From contig NZ_PVSS01000009.1 of the NCBI RefSeq assembly GCF_003025005.1, positions 124,242 through 188,241 on the forward strand: 64,000 nt of DNA, in the 5' to 3' direction. Numbering within the stretch: the stretch's first letter is position 1; every line of letters begins with the position of its first letter. Shown piece after piece: positions 1-64,000 of this stretch. The translations under genes and the position numbers were made by a program. This stretch comes from Brumimicrobium mesophilum (GTDB lineage Bacteria > Bacteroidota > Bacteroidia > Flavobacteriales_D > Crocinitomicaceae). The notes under the pieces are model-generated. The model searched no databases. It was not told the origin of the DNA and was given only the letters and a program-made list of their open reading frames with translations.

Positions 1-361
1 CCTTTGCTAGTCGTTGGAAAACTTCAATCATTCTACTGGCTTCCTCTTTTTCAACCAGCTTAATTCTTGAAAAGATAGCTTTTTCAATTCCGAACATTTC
101 GAAGCCATCTATGAAATATTGTAAACCATTTAAATAAGCTTTTTCATTGGCAATAAAAACATCGTCTTCTTTATTAAAAAATAAATCAGCATTGGAAAAT
201 GCACTAACCTCCTCCTCTTCTATAAAATAAAAAGATTTTTCCTTTATGAAATCAGTTATAAAAAAACAGTTTTCAGGTAAATCCTCAAAACTTTTTTCGC
301 GCCAAGACCCTTTTAAAATCTTCACCTCTTCATTCGGAAATTGATATGTTAAATATGCCAT
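1..361 (-). CDS. menF: Isochorismate synthase, N-terminal part (cut by window edge)
   Basis: Only the first 120 codons are inside the window; the gene runs off the left edge. The ATG at 361-359 opens a protein starting MAYLTYQFPNEE, and residues 80-102 (DGFEMFGIEKAIFSRIKLVE without the ends) match the segment of chorismate-binding enzymes where the catalytic domain begins. MenF would convert chorismate to isochorismate at the entry to menaquinone synthesis. It starts four bases after the thioesterase stop, and that pairing is common in Bacteroidota, which supports the call. The catalytic C-terminal half is not visible, so other chorismate-binding enzymes such as pabB or trpE relatives cannot be excluded from this fragment alone. 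Confidence 0.7.
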   Translation of the reverse strand, partial: MAYLTYQFPNEEVKILKGSWREKSFEDLPENCFFITDFIKEKSFYFIEEEEVSAFSNADLFFNKEDDVFIANEKAYLNGLQYFIDGFEMFGIEKAIFSRIKLVEKEEASRMIEVFQRLAK

Positions 362-365
362 AATA

Positions 366-788
366 TTATTGCTGTCTTGGAACCACCATTACTGTTAAAC
401 GACCAGTACATACTAAACGACCAGTTTTACTATCTGTTAAGTCAACTTGCCATACATGGGTTCTCTTTCCAGCATGCACAACTTTCCCCACTGCTGTTAC
501 CATTCCAGAAGACATTCCACCAACATGATTTGCATTAATCTCTATTCCTACAGGAACTTCCTTTTCCACATCAAGCATCAAAGTTGACCCCATAGAACCA
601 ATGCTTTCAATCAGTGCAGCACTCGCACCACCATGTAACAACTTCATCGGCTGGTGGGTGTTTGCATTAACCGGCATCGTAGCAACGATATAATCTTTCC
701 CAATTTCCACACATTTAATATCTAATGTTTCCATCATTGTGTCTTTATTGAAAGAATTGATATACTTTAAATCGACTTGTCTTAGCAT
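366..788 (-). CDS. PaaI-type hotdog thioesterase, likely DHNA-CoA hydrolase
   Basis: This 140-residue single hotdog-fold protein has the PaaI signature LLHGGASAALIES, where the HGG loop and the following Glu form the acyl-CoA thioesterase site. An upstream ATG at 836 would add 16 basic/aromatic residues that look like translated leader; the ATG at 788 (MLRQVDLKYINSF) gives the usual family length. It lies directly upstream of menF in what is probably one operon, so hydrolysis of 1,4-dihydroxy-2-naphthoyl-CoA in menaquinone synthesis is the best guess (MenI role). The family also contains phenylacetyl-CoA thioesterases, so the substrate is inferred from context only. Confidence 0.75.
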   Translation of the reverse strand: MLRQVDLKYINSFNKDTMMETLDIKCVEIGKDYIVATMPVNANTHQPMKLLHGGASAALIESIGSMGSTLMLDVEKEVPVGIEINANHVGGMSSGMVTAVGKVVHAGKRTHVWQVDLTDSKTGRLVCTGRLTVMVVPRQQ

Positions 789-893
789 CTTATTGATTTT
801 TAAAAAGTTTTTAAATATTGAATAATGATAAAACAATCATTTTCTTTATTTGTGCACCCTAAAAGTAATTACATTCGTATAAAATATGACAAA

Positions 894-1904
894 ATGCTTC
901 AAGAAAACGTAAATCTTAAACCATTCAACACTTTTGGAATCACAGTTCATTCGGAATTTTTCGCTCCATTTACATCAGTAAACGAACTTAAATCATTGCT
1001 TTCAGAATTGAAAACCAAACCCTTATTGATTCTAGGAGGTGGAAGTAATGTTTTATTTCAAAGTGATTACAACGGTGTGGTATTACGAAATGAAATTAAA
1101 GGAATTGAGCTGATTGAAGAATCAGATAAAGATGTCACTTTAAAAGTTGGTGCGGGGATCGTTTGGCATGACTTAGTTCTACATGCCATCAAAAACAATT
1201 GGGGAGGAATTGAAAATTTATCTCTAATTCCTGGTAGTGTTGGAGCTAGTCCGATGCAAAACATAGGTGCTTATGGAGTTGAAATTAAAGATGTTTTTGA
1301 TTCTTTAGAAGCTTTAGAAATTGCCACAAAAAAATTAAAAACTTTCACACATGAAGAATGTCAATTTGGCTATAGAGAAAGTGTATTTAAGAAGGAGCTC
1401 AAAAACAAATATGTCATTACATCAGTCACATTTAAACTTTCAAAATCTCCTGTTCTTAATACAAGTTATGGGGCGATTGAGGAGGAGTTAAAAGCAAGAG
1501 ACATTTCTCAACCAACTATTAAGGACGTGAGTGATGCGATCATTTCAATTCGTCAATCAAAATTACCCGATCCTAAAAAAATTGGGAATGCTGGAAGTTT
1601 CTTTAAAAACCCAGTAATTCCTTTGAAACAATATCTCAAACTTCAATTGCGTTATAGTGAAATCCCTGCATATAAAGTAGATGAGCAAAATGTAAAAGTT
1701 CCTGCTGGCTGGTTAATTGATCAATCTGGATGGAAAGGTAAAACTTTCGGTGATTTCGGAGTTCATAAACGTCAAGCCCTTGTACTTGTCAATTATAAAG
1801 ATGCTACAGGAAAGGAAATTTACGACTTATCTGAGAACATAATTCAAGATATTTCAGAGCGTTATGGGATAAACTTAGAACGTGAGGTGAATATTATTCA
1901 TTAA
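894..1904 (+). CDS. murB: UDP-N-acetylenolpyruvoylglucosamine reductase (MurB)
   Basis: The 336-residue cytosolic flavoenzyme reduces UDP-GlcNAc-enolpyruvate to UDP-MurNAc in peptidoglycan synthesis. Visible landmarks are the FAD-binding GGGSNVLF (about residues 48-55), IPGSVGASPMQNIGAYG (112-128), the GYRESVFK type I MurB motif (159-166), GNAGSFFKNP with the catalytic Ser (about 235), and LEREV near the C-terminus carrying the final catalytic Glu. The frame is open from a TTG/ATG at 825, but the ATG at 894 (MLQENVNLKPFNTFG) fits the family N-terminus. It is divergent from the thioesterase/menF pair. Confidence 0.95.
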   Translation: MLQENVNLKPFNTFGITVHSEFFAPFTSVNELKSLLSELKTKPLLILGGGSNVLFQSDYNGVVLRNEIKGIELIEESDKDVTLKVGAGIVWHDLVLHAIKNNWGGIENLSLIPGSVGASPMQNIGAYGVEIKDVFDSLEALEIATKKLKTFTHEECQFGYRESVFKKELKNKYVITSVTFKLSKSPVLNTSYGAIEEELKARDISQPTIKDVSDAIISIRQSKLPDPKKIGNAGSFFKNPVIPLKQYLKLQLRYSEIPAYKVDEQNVKVPAGWLIDQSGWKGKTFGDFGVHKRQALVLVNYKDATGKEIYDLSENIIQDISERYGINLEREVNIIH

Positions 1905-2016
1905 TATAAAGTTTTACATAAGTTCTAAACAATCTACACAACTAACTCACAACAACTTAAGCAAAGCAAGAATTAATATTTACGTAGTGAGAGTATGAAA
2001 ATATCTAAAAATCAGC

Positions 2017-2024
2017 TATCTTTG
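2017..2024 (+). promoter_or_regulatory. Bacteroidota -7 element upstream of the oxoamine synthase
   Basis: TATCTTTG is an exact match to TAnnTTTG and lies 51 bases before the ATG at 2075. A clear TTG at -33 is lacking (ATG occupies that place), so strength is uncertain. Confidence 0.5.
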
Positions 2025-2074
2025 CATTCGTAATAAATGACAACTTATTCTTAGGTTGACAAAAAAAGACTTTT

Positions 2075-3340
2075 ATGGCTAAAGACATATTTGAAAAAAT
2101 AAAAGAAAATAGAGGTCCAATTGGACAGCATGCTAAAGGAGTTCATGGCTACTTTACATTTCCTAAATTGGAAGGTGAAATCGGAAACAAGATGATGTTT
2201 CGTGGTAAAGAATGCCTTGTATGGTCAGTAAATAACTACTTAGGTTTAGCAAATCATCCTGAAGTTAGAAAGGCGGATGCCGATGCAGCTGCAAAGTGGG
2301 GAATGGCTTATCCTATGGGAGCTAGAATGATGACGGGTCAAACAAGTGAGCACGAAGCTTTAGAAAACGAACTTTCTGACTTCATGAAAACAGAAGATAC
2401 AATTCTTTTGAACTTTGGTTACCAAGGAATGGTTTCAGCAATTGATTGTTTAGTTGACCGTGGTGATGTTATCGTATACGATAGTGAATCACACGCATGT
2501 ATTTTGGATGGTATGAGATTACATGCTGGAAAACGTTTTGTTTTCAAGCACAATGACATGGAAAGTTTCGACAAACAAATGTCAAGAGCATCAAAATTGG
2601 TAGAAAATACTGACGGTGGAATTCTAGTAATTACTGAAGGAGTATTCGGAATGGCTGGTGACCAAGGAGACCTAAAAGGGATCGTTGATTTTAGAAAGTC
2701 TGGAAAATATGACTTTAGATTATTCGTAGATGACGCACATGGTTTCGGTACAATTGGTGAAACAGGAATGGGTGCTGGTGAAGCTCAAGGTGTACATGAA
2801 GAAATTGATGTATTATTCGGAACTTTCGCTAAATCAATGGCTTCAATCGGAGCTTTTATTTCAGCAAAAGAACACATTATTGAATTCATGCGTTACAATA
2901 TGCGTTCACAAATGTTTGCAAAATCACTTCCAATGCCGTTAGTTGTTGGTGCACGTAAACGTTTAGAGTTATTAAGAACTCAACCTGAACACAAAGAGAA
3001 CCTTTGGAAAATAGCATCTGCCTTACAAAAAGGATTGAAGGAAAATGGATTCAACATAGGTGAGACTAATTCTGCTGTTACTCCAGTCAATCTTCAAGGA
3101 AATCTTGCAGAAGCAACAAATATGACTTTCGATTTACGTGAAAATTATAGCATTTTCTGTTCAATCGTTATTTATCCTGTTGTTCCTAAGGACACAATTA
3201 TGTTGCGCTTGATTCCAACAGCTGCTCATACTTTAGAAGATGTTGAGTATACAATCGAAACATTCAAAAAAGTGAAAGCTAAATTGGATAAGGGTGAATA
3301 TAAAGCAGAGAAACTTGCAAATGTAGAGGTTGACAAATAA
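2075..3340 (+). CDS. Alpha-oxoamine synthase, serine palmitoyltransferase-like
   Basis: This 421-residue PLP-dependent fold-type I enzyme has the features of the alpha-oxoamine synthase family: SVNNYLGL (51-58), SESHACILDG with the cofactor-stacking His140, DDAHGFGT (219-226) and the Schiff-base lysine K253 in TFAKSMAS. Family members condense an amino acid with an acyl-CoA or acyl-ACP. The N-terminal extension of about 40 residues and overall length fit the Flavobacteriia proteins annotated as serine palmitoyltransferase or glycine C-acetyltransferase. The likely product is a sphingoid base (serine substrate) or capnine for sulfonolipids (cysteate substrate); sequence alone does not separate these. 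It has its own promoter and terminator and stands as a single gene. Confidence 0.8.
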   Translation: MAKDIFEKIKENRGPIGQHAKGVHGYFTFPKLEGEIGNKMMFRGKECLVWSVNNYLGLANHPEVRKADADAAAKWGMAYPMGARMMTGQTSEHEALENELSDFMKTEDTILLNFGYQGMVSAIDCLVDRGDVIVYDSESHACILDGMRLHAGKRFVFKHNDMESFDKQMSRASKLVENTDGGILVITEGVFGMAGDQGDLKGIVDFRKSGKYDFRLFVDDAHGFGTIGETGMGAGEAQGVHEEIDVLFGTFAKSMASIGAFISAKEHIIEFMRYNMRSQMFAKSLPMPLVVGARKRLELLRTQPEHKENLWKIASALQKGLKENGFNIGETNSAVTPVNLQGNLAEATNMTFDLRENYSIFCSIVIYPVVPKDTIMLRLIPTAAHTLEDVEYTIETFKKVKAKLDKGEYKAEKLANVEVDK

Positions 3341-3381
3341 TATTTAATTTTTTATTTGTTTGCCCTGTTAATATAATTAAG

Positions 3382-3414
3382 TGCTCCTCAACAATGTTGA
3401 GGAGCATTTTTTTT
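3382..3414 (+). terminator. Rho-independent terminator
   Basis: A perfect 10-11 bp stem (TGCTCCTCAAC / GTTGAGGAGCA) is followed by eight T residues, 41 bases after the oxoamine synthase stop codon. Confidence 0.9.
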
Positions 3415-3572
3415 AGTTAAATAAACAAATTCTACCTTATATCTTTTTTGGTTTCGTGCATAAATTCAGTTTAGAATTAAAAGCGTTTTCATTCTAAGTT
3501 GTACTACTTTTACAAACATCGATTCTATTATCATAAAATGAAGAGATCATATCTCTTTTGTAATTTCAAAAA

Positions 3573-4340
3573 ATGTCTAAACTCCCTTTAGAATATAAAT
3601 TCCTTGATGTATCAGATTACGGAAGAAAACCCGGCCGATGGTTTGCAAAATCATTGATGAACACCAATGCAACACCTCTTCATGTCACAACGCTATTTCT
3701 AATCGTGGGATTGATTGCTATTGCTTGTATTATAGCTGGATACTTTTATGCAGCCGCATTTTTCATTGTTCTGAAATCAATAATTGATGCATCAGATGGA
3801 GAACTTTCAAGATTAAAACAAACCCCATCTCATACAGGAAGGTATTATGATTCCTTGTCAGATTTATTGCTGAACTTTCTTTTCCTTTGTGCAATAGCTT
3901 ATATTGCAGATATTCGATTTGGCGAGATGCTCCTTGCCTTTTTTGGAATACAACTTCAAGGCACTCTTTATAATTTCTATTATGTTATTCTTAGGAATAA
4001 CGTGAATGGAGACTCCACTAGTCGCATATTTGAAAACGAAACTCCGAAAGCTTTTCCAGGCGAAAAACAATCTACAGTTAACAAAATATACAAAGCATAT
4101 ATCGCTTTTTATGGTCCATTTGACAAGATTATCTATGCTTTGGATAAACAAGCAGCCAAGAGTAAACCATTTCCAAAATGGTTTATGACTTTAGTTTCTA
4201 TATTTGGACTGGGCTTTCAATTGTTAATAATTTCCATCATGTTAATGTTAAACATGACTGAATACATAATTCCATTCTTTATTTGTTACACGTTATTGAT
4301 CTTGGTTTTTGTAGCTATTCGAAAATTGTTTTTGAAATAA
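3573..4340 (+). CDS. CDP-alcohol phosphatidyltransferase family membrane protein
   Basis: This 255-residue integral membrane protein has a variant CDP-alcohol phosphotransferase motif, with D72, D75, G76, S79, R80, G89, D93 and D97 in the D..DG..SR........G...D...D pattern; the usual Ala before Arg is Ser. Enzymes with this motif join a CDP-linked alcohol or diacylglycerol to an acceptor alcohol to make phospholipid head groups or inositol-type lipids. About six hydrophobic segments are visible, the first near residues 38-66 and the last two near 185-252. The substrate is unknown. It starts 230 bases after the oxoamine synthase, so a lipid-metabolism theme is possible, but the terminator between them argues for separate transcription. 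Confidence 0.8.
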   Translation: MSKLPLEYKFLDVSDYGRKPGRWFAKSLMNTNATPLHVTTLFLIVGLIAIACIIAGYFYAAAFFIVLKSIIDASDGELSRLKQTPSHTGRYYDSLSDLLLNFLFLCAIAYIADIRFGEMLLAFFGIQLQGTLYNFYYVILRNNVNGDSTSRIFENETPKAFPGEKQSTVNKIYKAYIAFYGPFDKIIYALDKQAAKSKPFPKWFMTLVSIFGLGFQLLIISIMLMLNMTEYIIPFFICYTLLILVFVAIRKLFLK

Positions 4341-4381
4341 AGTGATATGTTTACTTTTATATTTACTTAATTCTTTTTGCT

Positions 4382-4885
4382 ATGCAGTTTAATTTTAAAA
4401 AAGCAAATCCGGACGATGCTTCATCAATTTGGAACATTTTACAACAAGCGATTGCTCAAAGAAAATCGGATGGAAGTAATCAATGGCAAGATGGCTACCC
4501 AAATGAAGATTCTATTCGCACTGACATTAAAAACAATGTAGGATTCGTGTTGACAGCGGACAACGACATAGTAGGTTATTGCGCAATTCTAATTAATGAT
4601 GAACCTGAATACGACAATATTGACGGCGAATGGCTAACCAATGAAGATTTTGTAGTTTATCACCGTGTTGCTATTGCTAAAGAATATTTAGGAAAGGGAC
4701 TAGCTAAGAAAATGTTGAATTATATCGATCAGTATGCTTTGGAAAATGAAATATACAGTGTTAAAGCCGATACAAATTTCGACAATGGGCCAATGTTGGC
4801 TCTTTTTGAAAAGTTAGACTATAAATACTGTGGAGAAGTCTATTTTAGAGGTAGCCCAAGAAGAGCATATGAGAAAGTTTTATAA
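4382..4885 (+). CDS. GNAT family N-acetyltransferase
   Basis: This 167-residue protein has the GNAT layout: an N-terminal MQFNFKKANPDDASSIWNI strand-helix, a central beta-hairpin (GFVLTADNDIVGYCAI), the acetyl-CoA loop VAIAKEYLGKGLAKKML (R/Q-x-x-G-x-G/A type) and the C-terminal NGPMLALFEKLDYKYCGEV strand-helix-strand. It transfers an acetyl group to an amine; the acceptor cannot be told. It lies 41 bases after the CDP-alcohol transferase on the same strand and may be co-transcribed. It ends at a strong bidirectional hairpin. Confidence 0.85.
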   Translation: MQFNFKKANPDDASSIWNILQQAIAQRKSDGSNQWQDGYPNEDSIRTDIKNNVGFVLTADNDIVGYCAILINDEPEYDNIDGEWLTNEDFVVYHRVAIAKEYLGKGLAKKMLNYIDQYALENEIYSVKADTNFDNGPMLALFEKLDYKYCGEVYFRGSPRRAYEKVL

Positions 4886-4891
4886 TTAATA

Positions 4892-4939
4892 TTTTTGATT
4901 TGTAGAGGCACAATACAATATACCTCTACAAATCAAAAA
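4892..4939. terminator. Bidirectional terminator between convergent genes
   Basis: A 17 bp inverted repeat (arms 4892-4908 and 4923-4939, core GATTTGTAGAGG) has a T-run on one arm and an A-run on the other, so it can end both the GNAT gene (plus) and the thiolase gene (minus). Confidence 0.85.
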
Positions 4940-4941
4940 AA

Positions 4942-6153
4942 TTAAACCCTTTCAATAATTGCTGCATAACCTTGACCAACACCAATACACAGGGTAATCA
5001 AAGCATATCTTTTTTGAGTTTTTTGTAGTTCAATAGCCGCTGTTTGCAAAATACGAGATCCTGTCATTCCCAAAGGATGACCTAAGGCAATGGCTCCTCC
5101 ATTTCTATTTAAACGTGGATCATTATCAGCTAATCCCCAAGCTCTTGTACAAGACAATGCTTGCGCCGCAAAAGCTTCGTTCAATTCAATGATATCCATA
5201 TCATCCATTGTTAAACCAGTTCTTTTCAATAATTTATTGGTCGCATAAACAGGTCCAATACCCATAATTCTTGGCTCAACACCAGCTACAGCAGCTCCAA
5301 CAAACCTAGCCATTGGCTTTAATTGATGATCTTTTAATCCTTGCTCACTTGACAAAAGTAAAGCTCCTGCCCCATCGTTTAATCCCGAAGAATTCCCTGC
5401 AGTAACAGAACCTCCTTCTTTTTTAAATGCTGGTCGTAATTTACTTAATGTTTCAACCGTTGTTCCAGGTCTGAAAAATTCATCCTTATCAAATATTAAT
5501 GCTTCCTGTTTACGTCTTGGAATTTCCACAGCAACTATTTCTTCAGCTAATCTACCATTTGACCAAGCTGTTTCAGCTTTTTGTTGCGACCATGCAGCAA
5601 ATTTATCTTGATCCTCTCGAGAAATACCATATTTGGCCACCAAGTTTTCTGCTGTTACACCCATACCATCAGTACCATAAACTTCATGTAATTTTGGGTT
5701 AACAAAACGCCATCCGAAGGACGAATCATACATTTTCACATCACTACCAAAAGGCGCCGAGGACTTACTCATTACCCATGGTCCACGTGTCATGTTTTCC
5801 ACACCACCAGCCAAATAAATATCTCCTGCACCGTCCTTTATTGCACGAGCAGCAGTTACAGCAGACGACAATCCTGAAGAACATAATCGATTAATAGTTT
5901 CCCCACCAATTGTGTTCGGTAGTCCTGCCAACAGCAGCGACATTCTAGCAACATTCCTATTGTCTTCTCCTGCTTGATTAGCACAACCAAAGATCACGTC
6001 CTCAATTGCATTAGGATCTAATGTAGAGTTTCTTTCAACAACTGTTTTCATAACTAAAGCCGCCATATCATCAGGACGAACATTTGATAATGAACCTCTA
6101 AAACTCCCTATTGGTGTTCTTACACCGTCAACTATATATACTTCTTTACTCAT
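4942..6153 (-). CDS. Thiolase, PaaJ/PcaF (3-oxoadipyl-CoA thiolase) type
   Basis: The 403-residue protein has the full thiolase catalytic set: C91 in NRLCSSG, H359 in GGAIALGHPLG and C389 in LCIGVGQG. Segments GCANQAGEDNRNVARM and FGWRFVNP resemble the 3-oxoadipyl-CoA/3-oxo-dehydrosuberyl-CoA thiolases (PcaF/PaaJ) more than FadA or AtoB. It would cleave a 3-oxoacyl-CoA with CoA to release acetyl-CoA. The ATG at 6153 (MSKEVYIVDG) is preferred over an upstream ATG at 6222 that adds 23 residues unlike any thiolase. No paa or pca genes are nearby, so the pathway is uncertain; general beta-oxidation is the alternative. Confidence 0.85.
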   Translation of the reverse strand: MSKEVYIVDGVRTPIGSFRGSLSNVRPDDMAALVMKTVVERNSTLDPNAIEDVIFGCANQAGEDNRNVARMSLLLAGLPNTIGGETINRLCSSGLSSAVTAARAIKDGAGDIYLAGGVENMTRGPWVMSKSSAPFGSDVKMYDSSFGWRFVNPKLHEVYGTDGMGVTAENLVAKYGISREDQDKFAAWSQQKAETAWSNGRLAEEIVAVEIPRRKQEALIFDKDEFFRPGTTVETLSKLRPAFKKEGGSVTAGNSSGLNDGAGALLLSSEQGLKDHQLKPMARFVGAAVAGVEPRIMGIGPVYATNKLLKRTGLTMDDMDIIELNEAFAAQALSCTRAWGLADNDPRLNRNGGAIALGHPLGMTGSRILQTAAIELQKTQKRYALITLCIGVGQGYAAIIERV

Positions 6154-6324
6154 CTTTCTATGTGATTTTGAAATGCTAAAATAACAACAATTTCGCAGAA
6201 CACTCCATTTAAAAGCTACCAAGACACTAGAATAATTCTATTTATCTTATACTTTATTGGGTTAAGTTCCAACCAAGGAATCCAATTAATTATTCTAAAT
6301 TTATGGATTGCAAAAACGAACAAG

Positions 6325-7422
6325 ATGATAAAACAAAAACTTTTGCTCTTTGGTTTCGGTATATGCATTTTTGCGCATACAGGAATTAGTCAAGAGCTTA
6401 CCGAGAAAGAACAAGCATACATGGATTCTATTTCAGCTCAGAATCAAGAAAATAGTACAACCGCCGCAAGTCAAGAGGCTTACAACAAAGGAATTGAGCT
6501 TTTTAAACAAAAATCATATTTAATGGCAGTTGCCTCTTTTGAAAAGTCTATACAATTGGATAATAATTTCACAGCTGCTTTTTATAATAAAGGAATTGCG
6601 GAGAATGAAGCTAAACTTTACGGAGAAGCAGCTAAAACCCTAAGTCAGCTCTTGAATAAAGACCCAAACTATTCTAAAGCTTATTTTCAACGTGCCAGAG
6701 CATATCAAGGGAGTTTGGAATATACAAAAGCAGAGGTTGATTATAAAAAATCAATTGAAATAGACCCTGAAAACCCAAATGCATATTACAACTACGGAAC
6801 ACTTCAATTCTTACAAAAAGAATATGACTATGCAATTCAGTCATTTACAACAGCGATAGAAAAAAACGGAAATTTAGCTTATGCATATAATGACAGAGCA
6901 AGTTGTCACCGAATGAAAGGAGACTATACTAAAGCAGTTGCCGATTATGAACAAGCAGAAAAGAAAAATCCAAATTTAGCTTTCGTATTGAACAATATTG
7001 GTACAACAAAAATGAAAATGAAAAACTATGATGGAGCTATTGCTGCATTCAACAGAGCAATTTCAATAGATCAGAATTTTCATTTAGCATATAACAATCG
7101 TGGAGCAACACAAATGGAACGCAATAAAATAGAGGAAGCATTATCTGATTTCGAAAAATGTGTGCAAATAAAAAGTGATTATGCTCCAGGGTTTGCAAAT
7201 ATTGCTGCTGCTAAATTTAAAAAAGAAGATTACAAAGGTGCTAAAATAGCTGCTGATAAGGCTATTCAATTAGACAAATCCTATGCGAGTGCTTATGTAA
7301 ATCGAGGAATGATAAATGAAATGTTGCGAGAAATGAATGCAGCATGTTCTGATTGGGAAAAAGCAAAAGAATTAGGCTCAGAAACCGGAGCGCAATATGC
7401 ATCACAAAATTGTGGATTTTAA
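6325..7422 (+). CDS. Exported TPR-repeat protein
   Basis: The 365-residue protein has a Sec signal peptide (about residues 1-23, ending ISQ) followed by roughly nine tetratricopeptide repeats from residue 48 to 350, with repeated A-x-x-x-Y/F-N-G/R spacing (AFYNKGIAENEAK, AYYNYGTLQF, AYNDRASCHR, AYNNRGATQM, AYVNRGMINE). TPR arrays are protein-binding scaffolds. It ends 11 bases before the OmpA-family gene and is very likely co-transcribed with it, so an envelope-assembly or gliding/T9SS accessory role is plausible but not shown. Confidence 0.8.
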   Translation: MIKQKLLLFGFGICIFAHTGISQELTEKEQAYMDSISAQNQENSTTAASQEAYNKGIELFKQKSYLMAVASFEKSIQLDNNFTAAFYNKGIAENEAKLYGEAAKTLSQLLNKDPNYSKAYFQRARAYQGSLEYTKAEVDYKKSIEIDPENPNAYYNYGTLQFLQKEYDYAIQSFTTAIEKNGNLAYAYNDRASCHRMKGDYTKAVADYEQAEKKNPNLAFVLNNIGTTKMKMKNYDGAIAAFNRAISIDQNFHLAYNNRGATQMERNKIEEALSDFEKCVQIKSDYAPGFANIAAAKFKKEDYKGAKIAADKAIQLDKSYASAYVNRGMINEMLREMNAACSDWEKAKELGSETGAQYASQNCGF

Positions 7423-7433
7423 AGAATACTAAT

Positions 7434-9509
7434 ATGAAAACATTAAAGAAATTTATTTTAATTAGCACTTTATTGATCAGCGGATTCTCAACAGCACAAA
7501 ACGTAGAGTTCAAACGCAGTAACTTCAAAGATGATACCGATGCATACAAAGAAGCTACGGATGCAATTGACAAAGGAACTACTCTATTTGAAGAAGGTTC
7601 ATTGGCTATTTTTGAAGTGAGAGATCCAGGTTTGACCTTCAAAAAAGCACTTATTGAATTTGAAATTGCTCAAAAACTCAATCCTGAAAACGCGTTAAAT
7701 AATTACAGAATTGGAGTTTGTTACATTCATTCTTCTACCCCATACAAAGCAATTCCATTTTTAGATAAAGCATACGCTTTGGATCCAGTTGCAGATCCAT
7801 TCCTATATTATTATCATGGTAACGCTAAGCAACTTGAAGAGAAATTTGATGAAGCCTTGGTTTCTTACAAGAAATTTGAAGAGAATTATAGAAAGTCGGA
7901 CAACTTCAACAAGTTTGTTACAATGCGAAAAAAAGAATGCGGATATGCTAAAAAATTTAAAGCAGAACCTGTTCGTGTATGGGTTGATAATGTTCAAGCA
8001 CTAAATACAGAATTTGACGAAATTGCACCAACGATTACAACTGATGGAGCAGAAATTATATTTAGCTCTAATCGACCTAATGAAAACAAACCAAATGTAG
8101 TTGGAGATTTTGACCACGACATCTATAGTTCATTTAACAATGATGGGACTTGGCAAAAAGCAAAGCCAATTTCTGGAAGTGTAAATTCAACTTTAGACGA
8201 CATTGTAAATAACTTGTCTTACGACGGAACAAAAATGCTTCTTCACAAAGATAACGAAGGGCAAATCGATATATATGAAACTATCTTAATGGGCTCGAAT
8301 TGGAGTACTCCAGAAATTATGCATCATCAAATTAGCACAAAACGAACGAATGACATGTATGCTTCCTATAATCACGATGGATACAACATATTTTTCGCTC
8401 GAGGGAATGAAAACCTGAGTAAAGGAACGAATATTATGTATGCTGGGAAACAAAGTTTAATGGATAAAAGTTATAGCACTGCAACTACAATCAATCAGGT
8501 AAATAGTCAATTTAATGATGGCCCTATCTACATGCACATTGATGGAAAAACAATGTATATTGCTTCTCAAGGCCACGAATCAATTGGTGGATATGATATA
8601 TTTGTATCGAAAAAGACTCAAGGAGGATGGTCAAAACCAGAAAATATGGGTTATCCAATCAATACTCCTTATGACGATTTCTTTTTTGCAGCAACAGCCA
8701 ATGGAAAATACGCTTACATTTCTTCAAATCGTCCAAATGGCCAAGGTGGTTTCGACATTTATAAAGTTACTTTTTGGGGAGCTCCTAAACATCCAATTGT
8801 CGATATGGAGGATTACTTATTAGCCTCGATTGCAGAACCAATTAAAGACCCTCAGATTGAAGAAGTAGTGAGTGTTAATAAAGTTTCATTGACCGTTTTT
8901 AAAGGAAAAACAATTGACGCATTAACTAGAAAAGCTGTTGAAGCCTCGATAGAAATTACAGACAATAAAAATGGTAAAATTATTGAGAGATTCACAACAA
9001 ACAGTGCAACTGGAAAGTTTCTCCTCTCTTTAACAGCTGGAAAAAACTATGGAATTGCTGTAAAAGCAGATGGATATTTATTCCATTCGGAAAACTTTGA
9101 TGTTCCAGAAGGAAGCGATTACAACCTTATCGACAAAACAATCAATCTGAAAAATATTGCCGTTGGAAGTAGAATTGCTTTGCGAAATATTTTCTTTGAT
9201 GTTGGAGAATCAATCTTAAGAAGTGAATCTAATGCAGAATTAGACAGGCTGGTAAATCTATTAAAAGAAGTTCCAACTTTAAAAGTTGAGATTTCAGGGC
9301 ATACCGACAATACAGGTTCTGCAACGATTAATGACAAGTTGTCTCAAGATAGAGCTGATGCAGTCGTGGTATACTTAAAGGGCAAAGGAATTTCAGCAGA
9401 CAGATTAACTTCGCAAGGGTATGGAGCTTCGAAACCAATTTCCAGTAACAATTCTTCACAAGGGAGACAAGAAAATAGAAGAACGGAGTTTGAAATTACT
9501 GCTAATTAA
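7434..9509 (+). CDS. PorE-like OmpA family protein (TPR, beta-propeller, regulatory-like and OmpA domains)
   Basis: The 691-residue protein begins at the ATG at 7434 with a Sec signal peptide (MKTLKKFILIS..., cleaved near residue 22). Domains in order are TPR-like helices (about 30-170), a WD40/PD40-type beta-propeller (about 190-465, with SSNRP and GGYDIF/GGFDIY blade motifs), a carboxypeptidase-regulatory-like beta domain (about 500-580) and a C-terminal OmpA peptidoglycan-binding domain (about 590-691, SGHTDNTG and RRTEFEI). This order is that of PorE, a T9SS accessory protein described in Porphyromonas gingivalis. Unlike PorE, no lipobox cysteine is visible. Bacteroidota hold several such proteins, so this may be a paralogue rather than PorE itself. 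Confidence 0.8.
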   Translation: MKTLKKFILISTLLISGFSTAQNVEFKRSNFKDDTDAYKEATDAIDKGTTLFEEGSLAIFEVRDPGLTFKKALIEFEIAQKLNPENALNNYRIGVCYIHSSTPYKAIPFLDKAYALDPVADPFLYYYHGNAKQLEEKFDEALVSYKKFEENYRKSDNFNKFVTMRKKECGYAKKFKAEPVRVWVDNVQALNTEFDEIAPTITTDGAEIIFSSNRPNENKPNVVGDFDHDIYSSFNNDGTWQKAKPISGSVNSTLDDIVNNLSYDGTKMLLHKDNEGQIDIYETILMGSNWSTPEIMHHQISTKRTNDMYASYNHDGYNIFFARGNENLSKGTNIMYAGKQSLMDKSYSTATTINQVNSQFNDGPIYMHIDGKTMYIASQGHESIGGYDIFVSKKTQGGWSKPENMGYPINTPYDDFFFAATANGKYAYISSNRPNGQGGFDIYKVTFWGAPKHPIVDMEDYLLASIAEPIKDPQIEEVVSVNKVSLTVFKGKTIDALTRKAVEASIEITDNKNGKIIERFTTNSATGKFLLSLTAGKNYGIAVKADGYLFHSENFDVPEGSDYNLIDKTINLKNIAVGSRIALRNIFFDVGESILRSESNAELDRLVNLLKEVPTLKVEISGHTDNTGSATINDKLSQDRADAVVVYLKGKGISADRLTSQGYGASKPISSNNSSQGRQENRRTEFEITAN

Positions 9510-9532
9510 TACATTCTTCAATTATAGAAAAA

Positions 9533-10918
9533 ATGACCTCAGAACAAATTGATTTTTTATTCAACAAATTCAAGAACATCGCTTTTAACGACTCCGAAAT
9601 ATTAGATAAATATGGTCGTGATGAAACAGAAGATTTACTTTTCCCTCCTCAAATAGTTTTAAAACCTTCGACAACTGAAGAGGTTTCAGCTATTTTAAAA
9701 TATTGCAATGACAACAAAATCCCGGTTACTCCATCTGGAGCTAGAACAGGTTTAAGTGGTGGTGCACTTCCTATTCACGGTGGAGTGGCTTTGAGCATGG
9801 AAAAGATGAATAAAATCATCAAAATAGATGAAAACAACTCTCAAGTCATAACTGAGCCAGGAGTAATTACTCAAGTCTTGCAAGAAGCTGTTCGCGAAAA
9901 AGGATTGTTTTACCCTCCCGATCCAGCATCAAAAGGAAGTTGCTTTATTGGTGGAAATATTGCTGAAAATAGTGGCGGCCCAAAAGCTGTGAAATATGGC
10001 GTAACTGCAGATTATGTTTTAAACCTTGAAGTTGTTTTACCTAACGGCGAAGTTATTTGGACAGGCGCCAATGTTTTAAAAAATGCGACAGGCTATAATC
10101 TTACTCAATTAATTGTGGGTAGCGAAGGAACTTTGGGTGTCGTAACCAAGATTGTATTGAGACTAATTTCTCATCCGACTGAGAACATGTTAATGTTGGT
10201 TCCCTTTTATGAAGCTAGGAAAGCATGTGAAGCCGTTGCTGCCATCATGAAAACAGGAATTACGCCAAGCGGAATGGAGTTTATGGAGCGTGATGCCATT
10301 CGTTGGACAATAGATAATATTCCTACAATTCAAATGGAAATAGATGAAAACCACGAAGCTCATTTATTAATTGAAGTTGATGGTTTTGATGAAAATAAAC
10401 TTATCGAAGACTGTGAGAAAATCGCAAACATTTTGGAGCAATTTGAAACAGGCGACGTGCTATTTGCTGATAGTCAAGCACAGAAAGACAAACTTTGGGA
10501 AGTTCGTCGAAAAGTTGGCGAAGCCGTAAAAACACATTCTATATATAAAGAAGAGGATACGGTTGTTCCAAGATTTGAGTTAGCTAATCTTTTGGCCGGA
10601 GTTAAAAAAATCGGTGATAAATATGGTTTTAAATCGGTGTGTTATGGTCACGCTGGGGACGGAAACTTACATGTGAATATTTTAAAAGGAGACCTGACTG
10701 ATGACCAATGGAATAATGAACTTCCAAAGGCGATCCGAGAAATTTTCTCGCTGACAGTAAAGCTTGGAGGAACTATCTCGGGAGAACATGGGATTGGACT
10801 CGTTCAAAAATCTTATATGGATATTCCATTTTCTGCGATGTCCTTGCGTTTGATGAAAGAGATAAAGCAAATTTTTGATCCAAATAATATAATGAATCCA
10901 GGGAAGATACTTGAATAG
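9533..10918 (+). CDS. FAD-linked oxidase, GlcD / D-lactate dehydrogenase type
   Basis: The 461-residue protein has an N-terminal PCMH-type FAD-binding domain (PSGARTGLSGGALP near residues 70-84; NIAENSGGPKAVKYG; GSEGTLGVVT) and a FAD-oxidase C-terminal domain with GHAGDGNLHVNI and GEHGIGL. Enzymes of this layout oxidise D-2-hydroxyacids such as glycolate, D-lactate or D-2-hydroxyglutarate and pass electrons to quinones or cytochromes. No glcE/glcF partners are adjacent, so it is probably a stand-alone D-2-hydroxyacid dehydrogenase. The gene follows the OmpA gene by 23 bases and its stop lies five bases from the convergent hemerythrin gene, with no terminator between them. Confidence 0.85.
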   Translation: MTSEQIDFLFNKFKNIAFNDSEILDKYGRDETEDLLFPPQIVLKPSTTEEVSAILKYCNDNKIPVTPSGARTGLSGGALPIHGGVALSMEKMNKIIKIDENNSQVITEPGVITQVLQEAVREKGLFYPPDPASKGSCFIGGNIAENSGGPKAVKYGVTADYVLNLEVVLPNGEVIWTGANVLKNATGYNLTQLIVGSEGTLGVVTKIVLRLISHPTENMLMLVPFYEARKACEAVAAIMKTGITPSGMEFMERDAIRWTIDNIPTIQMEIDENHEAHLLIEVDGFDENKLIEDCEKIANILEQFETGDVLFADSQAQKDKLWEVRRKVGEAVKTHSIYKEEDTVVPRFELANLLAGVKKIGDKYGFKSVCYGHAGDGNLHVNILKGDLTDDQWNNELPKAIREIFSLTVKLGGTISGEHGIGLVQKSYMDIPFSAMSLRLMKEIKQIFDPNNIMNPGKILE

Positions 10919-10923
10919 TGACT

Positions 10924-11391
10924 TTATTCCCAATAAACAAGCGCTCTATTTTCAACAAAGCTTAATTCATCATGAAGTTCGGCGATTTTCTCTAATTCTG
11001 TTGGACTAGCTATTTCTTGAATTAATTGGAATAACTCCCTTTCTTCGAATCTGATGTGTCTTTCAAGTTCTTCCTCGATAGAATTTATTGATTCTTCTAA
11101 TTCCTGTTCAACTGAAAATAATTCTTTTAAGCGTTCATGATCCGATTTAGCTTTCTCAATCATTACATGCTCATCACCTAGAACAGGAAAAATATATTTT
11201 TCTTCGTCTTCAAAATGAGGTTTCAAATATTTTTCGAAAAACCAATCGTTGTAACTTTTGATCTTTTCTAAAGAAACTCCATTTTTTATCCCTTTACGAA
11301 TTTTCCACCCCAAGAGCAAACCTTGGTGATGTTCTCTACTAAATGGCTGCAAAGATTCATGTCTTTTTAATGGTTTTCTAGGTTTACTCAT
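10924..11391 (-). CDS. Hemerythrin-domain protein
   Basis: This 155-residue cytosolic four-helix protein carries hemerythrin-like metal ligands: SREHHQGLL in helix 1, KPHFEDEEKYIFP (H-x3-E type) in helix 2, the SDHERLKE helix, and ERHIRFEERELF in helix 4. Such di-iron proteins sense or store O2 or NO or repair iron-sulphur centres. The frame stays open to 11463, but the ATG at 11391, one base after the preceding gene's stop, gives the natural N-terminus (MSKPRKPLKRHES). It is the last gene of the minus-strand stress cluster beginning at 13641. Confidence 0.85.
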   Translation of the reverse strand: MSKPRKPLKRHESLQPFSREHHQGLLLGWKIRKGIKNGVSLEKIKSYNDWFFEKYLKPHFEDEEKYIFPVLGDEHVMIEKAKSDHERLKELFSVEQELEESINSIEEELERHIRFEERELFQLIQEIASPTELEKIAELHDELSFVENRALVYWE

Positions 11392-11392
11392 T

Positions 11393-11716
11393 TTACTTAG
11401 ATTGTTTATGTAAATGAGCAACAATTTTTGATGTATCTCCATCTGCATAAACGCCGTAAGCATTCACTAAAACCCCCTTAACATTATGTTTATTAGAGGA
11501 AATGGCATAAACAATCATAGAATCACCTGGGTCTGTTTCTCCTTCAAATCGATGAACCTCGTCGATAACAAAATCTTTTTCAGACAAAGCTAAATCTGAT
11601 TTTCTACAGACAATACAATCCTTTGTAGCTTCAATATAAAAGTCAGTTGTATAACCACGTTTAATTAAGTCATTGGTCGCTTCAGATACTGTTTCGTATG
11701 TTGGTTTTCTTGCCAT
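11393..11716 (-). CDS. Small conserved protein of unknown function
   Basis: The 107-residue soluble protein has a segment DCIVCRKSDLAL with a CxxC pair, a conserved-looking VHRFEGETDPGDS stretch and a GVLVNAYGVYAD stretch. I recognise this type from Bacteroidota genomes, where it is often labelled phosphoribosylpyrophosphate synthetase; it is far too short and has none of the PRPP-binding motifs, so that label should not be used. The CxxC could bind a metal or be redox-active (inference). It lies 22 bases downstream of an exported unknown and one base upstream of the hemerythrin gene, so it shares their expression. Confidence 0.75.
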   Translation of the reverse strand: MARKPTYETVSEATNDLIKRGYTTDFYIEATKDCIVCRKSDLALSEKDFVIDEVHRFEGETDPGDSMIVYAISSNKHNVKGVLVNAYGVYADGDTSKIVAHLHKQSK

Positions 11717-11738
11717 AATCTAAAATTTTAGCGTGCAC

Positions 11739-12320
11739 CTAAATTGGTGTCACCATAATGTGTGCTCTGTGCGTTCCTGGATCCATTAACCACGGCATTC
11801 CTGGTGCTGAGGGCGATAGCGGAAGTCCGGTAGATTCTTGAGTTGCATAAGGAATGTAAACCACATAGCGCAATCTCCCATCTTTCACTTCTCCCGTTTG
11901 GCTATTCAAGTTTTCTTCTTTTCCATTGAATACATACATCATGCTTTGACCTTCTGGAAAATTCAATTGATTTGATTCTATTTCTTTTTTTCTAATTTCT
12001 CGAATTTCAATTGGTGTTTTACCTTGAGATTTCAACACTCGTCCTCTTTGAAAAAAATCTTCTAATTCACTATAATAGCAAACGATTTGAACCCCTTCTT
12101 TCTTTGGGTCATCTGCAACACATGTTAAGTAACTATCAGATTCACGCAAAACAATCATGTTTTCATCATTGGAATAACCTAAAACTTTAGCTTCACTTTT
12201 TTCTTTTTCAGATAAAAAATGCGTTGCTAATTTAATTTGAGTTTCCTTAGACATTGAACTCTCTTGCGTAATTCCGATAGAACCGATAAGAAATGATAAA
12301 CTGATTAAAATATATCTCAT
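11739..12320 (-). CDS. Exported protein of unknown function
   Basis: The 193-residue protein has a Sec signal peptide (about residues 1-18, MRYILISLSFLIGSIG then ITQE) and no lipobox. The mature part is mixed alpha/beta, with a central charged helix (GRVLKSQGKTPIEIREIRKK) and a C-terminal region rich in Pro and Gly (TGLPLSPSAPGMPWL) ending in HRAHIMVTPI. I do not recognise a catalytic motif. The gene sits between tpx (64 bases upstream) and the small CxxC protein (22 bases downstream), so an envelope role in the stress response is suggested by position only. Confidence 0.7.
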   Translation of the reverse strand: MRYILISLSFLIGSIGITQESSMSKETQIKLATHFLSEKEKSEAKVLGYSNDENMIVLRESDSYLTCVADDPKKEGVQIVCYYSELEDFFQRGRVLKSQGKTPIEIREIRKKEIESNQLNFPEGQSMMYVFNGKEENLNSQTGEVKDGRLRYVVYIPYATQESTGLPLSPSAPGMPWLMDPGTHRAHIMVTPI

Positions 12321-12384
12321 AATTGTACTTTTGCGATAAGATAATCATTTTTTACTTTTTTTCAGTAATAATTTAAGTTCTCAC

Positions 12385-12876
12385 CTAAACCTTATTTAAG
12401 GCCGCTTCATAATTTGGTTCATCTGTAACTTCCTCAACCAATTCAGCATATTGCACAACCAGGTTTTCATCTGTCACAATTACCCCTCTTGCGTGCAAAC
12501 CATCCAAAGGTCCACCTTTCATTATAGTCCCCAATTGATGAGCATCGCCATATCGATAATCCGACGTTGTTATAGCATTTTCTATTCCTTTAGAAGTACA
12601 AAAACGTTTAAGTGCAAATGGCAAATCCAATGATGTAAAAACCAAAGCCACGTCCTCTCTATGTTTTAATTTATCCGCAAATTTATTCAACTGCATTGCA
12701 CATACTGATGTATCCACACTAGGAAAGATATTAAAAACAACTTTTTTACCTTTAAGATCATTCGTATTTAACTCTGTTAAATCTGACTTTACTAATTTCA
12801 TTTCTGGAAGTTTATCCCCTACTTTTGGAAAATCTCCACTTGTTTGAATAGTTGTTCCTTTAAATTTAATTTCCAT
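12385..12876 (-). CDS. tpx: Thiol peroxidase (Tpx)
   Basis: The 163-residue atypical 2-Cys peroxiredoxin reduces H2O2 and organic hydroperoxides. The peroxidatic cysteine is C59 in PSVDTSVC and the resolving cysteine C93 in KRFCTSKGIEN, a spacing equal to E. coli C61/C95. The start is the ATG at 12876 (MEIKFKGTTIQTSGDFPKVG); an in-frame ATG at 12966 would read through the globin gene's end and is rejected. The gene lies 19 bases after the globin stop, so peroxide and NO/O2 handling genes are transcribed together here. Confidence 0.95.
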   Translation of the reverse strand: MEIKFKGTTIQTSGDFPKVGDKLPEMKLVKSDLTELNTNDLKGKKVVFNIFPSVDTSVCAMQLNKFADKLKHREDVALVFTSLDLPFALKRFCTSKGIENAITTSDYRYGDAHQLGTIMKGGPLDGLHARGVIVTDENLVVQYAELVEEVTDEPNYEAALNKV

Positions 12877-12895
12877 GATATTGTATTTAATTTTA

Positions 12896-13294
12896 CTATA
12901 ATTTATTCCCTGGTCTTTGGTGCCAAATAGCAATATACAACCCGGTAGACATTTTTCTAGCGGCATTTTTTGCCCTATCTGCTAATCGTCCTTCAAACTT
13001 TTCATCTATGGTTCTAAACCAAATGTGCATCCAATGTGCAAAATGCTCTTGTGTTACTCCATAATTCAAGTTCCGATCAACCTCTGCATGAACATGTGGC
13101 GGATTTCCCTTAAATTTAGGAATTCCAAACAAATTAGTCTCCCAAAAATCTGTCAATTTTTCTAAATGAGAAGGCCATTGTTCATCTGACAAATGAGAAT
13201 TAAATATAGGACCCAAAGTCTCGTCTGTCCTAATTTTAGCATAAAAATCATTTACTAACTCACTCACGTCTTCTCTATTTTCAATTTCTCTCAT
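12896..13294 (-). CDS. Group III truncated hemoglobin
   Basis: The 132-residue globin has the group III pattern: a TDFWETNLFG.P.FKGNPP block around the E-helix, HVHAEVD, and the F-helix segment with the heme-ligating His in VTQEHFAHWMHIWF. Group III globins (as in Campylobacter Ctb) bind O2 and NO tightly and are tied to nitrosative stress or oxygen delivery at low oxygen. It starts two bases after the cupin stop and is followed by tpx, supporting a common stress operon. Confidence 0.9.
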   Translation of the reverse strand: MREIENREDVSELVNDFYAKIRTDETLGPIFNSHLSDEQWPSHLEKLTDFWETNLFGIPKFKGNPPHVHAEVDRNLNYGVTQEHFAHWMHIWFRTIDEKFEGRLADRAKNAARKMSTGLYIAIWHQRPGNKL

Positions 13295-13296
13295 GG

Positions 13297-13641
13297 TTAA
13301 GAATTTTCAGCTACTGTCACCACACGATCTGATGTGTCCATTTTAGATAATGTAAGGCGAACTATACTTTCTTCAATTGCCAACAAATCATGTGGTACAT
13401 TCCCTTCCAAGGTTAAAATATCATCTTTGGAAAGTTGGTGCTTTTCTCCATTAACTCCAAATTCAATTGAACCTTCAAGTAGATGAACAACTATTGGGAA
13501 TGGAGTCTTATGCTCTCTCATCACTTGTCCTTTTTTAAAGGCGATTCTTATTTCTTTAGAAAAAGAAGTTTCTAGAATTAAAGTAATCTTTACTTTATCA
13601 TCGCCAAAGATTAATTCGTTTTGAAAAGAATTATTATTCAT
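13297..13641 (-). CDS. Small cupin-domain protein
   Basis: The 114-residue single-domain cupin has the two motifs in weak form: the first around KGQVMREHKTPFPIVVHLLEG and the second around LEGNVPHDLLAIEES, giving His (REH, PHD) candidates for metal binding. Cupins of this size may be oxygen- or metal-sensing or small dioxygenases; no reaction can be assigned. It is the first gene of the minus-strand cluster and is coupled to the group III globin, with only two bases between them. Confidence 0.8.
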   Translation of the reverse strand: MNNNSFQNELIFGDDKVKITLILETSFSKEIRIAFKKGQVMREHKTPFPIVVHLLEGSIEFGVNGEKHQLSKDDILTLEGNVPHDLLAIEESIVRLTLSKMDTSDRVVTVAENS

Positions 13642-13676
13642 TCTAATAATTTTTTAGGTAGTACTTTAAACCCAAG

Positions 13677-13684
13677 CAAAAATA
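13677..13684 (-). promoter_or_regulatory. -7 element of the cupin-globin-tpx operon
   Basis: On the minus strand TATTTTTG (exact TAnnTTTG) lies 36 bases upstream of the cupin start. No TTG is seen at the ideal -33 position, which would fit activator-dependent expression. Confidence 0.5.
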
Positions 13685-13732
13685 AGCATAGTTCAAATAA
13701 AAGACTAATTTATCCTTTATTAATTCTGGAAA

Positions 13733-13765
13733 TAAAAAAAAGGAGAAGCGTAAAGCTCTCCTTTT
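13733..13765 (-). terminator. Terminator of rpmE2
   Basis: On the minus strand a 9 bp stem AAAAGGAGA/TCTCCTTTT with an inner AGC/GCT pairing is followed by a run of T residues, 22 bases after the rpmE2 stop. Confidence 0.8.
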
Positions 13766-13786
13766 CAATATGTTTATAGTGGGTCA

Positions 13787-14044
13787 CTATTTTTTCATGT
13801 GACGCGCATATCTATTCTTAAACTTATCAATACGACCTGCAGTATCAACATACTGCTCTTTACCTGTGAAGTAAGGATGAGACATGTGAGAGATATCTAA
13901 TTTAATTAGAGGGTACTCAGCACCGTCTTCCCATTCAATTGTTTCCGTTGATGCAGCGCATGAACGTGTAACAAATGAATATTCATTTGTCATATCTTTA
14001 AATACTACTAAACGGTAGTTTTCTGGATGTGTATCTTTTTTCAT
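13787..14044 (-). CDS. rpmE2: Ribosomal protein bL31, type B (zinc-independent)
   Basis: The 85-residue protein is bL31 of the C-minus type: it keeps the MKKDTHPENYRLVVFKDM start, HPYFTGKEQYVDTAGRIDKF core and RYARHMKK tail, but has a single Cys (SCAAS) rather than the two CxxC zinc pairs of RpmE. It is part of the large subunit near the central protuberance. The start is the ATG at 14044, supported by the promoter at 14083-14114, which lies downstream of the alternative start codon at 14110. Type B copies often replace zinc-bound L31 under zinc limitation; here it may simply be the only copy. Confidence 0.95.
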   Translation of the reverse strand: MKKDTHPENYRLVVFKDMTNEYSFVTRSCAASTETIEWEDGAEYPLIKLDISHMSHPYFTGKEQYVDTAGRIDKFKNRYARHMKK

Positions 14045-14394
14045 TTCAACTAAAATTACTTGTTCTATCTTAAATCGGATGGCAAATTTAATAATTAAAA
14101 TCAAATCCACACAACCTTAGTGCAAATTATTTCAATAATAAATTTCTCTCGCCAAATATAGTTTAAATACTGAGTAATAAAAAGTTTCTAATCACTATAT
14201 TTTATAAATATAATTATTTGGGTTTAAAAGGAACACAAAATATTGTCTTTATATTATAATCTACTATACTCATGCATGATTTAGAAAGAACACTTATGAA
14301 CTATTTGTTCCAAATTTCAAAAAATAAAACCAATATTAATTCGTTAACTTAGCAGCAACTTTTCCGATTTTCGACGGATTAAAACTTTAATAAC
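14045..14394. other. Intergenic region with divergent regulatory sequence
   Basis: This 350-base AT-rich stretch between rpmE2 (minus) and the lipoprotein gene (plus) contains the rpmE2 promoter at its left end. I see no open frame of note, no RNA gene and no clear TAnnTTTG box for the plus-strand gene. Confidence 0.6.
14083..14114 (-). promoter_or_regulatory. Promoter of rpmE2
   Basis: Minus-strand TAAATTTG (14090-14083) is an exact -7 match, with TTG at 14114-14112, 21 bases upstream. It places transcription start near 14076 and so fixes the ATG at 14044 as the real start. Confidence 0.65.
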
Positions 14395-15789
14395 TTGAAA
14401 AAGATTCTATATATTTTACCATTTATACTTTTAGCTTGGACTGCTTCTTACTTAACAAGTTGCAAAAAAGATATTTTATTCTCTAAGGATAACCTTTCTT
14501 TTTCAGCTGACACAGTACTTTTTGACACCGTTTTCACTACTATTGGATCAACAACTCAGAGGTTAAAAATCTACAATACTTCAGGGCAGCCCGTAAAAGT
14601 AAATAGTGTAGTGTTAGTTGGAGGAGAATCTTCTCCCTACCGAATTAATTTAGACGGTCTTTCCGGAACTACCTTTAATGACATCATAATCCCTGCAGAC
14701 GACAGTTTATTCATGTTTGTGGAAGTAACCTTAGGAGAAAATGGATTTCTTGACCCCTTCATAATTGAAGATGTTGTAGAATTTGAGACCAATGGAAAAA
14801 TGCAAAGTGTACAACTTGCTGCTTGGGGACAAGATGCTTATTTTCATTACAAAGATTTAAATGAAGGAGTTTGGCCTAATGACAAACCTCATGTCATTTA
14901 CGATTTTGCTCTGATTGATTCCGCGAAAACGTTAAAAATCCAGGCTGGAACTAACGTTCATCTACACAAAGGGGCAATCCTATTTGTAAATAAAGGAACA
15001 TTAGAAGTCGATGGAACTTTTGATAACAAAGTAGTTTTTGAAGGTGATCGTTTAGAAGCATTCTACGAAGATGTTAAAGGTCAATATTATGGGATATATT
15101 TTAATCAGGCAAGAGAGAGCTATATTAAACATGCAATAATAAAGAATGGTACAGCAGGAGTTCATGTTTTCGGAAATGACCCTTCAAATTCTGGATATAC
15201 AGTTACCTTAAGTGAAACGGAAATTTCAAATCATGCCAGCTATGGAATTTTCAATTATTCTGGTGGAATGGTTTATGGAGAAAACTTAAATGTTTATGAT
15301 AACGGAATTTATGCATACTTTCTATTAGAAGGTGGAGGCCATAATTTCAGACATTCCCAATTTTTAAGCTATGGTTCTGAAGGAAACCAACCTGCAGTAG
15401 CCATTAAAAATTATTTCACTAGAGAAGATAACATAACTTATATTGGTGATGTTAATGAAGGCTCTTTCTACAATTCAATTATATATGGAGGTGGTGACTT
15501 TCAAATTGGTTATGATACAATTACAAATAATGGAGCGGTATCTATTGATATAGACTACAATACTAATTTTATAAAGCAATTAACTGTACCCACAAATTCA
15601 GGATTTATTGATAATGTATGGAATACTGACCCCTTATTTGAAAGTATTATCGATAAAGAATATATTATTAAAAGCAATTCATTGTGTAAAGATGCTGCCA
15701 ATCCTCTATTTTTTCCTATTTCTGGGGTAGACATTTTAGGTAAACCAAGAGCTGGAGTACTCGACATCGGACCATACGAGTTAGATTAA
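14395..15789 (+). CDS. Beta-helix lipoprotein of unknown function (TTG start)
   Basis: The 464-residue lipoprotein has a type II signal peptide: basic MKKILY, a hydrophobic core, and lipobox LTSC followed by KK. It starts with TTG at 14395; no ATG precedes the signal sequence, so TTG is the only sensible start. Residues about 180-400 show repeated short strands with G/N turns (GTLEVDGTF, GIYFNQARESYIKHAIIKNGTAG, SYGIFNYSGGMVYGENLNVYDNG), typical of a right-handed parallel beta-helix. The tail GPYELD fits proteins of the choice-of-anchor/beta-helix type. Its stop codon directly abuts the next ATG, so it is translationally coupled to the exported toxin-23-like protein. Confidence 0.8.
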   Translation: MKKILYILPFILLAWTASYLTSCKKDILFSKDNLSFSADTVLFDTVFTTIGSTTQRLKIYNTSGQPVKVNSVVLVGGESSPYRINLDGLSGTTFNDIIIPADDSLFMFVEVTLGENGFLDPFIIEDVVEFETNGKMQSVQLAAWGQDAYFHYKDLNEGVWPNDKPHVIYDFALIDSAKTLKIQAGTNVHLHKGAILFVNKGTLEVDGTFDNKVVFEGDRLEAFYEDVKGQYYGIYFNQARESYIKHAIIKNGTAGVHVFGNDPSNSGYTVTLSETEISNHASYGIFNYSGGMVYGENLNVYDNGIYAYFLLEGGGHNFRHSQFLSYGSEGNQPAVAIKNYFTREDNITYIGDVNEGSFYNSIIYGGGDFQIGYDTITNNGAVSIDIDYNTNFIKQLTVPTNSGFIDNVWNTDPLFESIIDKEYIIKSNSLCKDAANPLFFPISGVDILGKPRAGVLDIGPYELD

Positions 15790-16707
15790 ATGAGATTCCA
15801 CCCCTATTTTATACTCGTTCTAATTTTGTTAAGCACTTCACCTCTTAACGCTCAAAAATGGAACGATGATCAATGGGGAATTCAAGTTGCATTAACCGCC
15901 GATTTGGGCACTCACATTAATCAAATTGGCTTAAAAGTTCAAGGGTATTATAAGTATAATTTTGCACAACTTAATTTCGGAAATCACTTACGCTTCAATG
16001 CTACCCACTTTGGCGGTAGAAAAAAGTATTTAACTCAAAGGATCAATACAGGTATTGTTATTCTTTCAGGAGGAGAAAATAGTAGACCTCAACTTATATA
16101 CGATGGCCTAAATCATCAATCTGAACACAACTATGCCTTAGCTTATAATTACCTTTGGTATATTGACAATGCTGGTTCTTCTCAACGTTCTGGTGGATTT
16201 GGTTTTCACATTCATCAAATCAGTTTGTATATTGAGAATGATCTTTTTGCAGGTTCTGGCCGCGATATGTACCGAACAAGTCACGCGAGTGCGAGCTACC
16301 ACGACGATTTATATAATTTTAGTCTTAATACACAATTATGGACAGGTGATACAAGGGGAACAAGATTACAAAACACCCAAGACAGCATTTACGTACTAGG
16401 TTATAAAGACTTAAGTGCTACACATTATGGCAAGACAAGCCATGGAATACTTAGCTTAGGTTTTGACCACCAAATTAATTATGGAAATCATGTATCCGCT
16501 CTTGTAGGAATTGACAGTGAACGTATTCGACATGGTTTACAAAACAGGTTTATGCATGATAAAAAATTCGTTCCTATGCGTTGGCGTAAACCAAATGTCA
16601 ATTACCCTATGCTTAATTCCGAAGGTTTTCCTGTTCATTATAAGGAAGAGGCAGCTCCAGCAAAATTCTTCATGCAGTTTGGCTTAAATAGAAGCTTTAG
16701 TTATTAA
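15790..16707 (+). CDS. Exported protein resembling polymorphic toxin type 23 domain proteins
   Basis: The 305-residue protein has a Sec signal peptide (about 1-21, cleaved after NAQ). Its body resembles Bacteroidota proteins labelled polymorphic toxin type 23: DGLNHQSEHNYALAYNYLWY, SGGFGFHIHQISLYIENDLF, GKTSHGILSLG and DSERIRHGLQNRFMHD are the landmarks I recognise. The high content of alternating hydrophobic residues and a C-terminal aromatic (FMQFGLNRSFSY) would equally fit an outer-membrane beta-barrel. There is no large delivery module, repeat region or immunity gene, so a toxin role is not supported here. It starts immediately after the lipoprotein stop (TAA then ATG). Confidence 0.6.
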   Translation: MRFHPYFILVLILLSTSPLNAQKWNDDQWGIQVALTADLGTHINQIGLKVQGYYKYNFAQLNFGNHLRFNATHFGGRKKYLTQRINTGIVILSGGENSRPQLIYDGLNHQSEHNYALAYNYLWYIDNAGSSQRSGGFGFHIHQISLYIENDLFAGSGRDMYRTSHASASYHDDLYNFSLNTQLWTGDTRGTRLQNTQDSIYVLGYKDLSATHYGKTSHGILSLGFDHQINYGNHVSALVGIDSERIRHGLQNRFMHDKKFVPMRWRKPNVNYPMLNSEGFPVHYKEEAAPAKFFMQFGLNRSFSY

Positions 16708-16896
16708 AATAAGAAATGGAGTTTATAAAAGTTTTTAATCTACTGATTAAATTCCTGCTACAATATTAAAACAATAACGCCCTCGCCCCTAATCGGTTAA
16801 TCTGATAGCATATTGGCGTAAAAAGAACTGCTACAAATTTTATCAAGGCCCTTTTCAAATGGAATCTCACTATTTTTCAGTAAACATCAGCAAAGT

Positions 16897-16924
16897 AAAA
16901 AGGGCGACATAAATGTCGCCCTTT
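16897..16924 (-). terminator. Terminator of the PA-domain T9SS gene
   Basis: A perfect stem AAAGGGCGACA/TGTCGCCCTTT with loop TAAA is followed, on the minus strand, by five T residues; it lies about 22 bases after the stop at 16947. Confidence 0.85.
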
Positions 16925-16946
16925 CTATAAAACTCTTTAAATCTTA

Positions 16947-18686
16947 TTAGTGATTTACAACAACTTGCATTGTATGAGTCATGTTGTTATCCAAGTATAC
17001 CTTAACGATATAAACTCCGTTTTCAACACCTGCAACATCCATTGTAGTTGTTTCAACATTGTTAGAAACATTTTGAGAAACAACTGTTTGTCCCATCATG
17101 TTTATCAATTCTACTTTATTTACTTCATTACTATTGAAATCTACGTTTAAGATATCAGAAGCAGGAGAAGGATAAGCATTCATTTTGATTGCTAATTTCT
17201 CATTTTTCAAATTAACTGTATTTGCATCAATAAATGAAACCGTTACTCCAGGAACTGTCTCAGGACCGAATCCATTTGGATTGAAAGAACCTGGGTTAGC
17301 TTCAATCGGGAATAATGGTTGAACATAATAATCACGGTTATAAGTATAATCTCTTGAAGCATCGTGACCGAAGTACAATTCAGCATTAAAAGTATTTACA
17401 CAGAAAAGGTAACGTTGGTTATCTTGTAAAGCAACGATGTCATTATTGTCAAATGAAGCCGTAACAACCTCTCCAGGAATATCTGCTGTATACTCATAAT
17501 CACCAAGCATAATTTCAGCATAACTTCCAATAGGATTTGTAAATCCAGGATCGTTTAAATCAACAAATACATCATCCCAAGTATAAACTTGAATTAATAA
17601 TTCTTCACCAATTAATGATGGATCAGTTGCTGAAGTAGCTTTTGATGCAGAGAAAGAAATACTCTGAGGGGCTAAACGACTAGCATTTTCATCCTGAAAA
17701 GTAATACAAGAAGAGAAGTGAGGAATAGCATTACCACTTGCGTCTATAGGTCTCAATCCGCTCAATTCTGAAGGCATCATTGTTGTCTCATCAATATTAG
17801 CATAAGCTAATTTTGAATCACTAATTACGAAATCTGACTCTAAAGTATTGTCAAAGTCATAATCATCTGAAACATCACTAGTTACGTAATACTCTAAAGA
17901 ATAGTACCCTTCAGTCCAAGTAGCTGGAGCAAAAGATGGTAAAGAAAACAATGCACTATCACCAGAATCAATTGAAACTGGAGCTGAAGTTTCATTATAA
18001 ACCTCTGATCCATTCAAAGTAATGATTGCGTTCAAAGTTACATCTGTTTGATCTAAACTACCATAGTTGAAACCATAAGCTTCAACATCAACTTGATATT
18101 CAGTCCCATCAGTTGCAATTGCAGAAGGAATTGAAGAATAAGTTGGACGTAAAATACTAGAAATTTTCAACCCTAAATCGTTTGAAAAATAACCTAGTTT
18201 ATTTCCGATAAAAACAGTCACAGGACCATTTTGCATTTCAGCAACTAAAGTTGCTCCGTCAACATCTGAAATCATAACAGCTGGAATCCCAACGCTAGGA
18301 CCGTTAACACCAGCTCCCATAGAAATTGGTGCTCCTGGAACATTATTAATGATTACACAAGCAATTGCTCCTGCAGCCTCTGCATTCATAACTTTATCAC
18401 CAAATTCACAATCAGCTCTGTAAACTACTGCGATTTTACCTGCTAAAGCTGCAGCATTTGTGGCTGCTGTACATGCCGTTGAATCAGTTTCATAAAGCGC
18501 TAATTCATCTTCAACTGAATTAGCTGGAATTCCAAGATCTGGATTACCCCAAGAACTTCCTGGTTCACCATAAGTCATTCCGTAGTTCCCTTGAATTGCC
18601 GCTGGACTAATTCCAGAGAAAATTACTTGGGCATTGATAGCCATAGTAAATAGTAAGGCTACTCCTAAAAGTAATGTTTTTTTCAT
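16947..18686 (-). CDS. T9SS-secreted protein with a PA (protease-associated) domain
   Basis: The 579-residue protein starts at the ATG at 18686, with a Sec signal peptide (MKKTLLLGVALLFTMAINAQ). A PA-type domain lies at about residues 50-150 (GKIAVVYRADCEFGDKVMNAEAAGAIACVIIN). Beta-sandwich-like segments follow, and the last 75 residues form a type A T9SS sorting domain (NAYPSPASDILNVDF, VELINMMGQTVV, ENGVYIVKVYLDN). It is exported by Sec, then across the outer membrane by T9SS and released or anchored. PA domains usually accompany peptidases, but no protease motif is visible, so it may be a binding or structural surface protein. Confidence 0.85.
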   Translation of the reverse strand: MKKTLLLGVALLFTMAINAQVIFSGISPAAIQGNYGMTYGEPGSSWGNPDLGIPANSVEDELALYETDSTACTAATNAAALAGKIAVVYRADCEFGDKVMNAEAAGAIACVIINNVPGAPISMGAGVNGPSVGIPAVMISDVDGATLVAEMQNGPVTVFIGNKLGYFSNDLGLKISSILRPTYSSIPSAIATDGTEYQVDVEAYGFNYGSLDQTDVTLNAIITLNGSEVYNETSAPVSIDSGDSALFSLPSFAPATWTEGYYSLEYYVTSDVSDDYDFDNTLESDFVISDSKLAYANIDETTMMPSELSGLRPIDASGNAIPHFSSCITFQDENASRLAPQSISFSASKATSATDPSLIGEELLIQVYTWDDVFVDLNDPGFTNPIGSYAEIMLGDYEYTADIPGEVVTASFDNNDIVALQDNQRYLFCVNTFNAELYFGHDASRDYTYNRDYYVQPLFPIEANPGSFNPNGFGPETVPGVTVSFIDANTVNLKNEKLAIKMNAYPSPASDILNVDFNSNEVNKVELINMMGQTVVSQNVSNNVETTTMDVAGVENGVYIVKVYLDNNMTHTMQVVVNH

Positions 18687-18987
18687 ATTATCGTGTTTTT
18701 TTTGATTTACCTTCAAAAATAAACTTTTTACACAATAATTGATGGATAAAAAATGAATAAATCCATAATTTAATTTTAAATACTTCTTATCTCTACTGCA
18801 AACATTAACAAATTATTAAATAACAATACATCAAATCATCAGCAATTTATAGTTTAATCAAAGACTGAAAGCCCAGAATACAAATTCAACTTTTCTAAAA
18901 AACCTAATAAATACGATGCGTAAAACATAATCTAGAATCAACATTCAAACAATGAAAACCTTTAGATTCTTTTCAGTAAAGGAAGGT
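18687..18987. other. Intergenic region
   Basis: About 300 AT-rich bases between two minus-strand genes. Apart from the -7 element at 18714-18721 I see no gene, RNA or strong hairpin. Confidence 0.5.
18714..18721 (-). promoter_or_regulatory. -7 element of the PA-domain T9SS gene
   Basis: Minus-strand TATTTTTG lies 27 bases upstream of the ATG at 18686, an exact TAnnTTTG match; a -33 TTG is not evident. Confidence 0.5.
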
Positions 18988-19833
18988 TTACATAATTTTC
19001 AACCAAAAAGAACCTCCATGCGTTTCAACACCTTTCAAGTTAGCATGATCCCAAAAAGGCTTTATCATTTCGCTTAACTCCTTGTCTTCCGATATAAAAT
19101 AATTAGGCAGAATAGTATTGTATTTTTCAGGATTAGCTAACATAAACATAGCTAGACCATATTGCTCCGTATAAAAACGATCACACATAAATTGAGGATA
19201 ATCATATGGTAAATAAATATCATGAATATGAACAATTACACCCTTCTTTAATTTTGGTAGAATCTCCATGTAAAACACCATTGAATCAGAATTGGGTAAA
19301 ATTCTATGTGAATTATCAATAAATAGGATATCATTTTCTTCTAAAGCCAGAATTGTGTTGTAATCAATTTCTTCAAAGGGCTTTCTAATTACAGTATCAG
19401 CCAAATGATCAATCTCCGCACGTGGCATTGGATCGATTGAGATTATTTCCGTATCCAAATCATTCTCCTTTTTAGCCTTAAAAGCAACCTTTGTTGAATT
19501 TCCTGAACCTACTTCAATATACTTTTTTGGATTATTAATGGCCATCATTGAATAAATACCCACAATATCTAAACCTGGTAAAAATCCATTATTCCAAGTT
19601 GGATTGTTGACATCAGAATCTTCACCTGTTTTTTTAATATTTTGAATATTATCTTTATACCGTAGCGCCTCACTCAAAAAATCCTTATATAAATTTCTAT
19701 TTTCATTGATAATGGAATACAATTCTTTATGTGGAGGTTTTCCATGACCATATCTTGGTTTCATATCTACCTTATAATCTGAAAATAAAGTCTGAAACTT
19801 CGGAGATAAAAATCTATAAATACTCTTGATCAT
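18988..19833 (-). CDS. Class I SAM-dependent methyltransferase-like protein
   Basis: The 281-residue cytosolic protein has a Rossmann-type SAM-binding motif I (KYIEVGSGNSTKVAFKA, near residues 104-120), an acidic strand-2 end (IISIDPMPRAEID) and the NDILFIDNSHRI / GVIVHIHDIYLP strands typical of Methyltransf_24-type enzymes, which often act on sugars or small molecules in surface-polysaccharide loci. The acceptor is unknown. The neighbouring glycosyltransferase on the same strand, 136 bases upstream, makes a cell-surface glycan role reasonable. Confidence 0.75.
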   Translation of the reverse strand: MIKSIYRFLSPKFQTLFSDYKVDMKPRYGHGKPPHKELYSIINENRNLYKDFLSEALRYKDNIQNIKKTGEDSDVNNPTWNNGFLPGLDIVGIYSMMAINNPKKYIEVGSGNSTKVAFKAKKENDLDTEIISIDPMPRAEIDHLADTVIRKPFEEIDYNTILALEENDILFIDNSHRILPNSDSMVFYMEILPKLKKGVIVHIHDIYLPYDYPQFMCDRFYTEQYGLAMFMLANPEKYNTILPNYFISEDKELSEMIKPFWDHANLKGVETHGGSFWLKIM

Positions 19834-19969
19834 AATGTTATACTTTTTAAGGCTTCTAAAATAATGAACGCAAAGTTAATTCTATTTAATTGCATCTGCT
19901 ACTGTTAGATGAACAAAATATACTTAAATGAAACATGATCTGATCAGCAAACTATTATTAGATTTCAGA

Positions 19970-21112
19970 TTAAAATGTCCTATAAACTTTATCAAGTTGT
20001 TTTTTAATAGCTCCTTCAGAAAATTGATTTGAAAAATCACTTATCAAATCTGGATTATATTTACTTACATTGAAATTTTCTAATGCTTTCAAAAGGCCCA
20101 CCTCATCTTTAGATTTTATTTGAATACCTATATTTGAATTAGTTATTTCAGTAAGTCCTCCACATTGACTATAGATTACAGGCAATCCTGACATCCAAGC
20201 TTCGGCCAAAACGATAGAAAATGTTTCATAGTTACTAAAAAGAACAAAACAGTCCGATTTTCTCATGGCCTCCCCTATTTCCTCCACCTTTAATTTGCTC
20301 TCCACGATACATTTCTCATGAGGGATATTAAAAAATGTAATTACCTTCCAAACGTCCAATTCATCTCCTTCGGTTATGATATGAAGTTGAAAATCAATCT
20401 TAAGTTTACTAAACACCCTTAACATTCCTGTTACGTTCTTGTGGCTATCATCAAAAGTTGAAATATGTAAGAAACGAGGAATGGAATTAGAATTTGATTT
20501 TTTCTTTTCAGGGTAAAAATATTTAGATTTCACCACATTGTTTAAAACAGAATACTCTTCAGTCAAACCGAGGTTTATCAGGGCTTTACCTAGATGATCG
20601 GAGACAGGAAAAACTTGTTGAGCAGCATTAAAAATTCTTTTAAAAGTATTTTTCAAATAGAATGGCAAAGATGAATATACGTTATGACATTCTAAAAAAC
20701 CTGTCCAATGCACAGTAACAACATATGGAATATGATGCTTTTTTTTCAACCATCTTGCAAAAATCCCAGCAGGAAAAACAGCGTTTAAATGAACTAGATC
20801 ATATTTAGAATTCAAATACTTAAAACCCTCTCTCAAAGCATTTAAGAACGAATTACGTTTAATAACTGACGATAATCCGGGCAACTCAGATTTTACTGTA
20901 GGATAATATACTATTACTGTGCGTAGATTATTTATAACCTCATCAACTACAGTAATGCGTTTCACAGCATTAGAATTTACGGCATAGAGCACATCAACAT
21001 AAGCGATTTCATTTGCTAACTCAGCATGTTTCTGAACAAAATTACCCAGCGTTGAATTTTCATCACTCGGATACCAACTTGCTAAAAACAGTACTTTTTT
21101 ATCTGACTTCAT
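19970..21112 (-). CDS. Family 4 (GT-B) glycosyltransferase
   Basis: The 380-residue protein has the GT-B two-domain layout: an N-terminal Rossmann half (VLFLASWYPSDENSTLGNF, DLVHLNAVFPAGIFA) and a C-terminal half with the GT4 nucleotide-sugar motif SNYETFSIVLAEAWMSGLPV followed by YSQCGGLTEI (the E-x7-E type signature). It transfers a sugar from an activated donor in the cytosol, probably to a lipid or polysaccharide. The ATG at 21112 (MKSDKKVLFLASW) is a better start than 21124. It lies 61 bases after bshB1 on the same strand; BshA, the GT4 of bacillithiol synthesis, is a possible alternative, but the length and N-terminus look unlike BshA. Confidence 0.8.
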   Translation of the reverse strand: MKSDKKVLFLASWYPSDENSTLGNFVQKHAELANEIAYVDVLYAVNSNAVKRITVVDEVINNLRTVIVYYPTVKSELPGLSSVIKRNSFLNALREGFKYLNSKYDLVHLNAVFPAGIFARWLKKKHHIPYVVTVHWTGFLECHNVYSSLPFYLKNTFKRIFNAAQQVFPVSDHLGKALINLGLTEEYSVLNNVVKSKYFYPEKKKSNSNSIPRFLHISTFDDSHKNVTGMLRVFSKLKIDFQLHIITEGDELDVWKVITFFNIPHEKCIVESKLKVEEIGEAMRKSDCFVLFSNYETFSIVLAEAWMSGLPVIYSQCGGLTEITNSNIGIQIKSKDEVGLLKALENFNVSKYNPDLISDFSNQFSEGAIKKQLDKVYRTF

Positions 21113-21173
21113 ACCTGTAAACAAAGGTTATTGTTCTTTTTCGAGGATGAAGATAAAGTCAATTTATTTAAAT

Positions 21174-21896
21174 TTAAAGAAAATCTGAAATATCATTTAT
21201 TCCCACGGGTCTTTCCGAGATAAATCCCTCACCGTATTTTGTTCCAATATCACGTCCATACTGAACAAGTCTAGCCTCCAGAGCGTCTAAAAAGTCTTGA
21301 CCAGAAATAGGTGTTTTGGGTCCTGACATATCTGAATGAAAGAATTGAGTTTCATATGCTAAAATTGCTTTAAATTTTAGATCTCTTTGCTCGGAAACAT
21401 CAACAATAAAGCTAGGAGTTAAATACCTATCTTGTATATAATGATAAACAACTTTCGGTCGCCAATGTAATTGCTTCTCTCCCTCTATTTTCGTTTCTAT
21501 TTTCAATAATCCGGAAAGGAAGCAAGCTCTAGAAATTAAATCACTACCTCTACCATGATCAGGATGACGATCAGATGGAGCGTTAGCAAACACTATTTCG
21601 GGTTGATATTTGCGAATTGCCGTAATTAGTTTTAATAAACTATCTTCTGATTCTTCAAAAAAGCCATCAGCCAATTTCAAATTTTCTCTGTGGGCAACAC
21701 CCATAATTTTAGCTGCATTTTCAGCTTCATTATAACGTGTTTGAATTGTTCCTCGAGAACCCAATTCTCCCTGAGTCAAATCAACAATGGCCACTTTCTT
21801 TCCTTGTTGAACACTTTTAATTATAGTACCTCCGGCTGCTAATTCTACATCATCAGGATGAGCACCAAAGGCTAATATTTCTACTTTTTTAACCAT
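21174..21896 (-). CDS. bshB1: Bacillithiol biosynthesis deacetylase BshB1
   Basis: The 240-residue zinc LmbE/PIG-L deacetylase removes the acetyl group from GlcNAc-malate, the second step of bacillithiol synthesis. Metal ligands are visible in GAHPDDVE (about residues 12-19) and DRHPDHGRG (about 108-116); the TPSFIVDVSEQRDLKFKAI and ISGQDFLDALEAR segments match BshB1. Its ATG lies inside the 3' end of the glutathione peroxidase-like gene (8-base overlap), so the two are translationally coupled. Its presence indicates that bacillithiol is the low-molecular-weight thiol of this organism. Confidence 0.92.
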   Translation of the reverse strand: MVKKVEILAFGAHPDDVELAAGGTIIKSVQQGKKVAIVDLTQGELGSRGTIQTRYNEAENAAKIMGVAHRENLKLADGFFEESEDSLLKLITAIRKYQPEIVFANAPSDRHPDHGRGSDLISRACFLSGLLKIETKIEGEKQLHWRPKVVYHYIQDRYLTPSFIVDVSEQRDLKFKAILAYETQFFHSDMSGPKTPISGQDFLDALEARLVQYGRDIGTKYGEGFISERPVGINDISDFL

Positions 21897-22365
21897 TGAT
21901 CCAATCTGTTATTTCGTTTGTATTAGGTAGCGTTTTTGGGTGAACATCCTTAACAAATTCACCTTCTACATTAATTAGGAATTTATGAAAATTCCAAGCA
22001 ACTTCTTCTGCACCTCCTTTCTTCTTACTTTCCTCCAGCAACCAAGCATAAAGAGGATGTTGATCATCTCCTTTTACAGACACTTTCGACATCATCGGAA
22101 ATGATACTCCGTAATTTTTCTGACAAAAAGACGCCACTTCATCATTACTTCCCGGTTCTTGAGCTCCAAAATCATTTGAAGGAAAACCTATTATCATGAA
22201 ATTATCGTTTGAAGTAGATTCAAAAAGTGATTGCAATTGTTCATATTGAGGAGTTAACCCACATTCTGAAGCTGTGTTTACGATCATAACTTTTTTACCT
22301 TTTAACTGACTCAAGTCAAAAGACTCACCATTAATACCATCTACTTTAAAATCGTATAATTTCAT
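21889..22365 (-). CDS. Glutathione-peroxidase-like thiol peroxidase
   Basis: The 158-residue thioredoxin-fold peroxidase has the GPx signature VNTASECGLTPQYEQL, where the catalytic residue is C35 rather than selenocysteine, plus IIGFPSNDFGAQEPG and the catalytic-tetrad Trp/Asn segment VAWNFHKFLI. Bacterial Cys-GPx enzymes usually take electrons from thioredoxin. Since it overlaps bshB1, bacillithiol may serve here (inference). It follows ccsBA by seven bases, forming one ccsBA-gpx-bshB1 transcript. Confidence 0.92.
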   Translation of the reverse strand: MKLYDFKVDGINGESFDLSQLKGKKVMIVNTASECGLTPQYEQLQSLFESTSNDNFMIIGFPSNDFGAQEPGSNDEVASFCQKNYGVSFPMMSKVSVKGDDQHPLYAWLLEESKKKGGAEEVAWNFHKFLINVEGEFVKDVHPKTLPNTNEITDWING

Positions 22366-22372
22366 AGTTTTA

Positions 22373-25300
22373 TTATTTTGATTTTTTTTTAGCGTCCATT
22401 AAATACTTTACTGTTGCTAGTAAAGTAAAGGTTCCAAATGCTCCAATGGCTACAAATACAGATGTTGGCCATTCAGCGACACCATCACCTTGCGCGTATG
22501 AATGCAGACCTACTAAAATAAAGTTTACACCAAAGAATGTAAAGAGAATTGCAGAGAATCCCCACAAACTCAAAACATTGAAAAGGAATTTACTGCTTAG
22601 AGCAGGAATAAAACGGAAGTGAATAATGATGGCATAAACCAAAATTGAAACAAGTGCCCAAGTTTCTTTTGGATCCCAACCCCAATATCTACCCCAAGAT
22701 TCGTTAGCCCAAACTCCTCCCAAGAACGTTCCTATGGTTAACATAAACAAACCAATAATCATTACCATTTCAGAAACAGATGTGATTTCGATGATATTCA
22801 TTTGAAGGCGTTTCTTATTCTTTTTATTCTTTAAAAGATATAAAATCATATTCACCAATCCTAAGATCATTGAAATACCCAAAAATCCATAAGAGGAAGT
22901 AATAATAGCTACGTGAATCATTAACCAATAAGATTTTAAAACAGGTTGAAGCGGTGTGATTTCAGGATCTAGCAGGTTTAATTCTGTTACAAACAACATA
23001 AAGGCACCAAGTAAAGTAGTCGCGGCAATTACAGCTGGATTCTTTTTTACGAAGAACAAACCAGCCAAAATAGTAGACCAAGCAATAAAAATTACTGCTT
23101 CATAACCATTACTCCAAGGAGCATGCCCTGAAATATACCAACGCATAGCCAATCCAGAACCGTGACCTATAAAAACAAGAATAACACCTGCTAAGAAAAC
23201 ATAATTAATTTTCTTTATAATTGATTCACTTTTCAGCGTTGGAGTAACCAAAGTTCTAAAGAAGAACAGAATCAACATTAAGAAACCAAATAAGAAATAA
23301 AATGATTGAATTTTATCAAATACCTTAAATTTATTATAAGCTATTTCAACATCGACATGCCTCTGAGTCAATTTATCTAAATGAGGGTTTTCATTTTCAT
23401 AAACCCTTAATTCTTCCCACTGATATTCCTTTAATGGAACTAAATATTGTTGCGCATCTGAAAACTTAGCTTCCTTTTGAGAAACAGCAAAGAGATTTGT
23501 TAGTAGATTCATCGCTAGGGTATTTGCTTTTTGATCTTTCTCTCTTAACTCCATTGCAAAAGGCCATATCCATTTACCATTATCATCACCCGGTATAGGG
23601 ACTATTCTAAGGTGTTTAAATTGAAAAATTTCTTTCAAAATCGTATACCGCTCACCAAGTTTAATTAACTTTTTATCAAACTCATTTTTCTGTCCATCAG
23701 ATTTACCATGCGCAATTTCATATTCATCCATCCATTTGAAGATTCCGTTTTCATCTTCCATTCCTTTTATGGAAACATACTTTCCTGTGCCTAACTCATC
23801 TCGTATCTTGTTTGACACGAATGCAATTTCAACATCATGCCATGCATCAGGGCCATATAAATGCATTGCAATTAGGGTTTGAACAGCGTTTAATTCTCCG
23901 AATTTATCTCCGCGATGAATTTTTCGTAACAACTTATCCGCCATGGTGTGAAAAGGAATAATTCTACCATCATAATCCTGAACCAATAAATCATCCAGTT
24001 TCTGTGCATCTTCTATACTCAAGTAATTGATTTCAACCTTTCGTGGCACCACAGTGGAATGAGAAGAGTGATCATGCTCGCCATGGGCGTGGTCGTGACC
24101 TGCATGACTGTTATGGTCATGAGACTCTACATGAACATGTTCATCTTCATGTGTATGAGTAGTGTCGTCTCCATGAGCGTAAGAAAATCCACCTAATCCT
24201 ACACCAATTAACAAAGTGATAGTTTTCAACATTTTAGACCTATTTTCTCTAGATTTTTTAATCAAACCATTCAATTCCTTCATTCTACCTACCTTATTAA
24301 ACAATGACATAATCATTCCTATTGTCATAATTAGATATGCAATGTAGGTGACCATCGTTCCCCACCAATCATAATTTACACTCAAAACTGTTCCTGATTC
24401 ATCTGGAAAATAACTTGATTGGAAAAATCTATATCCATGATAATCCATCACGTTATTCATGAAAATTCTTTGTTCGTGATTTACACCTCTAGCCGAATCT
24501 ACAACTGTAACTTCTGACGCAAATGAACTGGCCATCGTAGAACCTGGATATTTATGCAATTGGAATTCCCTACATTTAATAGCGAAAGGTAATTCAATTG
24601 GCTTAGCACCATATCCAATTTCAAAATTAAGGCCTGCAAATTGAATATATTGTTCTTGAAGAATATGATTTGAACTTCCTTCAACAACCACTTCTTTAGT
24701 TTCAGAATCTGTAGAAAGTCGTAATGTTAAGAAGTCAAATCCGCCATCTTTTTCAGGAGATTTCATTTTCTTCATTGAAACATTCTTCCTAAAATCCTTA
24801 AACACTAAACTTTCAGCTCCCAACATATAAAGTTGATTCGGATAAAAAGGTACTAGAGTGTCTGATTGAATCTCAGTTATGGCTTCTGGTGATATGTTAT
24901 TTGTCATTCGATCTTCCTTCGAAAGCATAGACATATCTACTCTTTGATAAGGTTGATTCGAAAGAATATACAACATCCCTCCTTCTTCAGTAATTGTAAC
25001 ACCCGGTTGAGAAGGGTTTTCATTTTCAAATGAGAAATTTAATCCTCCAATTACATCTTCACTACCTTCAAAAAGAAACTTACTTTCTCCACGAATAATT
25101 AGTTCGATAGCATTGTTTCCGTTTTCAGGATCTTCAACTAGCGAATCTATCATCCCCTCTTTATAAGAAACATATTCTACGTTAATCTTAGGTTGATTCG
25201 GTAATTGAAAGTCAAAATCAAAAGGGTTTTCAACTCCTTCCGATAACCAACGTTTTTCGTTGTGCGTGTATTGATTCACTAAATCATTTGACTTGAGTGT

Positions 25301-25669
25301 TAAATATGGAGTTGAACTATACAAAATATTAGTAGTTTCACCTTCCCCAATTCTCATTTGACCTTCAAAACCAACATATCTTGTTAGAGCTGCGCCAACA
25401 ATTATCAGAAGAAAAGAAAGGTGAAAAGATAAAGTAGCCAATTTTCCTTTTTGGAACATTTTATACTTAAAAATATTTACGATTAAACAGGCACAAAGGT
25501 GAAGCAAAAGAATTTCAAACCATGTTGCGTTGTATATAGCGATTTTCGAGGCTGGCGTACCGAAATCAGACTCTATAAATGTTGCTCTAGCTATTGCTAC
25601 TGCGAAGATCACCATACTGACGGTCATCATTTTCATAGAGAAAATTCCCCTTATAATTTTATCTAACAT
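22373..25669 (-). CDS. Fused cytochrome c assembly protein CcsBA (ResB/ResC type)
   Basis: This 1098-residue membrane protein joins a ResB/CcsB-like N-terminal half (membrane segments near residues 12-95 and around 435-460, with a long periplasmic region between) to a CcsA half (from about residue 800) carrying the heme-handling WWD motif SWGRYWGWDPKETWALV. System II CcsBA moves heme across the membrane and attaches it to apocytochrome c. Between the halves, after a hydrophobic segment, lies a histidine-rich stretch (about residues 497-536, DNA 24060-24181) with 14 His in 40 residues. It heads the operon with the peroxidase and bshB1 and has its own divergent promoter. Confidence 0.92.
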   Translation of the reverse strand: MLDKIIRGIFSMKMMTVSMVIFAVAIARATFIESDFGTPASKIAIYNATWFEILLLHLCACLIVNIFKYKMFQKGKLATLSFHLSFLLIIVGAALTRYVGFEGQMRIGEGETTNILYSSTPYLTLKSNDLVNQYTHNEKRWLSEGVENPFDFDFQLPNQPKINVEYVSYKEGMIDSLVEDPENGNNAIELIIRGESKFLFEGSEDVIGGLNFSFENENPSQPGVTITEEGGMLYILSNQPYQRVDMSMLSKEDRMTNNISPEAITEIQSDTLVPFYPNQLYMLGAESLVFKDFRKNVSMKKMKSPEKDGGFDFLTLRLSTDSETKEVVVEGSSNHILQEQYIQFAGLNFEIGYGAKPIELPFAIKCREFQLHKYPGSTMASSFASEVTVVDSARGVNHEQRIFMNNVMDYHGYRFFQSSYFPDESGTVLSVNYDWWGTMVTYIAYLIMTIGMIMSLFNKVGRMKELNGLIKKSRENRSKMLKTITLLIGVGLGGFSYAHGDDTTHTHEDEHVHVESHDHNSHAGHDHAHGEHDHSSHSTVVPRKVEINYLSIEDAQKLDDLLVQDYDGRIIPFHTMADKLLRKIHRGDKFGELNAVQTLIAMHLYGPDAWHDVEIAFVSNKIRDELGTGKYVSIKGMEDENGIFKWMDEYEIAHGKSDGQKNEFDKKLIKLGERYTILKEIFQFKHLRIVPIPGDDNGKWIWPFAMELREKDQKANTLAMNLLTNLFAVSQKEAKFSDAQQYLVPLKEYQWEELRVYENENPHLDKLTQRHVDVEIAYNKFKVFDKIQSFYFLFGFLMLILFFFRTLVTPTLKSESIIKKINYVFLAGVILVFIGHGSGLAMRWYISGHAPWSNGYEAVIFIAWSTILAGLFFVKKNPAVIAATTLLGAFMLFVTELNLLDPEITPLQPVLKSYWLMIHVAIITSSYGFLGISMILGLVNMILYLLKNKKNKKRLQMNIIEITSVSEMVMIIGLFMLTIGTFLGGVWANESWGRYWGWDPKETWALVSILVYAIIIHFRFIPALSSKFLFNVLSLWGFSAILFTFFGVNFILVGLHSYAQGDGVAEWPTSVFVAIGAFGTFTLLATVKYLMDAKKKSK

Positions 25670-25691
25670 TGTATTTTCCTATTTTACCCGA

Positions 25692-25699
25692 CAAATCTA
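25692..25699 (-). promoter_or_regulatory. -7 element of the ccsBA operon
   Basis: Minus-strand TAGATTTG, an exact TAnnTTTG match 22 bases before the ccsBA ATG. Confidence 0.5.
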
Positions 25700-25734
25700 C
25701 GAAAGCTTTCCTGATATAGTAAGCATTTTAATGT

Positions 25735-25742
25735 TAATTTTG
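25735..25742 (+). promoter_or_regulatory. -7 element of the DUF2520-kdsC operon
   Basis: TAATTTTG, an exact TAnnTTTG match 31 bases before the ATG at 25774, divergent from the ccsBA element. Confidence 0.5.
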
Positions 25743-25773
25743 AGCCAATTCAACGTTTGATACAAAGGAACGA

Positions 25774-26544
25774 ATGACCAAAAAACAGGAACATATTGTA
25801 ATTATTGGTACAGGCAAGGTTGCTCATCATCTAGGTCTTCATTTAAAGAAAAATGGACATCTAATAAAATATGTTTGGGGACGAGACTTTACAAAAGCTC
25901 AAAAACTATCCAAGACCTTAGAAACTAATGTTTTAAAATCTTTAAACACGTTTCCAAACGATTGTTTAGCCATGGTTTGTGTTGCTGATTTTGCAATCTC
26001 AGAAGTAATTTCACAACTTCCTTCAAATATAAAAATTGCCTACACGTCAGGAAGTATCAGAATAGAAGATTTACCAACTAAAAAATATTTAGGAGTTTTT
26101 TATCCACTACAAACATTTAGTCAAAACAAAAGCATAGACATTTCGAAGGTCCCTTTTTTAATTGAAGCAAACGAAATCGAATTTCAAAACGATTTAAAAG
26201 CTCTAGGAGAAACTTTAAGCTCAAAAGTGATTATTGCCAATTCTCAAGATAGATACAACACACATATTGGAGCAGTTTTGGTAAATAATTTCACGAATTT
26301 CCTTTACCATTTAGCCCAACAACATTTAAACGAACACAATTTAGATTTTGACTTACTCAAACCTTTAATTAAAGAAACTGTTGAAAAACTAAACACGCTT
26401 TCTCCAATTGAAGCTCAAACAGGGCCTGCCGCAAGAGGAGATACAAACATTATAGAAAAACATATCAATTCTATTCAGAACCCACAAACAAAACAATTAT
26501 ACCGCTTGTTCAGCGAACTAATCGATAAAGAAATTAATAAATAA
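25774..26544 (+). CDS. Rossmann-like / DUF2520 domain protein
   Basis: The 256-residue protein has an N-terminal NAD(P)-binding fold (HIVIIGTGKVAHHLGLHL, then VWGRDFTKAQKLS) and a C-terminal helical DUF2520 domain (RYNTHIGAVLVNNFTNFLYHLA; ETVEKLNTLSPIEAQTGPAARGD). This family looks like NADP-dependent F420-type or ketopantoate-reductase-like oxidoreductases, but no reaction is established. Its last base overlaps the kdsC start (TAATG), and this DUF2520-kdsC pairing recurs in Bacteroidota, linking it loosely to lipopolysaccharide precursor metabolism. Confidence 0.85.
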   Translation: MTKKQEHIVIIGTGKVAHHLGLHLKKNGHLIKYVWGRDFTKAQKLSKTLETNVLKSLNTFPNDCLAMVCVADFAISEVISQLPSNIKIAYTSGSIRIEDLPTKKYLGVFYPLQTFSQNKSIDISKVPFLIEANEIEFQNDLKALGETLSSKVIIANSQDRYNTHIGAVLVNNFTNFLYHLAQQHLNEHNLDFDLLKPLIKETVEKLNTLSPIEAQTGPAARGDTNIIEKHINSIQNPQTKQLYRLFSELIDKEINK

Positions 26545-27059
26545 TGAGTTACAAAATAAGCTTATCAGCAATTACCACTTTCATATTTGATGTAGACGGT
26601 GTTTTAACAGATGGAAATGTGAGTCTTCTTACTAATGAAATTGTTAGATCACTAAATTCAAAAGACGGATATGCACTTCAGTATGCTTCAAAAATGGGAT
26701 ATGACATTTTCATCATAAGTGGAGGCAATTCGAATGCTGTGAAAGACAGACTTTTATCAGGTGGAGCAAAGGAGGTAATTCTAAAAGCGAAAAACAAAGT
26801 AAATGTTTATAATGACTTAAAATCCAAATATGGTTTTGAAGACAAAGAAGTGCTTTACATGGGTGATGACATCCCTGATTACAAAGTAATGCAAAAAGTA
26901 GGTGTTGCAGCCTGTCCTCAAGATGCTGCAATTGAAATCAAGAATATATCTCATTATCAATCTCCTTGTAAGGGTGGAAACAATTGCGTGAGAGATGTCA
27001 TAGAACAAACCTTACGTGTTCAAGGAAACTGGTTTAGTGCAGAAGCTCATGAATGGTAA
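26544..27059 (+). CDS. kdsC: KDO-8-phosphate phosphatase (KdsC-type HAD)
   Basis: The 171-residue capless HAD phosphatase has motif I FDVDGVLTDG (nucleophile D16, acid D18), a motif II Ser in FIISGGNS, the motif III Lys region and motif IV MGDDIPDY. It dephosphorylates 3-deoxy-D-manno-octulosonate 8-phosphate to give KDO for lipopolysaccharide. Size and the VGVAACPQDAA loop are typical for tetrameric KdsC. It is translationally coupled to the DUF2520 gene. Confidence 0.9.
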   Translation: MSYKISLSAITTFIFDVDGVLTDGNVSLLTNEIVRSLNSKDGYALQYASKMGYDIFIISGGNSNAVKDRLLSGGAKEVILKAKNKVNVYNDLKSKYGFEDKEVLYMGDDIPDYKVMQKVGVAACPQDAAIEIKNISHYQSPCKGGNNCVRDVIEQTLRVQGNWFSAEAHEW

Positions 27060-27068
27060 TAAAGCCTT

Positions 27069-28514
27069 CTAATTTTTAATTATTTTGGCTGACCATAGTT
27101 GATTTGAATCTTCTATGCGCAGAAAATAGACTCCTTTTTTCAATTCACTTAAAGATAATTTTGTCGAAATATTTCCAGACTTAACAAGCTTTCCTTGGAT
27201 ATTTCTTAATTCAAATGGTTTTTGATCCAATTCAGATGAAATATTAATAAATGAACTTGTTGGGTTTGGATAAAGCGAAATTATTTTCTTTTCTTCGGTT
27301 GAAAGACTAACTAAGTCAAGCCCGTTATCAGCAACTGGAGTTGATTCTGCATTAGCCCCTAATTTAGCTACCATTACATTTGAACCAAGAGATGAATTTA
27401 AAGGATTGTCGCTTGCAGTTCCAACAAATGCAACTCCTCCATCATTTGTAAGAATTAACTGATTAATCATATCTTCATCAAAAGCAGAAAATGTAGCTCC
27501 CGCTTCATATATATTTGAAAATGAATAAAGCTGAACAAATGCATCTAATCCTCCAGGATAAGGGTTGATTTCAGGAGAATCTGACAACATTCCTAAATAA
27601 ACACCATTTCCTGACACAGCGATAGAGTTATAATATCCTCCGCTTAAATATCCTTGGAAAAAATTTTGACCAACATAATTTCCATTTAAATCTGACTTTG
27701 CATACCAAAAATCATTTTTATTTTCTGTTGGATGTTTAATGTAGCCCGCCATATAAATTATCCCTTGGTCTAAAGCCATATCATTAACTTTGGTAACACC
27801 TGCTTGATCCAGTATTTCTACCCAATTTTCAGTACCATCAACATGATATGATGCCAGCATCCCTTTAGAAATACCAAAATCCCCAATATTACCGCCGATT
27901 ACAAATTCTGTTGGAGATAAAACCAGGACAGAAGATGCAAAATCATCCTCAGCTGTTTGTATAGTTTTTGTCCAAATTTCTGCTCCCAAAGCATCCGTTC
28001 TAACCATGAAAACATCTTTCCCCTGAGACAATAGTCCATCAGTTTCGCCCACTAATATTAAACCACCATCATCTAAAAGAGCGGCGTCATGAAGAACATC
28101 CCAATCAGCACCTCCGTATGTTTCTTCCCATTGTAGATTACCTGACAAATCTGTCTTATATAAAACAAAATCAAAATCACCATTCGCAGTTGAACCAGTA
28201 TAGCCAGCTATATAAAAACCATCATTTGGAACATGGATCACTCTCATCCCAATATCCTCTCCAAAATCGCCATAATTCTTGGTCCATTTTTGATTTCCCA
28301 AACTATCAATTATCATCAAAAAAGCTTGACCTGAATCATTGTTAAATCCACCTGAAGTACCAGTTATGGCGTAACTTGAGTCTGGCAATTGGACAATCCC
28401 AAAACCTTGATCAAAAGGACCACTTGTAAACTTTTTATAAAAAGTACTTTGCGCGATTCCTATTAAAGGAAAGCTAAAAACACAAATGAATATTATCTTT
28501 CTTAAAATTTCCAT
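27069..28514 (-). CDS. T9SS-secreted beta-propeller-like protein
   Basis: The 481-residue protein has a Sec signal peptide (about 1-21, ending GIAQ), then about six to seven repeats of roughly 50 residues with the pattern 'G-x-D-x-x-x-x-(hydrophobic)-x-x-T-(D)-x-x-G-x-x-x-W-(T)' (for example DFDFVLYKTDLSGNLQWEE, GKDVFMVRTDALGAEIWTK), which suggests a seven-bladed propeller. The last 80 residues are a type A T9SS sorting domain (SLYPNPTSSFINIS, GKLVKSGNIS, KKGVYFLRIED). It is the third gene of an operon and overlaps the outer-membrane protein gene by 13 bases. Its ligand is unknown. Confidence 0.85.
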   Translation of the reverse strand: MEILRKIIFICVFSFPLIGIAQSTFYKKFTSGPFDQGFGIVQLPDSSYAITGTSGGFNNDSGQAFLMIIDSLGNQKWTKNYGDFGEDIGMRVIHVPNDGFYIAGYTGSTANGDFDFVLYKTDLSGNLQWEETYGGADWDVLHDAALLDDGGLILVGETDGLLSQGKDVFMVRTDALGAEIWTKTIQTAEDDFASSVLVLSPTEFVIGGNIGDFGISKGMLASYHVDGTENWVEILDQAGVTKVNDMALDQGIIYMAGYIKHPTENKNDFWYAKSDLNGNYVGQNFFQGYLSGGYYNSIAVSGNGVYLGMLSDSPEINPYPGGLDAFVQLYSFSNIYEAGATFSAFDEDMINQLILTNDGGVAFVGTASDNPLNSSLGSNVMVAKLGANAESTPVADNGLDLVSLSTEEKKIISLYPNPTSSFINISSELDQKPFELRNIQGKLVKSGNISTKLSLSELKKGVYFLRIEDSNQLWSAKIIKN

Positions 28515-29728
28515 GCTAATCTTATTAAACCTGACTGGCCGTATTGGCTCTTTAATAACGCTCCTAGTAAATCTTCGGTTCCCAAACCAATCATCATTTT
28601 ATCTCCAGAATAATTAGCATACAAGCCCAAACGAAAGTTTCCATAACCTCCGAATGAACCTTGAGTACCAAATGAGAAGTTTCCTCTTGGTTGATAATGT
28701 AATCCTAAATACACCATTGGTCTATAAATAACATTAGTGTACATTCGAACTCCAAATGTAGATTGCAACTTTTTAGTTGAATGCACGCTTGCTACCTTTC
28801 CTACTTGAATAAATCCTGGTAACAACCTTGTGGATGAGCTTTCTGATTCTAAAACACCTAAGGTATCCTTAAAACTTGCAATTCCCGTTTCACTTGTAAA
28901 GTCATCAATAGAAAAACCACTGTAAGAAATTGTAGCATCAACTTCTTGAAACTTGGAATTTATTAAATGATATGCTCCAATATTTCTTCCAGTAAATTTT
29001 ATAATCCCATTAAATGCTTCTTGAATTCCAAATGGAATATTAAAATCAAAATTTACTGCACCTCCAGCGCCTTTAAAATAAGGAGAACTTATTGCTTCCA
29101 TCAATTCACCCTGAACTCTTAAATCAACATTTGAGCCATCCTCAGAAAACGAGGCACTTCCTTTATTTACAAATAACTGAACATAGTTTTGAGGTAAAAC
29201 AACATTTAATGATATGAAATTCTTAGTTTTTCTATCATGAATCCCGGCACCCAAACTCAAAAATTGAACAAATTCGGCTGAAGAATTAGAAAAAGTTACG
29301 GTTTCTCCTAAATACGAAGCATTTCCTAACAATGCAAGTCCCACAATATCTGAAGAATAATCGGATGATGCATGAATTTCATTTGAAGCCTCTATCATCC
29401 AACCCCAATTAGGTTTCGATTTAAAAACCTGACCTGCTGCCTTATATGCAATTCTAAATTTTGCTCCTCCGCCTATTCTGTTATACTCATTATGTTCATC
29501 AAATACATCTTTACTCAACTCATCTGAAATATCACCACCAAAGATTATTTTATTGCTTAGTTCATTCGATAAAGAAGTACTGTGATAAAACAAACTACTA
29601 TTTACAGATAATTGATGATTAACGACAGTAGAATCATACAATACAGGTAGCAGTTCTTGACTTTTTGCAGAATGACCAAGCAATAAAAGAACCCCTAGAA
29701 ACATCAAGTACATTCTTTTAGCAATCAT
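28502..29728 (-). CDS. Outer-membrane beta-barrel protein (DUF5723-like)
   Basis: The 408-residue protein has a Sec signal peptide (about 1-23) and a body of alternating hydrophobic strands ending in the C-terminal aromatic typical of outer-membrane barrels (GLIRLAWKF). Segments such as FGTQGSFGGYGNFRLGLYANY and MMIGLGTEDLLG resemble the DUF5723/FadL-like Bacteroidota barrels. It may be a surface receptor or a PorV-like carrier. It overlaps the upstream lipoprotein gene by four bases (ATGA) and the downstream T9SS gene by 13 bases, so the three products are probably made together. Confidence 0.7.
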   Translation of the reverse strand: MIAKRMYLMFLGVLLLLGHSAKSQELLPVLYDSTVVNHQLSVNSSLFYHSTSLSNELSNKIIFGGDISDELSKDVFDEHNEYNRIGGGAKFRIAYKAAGQVFKSKPNWGWMIEASNEIHASSDYSSDIVGLALLGNASYLGETVTFSNSSAEFVQFLSLGAGIHDRKTKNFISLNVVLPQNYVQLFVNKGSASFSEDGSNVDLRVQGELMEAISSPYFKGAGGAVNFDFNIPFGIQEAFNGIIKFTGRNIGAYHLINSKFQEVDATISYSGFSIDDFTSETGIASFKDTLGVLESESSSTRLLPGFIQVGKVASVHSTKKLQSTFGVRMYTNVIYRPMVYLGLHYQPRGNFSFGTQGSFGGYGNFRLGLYANYSGDKMMIGLGTEDLLGALLKSQYGQSGLIRLAWKF

Positions 29729-31293
29729 AATTCCGTTTTTAATTTGAACTCACTCATTAATAAAATTTTAAGGGCTGCATTAGCATAAATGGTATTGTTG
29801 TTAAAACTAGTTGAGTTAAATACAGCTGTAACTTTAATAAATTTAGTTTCCGAAAGTAAATCTGCTGTTTCTTCCTCAAGAATAAATTCTATACTTTCAT
29901 CTATCGGAACATGACCATCGCCATTCACATTAATTTGAGCTGGAGAAATGGCTCCAGTAGAAGTAATTTGATTCAAGCTTTCATAGGTTTCATCCAGTAA
30001 TTCCAAATTTATTTTTGCACCATAAGGAAAACTATTGCTTGTATTTAAAATTAACTTCCCTGACTCTATCCTTAAAAGTTTATTATCATTTTTAAAATCA
30101 ATTTCAAAAGTGTCTCTCAATGTCAAATTATCTGCACCAAGCAACAATGGAAAGTTTGCTCTTAAATCAATTCCTAAATTACTTTGAGGATAAATCACAT
30201 CATTTCCACTAGAAGTATTCCCTAAAGGATTAAGTTCAATTGAATAACCTACATTGTATTGACTTCCTAGGTTTTCAAGGAAACCCTCCATATTCCCTGT
30301 GGATTGATCAAATAAAAATGAAAGTTCAGATGGAACAATATTATTCCAAGAACCTAAAGCAGGATCAATGTTAAAATTTTGACCAAAAAGTGGATGATCT
30401 AATTCAACTGCATTATTTCCGAAATTCACACTCTCAAACTTAGTAATTTGACCTTTAGCTCTAACTTTAATTCCATTTCTAATCACCATTTCCAAATTAA
30501 TATCTTCGATATTTATGGCTCCTCCAATAATTTTCGAAAGCGCTTCTAAATCAACCGATGTAGTATCTGAAAATACAATGTTACCAAAGTATCCTTTTGC
30601 ATAATCAACTGTTAGTCCTTCAAATGTCACTTTGGTCTTAAAAACATCTTGATTAGTAATTGAAACAGTTGGTCCCTGAGGATCAGTAACCACCTTCATT
30701 CTGGATTGAATAACATTATACAATTGACCTGTAACCCCAGTCATATCAATTGTGTAACCAGACAAATCTAAAATCAATGTACCAATACCTGGATTTGCTC
30801 CAGTTCCACCAGCAACATTTTGAGTTATAGAAAATTCAACTCCATTTTTATAAACACCAGGCAAGGAAATTGTAAAAACCCCTATAGTAGATACCGGATT
30901 TTCAATTCGAATTGAGGCAATTCCAGACTTAATTCTAGCTGTTGTTAACGCAATATCTTCAAAAGAAAATTCATGTTCCTTCACCTCATCAATAAAGCTG
31001 GAACCCGGCGCGAATTCAATGGAAGGAAAAGCGATACTAAAAGATTGATCTACTGATGTATCTGGAATTTCAATGAGAGAAGAGAGATCTAAATCAATTA
31101 AATTTCTATCAACTATTACTTGAATTGTTTGATTATTGTTGACTCCTAAAGTAGAATCATTCACATAATCATTTATTAAAAGGGTATCGTTGATGAGAGG
31201 AACCACCCAATCAGAAGTCCAAGCAACCTTATCTTTTCTACAACTTACAGCCGTTAGAAAAATCAAGAATAAAAAAATATATTTTTTCCACAT
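29725..31293 (-). CDS. Large lipoprotein of unknown function
   Basis: The 522-residue protein has a lipoprotein signal (lipobox AVSC at about residues 15-18, followed by RKD). The rest is predicted beta-rich, with repeated strand-turn segments and many Asn/Gly/Ser turns; no enzymatic motif is seen. Lipoproteins of this type followed by an OM barrel are common in Flavobacteriia and may form a surface complex. It is the first gene of a tightly overlapping three-gene operon. Confidence 0.75.
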   Translation of the reverse strand: MWKKYIFLFLIFLTAVSCRKDKVAWTSDWVVPLINDTLLINDYVNDSTLGVNNNQTIQVIVDRNLIDLDLSSLIEIPDTSVDQSFSIAFPSIEFAPGSSFIDEVKEHEFSFEDIALTTARIKSGIASIRIENPVSTIGVFTISLPGVYKNGVEFSITQNVAGGTGANPGIGTLILDLSGYTIDMTGVTGQLYNVIQSRMKVVTDPQGPTVSITNQDVFKTKVTFEGLTVDYAKGYFGNIVFSDTTSVDLEALSKIIGGAINIEDINLEMVIRNGIKVRAKGQITKFESVNFGNNAVELDHPLFGQNFNIDPALGSWNNIVPSELSFLFDQSTGNMEGFLENLGSQYNVGYSIELNPLGNTSSGNDVIYPQSNLGIDLRANFPLLLGADNLTLRDTFEIDFKNDNKLLRIESGKLILNTSNSFPYGAKINLELLDETYESLNQITSTGAISPAQINVNGDGHVPIDESIEFILEEETADLLSETKFIKVTAVFNSTSFNNNTIYANAALKILLMSEFKLKTEL

Positions 31294-31400
31294 ACAGCAT
31301 TTTCTATATTATTGAACGTTTTTGCAAGTAAAAGGTTGGCTATAAACCATTGTAAATAATTGATACTATTAAAACAAAGGAACATTCGTAAGGCAACAAA

Positions 31401-31408
31401 CAAATTTA
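31401..31408 (-). promoter_or_regulatory. Putative -7 element of the lipoprotein-barrel-propeller operon
   Basis: Minus-strand TAAATTTG lies 108 bases upstream of the lipoprotein ATG; exact to TAnnTTTG but without a clear TTG at -33. Confidence 0.35.
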
Positions 31409-31490
31409 ATGAAAATCATTTATTGAAGTTGATTTTAACCACATTAATAAATTTTATATGTTTTAGAGGAAGATATTAATGAAAGCATGT

Positions 31491-31498
31491 TATTTTTG
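31491..31498 (+). promoter_or_regulatory. -7 element of the small membrane protein gene
   Basis: TATTTTTG lies 22 bases before the ATG at 31520, an exact TAnnTTTG match. Confidence 0.5.
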
Positions 31499-31519
31499 AT
31501 GTAATCTTATAATAATCAA

Positions 31520-32041
31520 ATGGAATATATAACTTTTATAATTGTTGCCCTTGTCCCTGCCTTAGCAGTAATTTTTGTTGTCATGGCTTTTCTTAAAAAA
31601 CAGAATGAGCGTGAAATTACCAACATGAATATTGATTTAAAAAAAGAACGTCAAAAATTCTTTTTAGAACCTAGAATGGAAGCATACCAAAGAGTTGTTC
31701 TATTATTAGAACGTATTAATCCACAAAGCTTAATAATGCGCTTACATGAACCTAATAATTCTGCAATAATGCTGCAGTCTGCTTTATTAAGTAATATCAG
31801 AAGTGAGTTTGACCACAATGTAGCACAACAAATTTTTGTATCCACATCTGTGTGGGAAATGGTAAAGAAAAGCAAAGAGGAAACGATTAAAATTATAAAT
31901 GTTGCTGCACAGGCACTCGGAGAAAATGCAACATCCATTGAGTTAAGTAATAAGATTTTTGAAATAATTGGTGAACTTGACGAATTGCCAACAGAAATTA
32001 CGATCAAACTAGTAAAGGAAGAACTTCAAAGGTTATTTTAA
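31520..32041 (+). CDS. Conserved single-span membrane protein
   Basis: The 173-residue protein has one N-terminal membrane segment (about residues 3-25) with the rest predicted cytosolic and mainly helical: a charged coiled-coil-like stretch (KKQNEREITNMNIDLKKERQKFF), then LEPRMEAYQRVVLLLERINP and a C-terminal helical bundle. I recognise this as a Bacteroidota-wide uncharacterised family, which I would compare with DUF7935; no function is known to me. It is followed after 56 bases by an exported protein gene. Confidence 0.75.
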   Translation: MEYITFIIVALVPALAVIFVVMAFLKKQNEREITNMNIDLKKERQKFFLEPRMEAYQRVVLLLERINPQSLIMRLHEPNNSAIMLQSALLSNIRSEFDHNVAQQIFVSTSVWEMVKKSKEETIKIINVAAQALGENATSIELSNKIFEIIGELDELPTEITIKLVKEELQRLF

Positions 32042-32097
32042 CAATTCAAATTTAAAAATTTGAGTATTTTTTTGTATTATTGATTAAAACAAAACGT

Positions 32098-32733
32098 ATG
32101 CGATTCATTACATTTATATTTGCTTTATTTATTGGTTTTTCTTTCTCTTTAAACGCTCAAAACAATGGAAACAAAAGAGATTTGATCCAATTTTCAGGAG
32201 TCTTAGTCTCTAGTGACAGTCTAGATCAAGTATCATATGCCTCAGTTATAGACAAAACAACTGGAAAAGGAACAATGTCAGATTATTACGGGTACTTCAG
32301 TTTTGTTACTCGTCCTGGCGACACCATTCTCTTTAATGCTTTTGGATACAAAACAAGTTCTTACATTGTACCCGACTCTTTAAATGAAACTAGATATTCT
32401 ATCATTCACGTAATGACGCCAGATACCTTACTACTTCCAGAAGTAGATATTTACCCTTGGCCTTCAAGAGAAGATTTTGCTAGAGCTTTTGTCGAAATGG
32501 ATCCATATGACGATGCCTTAAGAAGAGCTCAAAAACAACTTTCGGGTGAAAGCCTTGCATTTATTGCATCAAGAGTACCAACAGACGGAAAATTATCATA
32601 TAACTGGCAAACCGAACAAAGATTAACTCAAATATACACCCAAGGTCAAGCACCAATGAACAACCTGCTGAATCCTGCAGCTTGGGGTAGATTTATTGAC
32701 TCTTGGAAAAATGGTGAACTCCAAAGGGAATAG
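32098..32733 (+). CDS. Exported protein with carboxypeptidase-regulatory-like domain
   Basis: The protein has about 211 residues from the ATG at 32098 (a TTG six codons upstream is less likely), with a Sec signal peptide ending LNAQ. Residues 30-110 form a CarboxypepD_reg-like/DUF4480-type beta domain (FSGVLVSSDSLDQVSYASV, DYYGYFSFVTRPGDTILFNAFGYK), as seen at the N-terminus of TonB-dependent receptors but here alone. The remaining 100 residues contain a conserved-looking DIYPWPSREDFARAFV segment. The function is unknown; periplasmic or outer-membrane associated. Confidence 0.75.
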   Translation: MRFITFIFALFIGFSFSLNAQNNGNKRDLIQFSGVLVSSDSLDQVSYASVIDKTTGKGTMSDYYGYFSFVTRPGDTILFNAFGYKTSSYIVPDSLNETRYSIIHVMTPDTLLLPEVDIYPWPSREDFARAFVEMDPYDDALRRAQKQLSGESLAFIASRVPTDGKLSYNWQTEQRLTQIYTQGQAPMNNLLNPAAWGRFIDSWKNGELQRE

Positions 32734-32755
32734 AACTTAATATAAAAGAATAACC

Positions 32756-32790
32756 AAAAAAAACTCCATAAGTATATGGAGTTTTTTTTT
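32756..32790. terminator. Bidirectional terminator
   Basis: A 15 bp stem (AAAAAAAACTCCATA / TATGGAGTTTTTTTT, loop AGTA) has T/A runs on both sides, 22 bases after the plus-strand stop; it may also serve the minus-strand gene ending at 32868. Confidence 0.85.
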
Positions 32791-32867
32791 GGTTTAATAT
32801 TTTATTTAATGGTAAAGTAAGCGGGGTAAATTATTGGAAAGAAGATACCTAGACAATTAATTAAGCA

Positions 32868-33410
32868 TTACATTTGGACTTTGTATCGCTTAAAGAAAGC
32901 CTCCCAATTCCATAAAAAATTCTTCATTATTTCATCCATTCTCTTTAGAAACAAAGGATTTGGAGAATCCATACTTTTAAAGTAATCATCTTGAAAGTCA
33001 TTCAATTTATATTTATAGAACATCGCTTTAGACATACTATATAATGTAACTTTAGAAGGATGATTTACTCTTGACATAAATTTAGAGTAGTCCTTAACAT
33101 GATCTTCAAATTCATGATTCGTCATTTCAAAAGCATCAGCAATCTTTTTATAAATCAAAGGCTCAAGAGATTGTAACATGTGAGATGAAAAGGAACCACC
33201 TAATTCATTGATATTCCCAACAATTACAATCATTGCAAAATGACCATCCGCCATCTTATCAAGCTGAGGTTTTTTAACAAATGCTGGATCTTCCTTCATT
33301 ATTGATTTAACCTCCTCAAAACCTTTGTCAATAACGTCTAAAACGCCATTTACAAAGACATTAGCAAGTTGTTCATCTGAAACTTTCTTTTTAAAAAGTG
33401 TACTTAGCAT
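32868..33410 (-). CDS. Protein of unknown function
   Basis: The 180-residue protein has no signal peptide or membrane segment and is mainly helical by composition, with an aromatic, basic C-terminus (FLWNWEAFFKRYKVQM). A central stretch HFAMIVIVGNINELGGSFSSHML is the most hydrophobic part. I do not recognise a family. It is a single gene with a near-consensus promoter (33438-33467), so it is probably well expressed. Confidence 0.65.
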   Translation of the reverse strand: MLSTLFKKKVSDEQLANVFVNGVLDVIDKGFEEVKSIMKEDPAFVKKPQLDKMADGHFAMIVIVGNINELGGSFSSHMLQSLEPLIYKKIADAFEMTNHEFEDHVKDYSKFMSRVNHPSKVTLYSMSKAMFYKYKLNDFQDDYFKSMDSPNPLFLKRMDEIMKNFLWNWEAFFKRYKVQM

Positions 33411-33437
33411 ATTGCGATTTTAGAATTACTCTATATA

Positions 33438-33467
33438 CAAAGGTAAATAATATTGACCCGTTCTCAA
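33438..33467 (-). promoter_or_regulatory. Near-consensus Bacteroidota promoter
   Basis: On the minus strand TTG (33467-33465) is followed after 19 bases by TACCTTTG (33445-33438), an exact -33/-7 pair, 28 bases from the ATG at 33410. Confidence 0.75.
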
Positions 33468-33666
33468 CGGCAGAAACTCCTTGCTTTTCAACATTTTTAT
33501 TAACAAAACTCACTATAATGGGATAATTTAGTAATATATACTTAATACCACCTTGATCTATTAAATTTTAAAAATTACTATTTTTTGATTTTTTTCAAAC
33601 ATAAGTTATTTAAAAATATACTCAGTTTCATCAGTAATTCCGCTACTTTTACCTCAAAAAAAGTGA

Positions 33667-34716
33667 ATGAAATCATATAAATTCTTAAATATTCTGTTTT
33701 CATTAATCATAATTGGTCTAATTACCATAATATTTTTTATTTCCAATAATAAAAAACAAAAAGCCAATGAACAATTAAGTATTGAAAATACTGATAAACC
33801 GCAACTTTTTGAGGTTTATTCACAAAAAAAACTCTTGCTTAACGGCGTGATCTCGGCAAAAACAGTAGAAAATGTTCAAATGAAAGTTTCAGGGAAGCTT
33901 GATAAAACCAATGCGAGCTTATATGTAGGAAGAGAATTTAAAAAAAATGAAGTTCTAATAAAAGTTGAAAGACTTGAGGCTTTATATGAGATTCTCACCG
34001 TAAGGTCAGAATTCATGGAATTGATTCAAAAACTAATTTTATCCATCAGAGATAAAGCACCAGACGCAACTAATAAATGGATAGACTATGAAAGCCAAAT
34101 TGAAAGAACTCTTCCCCTACCCACCTTACCCGAAATGAATTCAAAAAAGGAAGAAGAGCTTTTAAATCGATTAAATGTTTTCAGTAAATATTATAAAACT
34201 AAGGAGATTGAACGAAAAGCAGAAGATTATGTTTATCTCGCTCCATTTGACGGTTTGATAATAGAATGCAAAATCCATCCACAATCCACCATCCAACCTG
34301 GGAAAACGATTCTTAAATTAGCAAAAAAGAATTCATACCAAATAGTGTCACATATTCCAATTTCGGAATTAAATAGGATAAATAGAAACGACACAATTGA
34401 TTTTACGTCAAATAATGGGGAACTTTTAACACAAGGCAGGTTTTTTGAAACAGGCACACTCCTTTCTGATTCTTCGACAATTGAGGTCTATTTTTCAATA
34501 TTCTCACAAGAAAGCAGCCTATTAAAAAACAGTGTACAATTTAAAATTGCAAATGATCCAGTTAAAATCCCATCAAAAGCAATAAGAAACAATGAAGTTG
34601 AAGTCATATCTGGCGATAAAACTTTTAAAATAATGGTAAAAGAAATTGAAATAATTGGAGACTCCTCAATTGTAGAAGGCTTACCACAACATTCTATTAT
34701 AAATGTAAATCCATAA
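33667..34716 (+). CDS. HlyD/RND-type membrane-fusion (adaptor) protein, orphan
   Basis: The 349-residue protein has one N-terminal membrane anchor (about residues 6-26). The biotinyl-lipoyl-like half-motifs (KTVENVQMKVSGKLDKTNASLYVGREFKKNEVLIKVE and later YLAPFDGLIIECKIHPQSTIQPG, given here without their ends) flank a helical hairpin (about 105-190), followed by a beta-barrel domain. This is the layout of periplasmic adaptors of efflux pumps. No RND, ABC or TolC partner lies nearby, which is unusual. Its substrate cannot be inferred. Confidence 0.75.
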   Translation: MKSYKFLNILFSLIIIGLITIIFFISNNKKQKANEQLSIENTDKPQLFEVYSQKKLLLNGVISAKTVENVQMKVSGKLDKTNASLYVGREFKKNEVLIKVERLEALYEILTVRSEFMELIQKLILSIRDKAPDATNKWIDYESQIERTLPLPTLPEMNSKKEEELLNRLNVFSKYYKTKEIERKAEDYVYLAPFDGLIIECKIHPQSTIQPGKTILKLAKKNSYQIVSHIPISELNRINRNDTIDFTSNNGELLTQGRFFETGTLLSDSSTIEVYFSIFSQESSLLKNSVQFKIANDPVKIPSKAIRNNEVEVISGDKTFKIMVKEIEIIGDSSIVEGLPQHSIINVNP

Positions 34717-34718
34717 AA

Positions 34719-34746
34719 AAAACCACAGCACAAAAGCTGTAGTTTT
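34719..34746. terminator. Hairpin between convergent genes
   Basis: An 11 bp stem with one mismatch (AAAACCACAGC / GCTGTAGTTTT) lies just after the adaptor stop; flanking A-runs allow it to act on the minus strand too. Confidence 0.65.
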
Positions 34747-34772
34747 AACATGGTAAAATAATATAGAATTTA

Positions 34773-35375
34773 CTATTGTGAAAGCGGAGTTAGAAGATTA
34801 TGTTTTTCAATTAATTTTCTAATATTAATTAAGGCGTAACGCATTCTACCTAATGCTGTGTTTATACTTACATTTTCTTTCTTTGCAATATCTTTAAAAG
34901 ACATCTCTTTAAAAATTCGCATATTTAGAATATCTCGTTGAGATTCTGGCAAATGATCAATTAAACCTACCATCTGACTCACGAGTTCATTGTGAATAAT
35001 ATCATCCTCGATATTATTGTCCTGCAATTCTAACATATCAAAAATATTATAATCTGCAGATTTAGAACTTGATTCAGAAATCAATCGAACTTTGTTTGTT
35101 TTTCGGAAATGGTCTATCATCAGATTGTGAGCAATTCTCATAGCCCAAGGTAAAAACTTACCTTCTTCGTTATAAGCACCTTTTTTCAAGGTCTTAATAA
35201 CTTTTATAAATGTTTCTTGGAAAATATCTTGTGAAAGTGCCTCATCACGAATTTTCATAAAAATATAATTATAAATCTTATTTTTATGTCTATTCAATAA
35301 TGTTTCGAACGCCTTTTCTTGACCTTCAATATATAAAGAAACCAATTGTTTGTCTTCTAGTTTAGATAGCTTCAT
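34773..35375 (-). CDS. ECF-type sigma-70 family RNA polymerase sigma factor
   Basis: The 200-residue protein has region 2 (about 20-95, with SQDIFQETFIKVIK and the aromatic-rich FLPWAMRIAHNLMIDHFRK) and region 4 (about 135-190, LPESQRDILNMRIFKEMSFKDIAKKENVS helix-turn-helix), joined by a longer acidic linker than usual. It directs RNA polymerase to a subset of promoters. No anti-sigma gene lies next to it, so control is likely transcriptional or by an unlinked partner. It has a well-matched promoter about 100 bases upstream. Confidence 0.9.
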   Translation of the reverse strand: MKLSKLEDKQLVSLYIEGQEKAFETLLNRHKNKIYNYIFMKIRDEALSQDIFQETFIKVIKTLKKGAYNEEGKFLPWAMRIAHNLMIDHFRKTNKVRLISESSSKSADYNIFDMLELQDNNIEDDIIHNELVSQMVGLIDHLPESQRDILNMRIFKEMSFKDIAKKENVSINTALGRMRYALINIRKLIEKHNLLTPLSQ

Positions 35376-35471
35376 TGTTACTCAGTTTAGAGATTAACTA
35401 TTAAAATGTAATTCTGTTTTTTAGAGTAAAAATTTTTCTATAAGCAACTGGTTTTTAAAAATTATTAAATT

Positions 35472-35501
35472 CAAATATAAAGTTATTAAAGTAATTAGCA
35501 A
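35472..35501 (-). promoter_or_regulatory. Promoter of the ECF sigma factor gene
   Basis: Minus-strand TTG (35501-35499), 19 bases, then TATATTTG (35479-35472) is a full match, leaving a leader of about 90 bases. Confidence 0.75.
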
Positions 35502-35718
35502 AAATCAATCCAATTAATTTTTCTCCAATACAATAGTAAGACGCAGCGAAGTTACAAAAGGTTGGCAAAAATTTAATAATATTTTGATTTATATTTTAAC
35601 TGTAACTTTCATTGATTAAGGTGTGATTATTGATGGTTTTCTAACTATAAACGCAGATGGATTTTTTTAATTTAAGATAATCTTTTTAAAAAAACTACTT
35701 TAATCAAAAGGTCTTAGT

Positions 35719-35726
35719 TATTTTTG
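35719..35726 (+). promoter_or_regulatory. -7 element of the aminotransferase gene
   Basis: TATTTTTG, exact to TAnnTTTG, ends 24 bases before the ATG at 35751. Because it overlaps the upstream TTG at 35724, it decides for the ATG as start. Confidence 0.6.
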
Positions 35727-35750
35727 AAGCAAATAAAACAGAAAGAAAAT

Positions 35751-36950
35751 ATGCCAAAATTATCATTAAAAGCTATTAGCATGCCTTCTTCACCAATTAG
35801 AAAGTTGGTTCCTTTTGCAGAAGCTGCAAAATCAAGCGGAAAACATGTTATACATCTTAACATAGGTCAACCAGATATTGAGACTCCTGAATCAGCAAGA
35901 AATGCGATTAAAAATTCAGATGTCAAAGTTCTAGAATATTCTCATTCTGCGGGGTTTGAGTCATACAGAAAAGGATTATCGGATTATTACAAAAAGAATG
36001 ACATTCAAGTAACAAAAGATGAAATCATCATCACAACAGGAGGATCTGAAGCATTATTATTCGGGCTATCTGTTGGATTGAACCCAGGAGATGAAATCAT
36101 TATTCCAGAACCTTTCTACGCTAATTATAATGGTTTTGCAACGGCAGCAGGAATTAACATCATCCCTGTAACTTCAACAATCAAAAATGGTTTTGCCCTA
36201 CCTTCAATAGAAGAGTTTGAAAAGAAAATCACTTCTAAAACAAAAGCAATTCTAATTTGCAATCCAGGAAATCCAACAGGATATTTATATACGCAGGAAG
36301 AACTTGAGAAACTAAGTGTTCTTGTAAAAGAAAAGGATTTATTCTTATTTGCTGATGAAGTATATAGAGAATTCTGTTATGACGGTGCAACTCCTTACTC
36401 AGTAATGAACTTAAAAGGATTAGAAGAAAATGTAATTCTAATTGATTCTGTTTCCAAAAGGTACTCAATGTGTGGCGCTAGAATTGGAGCATTGATTTCA
36501 AAAAACACAGAATTCTTGAATGCTGTGATGAAATTTGCTCAAGCAAGACTTTCGCCACCAACTTACGCTCAAATCGCTGCTGAAGGAGCTTTAGCAACAC
36601 CACAATCCTATTTTGATGAGGTTACTGTTGAATATGTTGCACGTCGTGATATAATGGTAGATGGCCTGAATAAAATAAAGGGGGTAAACTGTCCAAAACC
36701 TAAGGGAGCATTTTACGCTGTGGCTGAATTCCCAGTTGAAGATACCGAGCATTTCTGCCAGTGGCTATTAGAAGACTTCGAATACCAAGGAAACACAGTT
36801 ATGATGGCACCATTAAGCGGATTTTACGCCACACCTGGATTAGGAAAAAAAGAAGCGCGTATCGCTTATGTTTTAGAGAAAAAGGAACTTGAAAAAGCAC
36901 TTGTTTGTATAGAAAAGGCCTTAGATAAATATCCTCACACCACTTACTAA
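35751..36950 (+). CDS. PLP-dependent class I/II aminotransferase (aspartate aminotransferase type)
   Basis: The 399-residue enzyme has the AAT fold I signature: NIGQPDIETP near the N-terminus, TGGSEALLFG binding the PLP phosphate, CNPGNPTGYLYT with the Asn, FADEVYREF (Asp and Tyr) and the Schiff-base Lys in DSVSKRYSMCGARIG, with a late Arg in RIAYVLE binding the substrate carboxylate. It moves amino groups between aspartate or another amino acid and 2-oxoglutarate. Start is the ATG at 35751. It is followed after nine bases by a NUDIX gene. The exact amino acid substrate is not clear; branched or aromatic amino acids remain possible. Confidence 0.9.
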   Translation: MPKLSLKAISMPSSPIRKLVPFAEAAKSSGKHVIHLNIGQPDIETPESARNAIKNSDVKVLEYSHSAGFESYRKGLSDYYKKNDIQVTKDEIIITTGGSEALLFGLSVGLNPGDEIIIPEPFYANYNGFATAAGINIIPVTSTIKNGFALPSIEEFEKKITSKTKAILICNPGNPTGYLYTQEELEKLSVLVKEKDLFLFADEVYREFCYDGATPYSVMNLKGLEENVILIDSVSKRYSMCGARIGALISKNTEFLNAVMKFAQARLSPPTYAQIAAEGALATPQSYFDEVTVEYVARRDIMVDGLNKIKGVNCPKPKGAFYAVAEFPVEDTEHFCQWLLEDFEYQGNTVMMAPLSGFYATPGLGKKEARIAYVLEKKELEKALVCIEKALDKYPHTTY

Positions 36951-36959
36951 AAAATTATT

Positions 36960-37481
36960 TTGAGTATTCAACAAAACATAAAAATCGCAGCTGATGCTGT
37001 AATATTTAGCTACGATGAGACAGGTCTTTACCTTTTACTTATTGAACGTAAAAAAGCTATCAATGGCAAATCCTGGGCTCTACCTGGAGGATTCATTGAA
37101 GATAAAGAATCACCAGAAACAGCTGCCATACGAGAATTAAAAGAAGAAACTGGCGTCTCACTAAAATTCATTAAGCAATTTGGAACTTTTGGAGAAGTGA
37201 AAAGAGATCCACGATTTAGAGTAATTTCTATAGCTCATTACATTCTAATGAAAAAGAAGGGCACTCAACCAAATGGAAACGACGATGCAAAATCGGCGCA
37301 ATGGATTACTATGAAAGAATTGCCTGAAATGGCTTTTGACCACAATGAAATGGTTAAACTAGCTTTTTCTCAATTGCAAAAAAGCATATCCTCTTTGTCA
37401 GTTGATTGTATTGCAGAAGAACCTACTTTAGAAGATGTTAAAATGATTTCGAAGTTATTAAGCAAAACGAAAATTCGATAG
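36960..37481 (+). CDS. NUDIX hydrolase (TTG start)
   Basis: The 173-residue protein has a full NUDIX box (GGFIEDKESPETAAIRELKE then ETGV) at about residues 37-60, preceded by WALPGG. It hydrolyses a nucleoside diphosphate linked to some moiety X. It begins with TTG at 36960, as the matching N-terminus (MSIQQNIKIAADAVIF) has no ATG upstream within the gap. The C-terminal 40 residues could be a small extra helical part, as in NrtR-like regulators, but a winged helix is not evident. It is probably co-transcribed with the aminotransferase. Confidence 0.85.
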   Translation: MSIQQNIKIAADAVIFSYDETGLYLLLIERKKAINGKSWALPGGFIEDKESPETAAIRELKEETGVSLKFIKQFGTFGEVKRDPRFRVISIAHYILMKKKGTQPNGNDDAKSAQWITMKELPEMAFDHNEMVKLAFSQLQKSISSLSVDCIAEEPTLEDVKMISKLLSKTKIR

Positions 37482-37491
37482 ATTATTAAAC

Positions 37492-37533
37492 AAAAAATGG
37501 CAGCAATTAAATGAATTGCTGCCATTTTTTTTT
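37492..37533. terminator. Strong bidirectional terminator
   Basis: A 17 bp perfect stem (core ATGGCAGCAATT / AATTGCTGCCAT, loop AAATG) has A- and T-runs on both sides, between the convergent NUDIX and dpp4 genes. Confidence 0.9.
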
Positions 37534-37545
37534 ATTTAAATATTA

Positions 37546-39663
37546 TTATTTATTATTTTCTATCACATAATCCAAGACCTTTCTCATTAAATGAACCCTA
37601 TCTTTTCCTCTCACATTATGTTCATGCATAGGATAAGGAAAGAAATCAACCTGAATTCCTAAATCAATGAAAGTCTTCACCAAAGATAAATTATGTTGCA
37701 TTACAACAACTGGATCAGAAGTACCATGTATCAACAACAAATCACCTTTTAAATTTTCAGCTTGATTTAACAAACTTGAATTAGCATATCCTTCCTTATT
37801 TTCATCTGGAGTATCCATATAGCGTTCACCATACATTGCCTCGTAGTATTTCCAATCTGTAACTGGTCCCCCAGCAACACCAACTTTAAAGATTTCAGGT
37901 GACTTCAACATCATGGACACCGTCATAAACCCACCATAACTCCAGCCATGAACGGCAATTCTACTTGTATCAACATAATTAAGTCCGCTTAAATAATTCA
38001 CTCCATCCAATTGATCTTGATGCTCTACAACACCAAGATTACGATGAATAACATGCTCAAAATCAACCCCCCTATTTCCAGAACCGCGATTATCCAACGT
38101 AAAAACAATATATCCTTGATTCGCCATCCAATGCATCCATAAACTCGCACCATCATACCAACTATTCGTAATCAATTGTGCATGTGGACCTCCATATACA
38201 TAAATCAAAACAGGATATTTCTTTGAAGGATCAAAGTCTCTTGGCTTAATAATTCGTGTATACAGATCAACACCATCTCTGGATTTTATAGATTTAATCT
38301 CAGCTTCCGCCAATTTATATTCAGCTAATTTATTACTAGCCTCAAGCATTTGCTTAATCTCCTTTCCATTTGACTTTCGGATTTTCGCAATATTTGGAAT
38401 GGCATGAGAAGAATACTGATCAAAAATATACTCTCCAGAACTATTCACCTTAACACTATGTGTTCCTTCATCCTTTGTTAACAATTGTTGCTTTCCTTTT
38501 AAATCAACCTTATACAACATTGTATTTAAAGGACTTTCACCTGTGGCAGTAAAAAACACTTCACCCTGTTGCGCGGCAACAACATCTTTCAACATAAAAT
38601 TATTCTTTGTTAACTGAGATTTTAAAACTCCATCAATAGAATAGTAATATAAATTATCAAATCCATCACGCTCACTAACCCAAACGAAATCGTTACTCTT
38701 ATCAGATGGAAAATGAGCCGGCTTTTCAGGCTCTACCCAGGTATCTTTCTTTTCTTCAAACAAAGTTTTTACCAATGCACCATCCGATTTATATTTTTGA
38801 ACCCAAATGTGTTTTTGAGATCTAGCTACTTCAGCCAACAATATAAATTGATCATCAGGTGTCCAACTTACATTCGTTAAATAATTCTCTTCTCCATTTT
38901 CGGTTTTTATAAGTGAGGTTTTTTTATTCTCCAACATATAAATTCCCAAACTTGCTTTCTCGCTAGGCTGACCAGTCATTGGATACTTAATGGAACTTAA
39001 TTTCCCAGGCACTTCTGTAATGTCAAGAAGTGGATAATCATGTACAGCAGATTCGTCCTTTTGGTAAAACGCTATGCTTTCTCCAGAATTTGACCAGAAT
39101 ATACCTTGTGTTATGCCCATTTCGCTTCTTGCAATCTCTTGACCTGAAACAATGTTATGATCTGTATTTTCGGTTACCGCTATTTCATTAAATTGCTCAA
39201 CCAAACTTAGATAAAGATTATTATCAATAGTATATGCAACATTATGATATTGATTGTCAAAAGTAATCCTCTCTGCATTTTCAGGGAGTTCGATTTTCGT
39301 TCCTTTTTTAGTTTTAATATTAAACGTAACAATCACATTTCGTAGATTCAAAACAAAAGTATTCTCATCTTTCCATTTAAGCCCAGCGAAATAATTAAAT
39401 TTCACATCTAAAGCATCATTAATATCACTAATATGCAGTACTTCTTTCTCTTCCCCTCCTATCTCACCAATTACTAAGGTTTGATATTGTTTTAAATATG
39501 AATATTTTTCAAGGTTCTTAATCCACTCAAAACCAAAAACGTGATCAGGATAAAATTGTTGATATTGTCCTGAGACAGCTTGCTCAAGGGATAACTCTTT
39601 TTGAGCGGACACTTGAGTAATAAAAATCACTGAAAGTATCAAAATGACAAAACGTCTATTCAT
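37546..39663 (-). CDS. Dipeptidyl-peptidase IV (S9 family serine peptidase)
   Basis: The 705-residue exported peptidase has a Sec signal peptide (1-20, ending VSAQ), an N-terminal eight-bladed beta-propeller domain (about 40-460, DPPIV_N) and an alpha/beta hydrolase domain with the triad S575 (GWSYGG), D650 (HGTSDPVV) and H682 (MHEHNVRG). DPP4 removes Xaa-Pro dipeptides from peptide N-termini. It is an isolated gene with its own promoter. Together with the DPP11-type peptidase at 56 kb it points to growth on peptides. Confidence 0.93.
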   Translation of the reverse strand: MNRRFVILILSVIFITQVSAQKELSLEQAVSGQYQQFYPDHVFGFEWIKNLEKYSYLKQYQTLVIGEIGGEEKEVLHISDINDALDVKFNYFAGLKWKDENTFVLNLRNVIVTFNIKTKKGTKIELPENAERITFDNQYHNVAYTIDNNLYLSLVEQFNEIAVTENTDHNIVSGQEIARSEMGITQGIFWSNSGESIAFYQKDESAVHDYPLLDITEVPGKLSSIKYPMTGQPSEKASLGIYMLENKKTSLIKTENGEENYLTNVSWTPDDQFILLAEVARSQKHIWVQKYKSDGALVKTLFEEKKDTWVEPEKPAHFPSDKSNDFVWVSERDGFDNLYYYSIDGVLKSQLTKNNFMLKDVVAAQQGEVFFTATGESPLNTMLYKVDLKGKQQLLTKDEGTHSVKVNSSGEYIFDQYSSHAIPNIAKIRKSNGKEIKQMLEASNKLAEYKLAEAEIKSIKSRDGVDLYTRIIKPRDFDPSKKYPVLIYVYGGPHAQLITNSWYDGASLWMHWMANQGYIVFTLDNRGSGNRGVDFEHVIHRNLGVVEHQDQLDGVNYLSGLNYVDTSRIAVHGWSYGGFMTVSMMLKSPEIFKVGVAGGPVTDWKYYEAMYGERYMDTPDENKEGYANSSLLNQAENLKGDLLLIHGTSDPVVVMQHNLSLVKTFIDLGIQVDFFPYPMHEHNVRGKDRVHLMRKVLDYVIENNK

Positions 39664-39989
39664 TTTTTTATGTTTAATAATTTGTAAGTTCTCAAAGATA
39701 AAACAAAATTAGAAAGACAAATTTTAAAATTGAATCCAATAAATATCAGTCCTTTTATGAATCTCAACTATAGAAAAGACAATTATTGCGAAACGATAAA
39801 AAAGAAAAAAAGCCAAAAGAATAATGAAAATGAGACAATCATACTTTCAAAAGGATTCTAATTTCATCAAATAAAGGCTAAAAAATGAAGATTAATGTAA
39901 GAGAATAGAAAAATGGTGCTTATTTTGCAAATTCTTTTTTGCTGAAATAGATAATCGGTATTAAATTTTTAAAATTAAGGGATATTTTA
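39664..39989. other. Intergenic region upstream of two divergent genes
   Basis: 326 AT-rich bases holding the dpp4 promoter near the left end. I see no gene, RNA or strong hairpin in the rest, and no convincing promoter for the FkbM gene. Confidence 0.55.
39693..39720 (-). promoter_or_regulatory. Promoter of dpp4
   Basis: Minus-strand TTTG/TTG (39720-39718), 17 bases, then TATCTTTG (39700-39693); 30 bases from the ATG at 39663. Confidence 0.65.
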
Positions 39990-40715
39990 ATGGATATTAA
40001 GGACATAATAAGAGAAGTTTTTATCTTTTTTCATGTAGATTTAACTAAAAACCTCAAATATGATAGGCTAACTAAGGCTATCATGAAAAAGCATATCCAA
40101 AAGAACCATAATTGCATTGATGTAGGCTGTCATAAAGGTGAAATTTTAAATTTGATGTTAAAATATTCACCTCAAGGCAAACACTTTGCTTTTGAACCTA
40201 TTCCTTACTTATATAAGGAACTAAAATTAAAATTTGAAAATCAAGCAAAAATTTATCCTTACGCTTTATCTAATAAAAATGGAAAGACTTCTTTCCAATT
40301 GGTCAAAAATGCACCAGCTTACAGTGGCATCAAACAAAGAAAATATGCTATCAAAAACCCCGAGATAGAAGAAATCGAAGTTGAAGTAAAGACCATAGAT
40401 GATATAATCTCTCTCAAAGAAAAAATAGATTTCATCAAAATAGACGTCGAGGGCGGAGAATTTGAAGTGCTAAAAGGGGCACAAATGACATTAAGCAAGA
40501 ACAAGCCCATCACTTTATTTGAATGTGGAAAAGGAGCAAGTGATTACTACGGAACTAATCCTTCAGATATTTACTGCTATATCACCAAAGAAGTAGGATT
40601 AAAAGTGTTCACGCTGAAATCTTTTTTAAAAGAGAAGAATCCGTTAAGCATAAAAGAATTTGTCAATCATTTCGATTCAAGTTCTGAATATTATTTCGTA
40701 GCTGCGAAAATTTGA
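39990..40715 (+). CDS. FkbM family methyltransferase
   Basis: The 241-residue protein has the FkbM pattern: a SAM motif NCIDVGCHKGEILNLMLKYSP (given without ends), FAFEPIPYLYKEL, FEN...YALSNKNGKTSFQL, the conserved IDFIKIDVEGGEFEVLKGA block and PITLFECG. These enzymes methylate sugar hydroxyls or other small groups, often on surface glycans. No glycan genes are adjacent. It is a single gene. Confidence 0.88.
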   Translation: MDIKDIIREVFIFFHVDLTKNLKYDRLTKAIMKKHIQKNHNCIDVGCHKGEILNLMLKYSPQGKHFAFEPIPYLYKELKLKFENQAKIYPYALSNKNGKTSFQLVKNAPAYSGIKQRKYAIKNPEIEEIEVEVKTIDDIISLKEKIDFIKIDVEGGEFEVLKGAQMTLSKNKPITLFECGKGASDYYGTNPSDIYCYITKEVGLKVFTLKSFLKEKNPLSIKEFVNHFDSSSEYYFVAAKI

Positions 40716-40855
40716 TTATGTATAACAACAATACATAGCAAGGATAATTATCAAACTAAACCTCAGTCTCCAATGATTCTAACAACTATTTTGCGGACCA
40801 TCAATTAATTTACAGCAATAGATAAAGTCAATTTAAAATTAAGGGAATAAATAAT

Positions 40856-40863
40856 TATATTTG
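40856..40863 (+). promoter_or_regulatory. Upstream (P1) -7 element for rplM-rpsI
   Basis: TATATTTG matches TAnnTTTG exactly and would give a leader of about 135 bases that includes a small hairpin (TTACC...GGTAA). No -33 TTG is visible. Confidence 0.4.
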
Positions 40864-40925
40864 TCTTTTTACCATCTTCACGGTAACGCATACTCAAACA
40901 TTTTTTAAAATCTTTTCAACGGGTA

Positions 40926-40957
40926 TTTGTTATTCAAATCTTTAAGTTATATATTTG
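40926..40957 (+). promoter_or_regulatory. Main (P2) promoter of rplM-rpsI
   Basis: TTTG (40926-40929), 20 bases, then TATATTTG (40950-40957) is a full Bacteroidota promoter. The start site falls near 40964, right at a small hairpin CCCAA-ATT-TTGGG (40962-40974) in the leader. Confidence 0.8.
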
Positions 40958-41003
40958 CATCCCCAAATTTTGGGATTATTGTCTTATTTTTAAAATTAAC
41001 AAA

Positions 41004-41459
41004 GTGGATACATTAAGTTACAAGACTGTCTCTATCAATAAAGAAAACGCTGAAAAGAAGTGGTTATTGGTTGACGCAGAAGGCGAAACGCTAGGGCGTA
41101 TGGCAAGTAAAGTAGCGCAATTAATCCGTGGAAAACACAAGCCGAATTTCACTCCTCACGTAGACTGTGGTGACAACGTCATCGTAATCAACGCAGAGAA
41201 AGTAGCAATGTCGGGTAATAAGTGGGAGACGAAAACATACATTCGTCACACAGGTTTTCCAGGAGGTCAGCGTTCTTTGACTGCAGCGCAATTAAGAGAA
41301 AAACGTCCAGAACGTTTAGTAGAAATGGCTGTAAAACGCATGTTACCTAAGAACAAATTAGGTAGTCAGTTATACAAAAACCTTAAGGTTGTTGTTGGAA
41401 CTGAGCATGATTATGCTGCACAAAAGCCAGAAACGATTAATCTAGAATCAATCAAATAA
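41004..41459 (+). CDS. rplM: Ribosomal protein uL13 (GTG start)
   Basis: The 151-residue large-subunit protein is recognised by [35 protein letters not shown] and [10 protein letters not shown]. The start is GTG at 41004, giving the normal [11 protein letters not shown]-terminus. It overlaps rpsI by one base, the usual rplM-rpsI pair. Confidence 0.97.
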
Positions 41460-41851
41460 TGAGTATGGAAATTATCAACACATTAGGAAGAAGAAAAACT
41501 TCTGTAGCTCGTGTTTACATGAAGCCTGGTAAAGGTAACGTTACTGTAAACAAACGTGATTACAAAGTATTTTTTCCAGTTGCAACCTTACAAACTAAGG
41601 TACAACAATCTTTTGCAGTTACAGAAACTTTAGGTCAATATGACGTAACAGTTAACGTACACGGTGGAGGAATCAATGGTCAAGCTGAAGCAATTCGTCT
41701 AGGAATCGCTCGTGCATTGGTAAAAGTTAATGAGGAGCACAAGCCTTTATTAAAAGAACATGGTTTAATGACACGTGATCCAAGAATGGTAGAGCGTAAG
41801 AAACCAGGTCAACCAAAAGCACGTAAGAAGTTTCAATTCTCGAAACGTTAG
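41459..41851 (+). CDS. rpsI: Ribosomal protein uS9
   Basis: The 130-residue small-subunit protein is recognised by [40 protein letters not shown] and the basic C-terminal KKFQFSKR that reaches the P-site tRNA. The ATG at 41459 overlaps the rplM stop; the ATG at 41465 (MEIINTLG) would give the more usual family N-terminus and may be the true start. Confidence 0.97.
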
Positions 41852-41965
41852 ACTTACAATTACTTTATTTGGCGCTTGTTTAGTATCCAAATGGTGGAGT
41901 ACCCTTCGAAAGAACCCTCTATTATTGATTACTAAAGGAACGTAAACACGAAACAAAAAATTAAA

Positions 41966-42847
41966 ATGTCAAAAAAAGCAGATTTTAAAGAACTTTTAGA
42001 TGCAGGTGTACACTTTGGTCACCTCAAAAGAAAGTGGAACCCAGCAATGGCTCCTTATATATTTGATGAGCAAAAGGGTATTCACGTTATTGATTTAAAT
42101 AAGACAATCGCTCATTTAGAGCAAGCTTGTTTAGCTATGAAACAAATTGCAAAATCTGGTAAAAAGATTTTATTTGTTGCTACTAAGAAACAAGCAAAAC
42201 AAATAGTTGCAGACAGAGTTAAAGCTATCAACATGCCTTACGTTACAGAACGTTGGACAGGTGGTATGTTAACGAACTTTGCTACTACAAGAAAGTCTGT
42301 CCGTAAGATGGCGACTATCGACAAAATGCAATCTGACGGTACTTGGGATACGTTATCTAAACGTGAGAAATTATTTATTACAAGACAACGTGAAAAATTA
42401 GAAAAGAACTTTGGTTCTATCGCTGACATGACTCGTCAACCAGCGGCTATTTTCATTGTTGATGTAATGAAAGAAAACATTGCTTTGAAAGAAGCAGTTC
42501 GTTTAGGAATTACAACGTTTGCAATGATTGATACTAATTCAAATCCAAAATTAGTTGATTTCCCTATTCCATCTAATGATGATGCATCTAAATCAGTTGC
42601 AATCATTATGGACCATGTTATCGCTGCAATAGAAGAAGGTTTAGCAGAACGCAAAACAGCCAAATCTAAACAAGAGGAGGATAAAAAAGCAGAAGAAGCA
42701 AAGAAAAAAGAAGACAAAAAGAAAGCTGACGAAGAAAAAGCAGCCAAAAAAGAAGCTTCTAAAAAAGAAGAAACAAAAGTAGAAGAGAAATCTGAAGCAA
42801 AAACTGAGGAGAAAACTGAAGTTAAAGCTGAAGATAAATCAGAATAA
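41966..42847 (+). CDS. rpsB: Ribosomal protein uS2 with K/E-rich C-terminal tail
   Basis: The 293-residue protein has the S2 core (DAGVHFGHLKRKWNP, WTGGMLTNF, AAIFIVDVMKE) to about residue 228, then about 65 residues that are almost only Lys, Glu, Ala and Asp. The tail makes it about 50 residues longer than E. coli S2. The gene is 114 bases after rpsI and 23 before tsf; the rpsB-tsf pair is conserved in bacteria. Confidence 0.97.
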   Translation: MSKKADFKELLDAGVHFGHLKRKWNPAMAPYIFDEQKGIHVIDLNKTIAHLEQACLAMKQIAKSGKKILFVATKKQAKQIVADRVKAINMPYVTERWTGGMLTNFATTRKSVRKMATIDKMQSDGTWDTLSKREKLFITRQREKLEKNFGSIADMTRQPAAIFIVDVMKENIALKEAVRLGITTFAMIDTNSNPKLVDFPIPSNDDASKSVAIIMDHVIAAIEEGLAERKTAKSKQEEDKKAEEAKKKEDKKKADEEKAAKKEASKKEETKVEEKSEAKTEEKTEVKAEDKSE

Positions 42848-42870
42848 TAATTTTTGTAATTTAAGATATT

Positions 42871-43695
42871 ATGGCAATTACAGCTAGTCAGGTAAATGAC
42901 TTAAGAAAACAAACAGGTGCAGGAATGATGGACTGCAAAAAGGCTTTAGTTGAAGCTGATGGAGACATGGAAGCAGCAGTTGATTTTTTACGTAAAAAAG
43001 GTCAAAAAGTAGCGGCAAAACGTGGAGACAACGAAGCTAAAGAAGGTCTTATATTTGCAGAATCTAAAGGTGAAGTGGGATACATGATTCAACTTAACTG
43101 TGAAACTGATTTTGTTGCAAAAAACGAAGATTTCCAAAGCTTCATTAAATCAATTTTAGAAATTGGTATCAAAAATGACGTTACTTCTGTAGAAGAATTA
43201 AAAAAACTACAGTACAACGAGAAGTTAACAGTTGATGAGAAGCTTGTTGAGCAAATTGGTGTAATTGGTGAAAAGTTAGATTTAACTAACTTCGCTAAAG
43301 TAAGTGCAACTTCTGTTGTAGCATACAACCACCCTGGAAATCAATTAGCTACTTTAGTAGGCCTTAACAAATCAGGTTCTGCAAGTGAAGATGCTGGGAA
43401 ACAAGTTGCAATGCAAGTTGCTGCAATGAATCCTATTTCTTTGAAAAAAGAAGGTATTGCACAAGAAGTAATTGATCGTGAACTAGAAGTAGGTAAAGAA
43501 CAAGCTATTGAAGAAGGGAAACCAGCTGACTTGGCAGATAAAATTGCTCAAGGAAGATTGAATAAATTCTTTAAAGAAAACACTTTGTTAAGTCAAGACT
43601 TCGTTCGTGACAACAAAATGAATGTTGAAAAATTCCTAAATTCAGTTGAGTCTGGATTGACAGTTACAGATTTTAAACGCTTTTCATTAAGCTAA
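42871..43695 (+). CDS. tsf: Translation elongation factor Ts
   Basis: The 274-residue guanine-exchange factor for EF-Tu shows the N-terminal UBA-like DLRKQTGAGMMDCKKAL, the EGLI core entry and the LNCETDFVAKNEDFQ motif that contacts EF-Tu. It is co-transcribed with rpsB and ends before a hairpin terminator. Confidence 0.97.
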   Translation: MAITASQVNDLRKQTGAGMMDCKKALVEADGDMEAAVDFLRKKGQKVAAKRGDNEAKEGLIFAESKGEVGYMIQLNCETDFVAKNEDFQSFIKSILEIGIKNDVTSVEELKKLQYNEKLTVDEKLVEQIGVIGEKLDLTNFAKVSATSVVAYNHPGNQLATLVGLNKSGSASEDAGKQVAMQVAAMNPISLKKEGIAQEVIDRELEVGKEQAIEEGKPADLADKIAQGRLNKFFKENTLLSQDFVRDNKMNVEKFLNSVESGLTVTDFKRFSLS

Positions 43696-43710
43696 TCAAT
43701 ATTTAAAGTA

Positions 43711-43744
43711 AAAAAAGAGAGAACATTGTTTCTCTCTTTTTTTT
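43711..43744 (+). terminator. Terminator after tsf
   Basis: Stem AAAAAAGAGAGAA / TTCTCTCTTTTTT is followed by a T-run; it separates rpsB-tsf from pyrH-frr. Confidence 0.8.
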
Positions 43745-43777
43745 GTCTTATTTTGTAGAAATTTTATAAACGTATAA

Positions 43778-44494
<717 letters not shown>

Positions 44495-44550
44495 AGTATT
44501 CTTTATTAAATTTACATTTTATATTCCAAGGTTTTAAATAACTAAAAATT

Positions 44551-45111
44551 ATGACAGAAATAGATGAAACTATAAGTGAGTTTAAGTCGGCAAATAATAA
44601 AAGCTTGACTTTCCTTGAAACTGAATTGCGAAAAATTAGAACTGGAAAAGCAACTCCAGACATGCTTGAAGGTGTTATGGTAGATTACTACGGTAGTATG
44701 ACCAACTTAAGTAAAGTAGCTAATATTGGAACTTTAGACGGAAGAACTTTAACTGTTCAACCATGGGAAAAAAATATTTTAAGTGATTGTGCAAAAGCAA
44801 TAATTAACGCAAACCTAGGATTAGCTCCTCAAGATAATGGTGAGATGTTGATAATTACCATTCCAATGCTTACTGAAGAAAGAAGAAAAGATTTATGTAA
44901 AATAGCAAGAGCTGAAGGAGAACATGCTAAGGTGAGTATCCGAAACAACCGAAAGGATGCGATGGACTATATCAAAGAATTAAAAAATGATGGGCTTTCA
45001 GAGGATGATGCTAAAACAGCAGAAACAGAGGTTCAAGAAGTCACAAATGCTTTTGTTAAAAAAATCGATTCGTTGATTGATGCCAAAGAAGTTGATGTAA
45101 TGAAAATATAA
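44551..45111 (+). CDS. frr: Ribosome recycling factor
   Basis: The 186-residue protein has the RRF signature ELRKIRTGKATPDMLEGVMVDYYG, TVQPWEKN and RNNRKDAMDYIKELK. It splits post-termination ribosomes together with EF-G. It follows pyrH by 56 bases and is closed by a strong terminator. Confidence 0.97.
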   Translation: MTEIDETISEFKSANNKSLTFLETELRKIRTGKATPDMLEGVMVDYYGSMTNLSKVANIGTLDGRTLTVQPWEKNILSDCAKAIINANLGLAPQDNGEMLIITIPMLTEERRKDLCKIARAEGEHAKVSIRNNRKDAMDYIKELKNDGLSEDDAKTAETEVQEVTNAFVKKIDSLIDAKEVDVMKI

Positions 45112-45132
45112 TTTACAATTAGTGAAATTTGT

Positions 45133-45165
45133 AAAAGCTCTAACAATATTGTTAGAGCTTTTTTT
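45133..45165 (+). terminator. Terminator after frr
   Basis: Perfect stem AAAAGCTCTAACAA / TTGTTAGAGCTTTT is followed by a T-run, 21 bases after the frr stop. Confidence 0.9.
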
Positions 45166-45734
45166 ATTTCTACTATCAAATCAAGAAATCACCAGTAAAG
45201 CCATCATAAAAATAATTCTCCTGTTTGCCAAATTTGAAGATAGTAGCAATAGGCTAGTTAGGTTAGGTTGCTACACATTTCAAGTTCTAAAAAGGTCTCA
45301 ACACTTAACCACTACCGACTTAAGGTAACTTAGGTTGGCTAAAATATTAAATCTATACTTATCAAAATAGTTATACATTAGATGAAATAGGGTCTTATTT
45401 GGCAACAAAAGTAAGATCCACTAAAGTCCATAGTTTTAAATCTATCTAAGACCAATAAATAAATAACCTAAAATCAAAAGGCTTGCTGTATTTATGGCAC
45501 GTATTTCTCTCATAAATATATAAAGAGCTCCAAATTTACTAACCCATTTAGTAGAAACTATAGTTAAGTATCAAGCAATAATCTACTATAAAAGATGAAT
45601 TAAAAGCCCGTCAGCTCAATCAAAAGTAGTCAGCAATTCAGATTCTCGTATTTGAAACATTAGACAAGTTTTCCAATTAAATATATCGATAAAGAAAAGT
45701 ATTAGTCTTATGGAATTCTTGGGAAATAAATAAA
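45166..45734. other. Gene-poor region
   Basis: About 570 bases between the frr terminator and that of the BNR-propeller gene. No frame of normal length, tRNA or repeat is apparent. The only possible coding signal is a 23-codon frame at 45442-45513 on the minus strand, listed separately. Confidence 0.5.
45442..45513 (-). CDS. Possible small hydrophobic peptide
   Basis: A 23-codon minus-strand frame runs ATG at 45513 to TAG at 45442, giving MREIR, a hydrophobic middle (residues 7-22) and a terminal Arg. An exact -7 box TAAATTTG (45538-45531) sits 17 bases upstream, followed by GGAG as a possible ribosome site. It could be a small membrane peptide, a remnant of a lost gene, or chance. Confidence 0.2.
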   Translation of the reverse strand: MREIRAINTASLLILGYLFIGLR

Positions 45735-45767
45735 CAAAAAAAGCCCTGACTAATAAAGTCAGGGCTT
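45735..45767 (-). terminator. Terminator of the BNR-propeller T9SS gene
   Basis: Perfect 11 bp stem AAGCCCTGACT / AGTCAGGGCTT, followed on the minus strand by a run of seven T. Confidence 0.9.
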
Positions 45768-45788
45768 ATATTTTGAATTAATCTAAGA

Positions 45789-48700
45789 TTACATTTTCAC
45801 AAACTTAGTATTCTCAACTTGACTACCACTTTGTACTCTGATAATGTAAGTACCTTGAGGCAATTCAGATGCGCTGAAATTAATCTCGTTACGCCCTACG
45901 TGAGCATTTGTTTTTTGAATTCTTTTCACCAAACGACCAGAGATATTGTAGAATTGAATATCTAATAAATCACTTTGCTTGATGTCAACTACAAGAGTTG
46001 AGTTATAACGAGCAGGATTTGGATAAAGCTCTAACTTAAATGGTTTATCTTTAATCACATCTTCAATTGGATCATTAGTTGATACGTTTAACACAGCATC
46101 AGTTGACCAAATACCACGACCAAATGATCCCATAAACACTTTACCAGGAACTTTATTTCCTTCATCCCATGTTCTCCATGATTGACGTACTTCATAAGTA
46201 GGAACACCTGCAAACTTAGGATCAGAAACATCTAACCATGTAGCACCTCCATCTTCTGATAAGGAAACTCCTTGGTAGGTTGAAGCAAATAAAACATCGC
46301 TATCATCTCTATCAATGATGATATCATAAAATGCTAATCCGTTTTGTGAACCTACAGCGGTCATAGTAGGACTTGATGAAGCTGCATTCGAAGAACGGAA
46401 AACTGAACCGTTAAATCCTTGAACAGCTACTAAATCATTCTCATTGTTTGGATTAACACCAACTCCTGTGAAAGAACCAGTTGCTACGACAGTAGATGTT
46501 GTTGCAGTTGCTCCTAAATCAAGATTAAGTTTAGTCTTAAAGTCTGGGTCAGTAGAATATACCTCTCCAAGTCCAGTTAATCTTCTTACTGAACTTCCAG
46601 CTGTTACATACATATTATTTAAATCTTTACTAAATGCAACATCTAAATTACCAGCTGAACCAATGTTTTCCATCAAACGAACCCATGTTGTTGTTGTAAC
46701 CGACAATCTCAATGCATCACGTGTTCCCCAGATTTCTCCACCGTTTTTGTTTGTACTAAACACAAACCATGATTGGAATGGATCTTGAACAGTTAAAGTA
46801 TCCCATGCAACACCCAAACGAACAGTATCTCTTCCAAATGGAGTAATACCTGGTCCTGATGCATTAGATCCGTAATAAAAGTTATAAGGGTCTACACTAG
46901 CAACAATTACTGTATCTGGACCATTCGGTACAAATACTTCAATAGTATCATTTACCATTGGAGGGTTATTTCCAGAACTATTAGGTAAATGATCAAAATC
47001 ATAAATACCTAGATCGTACATATCACCCGTAACCTCATCAACAACAACATATTCAGTTGCAGTCAAGGCAGGGTTATAAAACAAAGTATCATCATACTGA
47101 ACAGCAGTTGGAGTAACATAATCAATAGTATCACCAGTAGCTCTACTTGGGACTCTAATTACATCACCAACGGCATAACTTGCACGAGGAATAAAAATCA
47201 CAGAATCTTCTGAATCCGTATCATAGTATTCACCTAAGTGAAACTGAGTATGAAAAGGATGATCTGCTGAGGAAGTACCACCTGTTGCGTCATAACCAGG
47301 AAGAATTGGACTAAAGTTACTTACCGATGCTCCACCATCTGCGCTTCTATAAAATCCATTTGAATAAATACTTGTAATTAAAATATTAGGGTTGAAAAAA
47401 GAAATTTCAGCTGTAAATCCATCACCTCCAGAAACTTCTTTAAACTCTTGATAAGTCGCATTTCTAAGATTATTATATAAACTTCCATTATCTTGTGTAC
47501 CACCTATAACACCTCCGTTTCTGTCGTAAGCGAATGCATAAAATTGAGTGATATTATATCCTCTGTTGGCAGGATAATAAGTTGAACCTTGATCTAAAGA
47601 AACACCAATTCCTCCATCATTTCCGATATACAACCTATCATTTTTATCCCATCTCAAAGAATGGTTATCCGCATGAACGTACAAAGGACTTGTAGGACTT
47701 GCAAACCAAATTGAAAGTTTATTCCATCCACCAGATGGTGGATTGTTAATTTGTTTTTTCCATTCATGCAAGTCAATACCACCTACAATAACACGATCAA
47801 CATCTGTTGGATCGAAACTTACAACACTATTATAACCTCCTTGATTACGGTAATCAATAACACCATTGTTAATATCTGCTGCAGTTGCTGCAGTGTGTTT
47901 ATGCCAAGAATTTCCATTATCTAAAGAAATCCATTGCCCCTGGTTGTTTGATGAAGTTGTAGCTGCATAAATAGAGTAAGTACCATCAGACTTCTTACTT
48001 GAAATAGCATATTCAATTCTACCATATCCTGATTGAGCTAGTTCTCCATTAGTAGGATTACTTCCTACAGCAGAAACTTTTTGAAAATCTTGTCCCCAAT
48101 TCACTGAAACCCAAGTTTCATTGTTATTAGATGCTACAACAATTGCTTCACCATCTTGCGAATAATTCAATGTTTTAGCTCCAGAACCACCATAGCTTGT
48201 AACATCTTCAACAGTTCCACCTAACGTATATTTCTTCAAGCCTGAAGAATGAGTAAAATAGACAGTTGAGCTGAATTCCGTAGCCGCCACTCTATTTATT
48301 TTACCAAAAGAAGCTGTTCCTGGAACAATATCCCAAGTAACTCCACCATCCGATGTAACAAATAGACCTTCTCCAGTCCAAGTTTCTTCACCAGACCCTG
48401 TTGCAACATAAACATTCCCTCCAGCATCTTGTGCAATTGAAGAAATGAATTGTCCACCTGGGAAAGTTTCAACACGATTCCAAATGTTCGCTCCATTGAT
48501 TGATTTATATAAACCACCTGAAACACCCCCTGCCCATACTATATTTATATCCGTATGATCGGCAAGAACTGCACGTGTTCTACCACCTATATTGTCTGGA
48601 CCTAACTCTGACCATTCTACACTAAGTGCTTTGTTTTGGTTGTTAGCTTTATAATTTTGAATGATTTGACTAAGCTTGCTACTTTCAATTACTTCGCCTG

Positions 48701-48896
48701 TTTCAACATCTATCATTGTAGACTTCACCCATTCACGGAAACCATTGGATCCTGTTTGAATTTCTAAAGACCCTCTATCTTGGGAGTACCTTATTGCCTC
48801 CTTATTGTCTAAAACACTTGGTGCAATCATCGCCGCTGCTGCAATAGCCGCCACTCCTAGACCTCCAAGAACTAATTTACTTCGTTTCATATTCAT
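45789..48896 (-). CDS. Large T9SS-secreted protein with BNR/sortilin-like beta-propellers
   Basis: The 1035-residue protein has an N-terminal export segment (basic MNMKRSK then an Ala/Gly-rich core to about residue 25; the ATG at 48890 is an alternative start), then many BNR/Asp-box blades such as TSDGGVTWD, SLDNGNSWH, SLDQGSTY, SADGGAS and SEDGGATWLDV, which form Vps10/sortilin-type propellers (about 90-560 and 780-940). The last 80 residues are a type A T9SS sorting domain (LYPNPARYNSTLVVDI, FYNISGRLVKRI, LPQGTYIIRVQSG). Such proteins are surface or secreted glycan- or protein-binding factors, sometimes glycosidases; no catalytic site is clear. Confidence 0.88.
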   Translation of the reverse strand: MNMKRSKLVLGGLGVAAIAAAAMIAPSVLDNKEAIRYSQDRGSLEIQTGSNGFREWVKSTMIDVETGEVIESSKLSQIIQNYKANNQNKALSVEWSELGPDNIGGRTRAVLADHTDINIVWAGGVSGGLYKSINGANIWNRVETFPGGQFISSIAQDAGGNVYVATGSGEETWTGEGLFVTSDGGVTWDIVPGTASFGKINRVAATEFSSTVYFTHSSGLKKYTLGGTVEDVTSYGGSGAKTLNYSQDGEAIVVASNNNETWVSVNWGQDFQKVSAVGSNPTNGELAQSGYGRIEYAISSKKSDGTYSIYAATTSSNNQGQWISLDNGNSWHKHTAATAADINNGVIDYRNQGGYNSVVSFDPTDVDRVIVGGIDLHEWKKQINNPPSGGWNKLSIWFASPTSPLYVHADNHSLRWDKNDRLYIGNDGGIGVSLDQGSTYYPANRGYNITQFYAFAYDRNGGVIGGTQDNGSLYNNLRNATYQEFKEVSGGDGFTAEISFFNPNILITSIYSNGFYRSADGGASVSNFSPILPGYDATGGTSSADHPFHTQFHLGEYYDTDSEDSVIFIPRASYAVGDVIRVPSRATGDTIDYVTPTAVQYDDTLFYNPALTATEYVVVDEVTGDMYDLGIYDFDHLPNSSGNNPPMVNDTIEVFVPNGPDTVIVASVDPYNFYYGSNASGPGITPFGRDTVRLGVAWDTLTVQDPFQSWFVFSTNKNGGEIWGTRDALRLSVTTTTWVRLMENIGSAGNLDVAFSKDLNNMYVTAGSSVRRLTGLGEVYSTDPDFKTKLNLDLGATATTSTVVATGSFTGVGVNPNNENDLVAVQGFNGSVFRSSNAASSSPTMTAVGSQNGLAFYDIIIDRDDSDVLFASTYQGVSLSEDGGATWLDVSDPKFAGVPTYEVRQSWRTWDEGNKVPGKVFMGSFGRGIWSTDAVLNVSTNDPIEDVIKDKPFKLELYPNPARYNSTLVVDIKQSDLLDIQFYNISGRLVKRIQKTNAHVGRNEINFSASELPQGTYIIRVQSGSQVENTKFVKM

Positions 48897-49058
48897 ATCA
48901 ATACTTTCGGTTTCACTTCTATTCTAAGGCGCCAATTTACGTAAAAAATTCAAATATTTTACAACAAATTAACGTCTATTTATTCAATTATAAAATTATA
49001 ATAATAACAGTGTATATTAAACACTTACTTACTAAGTTTGTTCAAAAAATATACAACT

Positions 49059-49952
49059 CTACACATCCTGCGCTTCAGCCATGTCAAATATATGTCTTTC
49101 AGCATGATATGAAGACCTAACCAACGGTCCGGACTCAACATATCTAAATCCCATCTCAATACCTCGCCTTTTGTATTCCTCGAACCTTTCAGGAGTAACA
49201 AACTCAGCAACAGGAATATGCTTTGAAGTTGGTTGTAAATATTGTCCTAAAGTAATAATATCAGTACCAACGGACCTCAAGTCCTGCATAGACTCCAATA
49301 CTTCTTCATGTGTTTCTCCTAAACCTAACATTATGCCCGATTTAGTTCGCATTCCAGATTTCTTTATTCTAAACAAAGCTTCCAAACTTCTGTCATACTT
49401 CGCTTGAATTCGAACTTCTTTTGTAAGTCTTCGAACTGTTTCAAGGTTATGGGACACAATTTCTGGTGCTACATCAGTAACAATTTTAAGGTTCTCCCAT
49501 TTCCCAGCGAAATCTGGTAAAAGTGTTTCTAAGGTTGTTCCTGGAGATTGTTTTCTAATAGCTCTAATGGTTTGCGCCCAAATCTCGGCTCCCCCATCTT
49601 TTAAATCATCACGATCAACAGAAGTTAGAACAGCATGCTTTACTCCCATCAGTTTTACAGAATTAGCCACCCTACCTGGTTCGAAAACATCAACTTCATC
49701 AGGACGACCAGTTTGAACAGCACAAAAACCACAAGACCTTGTACAAATATTTCCTAATATCATAAATGTAGCAGTACCTTCTCCCCAACATTCTCCCATA
49801 TTAGGGCAACTCCCACTTTCGCAAATAGTATGCAACTTATGTTCATCAACTAACTTTCTAACATTCCTATAAGCCTCACCAGTTGGTAATTTAACACGCA
49901 ACCATTTCGGTTTTGAAATCTTAGTTCTCTTGGTTTCTTCTAATAATGACAT
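49059..49952 (-). CDS. lipA: Lipoyl synthase
   Basis: The 297-residue radical-SAM enzyme inserts sulphur into octanoyl groups to make lipoate for pyruvate and 2-oxoglutarate dehydrogenases. Both cluster motifs are visible: the auxiliary-cluster cysteines C44, C49, C55 ([12 protein letters not shown]) and the radical-SAM C70, C74, C77 (CTRSCGFC), with the C-terminal RSSYHA motif whose Ser ligates the auxiliary cluster. It is divergent from the OsmC gene. Confidence 0.97.
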
Positions 49953-50034
49953 ACTGCCTAATATATTTATTTAATCTTGTAATAATTTATCTCATAGGAA
50001 AATTTGTTATCCTATAACTCATCAAAGAAAATAC

Positions 50035-50042
50035 TATTTTTG
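50035..50042 (+). promoter_or_regulatory. -7 element of the OsmC gene
   Basis: TATTTTTG, an exact TAnnTTTG match 43 bases before the ATG at 50085. Confidence 0.45.
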
Positions 50043-50084
50043 TAAAATAAATTTCACTTGCAAAAATACGCAATATAAAAGACT

Positions 50085-50489
50085 ATGAAAAAATTAAGCT
50101 CCTCCTATTTAGGAGATTTAAGAATATCTTCGCTTCACGTTAATTCTGGGACAAAAATTGAAACAGATGCACCTGTTGACAATAACGGGAAAGGTACACG
50201 TTTTTCTCCTACTGATTTATTGGCCACCGCATATCTTAATTGCATGATTACAATAATTGGAATTTATTGTGATCAAAACGGTATCAGTTTTGCAGGCTGC
50301 GAAGGAGATGTTGAAAAAATAATGACTGACAAACCAAGACGCATAGGAGGATTAAACATCTTTCTTGATTTATCATCCAACAAATGGAGTGAAAAAGAAA
50401 GGCGACGTATCGAAAATGCAGCCAAAGCTTGTCCGGTGGCTATGAGCGTTTCTAAAGACATAATAATAAATATCAATTTCAAATACTAA
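50085..50489 (+). CDS. OsmC family protein
   Basis: The 134-residue protein has the OsmC/Ohr fold pattern with the two catalytic-type cysteines: one in ATAYLNCMITIIGIYC on the central helix and one in KACPVAMSVSK. OsmC proteins reduce hydroperoxides with thiol or lipoyl-type cofactors, and its position next to lipA, across the divergent promoter region, is in keeping with this. The first 17-20 residues are short relative to Ohr. It is followed by the GH3 gene 16 bases later. Confidence 0.85.
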   Translation: MKKLSSSYLGDLRISSLHVNSGTKIETDAPVDNNGKGTRFSPTDLLATAYLNCMITIIGIYCDQNGISFAGCEGDVEKIMTDKPRRIGGLNIFLDLSSNKWSEKERRRIENAAKACPVAMSVSKDIIININFKY

Positions 50490-50505
50490 ATATAAAAACC
50501 GCACA

Positions 50506-51612
50506 ATGAGATTAATTAAATTCACAACCCTATTTTTCCTTGCTATTACTTCAGTAATAAATGCACAAAACTCAAAATTTACTTTAGCAGATTTCCATAC
50601 CTATAACACAGACTTGAATGACGAGGTGATGAAACATTTTAATCGCTTATCAGCTGGCGAGAAAGTTGCGCAACTCATCATGCCTGCTATAGGAGCCTAC
50701 GGCCAAACGGAAGCCACAATAGATCAATTGGTAAAGGACAAGAAAATTGGAGGCATCCTTTTATTGAACGGAACTAAAACCGAATTTACAACTTGGGTAA
50801 AGAAATACAATAGTTGGAATATGGAAATGGGGACATTACCATATTTATATAGTGCGGACGCGGAAGCGAGTTTAGTAAATAGAAAAATTAAGAACTCAAC
50901 ACCAGTTGCAAAGGCAAATACCTTGAAAACGATAAAAGAAGTAACAGAAGTGGCTACAACTATTTCAAAAGACTTAAATGAAATTGGCATTAACTACAAT
51001 TTTGCTCCTGTGGTTGACATGTCACCAAACAAGACTGTTGGATGGAGAAGTTTTGGACATGAACCAGACAGTGTTATCCCATGGTCGGATGCATTTATCC
51101 AAGAAACTCAAAAACACAATATTATAGCAACAGCGAAACATTTTCCTGGACATGGTTATGTTGAAGGAGACACGCACAAAAAGTTAGTCTATATTAAAGG
51201 AGAAATGAAAGAGGTTAAGAATTATCCTACTTTAATTGAAAATGGAGTTGTTAGTATAATGATTGCACATATTGCAGTCGAAAATGAGACTTCATTTAGC
51301 ACAAATGGAATGCCAGCGTCTATTTCAAAAGAAATTGTGACTGACCTACTAAGAGACAGTCTTCAATTTGAAGGATTAATTGTAACTGATGCTATGAACA
51401 TGCTAGGTGTTTCAACCATTCCTGGATCCAATGTAAAAGCAATTGATGCTGGAGTAGATATTTTATTAATGCCACTAAATGCAGCAAAAGCTCACAGTGA
51501 GATTCTAGAAAAGTACATAAATAATGAAGCCTTTAAAGCTAAAGTTGATGAATCATGTAAGCGCATAATTAGAGCTAAATTGTGTACCGAAGGTGATTTA
51601 TTTCCTAATTAA
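50506..51612 (+). CDS. Exported GH3 family beta-N-acetylhexosaminidase-like enzyme
   Basis: The 368-residue glycoside hydrolase has a Sec signal peptide (about 1-20). Family 3 landmarks are present: GGILLLNGT, the KHFPGHGYVEGDTHKKL loop with the His-Asp general acid pair typical of NagZ-type enzymes, and the nucleophile Asp in LIVTDAMNMLGV. It hydrolyses beta-linked N-acetylglucosamine, for example from muropeptides or chitin-derived sugars; the signal peptide points to the periplasm or exterior rather than the cytosol, where E. coli NagZ acts. Confidence 0.88.
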   Translation: MRLIKFTTLFFLAITSVINAQNSKFTLADFHTYNTDLNDEVMKHFNRLSAGEKVAQLIMPAIGAYGQTEATIDQLVKDKKIGGILLLNGTKTEFTTWVKKYNSWNMEMGTLPYLYSADAEASLVNRKIKNSTPVAKANTLKTIKEVTEVATTISKDLNEIGINYNFAPVVDMSPNKTVGWRSFGHEPDSVIPWSDAFIQETQKHNIIATAKHFPGHGYVEGDTHKKLVYIKGEMKEVKNYPTLIENGVVSIMIAHIAVENETSFSTNGMPASISKEIVTDLLRDSLQFEGLIVTDAMNMLGVSTIPGSNVKAIDAGVDILLMPLNAAKAHSEILEKYINNEAFKAKVDESCKRIIRAKLCTEGDLFPN

Positions 51613-51633
51613 AACCTGGTTAAAAATCATTTT

Positions 51634-52128
51634 ATGCGATGTCTATTAATTATTTTAATTGCTTTAAATATTAGCGAAATAGTTGGGCAAACAGAGAACG
51701 GAAACTATAAAACCTTCTCGAACACCCTATTTGAATCTGGAGATATAATTATCACACCAGAAATAATTTTTGGTATGTCAGGACATTTACAAAGTTATCC
51801 TAAATTCAAAGATTCTACTCAAATAATTAGAGACTTCCTAATAAAACACCCCGATATCAAAATTGAAATTGGAGTTCACACAGATCAAAGAGGAAGTGAA
51901 GAAGGAAACTTAGAACTTTCCGAAAAGAGAGCAAACGCAATAAAACTGGAACTCATCAAGTTATATGACATTTCTCCCCATAAATTAAAAAGTAAGGGTT
52001 ATGGAGAGTTCAAACCATTGATAAAAGCGAACTTAATTGAAGCAGCAGAAACTCAATCGGAAAGTGAGAAGTTACATCGAGCAAACAGAAGAACAGAACT
52101 TACTATCCTTGACCAATTGCACCATTAA
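51634..52128 (+). CDS. Small OmpA-domain protein
   Basis: The 164-residue protein has a signal peptide (about 1-18, ending VGQ) and one OmpA C-terminal peptidoglycan-binding domain (about 60-160, with IEIGVHTDQRGSEEGNLELS, KSKGYGEFKP and NRRTELTI). It is anchored in the periplasm to diaminopimelate of peptidoglycan. It follows the GH3 gene by 21 bases; both may act on the cell wall (inference). Confidence 0.85.
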   Translation: MRCLLIILIALNISEIVGQTENGNYKTFSNTLFESGDIIITPEIIFGMSGHLQSYPKFKDSTQIIRDFLIKHPDIKIEIGVHTDQRGSEEGNLELSEKRANAIKLELIKLYDISPHKLKSKGYGEFKPLIKANLIEAAETQSESEKLHRANRRTELTILDQLHH

Positions 52129-52142
52129 TCAAATTGATTCAG

Positions 52143-52922
52143 TTAAATAGCTAAAATAGCTAGCCCTACTCCAACTAAAAGACTAACAAGCTTAATAAAG
52201 TTGAATTTGTGGTTTTCAGAAGATTCAAAAATAATGGTTGTAGAGATATGTAAGAACATCCCTACTACAATTGCTAAAATTATTTCTAAATTCAAAAGGG
52301 CATTCTCAGCTCCATAATGCCCAACCAACATCCCTAAAGGAGCCATCAAAGCAAAAACAACTAACACCAGCCATGCTTTTGCCATTTTAAAACCAGAAGC
52401 TAGTAACAAAGTCATCAAAGCAATTGCAACTGGAATTTTATGCAAAATAATACCTAAAAGCAAACCTTGAACACCTTCTCCCTTTGAATGGTCATAGTGG
52501 TGATTATGACCAATATGTTCAATATGATCGACAATTTGTCCACCTGCCTCTCTCACAAACTGTGCTTCAAGAGGCATACCCTCGAAAAAAGAATGAAAAC
52601 TAAGTGCTATAAATAAAGACCAAGGAACAGTACCTTTCGTATCTTTTGCATGAATATGCCCATGCTCTATTCCTCCAGAAAAATACTCAAGAAATAATTG
52701 AATAAGGAATCCCAATAAAATATAGTAACCTATACCACTAGAACCATGAGCATAAATTTCAGGAATGAAATGAATAAATGCAATTGCTAAAAGAAATCCG
52801 CCACTTAACGAAAGTAACACTTTTATAATTTTCCCTTTGTTTAGGTTCTGTAAAAACACAACTAAACCTCCCCCCAATAGCACTGAGGCTACCAAAAAGA
52901 TCGTTCCCCAAATTAGACTCAT
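52143..52922 (-). CDS. ZIP family metal transporter
   Basis: The 259-residue membrane protein has the ZIP fold of eight membrane helices, with TM4 LSFHSFFEGMPLEAQ and TM5 GIILHKIPVAIALM carrying the H-x3-E and H-x3-A metal-path motifs, and a cytosolic His-rich loop (EHIEHIGHNHHYDH type, about 135-150). It moves Zn2+ or related divalent metals into the cytosol. The ATG overlaps the upstream methyltransferase stop (ATGA), so it is translated from the same mRNA. Confidence 0.9.
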   Translation of the reverse strand: MSLIWGTIFLVASVLLGGGLVVFLQNLNKGKIIKVLLSLSGGFLLAIAFIHFIPEIYAHGSSGIGYYILLGFLIQLFLEYFSGGIEHGHIHAKDTKGTVPWSLFIALSFHSFFEGMPLEAQFVREAGGQIVDHIEHIGHNHHYDHSKGEGVQGLLLGIILHKIPVAIALMTLLLASGFKMAKAWLVLVVFALMAPLGMLVGHYGAENALLNLEIILAIVVGMFLHISTTIIFESSENHKFNFIKLVSLLVGVGLAILAI

Positions 52923-53659
52923 TTTTTCTTGGCAATAATTATTAATCGGTCAGACTCACTTCGGTTGAACGGGGATAAAGAAAAATCGCCAAAAACATCA
53001 ATTATGTCAAATCCGGCTTTTTTTAATAAATCTTCAAATTCTTCTTTTTTTATGGCTTGAACTCTTTCTTGAAAATGACAATCCTTCCCATTATCTGAAA
53101 AATCGATACTTTTAAAGATGTGATTACCATCATATGACCTAGTAATCCTAAAATCAATTCCATCTAAAGATTTCACTTCTTTTTCTACCAAATGGTCTAA
53201 AACAAAATCAGCATTCATAAAATCAATAACAACAATTCCCTCCTCCACAAGCATTTCATGAATGGAAAGAAGGACCTTTAGGTTATCATCATAATTATCG
53301 AAATAACCAAAGCTTGTAAACAGATTAAACACAACATCAAAAGTATCTTTCTGATATACTTTCCTCATATCATGCGTATCAAATGAAAGCGTATCATTCT
53401 CAAATGGTTTTGCTTCTTGAATACTATTCTCAGACAAATCTACTCCAGTAACTTTTAAACCCTTTTTATTCAAAAAAACAGAATGTCTTCCTTTTCCACA
53501 AGCTAAATCCAGGCAGCTAACTTCTGTAGGTAAGTTCAAATAATTCAAAAGATTATTAATAAATCTTTCCGCTTCCGAAAAATCTCTATTTTGATATAAA
53601 ATATGGTAGTAAGAGGTATCAAACCAAGTCTCAAACCACTCCCCTTTTTGCTCGTTCAT
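52919..53659 (-). CDS. Class I SAM-dependent methyltransferase
   Basis: The 246-residue protein has a SAM motif I VSCLDLACGKGRHSVFL, motif II VTGVDLSENSIQEA, FDVVFNLFTSFGYFD and a Methyltransf_25-type fold. The substrate is unknown. It overlaps the ZIP transporter by four bases on the minus strand. Confidence 0.88.
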   Translation of the reverse strand: MNEQKGEWFETWFDTSYYHILYQNRDFSEAERFINNLLNYLNLPTEVSCLDLACGKGRHSVFLNKKGLKVTGVDLSENSIQEAKPFENDTLSFDTHDMRKVYQKDTFDVVFNLFTSFGYFDNYDDNLKVLLSIHEMLVEEGIVVIDFMNADFVLDHLVEKEVKSLDGIDFRITRSYDGNHIFKSIDFSDNGKDCHFQERVQAIKKEEFEDLLKKAGFDIIDVFGDFSLSPFNRSESDRLIIIAKKK

Positions 53660-53762
53660 TTATAATATATTGGTGAAAAAGTAGACAAAGATATTCAATT
53701 AAACTCACTACTGCAATAATGTTGCATTAAAATAGAGTTAATCAAGAAAATATTTTCAGGTA

Positions 53763-53792
53763 TTGTCTATGTTATACAAAATCATATATTTG
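53763..53792 (+). promoter_or_regulatory. Near-consensus promoter of siaB-siaC-coaE
   Basis: TTG (53763-53765), 19 bases, then TATATTTG (53785-53792) is a full match to the Bacteroidota promoter; the ATG at 53823 is 30 bases away. Confidence 0.8.
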
Positions 53793-53822
53793 TATAAGTT
53801 ACATTGAAATAATTTGAAGAAC

Positions 53823-54386
53823 ATGTCTTTAAACAGCATATACGAACTTTATCAAACCATGGAGCGCGACCATGCAATGGTTTCGTTTAAAGGAGAGGTT
53901 ACTGCTGATTTATTGAATTCAGTACTTCAAATTATGGAATCTAAACTTGGAATACTCGAAAAATCAACAAGAACTAGAAAAAAGGTTTACAATGTTTTGG
54001 TCGAGTGTTTACAAAATTTATATCATCATAACGATGGGATTGGGTCATTTAGAGAGCAAAGTTTCTCAGATATATATTTACCAAAAACTTCAATCTTAAT
54101 CATATCAAATCCTGATGACTATTATGAAGTAAAAACTGGAAATTTTGTAAGTTTAACCAAGGTAAAACAATTAGAAGAAAAAATAGAGAATATTAATAAT
54201 TTAAACAGGCTACAGTTGAGAGAGCTATATAAAAGTATATTATTTAAAGGCGAGATGTCACAAAAAGGAACGGCAGGACTTGGATTAATTGACATCGCCA
54301 GAAAATCAGGGAATAAATTAGAATATAGTTTTTTACCAATTGATGAAAATTTTAGTTTCTTTTGTTTAAACGTGAAAATCAATTAA
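53823..54386 (+). CDS. SiaB-type serine/threonine kinase
   Basis: The 187-residue protein matches the SiaB family of HATPase-fold kinases (DUF6272): an N-terminal four-helix part, the N-box LVECLQNLYHHNDG that binds Mg-ATP, and the G-box GTAGLGLIDIARKSG. In Pseudomonas SiaB phosphorylates SiaC on a Thr. The ATG at 53823 is chosen over a TTG three codons upstream. It lies five bases before the SiaC-like gene. The companions SiaA (phosphatase) and SiaD (diguanylate cyclase) are absent from this window. Confidence 0.85.
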   Translation: MSLNSIYELYQTMERDHAMVSFKGEVTADLLNSVLQIMESKLGILEKSTRTRKKVYNVLVECLQNLYHHNDGIGSFREQSFSDIYLPKTSILIISNPDDYYEVKTGNFVSLTKVKQLEEKIENINNLNRLQLRELYKSILFKGEMSQKGTAGLGLIDIARKSGNKLEYSFLPIDENFSFFCLNVKIN

Positions 54387-54391
54387 ATAAT

Positions 54392-54775
54392 ATGGAGAAT
54401 ATCAACTTAGGCGGTACACCCAAAACACCAAGTGTTAATTTTAATTGCGAAAATGGAGTAATTGAATTAAAAGGGAGATCTATTCCTGAAAACTCCGTTG
54501 AGTTTTATAAGCCATTAAACAACTGGATTGAAAAATATGGTGAGAACCCTCAAAAAACAACCGTTTTTGAGGTTAAATTAGAGTACTTTAATACTTCTTC
54601 TTCAAAATGTTTATTGGATATTTTCAAAATACTAGAATCCATCAATGGTACTGCAACAGAAGTTAAAGTAAAGTGGTATTTCGAAAAAGATGACGGGGAT
54701 ATGCAAGAAGCAGGAGAAGATTATCAAGCCCTTATTCCACTACCTTTTATAATGATAGAAGTCGAAGAAATTTAA
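54392..54775 (+). CDS. SiaC-type regulatory phosphoprotein (DUF1987)
   Basis: The 127-residue protein has the DUF1987/SiaC layout: GGTPKTPSVNF, the GRSIPENSVEFYKPLNNWI motif and YFNTSSSKCLLDIFK, with Thr68 in the place of the Thr phosphorylated in Pseudomonas SiaC. Start is the ATG at 54392. Unphosphorylated SiaC-type proteins bind and switch a partner; the partner here is unknown. It lies between siaB-type and coaE genes with five-base gaps on each side. Confidence 0.85.
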   Translation: MENINLGGTPKTPSVNFNCENGVIELKGRSIPENSVEFYKPLNNWIEKYGENPQKTTVFEVKLEYFNTSSSKCLLDIFKILESINGTATEVKVKWYFEKDDGDMQEAGEDYQALIPLPFIMIEVEEI

Positions 54776-54780
54776 TTGAG

Positions 54781-55365
54781 GTGAAAAAAATAGGAATAGC
54801 AGGTGGTATAGGCTCTGGAAAGTCGATAATTTCTGAGGTTTTAAAAACAATGGGGTACCCAGTATTCAATTCGGACGATGAAGCTAAATTGTTAATGGTA
54901 AAAAATCCTGAAGTTGTTCAAAAAATCAAGTCTATTTTTGGAGATGAGGCATATAATGGCAAGGAACTCAACAAACCTTTTTTAGCCAAAAAAATTTTCA
55001 ATAACTTAGATTTAAAATCAGAATTAAATAAAATTGTTCATCCAGCAGTTAGAAAAGCCTTTGTTGATTGGGCTGAAATTCAAAGTTCAAGTTTAGTTTT
55101 TAATGAAGCTGCTATACTTTTTGAAACCGGAGCATACAAATCATTTGACTTTACTGTTCTTGTCACTGCACCAGAAAAGGTAAGAATAGAACGCGTCGTT
55201 TCTAGGGACAATTCAACTGAAACAGAAGTTAAGCAAAGAATGAAGAATCAATGGAAAGACGACATTAAAATAGAAATGGCATCATTTGTTATTTTAAACG
55301 ACAACTCGACCTTAGTTACACCTCAAGTAATGGAAATGACAAGTTTATTTAATAAGGCTATTTAA
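54781..55365 (+). CDS. coaE: Dephospho-CoA kinase (GTG start)
   Basis: The 194-residue P-loop kinase has GIAGGIGSGKS at the N-terminus, a DxD-like NSDDEAK and the lid region VVSRDNSTETEVKQRMKNQ. It performs the last step of coenzyme A synthesis. It begins with GTG at 54781, five bases after the SiaC-type gene, and its 3' end overlaps the convergent membrane-protein gene by eight bases. Confidence 0.94.
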   Translation: MKKIGIAGGIGSGKSIISEVLKTMGYPVFNSDDEAKLLMVKNPEVVQKIKSIFGDEAYNGKELNKPFLAKKIFNNLDLKSELNKIVHPAVRKAFVDWAEIQSSSLVFNEAAILFETGAYKSFDFTVLVTAPEKVRIERVVSRDNSTETEVKQRMKNQWKDDIKIEMASFVILNDNSTLVTPQVMEMTSLFNKAI

Positions 55366-56053
55366 CTTCAGTGTAATCATCAAAATGATCATCATCATCA
55401 TTGTTGTTATTATTTTCGAATCGATTAGTTGGCTCATCATCCCCAAACTCTTGCTTTGGCTTCCCTAATAATATTGCCATGATTGCATTTGTAATTTTTA
55501 AAAGGACAGATAACATAAAAAAGAAACCAACGATTTTAAACATAAAACCAAAAACTGGAGTGTCTTCAATATTAAGAATACTACTTAAAAACCAATTAGA
55601 AATGGTGTTAGAAGCTATTTGTGGTGAAAAATAAAACCCTATAAAGACTAGTAAAGCAAGAACCACAACACCTATTTCAAATCGAATATCAAATGCAGGT
55701 TTTATCTTATTAAGTATGTCGCTCATACCAGGAAGGTTTGCTCTTCCACTTACTGAAAATAAGGATTGCCGTTGCTGTTTTGATTGAATCTTACCTAAAA
55801 AATAAATTAAAAGAATCAAGCCCCCTAAAAGCAAATCATTTAACAAAATCAAACCACCTGCTTGCTTTATGCAGAAAAGAAAAATTACATCCGCGAGAAA
55901 AACATAACGAATTGTTTTAATAAAATAAATATCAAACAACTGTTTTGGCCTCCCACCTCTCAAAATATTAATTCCCAGCATAATTAACCACCACAAAAAA
56001 TTGTAAACAGCTAAAATCACACCTATTCTAAAAATAAAATTCAATACTTCCAC
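55358..56053 (-). CDS. Membrane protein of unknown function with acidic tail
   Basis: The 231-residue protein has about five to six hydrophobic segments (near 5-30, 47-62, 66-86, 123-145, 165-185 and 187-200) and a C-terminal hydrophilic tail of Asn and Asp (NNNNNDDDDHFDD, about residues 213-226). I do not recognise its family. Its last eight bases overlap the coaE gene in convergent orientation. It is divergent from the S46 peptidase. Confidence 0.65.
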   Translation of the reverse strand: MEVLNFIFRIGVILAVYNFLWWLIMLGINILRGGRPKQLFDIYFIKTIRYVFLADVIFLFCIKQAGGLILLNDLLLGGLILLIYFLGKIQSKQQRQSLFSVSGRANLPGMSDILNKIKPAFDIRFEIGVVVLALLVFIGFYFSPQIASNTISNWFLSSILNIEDTPVFGFMFKIVGFFFMLSVLLKITNAIMAILLGKPKQEFGDDEPTNRFENNNNNDDDDHFDDYTEVK

Positions 56054-56137
56054 GCCTCAAAGTTGTAAAAATTAAATCTTTATTCAAATAAGAATACTAA
56101 AATTCTGTACACTTCTTATCTTTACGGCTTATAAAAA

Positions 56138-58276
56138 TTGAAGATGATGAAAAAAGTTAGTTTCTTACTATTATTTATGATTTTAAATGTCTTTTCTCGT
56201 GCAGAAGAAGGCATGCTTATCCCAACTTTACTTGGTGCTTTTGAATCCGATATGAAAGCAATGGGAATGAAAATCAGTGCTGAAGATATCTACGATGCAA
56301 ATAATGCAAGTATAAAAGATGCGATCATGCATTTTGGAGGTGGATGTACCTCTGAGATTATTTCAGATAAAGGACTATTATTGACGAATCACCATTGTGG
56401 TTTTTCTCAAATATATTCTCACACTACGGTAGAGAACAATTTGGCTAAATATGGTTTTTGGGCTAAAAATCTACCTGAAGAACTCAAAAATCCTGGACTA
56501 ACGGCCACAAGAATGGTAAGAATTGAAGATGTAACTGCTCAAGTTCTTGAAGGAACAGAAGAGTTAAGCGATTCTGAGAAAGGACAAAAAATGATGACCA
56601 ATATTGCACTTCTTAAAGCAAATGCAATTGATGGGACTCTTTTTGAAGCAGAAATTAAGCCTTTCGATTTTGGAAATAGTTATTTTTTATTAGTTAAGGA
56701 AACTTTTAGAGATATTCGATTAGTTGGAACACCTCCAAAAACTGTTGGAAAGTTTGGTGGAGATACCGATAACTGGGTTTGGCCTAGACACACTGGAGAT
56801 TTCTCCGTATTTAGAATTTACGCAGATCAAGATAATCAACCTGCAGATTACAATGAGAACAATAAGCCTTACACTCCAATTCACCATTTACCAATCTCTT
56901 TAAAATCAAGAGAGGTAGATGAATTTACAATGGTTTTCGGATTTCCTGGAACAACGAATCAACATACAATTAGTACTGAGTTAGATTTCATCATTAATAA
57001 AATGCGTCCTTCTCAAATTAAAATGAGAGACCTTTCATTATCTGTAATCAATGCTGCAATGAAAAAATCAGAAGCTACAGAAATTATGTATGCTTCAAAG
57101 CAAGCTAGAATTGCAAATGCATGGAAAAAATGGATTGGTCAGATAGACGGATTAAAAAGAGGAAATGCAATAAAAAAGAAAGTAGACTATGAAGATAGCT
57201 ACACTTCTGAAGCTTCTACCAAAGAAGAATGGAATACTGAGTTTGGAGAGGTCGTTTCTGACTTAAGAGCGCTTTCTACAAAATACAACATGAGTGATTT
57301 CACTTATAATATGTATGTTGAATTTGTTTTTGTTGGACCTGAAATGTTTAAAAGAGCAAGAGCATTAAATGATTTAATGACATTGTATAACGAAGGAGAA
57401 ACTGAAAAATTAACTAAAGCTATAGAAGAAGAAAAATCATCTCTATCTGGATTTTATGATCAATATGACATAAATATTGACAAGGATATTTTCCTATTAC
57501 AAAGTGAATATTATACAAAAGTTGTAGATTCAAAATTTCTACCGGCTTCACTTCTAAACAACGATTTATCTGAACTAAATACAGAGATTTATGAAGAATC
57601 GTTTTTGGTAAATCAAGAAGCTTATTTAAAAGTTCTAAATAATTTCAATAAATACGCAAAGAAGAAAGTAAGCAAAGATCCTGGATACAAATTATTTGTA
57701 GAATTAGATAATGTATTCAATGATTATTTACTAAATGATTTACGCGCTTACTATGGTACGAGAAATCAATTAATGAAACCTTATGTAAAAGGTAAATATG
57801 AAATGTATCCAGAAGCAAAACATTGGGCTAATGCAAACAGCACTCTACGTGTTACCTATGGTAAACTAGAAGGTTCAAAACCAAGTGATGGAATGATGTA
57901 TACTCCACACACGACTTTAGATGGCGTAATTGAAAAATACAATACAGGTCATGAAGATTTTGACTTATTACCAAGAATGGTTGAACTTCACAAAGCCAAA
58001 AACTATGGTGAGTATGCTCAGGATGGTGAATTATGGGTATGCTTCACAGGTTCTAACCACACAACTGGTGGTAATTCAGGGTCTCCAGTCATAAACGGTG
58101 AAGGTCATTTAATTGGAGTTAATTTCGATAGAAGCTGGGAAAGTACGATGAGTGATTATATGTTTGATGCTTCACGTTGTAGAAATATTTCAGTTGATAT
58201 TCGTTATGTTCTATGGATGATTGACATTTATGGGGAAGCTCCACATTTAGTTGAAGAAATGACAATTGTTAGATAA
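56138..58276 (+). CDS. S46 family dipeptidyl-peptidase, DPP11 type
   Basis: The 712-residue exported serine peptidase has a Sec signal peptide (about 1-22) and the S46 triad: His85/86 in LLTNHHCGF, Asp221 in RHTGDFSVFR and Ser647 in TGGNSGSPV. Arg665, 18 residues after the Ser in NFDRSWESTMSD, occupies the place of Arg673 of Porphyromonas DPP11, which gives preference for Asp/Glu at P1; DPP7 has Gly there. The enzyme would release acidic dipeptides in the periplasm. It is a single gene before the Wzz-like gene. Confidence 0.9.
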   Translation: MKMMKKVSFLLLFMILNVFSRAEEGMLIPTLLGAFESDMKAMGMKISAEDIYDANNASIKDAIMHFGGGCTSEIISDKGLLLTNHHCGFSQIYSHTTVENNLAKYGFWAKNLPEELKNPGLTATRMVRIEDVTAQVLEGTEELSDSEKGQKMMTNIALLKANAIDGTLFEAEIKPFDFGNSYFLLVKETFRDIRLVGTPPKTVGKFGGDTDNWVWPRHTGDFSVFRIYADQDNQPADYNENNKPYTPIHHLPISLKSREVDEFTMVFGFPGTTNQHTISTELDFIINKMRPSQIKMRDLSLSVINAAMKKSEATEIMYASKQARIANAWKKWIGQIDGLKRGNAIKKKVDYEDSYTSEASTKEEWNTEFGEVVSDLRALSTKYNMSDFTYNMYVEFVFVGPEMFKRARALNDLMTLYNEGETEKLTKAIEEEKSSLSGFYDQYDINIDKDIFLLQSEYYTKVVDSKFLPASLLNNDLSELNTEIYEESFLVNQEAYLKVLNNFNKYAKKKVSKDPGYKLFVELDNVFNDYLLNDLRAYYGTRNQLMKPYVKGKYEMYPEAKHWANANSTLRVTYGKLEGSKPSDGMMYTPHTTLDGVIEKYNTGHEDFDLLPRMVELHKAKNYGEYAQDGELWVCFTGSNHTTGGNSGSPVINGEGHLIGVNFDRSWESTMSDYMFDASRCRNISVDIRYVLWMIDIYGEAPHLVEEMTIVR

Positions 58277-58320
58277 TACAATATATATCATAGAAAAAAG
58301 TTAGTAGAAATAAATTAAGG

Positions 58321-59310
58321 ATGGAAAAAAAGAAGTCTGATCAAAACACCATTGAATTATTGGTGTTTACTTATAAAAACAGAAAGGTTTTAATTTTTAC
58401 AGGAATAATTGCAGGAATAATTTCAATAATTATTTCATTAATGCTGCCTGTACTATATGAATCAAATGCAATTGTCTTCCCAACAGCAACAAGTACTGTA
58501 TCTTTTAACCCTATGAGTAATGCGAAAGCAAGTTCAATGGATTTTGGAGAGGAAGAAAATGCAGAACAATTGATTCAAATATTACAATCGTCTCCTTTAA
58601 GAAACCGTGTAGTACAGGAATTCGATTTAGCAAAAGTTTATGACATCGATCCAGAAGATAAAAATTTTTACTACAAATTAGGTCAAGAATATCAAAGTCA
58701 TATTCGTTTTGAAAGAACACGTTTTGGCTCAATTAATATTTCCGTATTAGATGAATCACCAGAACTTGCTGCAAATATTGCCAACAAAATTGTACAACTT
58801 ATTGATACGGTAAAAAATGATTTGATTAAAGAGCGTACAGTTCCAGCTTTTGAAATTAACAAAAGAAAATTGAACCAATTAAAGGAATCACAAGAGCGTT
58901 TAAACAATGAAATGGACAGCCTTTCTCAATTGGGAGTAATTGATGCACTATCTAGATCGAGTTTATTTGCAGCATTGAACGAATCGAAAACAGCTGAAGA
59001 TAAAGAGTTTTTCAAAAATCAGATAGAAGTAAACCTTAAATATGGTGCACGTTATGATGCACTTTCTGATTTACGTGAATTCAGAATTGAAAAAATGACA
59101 GAGCAAGAAGTTTCTTACGAACAAGCGGAATCAGATGCTGTTGAAAATTTCAACCATAAATTCGTTGTTGAATCGGCGGTACCTTCAGATAAAAAAGCAG
59201 AACCTAAAAGAATGATAATTGTTCTTGTTTTCTCACTTGCTTCAATTATTTTGATGTTTATTGCCTTACTAATAAAAGATAGATTAAGAACTGTTAAGCA
59301 TTCGATTTAG
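58321..59310 (+). CDS. Wzz-type polysaccharide chain-length protein
   Basis: The 329-residue inner-membrane protein has two membrane segments (about 23-45 and 300-322) bracketing a large periplasmic domain with coiled-coil helices (QLKESQERLNNEMDSLSQ), the Wzz/PCP layout, but no C-terminal tyrosine kinase. It sets the length of O-antigen, capsule or exopolysaccharide chains. It ends three bases before the ligase-like gene, so both are one operon. Confidence 0.85.
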   Translation: MEKKKSDQNTIELLVFTYKNRKVLIFTGIIAGIISIIISLMLPVLYESNAIVFPTATSTVSFNPMSNAKASSMDFGEEENAEQLIQILQSSPLRNRVVQEFDLAKVYDIDPEDKNFYYKLGQEYQSHIRFERTRFGSINISVLDESPELAANIANKIVQLIDTVKNDLIKERTVPAFEINKRKLNQLKESQERLNNEMDSLSQLGVIDALSRSSLFAALNESKTAEDKEFFKNQIEVNLKYGARYDALSDLREFRIEKMTEQEVSYEQAESDAVENFNHKFVVESAVPSDKKAEPKRMIIVLVFSLASIILMFIALLIKDRLRTVKHSI

Positions 59311-59313
59311 ATT

Positions 59314-60762
59314 TTGGAAGTTATTAAAAAAAATAGTTTCATGGTAAGTATTGTACTCCTATTTATGGGCGTGAATGCATACTTGATTTTTAATGATAAT
59401 TATTTTTTAAATGCTCTACCTCTTGTTCTAGTAATTGCTTTTATTGCTATTTTTCATACAACCTCAGCATTTCTTCTTACTGTTTTTCTAACTCCACTTT
59501 CAGTAAATTTAGAAAGTTTTACCGATGGAAGAATCGGTTTGTATCTGCCAACGGAACCTATATTATTTGGTTTAATGCTTTTGATGATTTTCAAAGAATT
59601 GAAAGCGCCTGTTATGAATAAAGAATTCTGGCGACATCCAATCACCCTATCATTAGGATTTTATTTGTTATGGGTCTTTTTCACATCGATAACAAGTGCT
59701 CAACCCATAGTTTCTTTCAAATTTTTATTAATGAAGCTTTGGTATATAGTTCCGATTTTAATGATTGGTTTTAATATTTTCGGAAAGAAAAGTAATATCA
59801 TAAAATTCTTGTGGGCCTATTCCATCGGAATGACAATTGTTATCATTTATACTTTATTTCGCCATTGGGGTTATGATTTTGGAGAAAAAGAAGGACATTG
59901 GGTAATGTCACCATTCTTTAAAGACCATACAATTTATGGCTCAAGTGTAGCTATGAGTATAGTTTTTATTATTGGATTGATCACATACAAAAAACACTCT
60001 ATTCAAGCTCAAGTTTTACTAGGTATCGTATTTACTATCACAGCACTAGGTTTATATTTTAGTTATACAAGGGGTGCCTGGGTAAGTATTATTTTTGCCT
60101 TTGGAATTTGGCTATTTATAAAATATAAAATCAAGTTTAAATATTTGCTTGGAGCGGGTGTTTTGGTACTTTCAATTGTGTTACTTTCATGGCACCAAAT
60201 CGAAATGGTTTTGGCCAAGAACAAACACGAGCATACAACGACAAACTTTGATGAACGTATAAGATCAGCAGCTAACATAACCTCTGATGCTTCAAATTTA
60301 GAACGTTTAAATAGATGGAGTTCCGCATGGAATATGTTCAAAGAACGACCTTTGGTTGGCTTTGGTCCTGCAACTTATGCTTTGGAATATGCTCCATATC
60401 AAGACCCTGAAAAATTAACAATCATTTCAACCAATTTTGGAAATCAAGGAAATGCTCACTCGGAATATTTAGGAGCTTTAGCAGAAACAGGCGCAATAGG
60501 TATGTTATCTGTTCTACTCTTTGTTACGGTTTTATTTTACACTGGTATTATGTTTTTGATTAATCTTAAAAAATATAATCCAGAAGATAAACAATTGTAT
60601 ATTTTAATTCTCTGCATTGTTTTAGCTATGTCTACGTACTTTTTTCATGGTTTACTCAACAATTATTTAGACACAGATAAAGCATCAATTCCTGTTTATG
60701 GTGCGGCTGCAATTTTTATAGCTCAAGCTGTAAAATTACAAAAAAGAGAATCTCGACTCTAA
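59314..60762 (+). CDS. O-antigen ligase/polymerase-like membrane protein
   Basis: The 482-residue protein has about ten to twelve membrane spans and a Wzy_C/O-antigen ligase periplasmic loop, including the typical RLNRWSSAWNMFKERPLVGFG followed by HSEYLGALAETGAIG (each listed in part). It polymerises or attaches glycan chains. The frame opens with TTG at 59314, directly after the Wzz-like stop; ATG at 59341 is the alternative. Confidence 0.85.
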   Translation: MEVIKKNSFMVSIVLLFMGVNAYLIFNDNYFLNALPLVLVIAFIAIFHTTSAFLLTVFLTPLSVNLESFTDGRIGLYLPTEPILFGLMLLMIFKELKAPVMNKEFWRHPITLSLGFYLLWVFFTSITSAQPIVSFKFLLMKLWYIVPILMIGFNIFGKKSNIIKFLWAYSIGMTIVIIYTLFRHWGYDFGEKEGHWVMSPFFKDHTIYGSSVAMSIVFIIGLITYKKHSIQAQVLLGIVFTITALGLYFSYTRGAWVSIIFAFGIWLFIKYKIKFKYLLGAGVLVLSIVLLSWHQIEMVLAKNKHEHTTTNFDERIRSAANITSDASNLERLNRWSSAWNMFKERPLVGFGPATYALEYAPYQDPEKLTIISTNFGNQGNAHSEYLGALAETGAIGMLSVLLFVTVLFYTGIMFLINLKKYNPEDKQLYILILCIVLAMSTYFFHGLLNNYLDTDKASIPVYGAAAIFIAQAVKLQKRESRL

Positions 60763-60851
60763 ATAAAAAATTCATTTTCTATTTCTTTTTTTAATGTAAA
60801 AAATGAATGCTCATAAAATGGCATAATTAAATTTACAAAAATATAAGGAAT

Positions 60852-60895
60852 AAAAAAGTCCCGTTAAATATGTTTGTTTGACATTTAACGGGACT
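60852..60895 (-). terminator. Terminator of hldD
   Basis: A 13 bp perfect stem AGTCCCGTTAAAT / ATTTAACGGGACT is followed by T residues on the minus strand, 26 bases after the hldD stop. Confidence 0.88.
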
Positions 60896-60920
60896 AGGAA
60901 TATTCTAAAAGGTCTTTATA

Positions 60921-61886
60921 TTAAAGGTACTTTCCTTCCATTAGATAGTTCTTAACGTAATCATTAATTCCTTGTTCTAGAGTATGAAAACCCTCAGTGT
61001 ACCCTGCCGCAATAAGTTTATTAATTTTAGCTTCTGTGAAATATTGATATTTATCTCTAATATCTGCAGGAGTATCAATATATGAAATTTCCACATCCCT
61101 ATTCATTGCATGAAAAGTGTCTACTGCCAAAGTTTTAAATGTACGAGCTTTTCCTGACCCAACATTGTACAATCCACTCTTAGGACGTTTTTCCATTAAG
61201 AAAATGCAAATATTCAAAACATCTTTTACGTAAATAAAATCTCTTTTTTGTTCACCATCTTCATACTTCTCATTATGAGATCTAAATAACTTTAATTCCC
61301 CTGTTTTTGAAATCTGACGATATGCATGTAAAACTACAGAGGCCATTCTTGCCTTATGATATTCATTAGGTCCATAAACATTAAAGAACTTTAAACCAGC
61401 CCAAAATGGAGGCTTAATACTTTGCGTTAAAACCCATTTATCGAAATCATTTTTAGAGTCACCATACGCATTTAGTGGCTTTAAGTCATCCACTAACCTA
61501 TGGTCGTCATCATAACCACTTTCACCTAAACCATACGTCGCAGCTGAACTAGCATAAACCATAGGAATTCCATATTGAGTAGCATGTCTCCATAAATCTT
61601 TAGAATAGTTCAGGTTTAATCTATCAAATATTTCTTTATCAAATTCTGTGGTATCCGTTCTTGCACCAATATGGAAAATAAACTTTACTTCATCACCATG
61701 CTCCTTTAACCACGGCATGAATTCCTCTCTATCAATTCTTTTAATATATTTTTTACCCACTAAATTGTGTTCTTTCTCATCATTCGAAAAATCATCCACA
61801 ATAATAATACGTTTTATCCCTATATCGTTTAGCTTGCTTACTAAACCGCTACCTACAAATCCTGCAGCACCTGTTACAACTATCAT
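60921..61886 (-). CDS. hldD: ADP-glyceromanno-heptose 6-epimerase
   Basis: The 321-residue extended short-chain dehydrogenase has the Rossmann motif VTGAAGFVGSGL, HIGARTDTTEFD, the catalytic YASSAATYG and Tyr-Lys (NAYGDSKNDFDKW) and KRDFIYVKDV. It makes ADP-L-glycero-D-manno-heptose for the lipopolysaccharide core. Start is the ATG at 61886; an upstream ATG at 61964 adds 26 residues unlike the family and would run into the hairpin of the neighbouring gene. Together with kdsC at 26.5 kb it shows heptose and KDO in the lipopolysaccharide. Confidence 0.93.
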   Translation of the reverse strand: MIVVTGAAGFVGSGLVSKLNDIGIKRIIIVDDFSNDEKEHNLVGKKYIKRIDREEFMPWLKEHGDEVKFIFHIGARTDTTEFDKEIFDRLNLNYSKDLWRHATQYGIPMVYASSAATYGLGESGYDDDHRLVDDLKPLNAYGDSKNDFDKWVLTQSIKPPFWAGLKFFNVYGPNEYHKARMASVVLHAYRQISKTGELKLFRSHNEKYEDGEQKRDFIYVKDVLNICIFLMEKRPKSGLYNVGSGKARTFKTLAVDTFHAMNRDVEISYIDTPADIRDKYQYFTEAKINKLIAAGYTEGFHTLEQGINDYVKNYLMEGKYL

Positions 61887-61947
61887 ATTCAATAAATTTA
61901 GAAAGTTAAAGATACAAAATGGTATCTTTTGAAACAAAAATAACCAT

Positions 61948-61977
61948 AAAAAAACCTCATGCAATTACATGAGGTTT
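61948..61977 (-). terminator. Terminator of the repeat lipoprotein gene
   Basis: Stem AAACCTCATG / CATGAGGTTT with loop CAATTA is followed on the minus strand by seven T; it lies 94 bases after the stop at 62072. Confidence 0.85.
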
Positions 61978-62071
61978 ATAAAATCAAATTTTATGTCTAA
62001 TTAGACTTAAAAATTTATATCCTTCTTTTAGAATTTTGGCTATAAATTAATATTCTTTATTATTATGAAGC

Positions 62072-62518
62072 TTAATTCAATGGAGCACCAACTGCTATTG
62101 CACAATCGTGTCCTGGTTCTCCATGAGCAGGATTCAACTTTACATTACCATTCATATTCGGTTGATTACTCACAGGAGCATTAATTGTTGGAGATTTAAT
62201 TGCTGGAGTATTTCCATTAGAATTCAGAGGCTGTCCAACTGCAATTGCACAATCATGACCTGGCTCTCCATGAGGAGGATTTAACTTAACTGCTCCATTA
62301 TTTGAATTAACGTCTATTGATTGATTTTGTATAGCATTGTTTGAATTCGCATCTTGGTTTCCTGTATTATTCAGAACTGGAGTGCTTCTCTGTGATTCGT
62401 CTAAAGATTCAGTTCTATTATTTGAATCAACAGGTTCTTCTCCATTACAAGATGTGAAGATTAACATTGCACCAGCACAAATTAATAATGGTGATTTTTT
62501 GAGAATTTGAAATAACAT
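62072..62518 (-). CDS. Lipoprotein with two HGEPGHDC repeats
   Basis: The 148-residue protein has a lipoprotein signal (lipobox FTSC, Cys24), an Asn/Ser-rich disordered linker (about 25-75), and two near-identical 23-residue units at 77-99 and 126-148 with the core HGEPGHDCAIAVG; 21 of 23 positions agree. The second unit is the exact C-terminus. Similar HG-x-PGH-x-C tails occur in Bacteroidota lipoproteins without known function. Each unit offers two His and one Cys, so metal or heme binding, or a disulfide, is possible (inference). Confidence 0.8.
   Translation of the reverse strand: MLFQILKKSPLLICAGAMLIFTSCNGEEPVDSNNRTESLDESQRSTPVLNNTGNQDANSNNAIQNQSIDVNSNNGAVKLNPPHGEPGHDCAIAVGQPLNSNGNTPAIKSPTINAPVSNQPNMNGNVKLNPAHGEPGHDCAIAVGAPLN
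62075..62143 (-). repeat. HGEPGHDC protein repeat, copy 2
   Basis: Encodes residues 126-148 of the lipoprotein; it differs from copy 1 at two residues (Ala for Pro before HG, Ala for Gln before PLN). Confidence 0.85.
62222..62290 (-). repeat. HGEPGHDC protein repeat, copy 1
   Basis: Encodes residues 77-99 of the lipoprotein; first copy of the 23-residue unit. Confidence 0.85.
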
Positions 62519-62661
62519 ATGTTTGTTTATTTGAAAAATTAAGTTGCTAAGTTAAAGGAAAAAGATGTAACCTCAATAGGATTGCACTTTATCTATATAA
62601 ATAGTTAGAAAGAGACAGAAAGCTATTAATCATAATGGCTTCTTAGTTGTAACTCCTCAAT

Positions 62662-62701
62662 AAAAGAAAAGCCTCATGTTTTCACATGAGGCTTTTCTTT
62701 T
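62662..62701 (-). terminator. Terminator of tig
   Basis: An 18 bp perfect stem (core AAAAGCCTCATGT / ACATGAGGCTTTT, loop TTTC) lies 84 bases after the tig stop, the strongest hairpin at this end of the window. Confidence 0.85.
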
Positions 62702-62784
62702 AAACATATTTTATTTTCTAAAGATTTAGAGGAAAGATGATTTTAAATTATTCCTCTGGCAAAATCTAATTTTCTAAACCAAAT

Positions 62785-64000
62785 TTAGGCGTTAGAATCT
62801 TGAGCAATCTTTACGTATTCGTCATAATCAACTTCCTTCTCATTTAACTTTACAGTTTCTTTAAAGAATTTAGTCATTTTTTCTTCAGCTAACATGTCAT
62901 AAATTTGTTGCGCCTCTTTTTGATTCTGTAGCACTTGTTGAGCTGATTGTGTTAATTCTGCATCTTCTGGAGCAGGCATTCCATACTGAGCATATTGATT
63001 TACAAGTAAACTCTTTGTATAATTTACAGCCTCCTCTTGCTCAACTTTCATGTTGTTATTCTTGAAGATACTATTTTGAATTAATTGCCATTTTAGACTA
63101 CGAGAATAATTTCCGAAATCAGCATCAACTTGATCCATTGTAGTTGGTTCTTTTTGAGATGCTAAAATCCATCTCTTCAAAAAACCTTCTGGAAGTTGAA
63201 TATTTGATTTCTCAATAAGGTCATTAGAGATTCTACGTGTTAAGATTTTCTCGCTATCTTTTTCAAACATTTGAACCAAATCAGCTTTCACCTTTTCTCT
63301 CATTTGTTCTGCTGAAGTCACTTCTCCTTCTCCGAATAATTTATCAAATAACTCTTGATTTAATTCAGCTGGCTCCATTACTTTAACCTCGTTAATCGTC
63401 AATTGAAATTTATCAGAGATATTTCCTAATTCACTTTCTTCAATTCCTAACATTGAAGCAGTATCTTTACCACCTCTAGAAACACTCGTTGGATTTACAG
63501 TAACAACGTCACCGGCTTTCAACCCAATCATTTCTTTCTTCAATTTTTCGTCTTCAACAAATTCCATTGAGATTGTAGAACTATTCATAATCCCACCCTC
63601 AAGAATTTCACCATTCTCATTAAGCTCAACAAGTTGACCTAAAACCATGTCTTTCTCTCCAACTGTTTTGCCTGAAACAAGTTTTCCATAACGACGTGTA
63701 AGGTCCTCTAATTGTTTGTCGATTAATTTTTTATCAACCTTAACCTTTGTATACTCGTATTTATTTTTCCCTGAAATTTTCACATCCACATTCGGTGAAA
63801 TACCAATTTCATAAGTAAATTCAAATGAATCTGGGTTATCAAAATCACCTTTTACTTCAATATCATTTTTAGGTAAAGGGTTTCCAAGAATTTCAAATTC
63901 CTGTTCAGCAACATATTTATATAAACCCTCGCTAACGATTTTGTTTAACTCATCTCCAAGAACAGTTCTACCGTATTGTTTTTTAATGATACCCATAGGC
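62785..64000 (-). CDS. tig: Trigger factor, partial (N-terminus beyond window edge)
   Basis: About 405 residues are inside the window. The reading frame continues through the right edge: the codon before the internal Met is Pro, giving P-M-GIIKKQYG, which is the end of the ribosome-binding domain (normally G-x-VP-x-x-I-x-x-x-YG). It is followed by an FKBP-like PPIase domain (about residues 100-200 of the visible part, diverged: GQLVELNENGEILEGG) and the C-terminal chaperone arms (from about 215). Trigger factor binds nascent chains at the ribosome exit. The ATG near 63996 is therefore internal and not the start. Confidence 0.93.
   Translation of the reverse strand, partial: PMGIIKKQYGRTVLGDELNKIVSEGLYKYVAEQEFEILGNPLPKNDIEVKGDFDNPDSFEFTYEIGISPNVDVKISGKNKYEYTKVKVDKKLIDKQLEDLTRRYGKLVSGKTVGEKDMVLGQLVELNENGEILEGGIMNSSTISMEFVEDEKLKKEMIGLKAGDVVTVNPTSVSRGGKDTASMLGIEESELGNISDKFQLTINEVKVMEPAELNQELFDKLFGEGEVTSAEQMREKVKADLVQMFEKDSEKILTRRISNDLIEKSNIQLPEGFLKRWILASQKEPTTMDQVDADFGNYSRSLKWQLIQNSIFKNNNMKVEQEEAVNYTKSLLVNQYAQYGMPAPEDAELTQSAQQVLQNQKEAQQIYDMLAEEKMTKFFKETVKLNEKEVDYDEYVKIAQDSNA

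Follow-up and report, generated by a model that had tools for sequence, protein, structure and literature searches.

The SiaB/SiaC pair is known as an on/off switch from biofilm control in Pseudomonas, and to our knowledge the only role described for SiaC so far is to activate one diguanylate cyclase. Genes of the same type are found in Brumimicrobium mesophilum, a marine-type bacterium of the Bacteroidota, where they are directly followed by coaE, the gene for dephospho-CoA kinase. What does such a switch control, and what resets it? An initial annotation of the window (the whole 64,000-nucleotide stretch analysed here) listed the kinase and the phosphoprotein as the sole components, with no SiaA or SiaD, and proposed an undescribed signalling switch fused into a coaE operon. 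No paper on SiaB or SiaC in Bacteroidota was found in the literature searched, most subscription journals lying outside its scope.

All three genes are read from the same strand. The first, siaB (53823-54386, +), encodes a GHKL protein kinase of the SiaB family (187 aa) and starts with ATG, an in-frame TTG lying ahead of it at 53814. It is followed by siaC (54392-54775, +), which encodes a SiaC-family phosphoprotein of 127 aa with its phosphosite at T68, and by coaE (54781-55365, +), whose product of 194 aa starts with GTG. The one-strand siaB-siaC-coaE order thus stands as annotated, as separate adjacent genes rather than as a fusion, and the five-base gaps are exact at both junctions (54387-54391 and 54776-54780). 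CoaE carries a Walker A motif (GGIGSGKS, residues 8-15), matches PF01121 at 133.5 bits (cut-off 27, E 8.4e-39) and TIGR00152 above cut-off, and its domain scan gives no domain besides CoaE. The near-consensus promoter does not survive: as a sigma-70 site it scores 9/12, and this reading was dropped since the 16 such sites counted in the region lie within the range of shuffled sequence (12.1 +/- 4.4). The Bacteroidota -7 consensus is TAnnTTTG, and a promoter of this type spans 53763-53792 (+), where TATATTTG (53785-53792) fits the consensus and is preceded, across 19 bases, by TTG (53763-53765). Because 50 of the 52 orthologous intergenic regions ahead of siaB contain TAnnTTTG, with 5.4 expected from shuffles, the operon is predicted to start at this box, its conservation being the best evidence for the start. 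On the other side of the promoter, a class I methyltransferase gene (52919-53659, -; Methyltransf_23/25) is divergent from siaB, as it is in most loci of the family and likewise in other families; it is taken as a conserved neighbour and is not counted as a component of the switch.

The family assignments are clear. SiaB matches the SiaB family kinase model NF038262 at 146.9 bits (curated cut-off 85, E 4.2e-43) as well as PF19788 (E 3.2e-37), and SiaC matches PF09345 at 142.6 bits (gathering cut-off 24.5, E 5.8e-42). Both miss the equivalog models, with 76.2 bits for biofilm kinase SiaB (NF038264, threshold 225) and 95.3 bits for biofilm phosphoprotein SiaC (NF038265, threshold 150), and are therefore members of the families rather than equivalogs of the P. 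aeruginosa biofilm proteins. SiaC aligns nearly over its full length with P. aeruginosa SiaC (6kko, 6k4f; E 3.3e-17). Its T68 falls on P. aeruginosa T68 (YFNTSSSK / YLNTSSIK) and is invariant in 31/31 orthologues, in agreement with its annotation as the known phosphosite; in the named loci, position 68 is Thr in 76 and Ser in 5 of 81 SiaC proteins. SiaB can be aligned to its counterpart in the SiaB-SiaC crystal structure (6kko, sequence E 4.6e-12), which is also the first match to its predicted fold (E 4.7e-12); SpoIIAB and RsbW come up among the following fold matches. There is no loss of kinase-active residues: E61, N65 and the AGLG G-box are kept in 31/31 orthologues and are also found in P. 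aeruginosa SiaB, where Glu61 is the predicted catalytic residue (PMC7647112).

The output was approached through the genome that contains the window (3.88 Mb, 99.8% complete) and a draw of 100 genomes of Crocinitomicaceae, the family to which the named relatives of SiaC belong (Brumimicrobium, Crocinitomix, and Fluviicola). SiaC-family proteins are present in 88 of the 100, and the coaE-adjacent form, hereafter SiaC1 and operationally defined by a best E-value < 1e-37, in 73. GGDEF matches over cut-off occur in 4 of the 100, and a search of the whole 3.88-Mb genome gives no GGDEF match. This bears out the annotated rarity of c-di-GMP enzymes, the absence of SiaD, and the idea that the output partner must differ from the usual diguanylate cyclase. 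In nearer families, many named loci have a recurrent gene next to siaBC, placed either downstream of it or convergent with it. Its product, which we call TABC, is an ABC-2 exporter (ABC_tran, ABC2_membrane; about 1020 aa). Within Crocinitomicaceae, 65 well-assembled genomes have SiaC1, and 55 of these encode TABC, versus 0 of the 19 without SiaC1. Since TABC is never found without SiaC1 and often adjoins it, this exporter is the likely output of SiaC in the relatives. TABC is absent from the window's genome and from two close relatives (G006 and G056); all three still encode SiaB, SiaC, and a single SpoIIE protein beyond a common 412-aa type, and a different SiaC effector is therefore expected there. 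The first 280 residues of TABC are predicted to combine a helical with an FHA-like part, a lead only at a fold E of 0.02 or worse. At that value, and with the Arg/Ser/His/Asn phosphothreonine-binding residues not evident by eye, we do not claim the FHA-like region as a reader of phospho-T68. A stretch of TABC that resembles the SiaD stalk (residues 503-567 of the L166 copy, E 0.0036) is taken as chance.

The effector could instead be a diguanylate cyclase or a SiaD-stalk protein that escaped detection in the window's genome. Other families of the Bacteroidota do have a SiaD-like stalk after siaC (L071-L083), joined, as read from the sequences, to GGDEF (L072, L075), histidine kinase (L077, L078), PP2C (L080), or membrane segments (L071), or standing alone (L081-L083). 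Each of these stalks is recovered by a leave-one-out profile made from the rest (E 9e-12 to 4e-27), and the profile matches solved SiaD weakly (E 0.047). However, the window's genome has no GGDEF protein, and the stalk profile finds no match in it, in a search that is weak because short coiled coils diverge fast. We consider such a hidden partner unlikely.

The other candidate is the neighbour itself. In the best 30 loci the order siaB-siaC-coaE is found in 30/30, with siaC/coaE gaps of -14 to 80 bases, and in 20 loci from other genera (one of which repeats an earlier locus) siaC and coaE are adjacent in 18, making 47 of 49 distinct family loci in 20 genera. The two loci without this adjacency both come from genus g2 (L219, L220), which has a PP2C-siaB-siaC-TABC operon. 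In genus g13 (L221, L222), siaB is absent, a MutS-like gene precedes siaC-coaE, and T68 is kept. The gene order is thus conserved in Crocinitomicaceae but not across Bacteroidota, siaBC being usually not beside coaE outside the family. A SiaC profile finds a match in 14 of 247 genomes of the phylum, a thin draw; many Bacteroidales and Flavobacteriales appear in the named scan. An adjacency with such small gaps, kept even amid differing other neighbours, would fit a CoaE tuned directly by the phosphorylation state of SiaC, tying CoA supply to the sensed signal, and the authors of the SiaC-SiaD structure proposed for DUF1987 proteins a role in modulating adjacent ones (PMC8457831). Yet most other families have siaBC without coaE, and genus g2 has TABC as the neighbour instead. 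Moreover, P. aeruginosa SiaC targets the SiaD stalk (PMC8457831), to which CoaE, with no extra domain, offers no counterpart, and CoA synthesis must presumably continue in genomes without siaBC. Direct control of CoaE is thus rather improbable. We favour coaE as a co-transcribed passenger, probably kept for expression reasons rather than as a target, and the long-kept siaC-coaE adjacency may reflect co-expression.

The window's genome encodes two SpoIIE-type PP2C proteins, of 412 and 1441 aa. The larger (contig 45, about 120257-124582, -) combines propeller repeats, Y_Y_Y, PAS, and SpoIIE/PP2C domains and is predicted to have several membrane segments, its hydrophobic stretches falling within residues 734-933. 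The best solved match of its PP2C domain (residues 1195-1441) is SiaA (6k4e, E 1.6e-26), about twenty orders of magnitude ahead of the next one (E 1.2e-5), and the metal-binding motifs SGDFFW, DCTGHG, SDG, and TDDIT are intact. SiaA is therefore not missing: a phosphatase of its type is encoded in trans, by a gene on another contig, unlinked to siaBC. A SiaA homologue thus probably acts with the pair from elsewhere in the genome, and no SiaD homologue does. The 412-aa protein was rejected as the partner phosphatase: it occurs in 94 of the 100 family genomes, those without siaC included, and its PP2C is not SiaA-like, its best solved relatives being of other types (Rv1364c, E 6.3e-10; SiaA, E 8.7e-4).

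The distribution of these phosphatases follows that of siaBC. When SpoIIE proteins beyond the 412-aa type are counted in each family genome, at least one is present in 72 of the 73 genomes with SiaC1 and none in 20 of the 27 without (p 3e-14, ignoring kinship). Among genomes at least 90% complete, 64 have both and 18 neither, with two exceptions (64/1/1/18; p 4e-16, ignoring kinship): G098 has siaBC without a further SpoIIE protein, and G030 a further SpoIIE protein without SiaC1. On a tree of 76 genomes made from the 412-aa protein alone, SiaC1 is missing from 11 separate clades, and 10 of these also lack any further SpoIIE protein. All 20 further PP2Cs sampled from 13 genomes are SiaA-like (87-145 bits), as compared with no match to 50 bits for the 412-aa type. 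In one genus of the family (g2), PP2C, siaB, and siaC share a single operon, and PP2C-siaB-siaC operons exist in other families as well. We read the matching losses on the tree as functional dependence: their loss together about ten times suggests that siaBC and the SiaA-type phosphatases form one functional unit with an output other than c-di-GMP. The association is correlational, and both could go with a third thing. The initial reading of a stand-alone SiaB/SiaC switch without a phosphatase, a wholly undescribed signalling logic drawn from an operon and vicinity that hold no phosphatase gene, is very improbable, given that the genome encodes a SiaA-type PP2C on another contig and that such phosphatases were lost with siaBC in about ten clades. 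The claim that the module is reduced to its kinase and phosphoprotein falls on the same two points, and what remains of the undescribed switch is a SiaD-less phospho-switch in a conserved operon.

The locus is most probably part of a SiaABC-type switch with its sensor phosphatase in trans and no SiaD, serving TABC, the most likely output, in relatives and another effector here. SiaB would phosphorylate SiaC at T68, and the 1441-aa membrane sensor phosphatase of the SiaA type would strip this phosphate upon its signal. In one of its two states, by analogy the dephosphorylated state, SiaC would then bind and switch an effector other than SiaD. In relatives this effector would most likely be the TABC encoded beside siaBC; in the window's genome, which is without TABC, SiaC would serve a different one. 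As in P. aeruginosa SiaABCD (PMC7647112, PMC8457831), there is a SiaB kinase, a SiaC with T68, and a SiaA-type PP2C, with key residues and folds kept; unlike there, the PP2C is in trans on a propeller/PAS sensor, there is no SiaD or GGDEF protein, and the operon continues from siaB-siaC into coaE. The arrangement of a GHKL kinase, a small phosphoprotein, and a PP2C-type phosphatase is shared with SpoIIAB/SpoIIAA and RsbW/RsbV with SpoIIE/RsbU, but SiaC is a DUF1987 protein (PF09345), related to STAS by structure only (PMC8457831), and no sigma factor is linked. Other Bacteroidota SiaABC operons have the same types of SiaB and SiaC, often beside a PP2C; siaC is adjoined there by GGDEF, histidine kinase, PP2C, or ABC-2 exporter genes, whereas here it is adjoined by coaE.

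Some genomes of the family carry this arrangement much further. G003 and G025 each have at least 29 SpoIIE proteins (the 412-aa one included, and tallied as a whole rather than individually typed as SiaA-like) with one SiaB and two SiaC, of which the second (L093, L107) has Ile at position 68. We tentatively put forward, as a possibility somewhat short of even, that SiaA-type sensor phosphatases, as many as 28 or more per genome, converge on a single SiaC and through it on a non-c-di-GMP effector: the ABC-2 exporter with its FHA-like region in most species, and another effector in the window's lineage. The SiaABC core is widespread in a family nearly without c-di-GMP enzymes, and it often combines numerous sensor phosphatases with just one phosphorylatable SiaC. 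This makes it testable what DUF1987/SiaC proteins control beyond c-di-GMP, with TABC as a named candidate.

Outside the window, the genome also holds second copies of both SiaB and SiaC, and partners may thus be mixed. In the second SiaC (6158-6556 of locus L007, contig 67), residue 68 is Asn, and in nearly all relatives (L089-L108) it is Ile; with its phosphosite lost, this protein looks permanently unphosphorylated. Its neighbourhood is conserved and consists of genes for a BadF-type ATPase, the second SiaC, an OmpH-like protein, and DUF4924. The second SiaB (7314-7934 of locus L008, contig 12; relatives L110-L122) adjoins the gene of a large protein in most relatives read, which in the window's genome is a type IX secreted protein with SprB repeats and CHU_C, at the contig end. 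This SiaB is present even in genomes without any SiaC. Paralogous clusters also occur (L123, L102, L070), in which one SiaC is accompanied by a pair of SiaB-like genes or by a double SiaB of ~355 aa. In Bacteroidales (L206, L213, L217), siaBC often follows genes for a NadR-like kinase and an RlmL-like methyltransferase, as read from sequence only.
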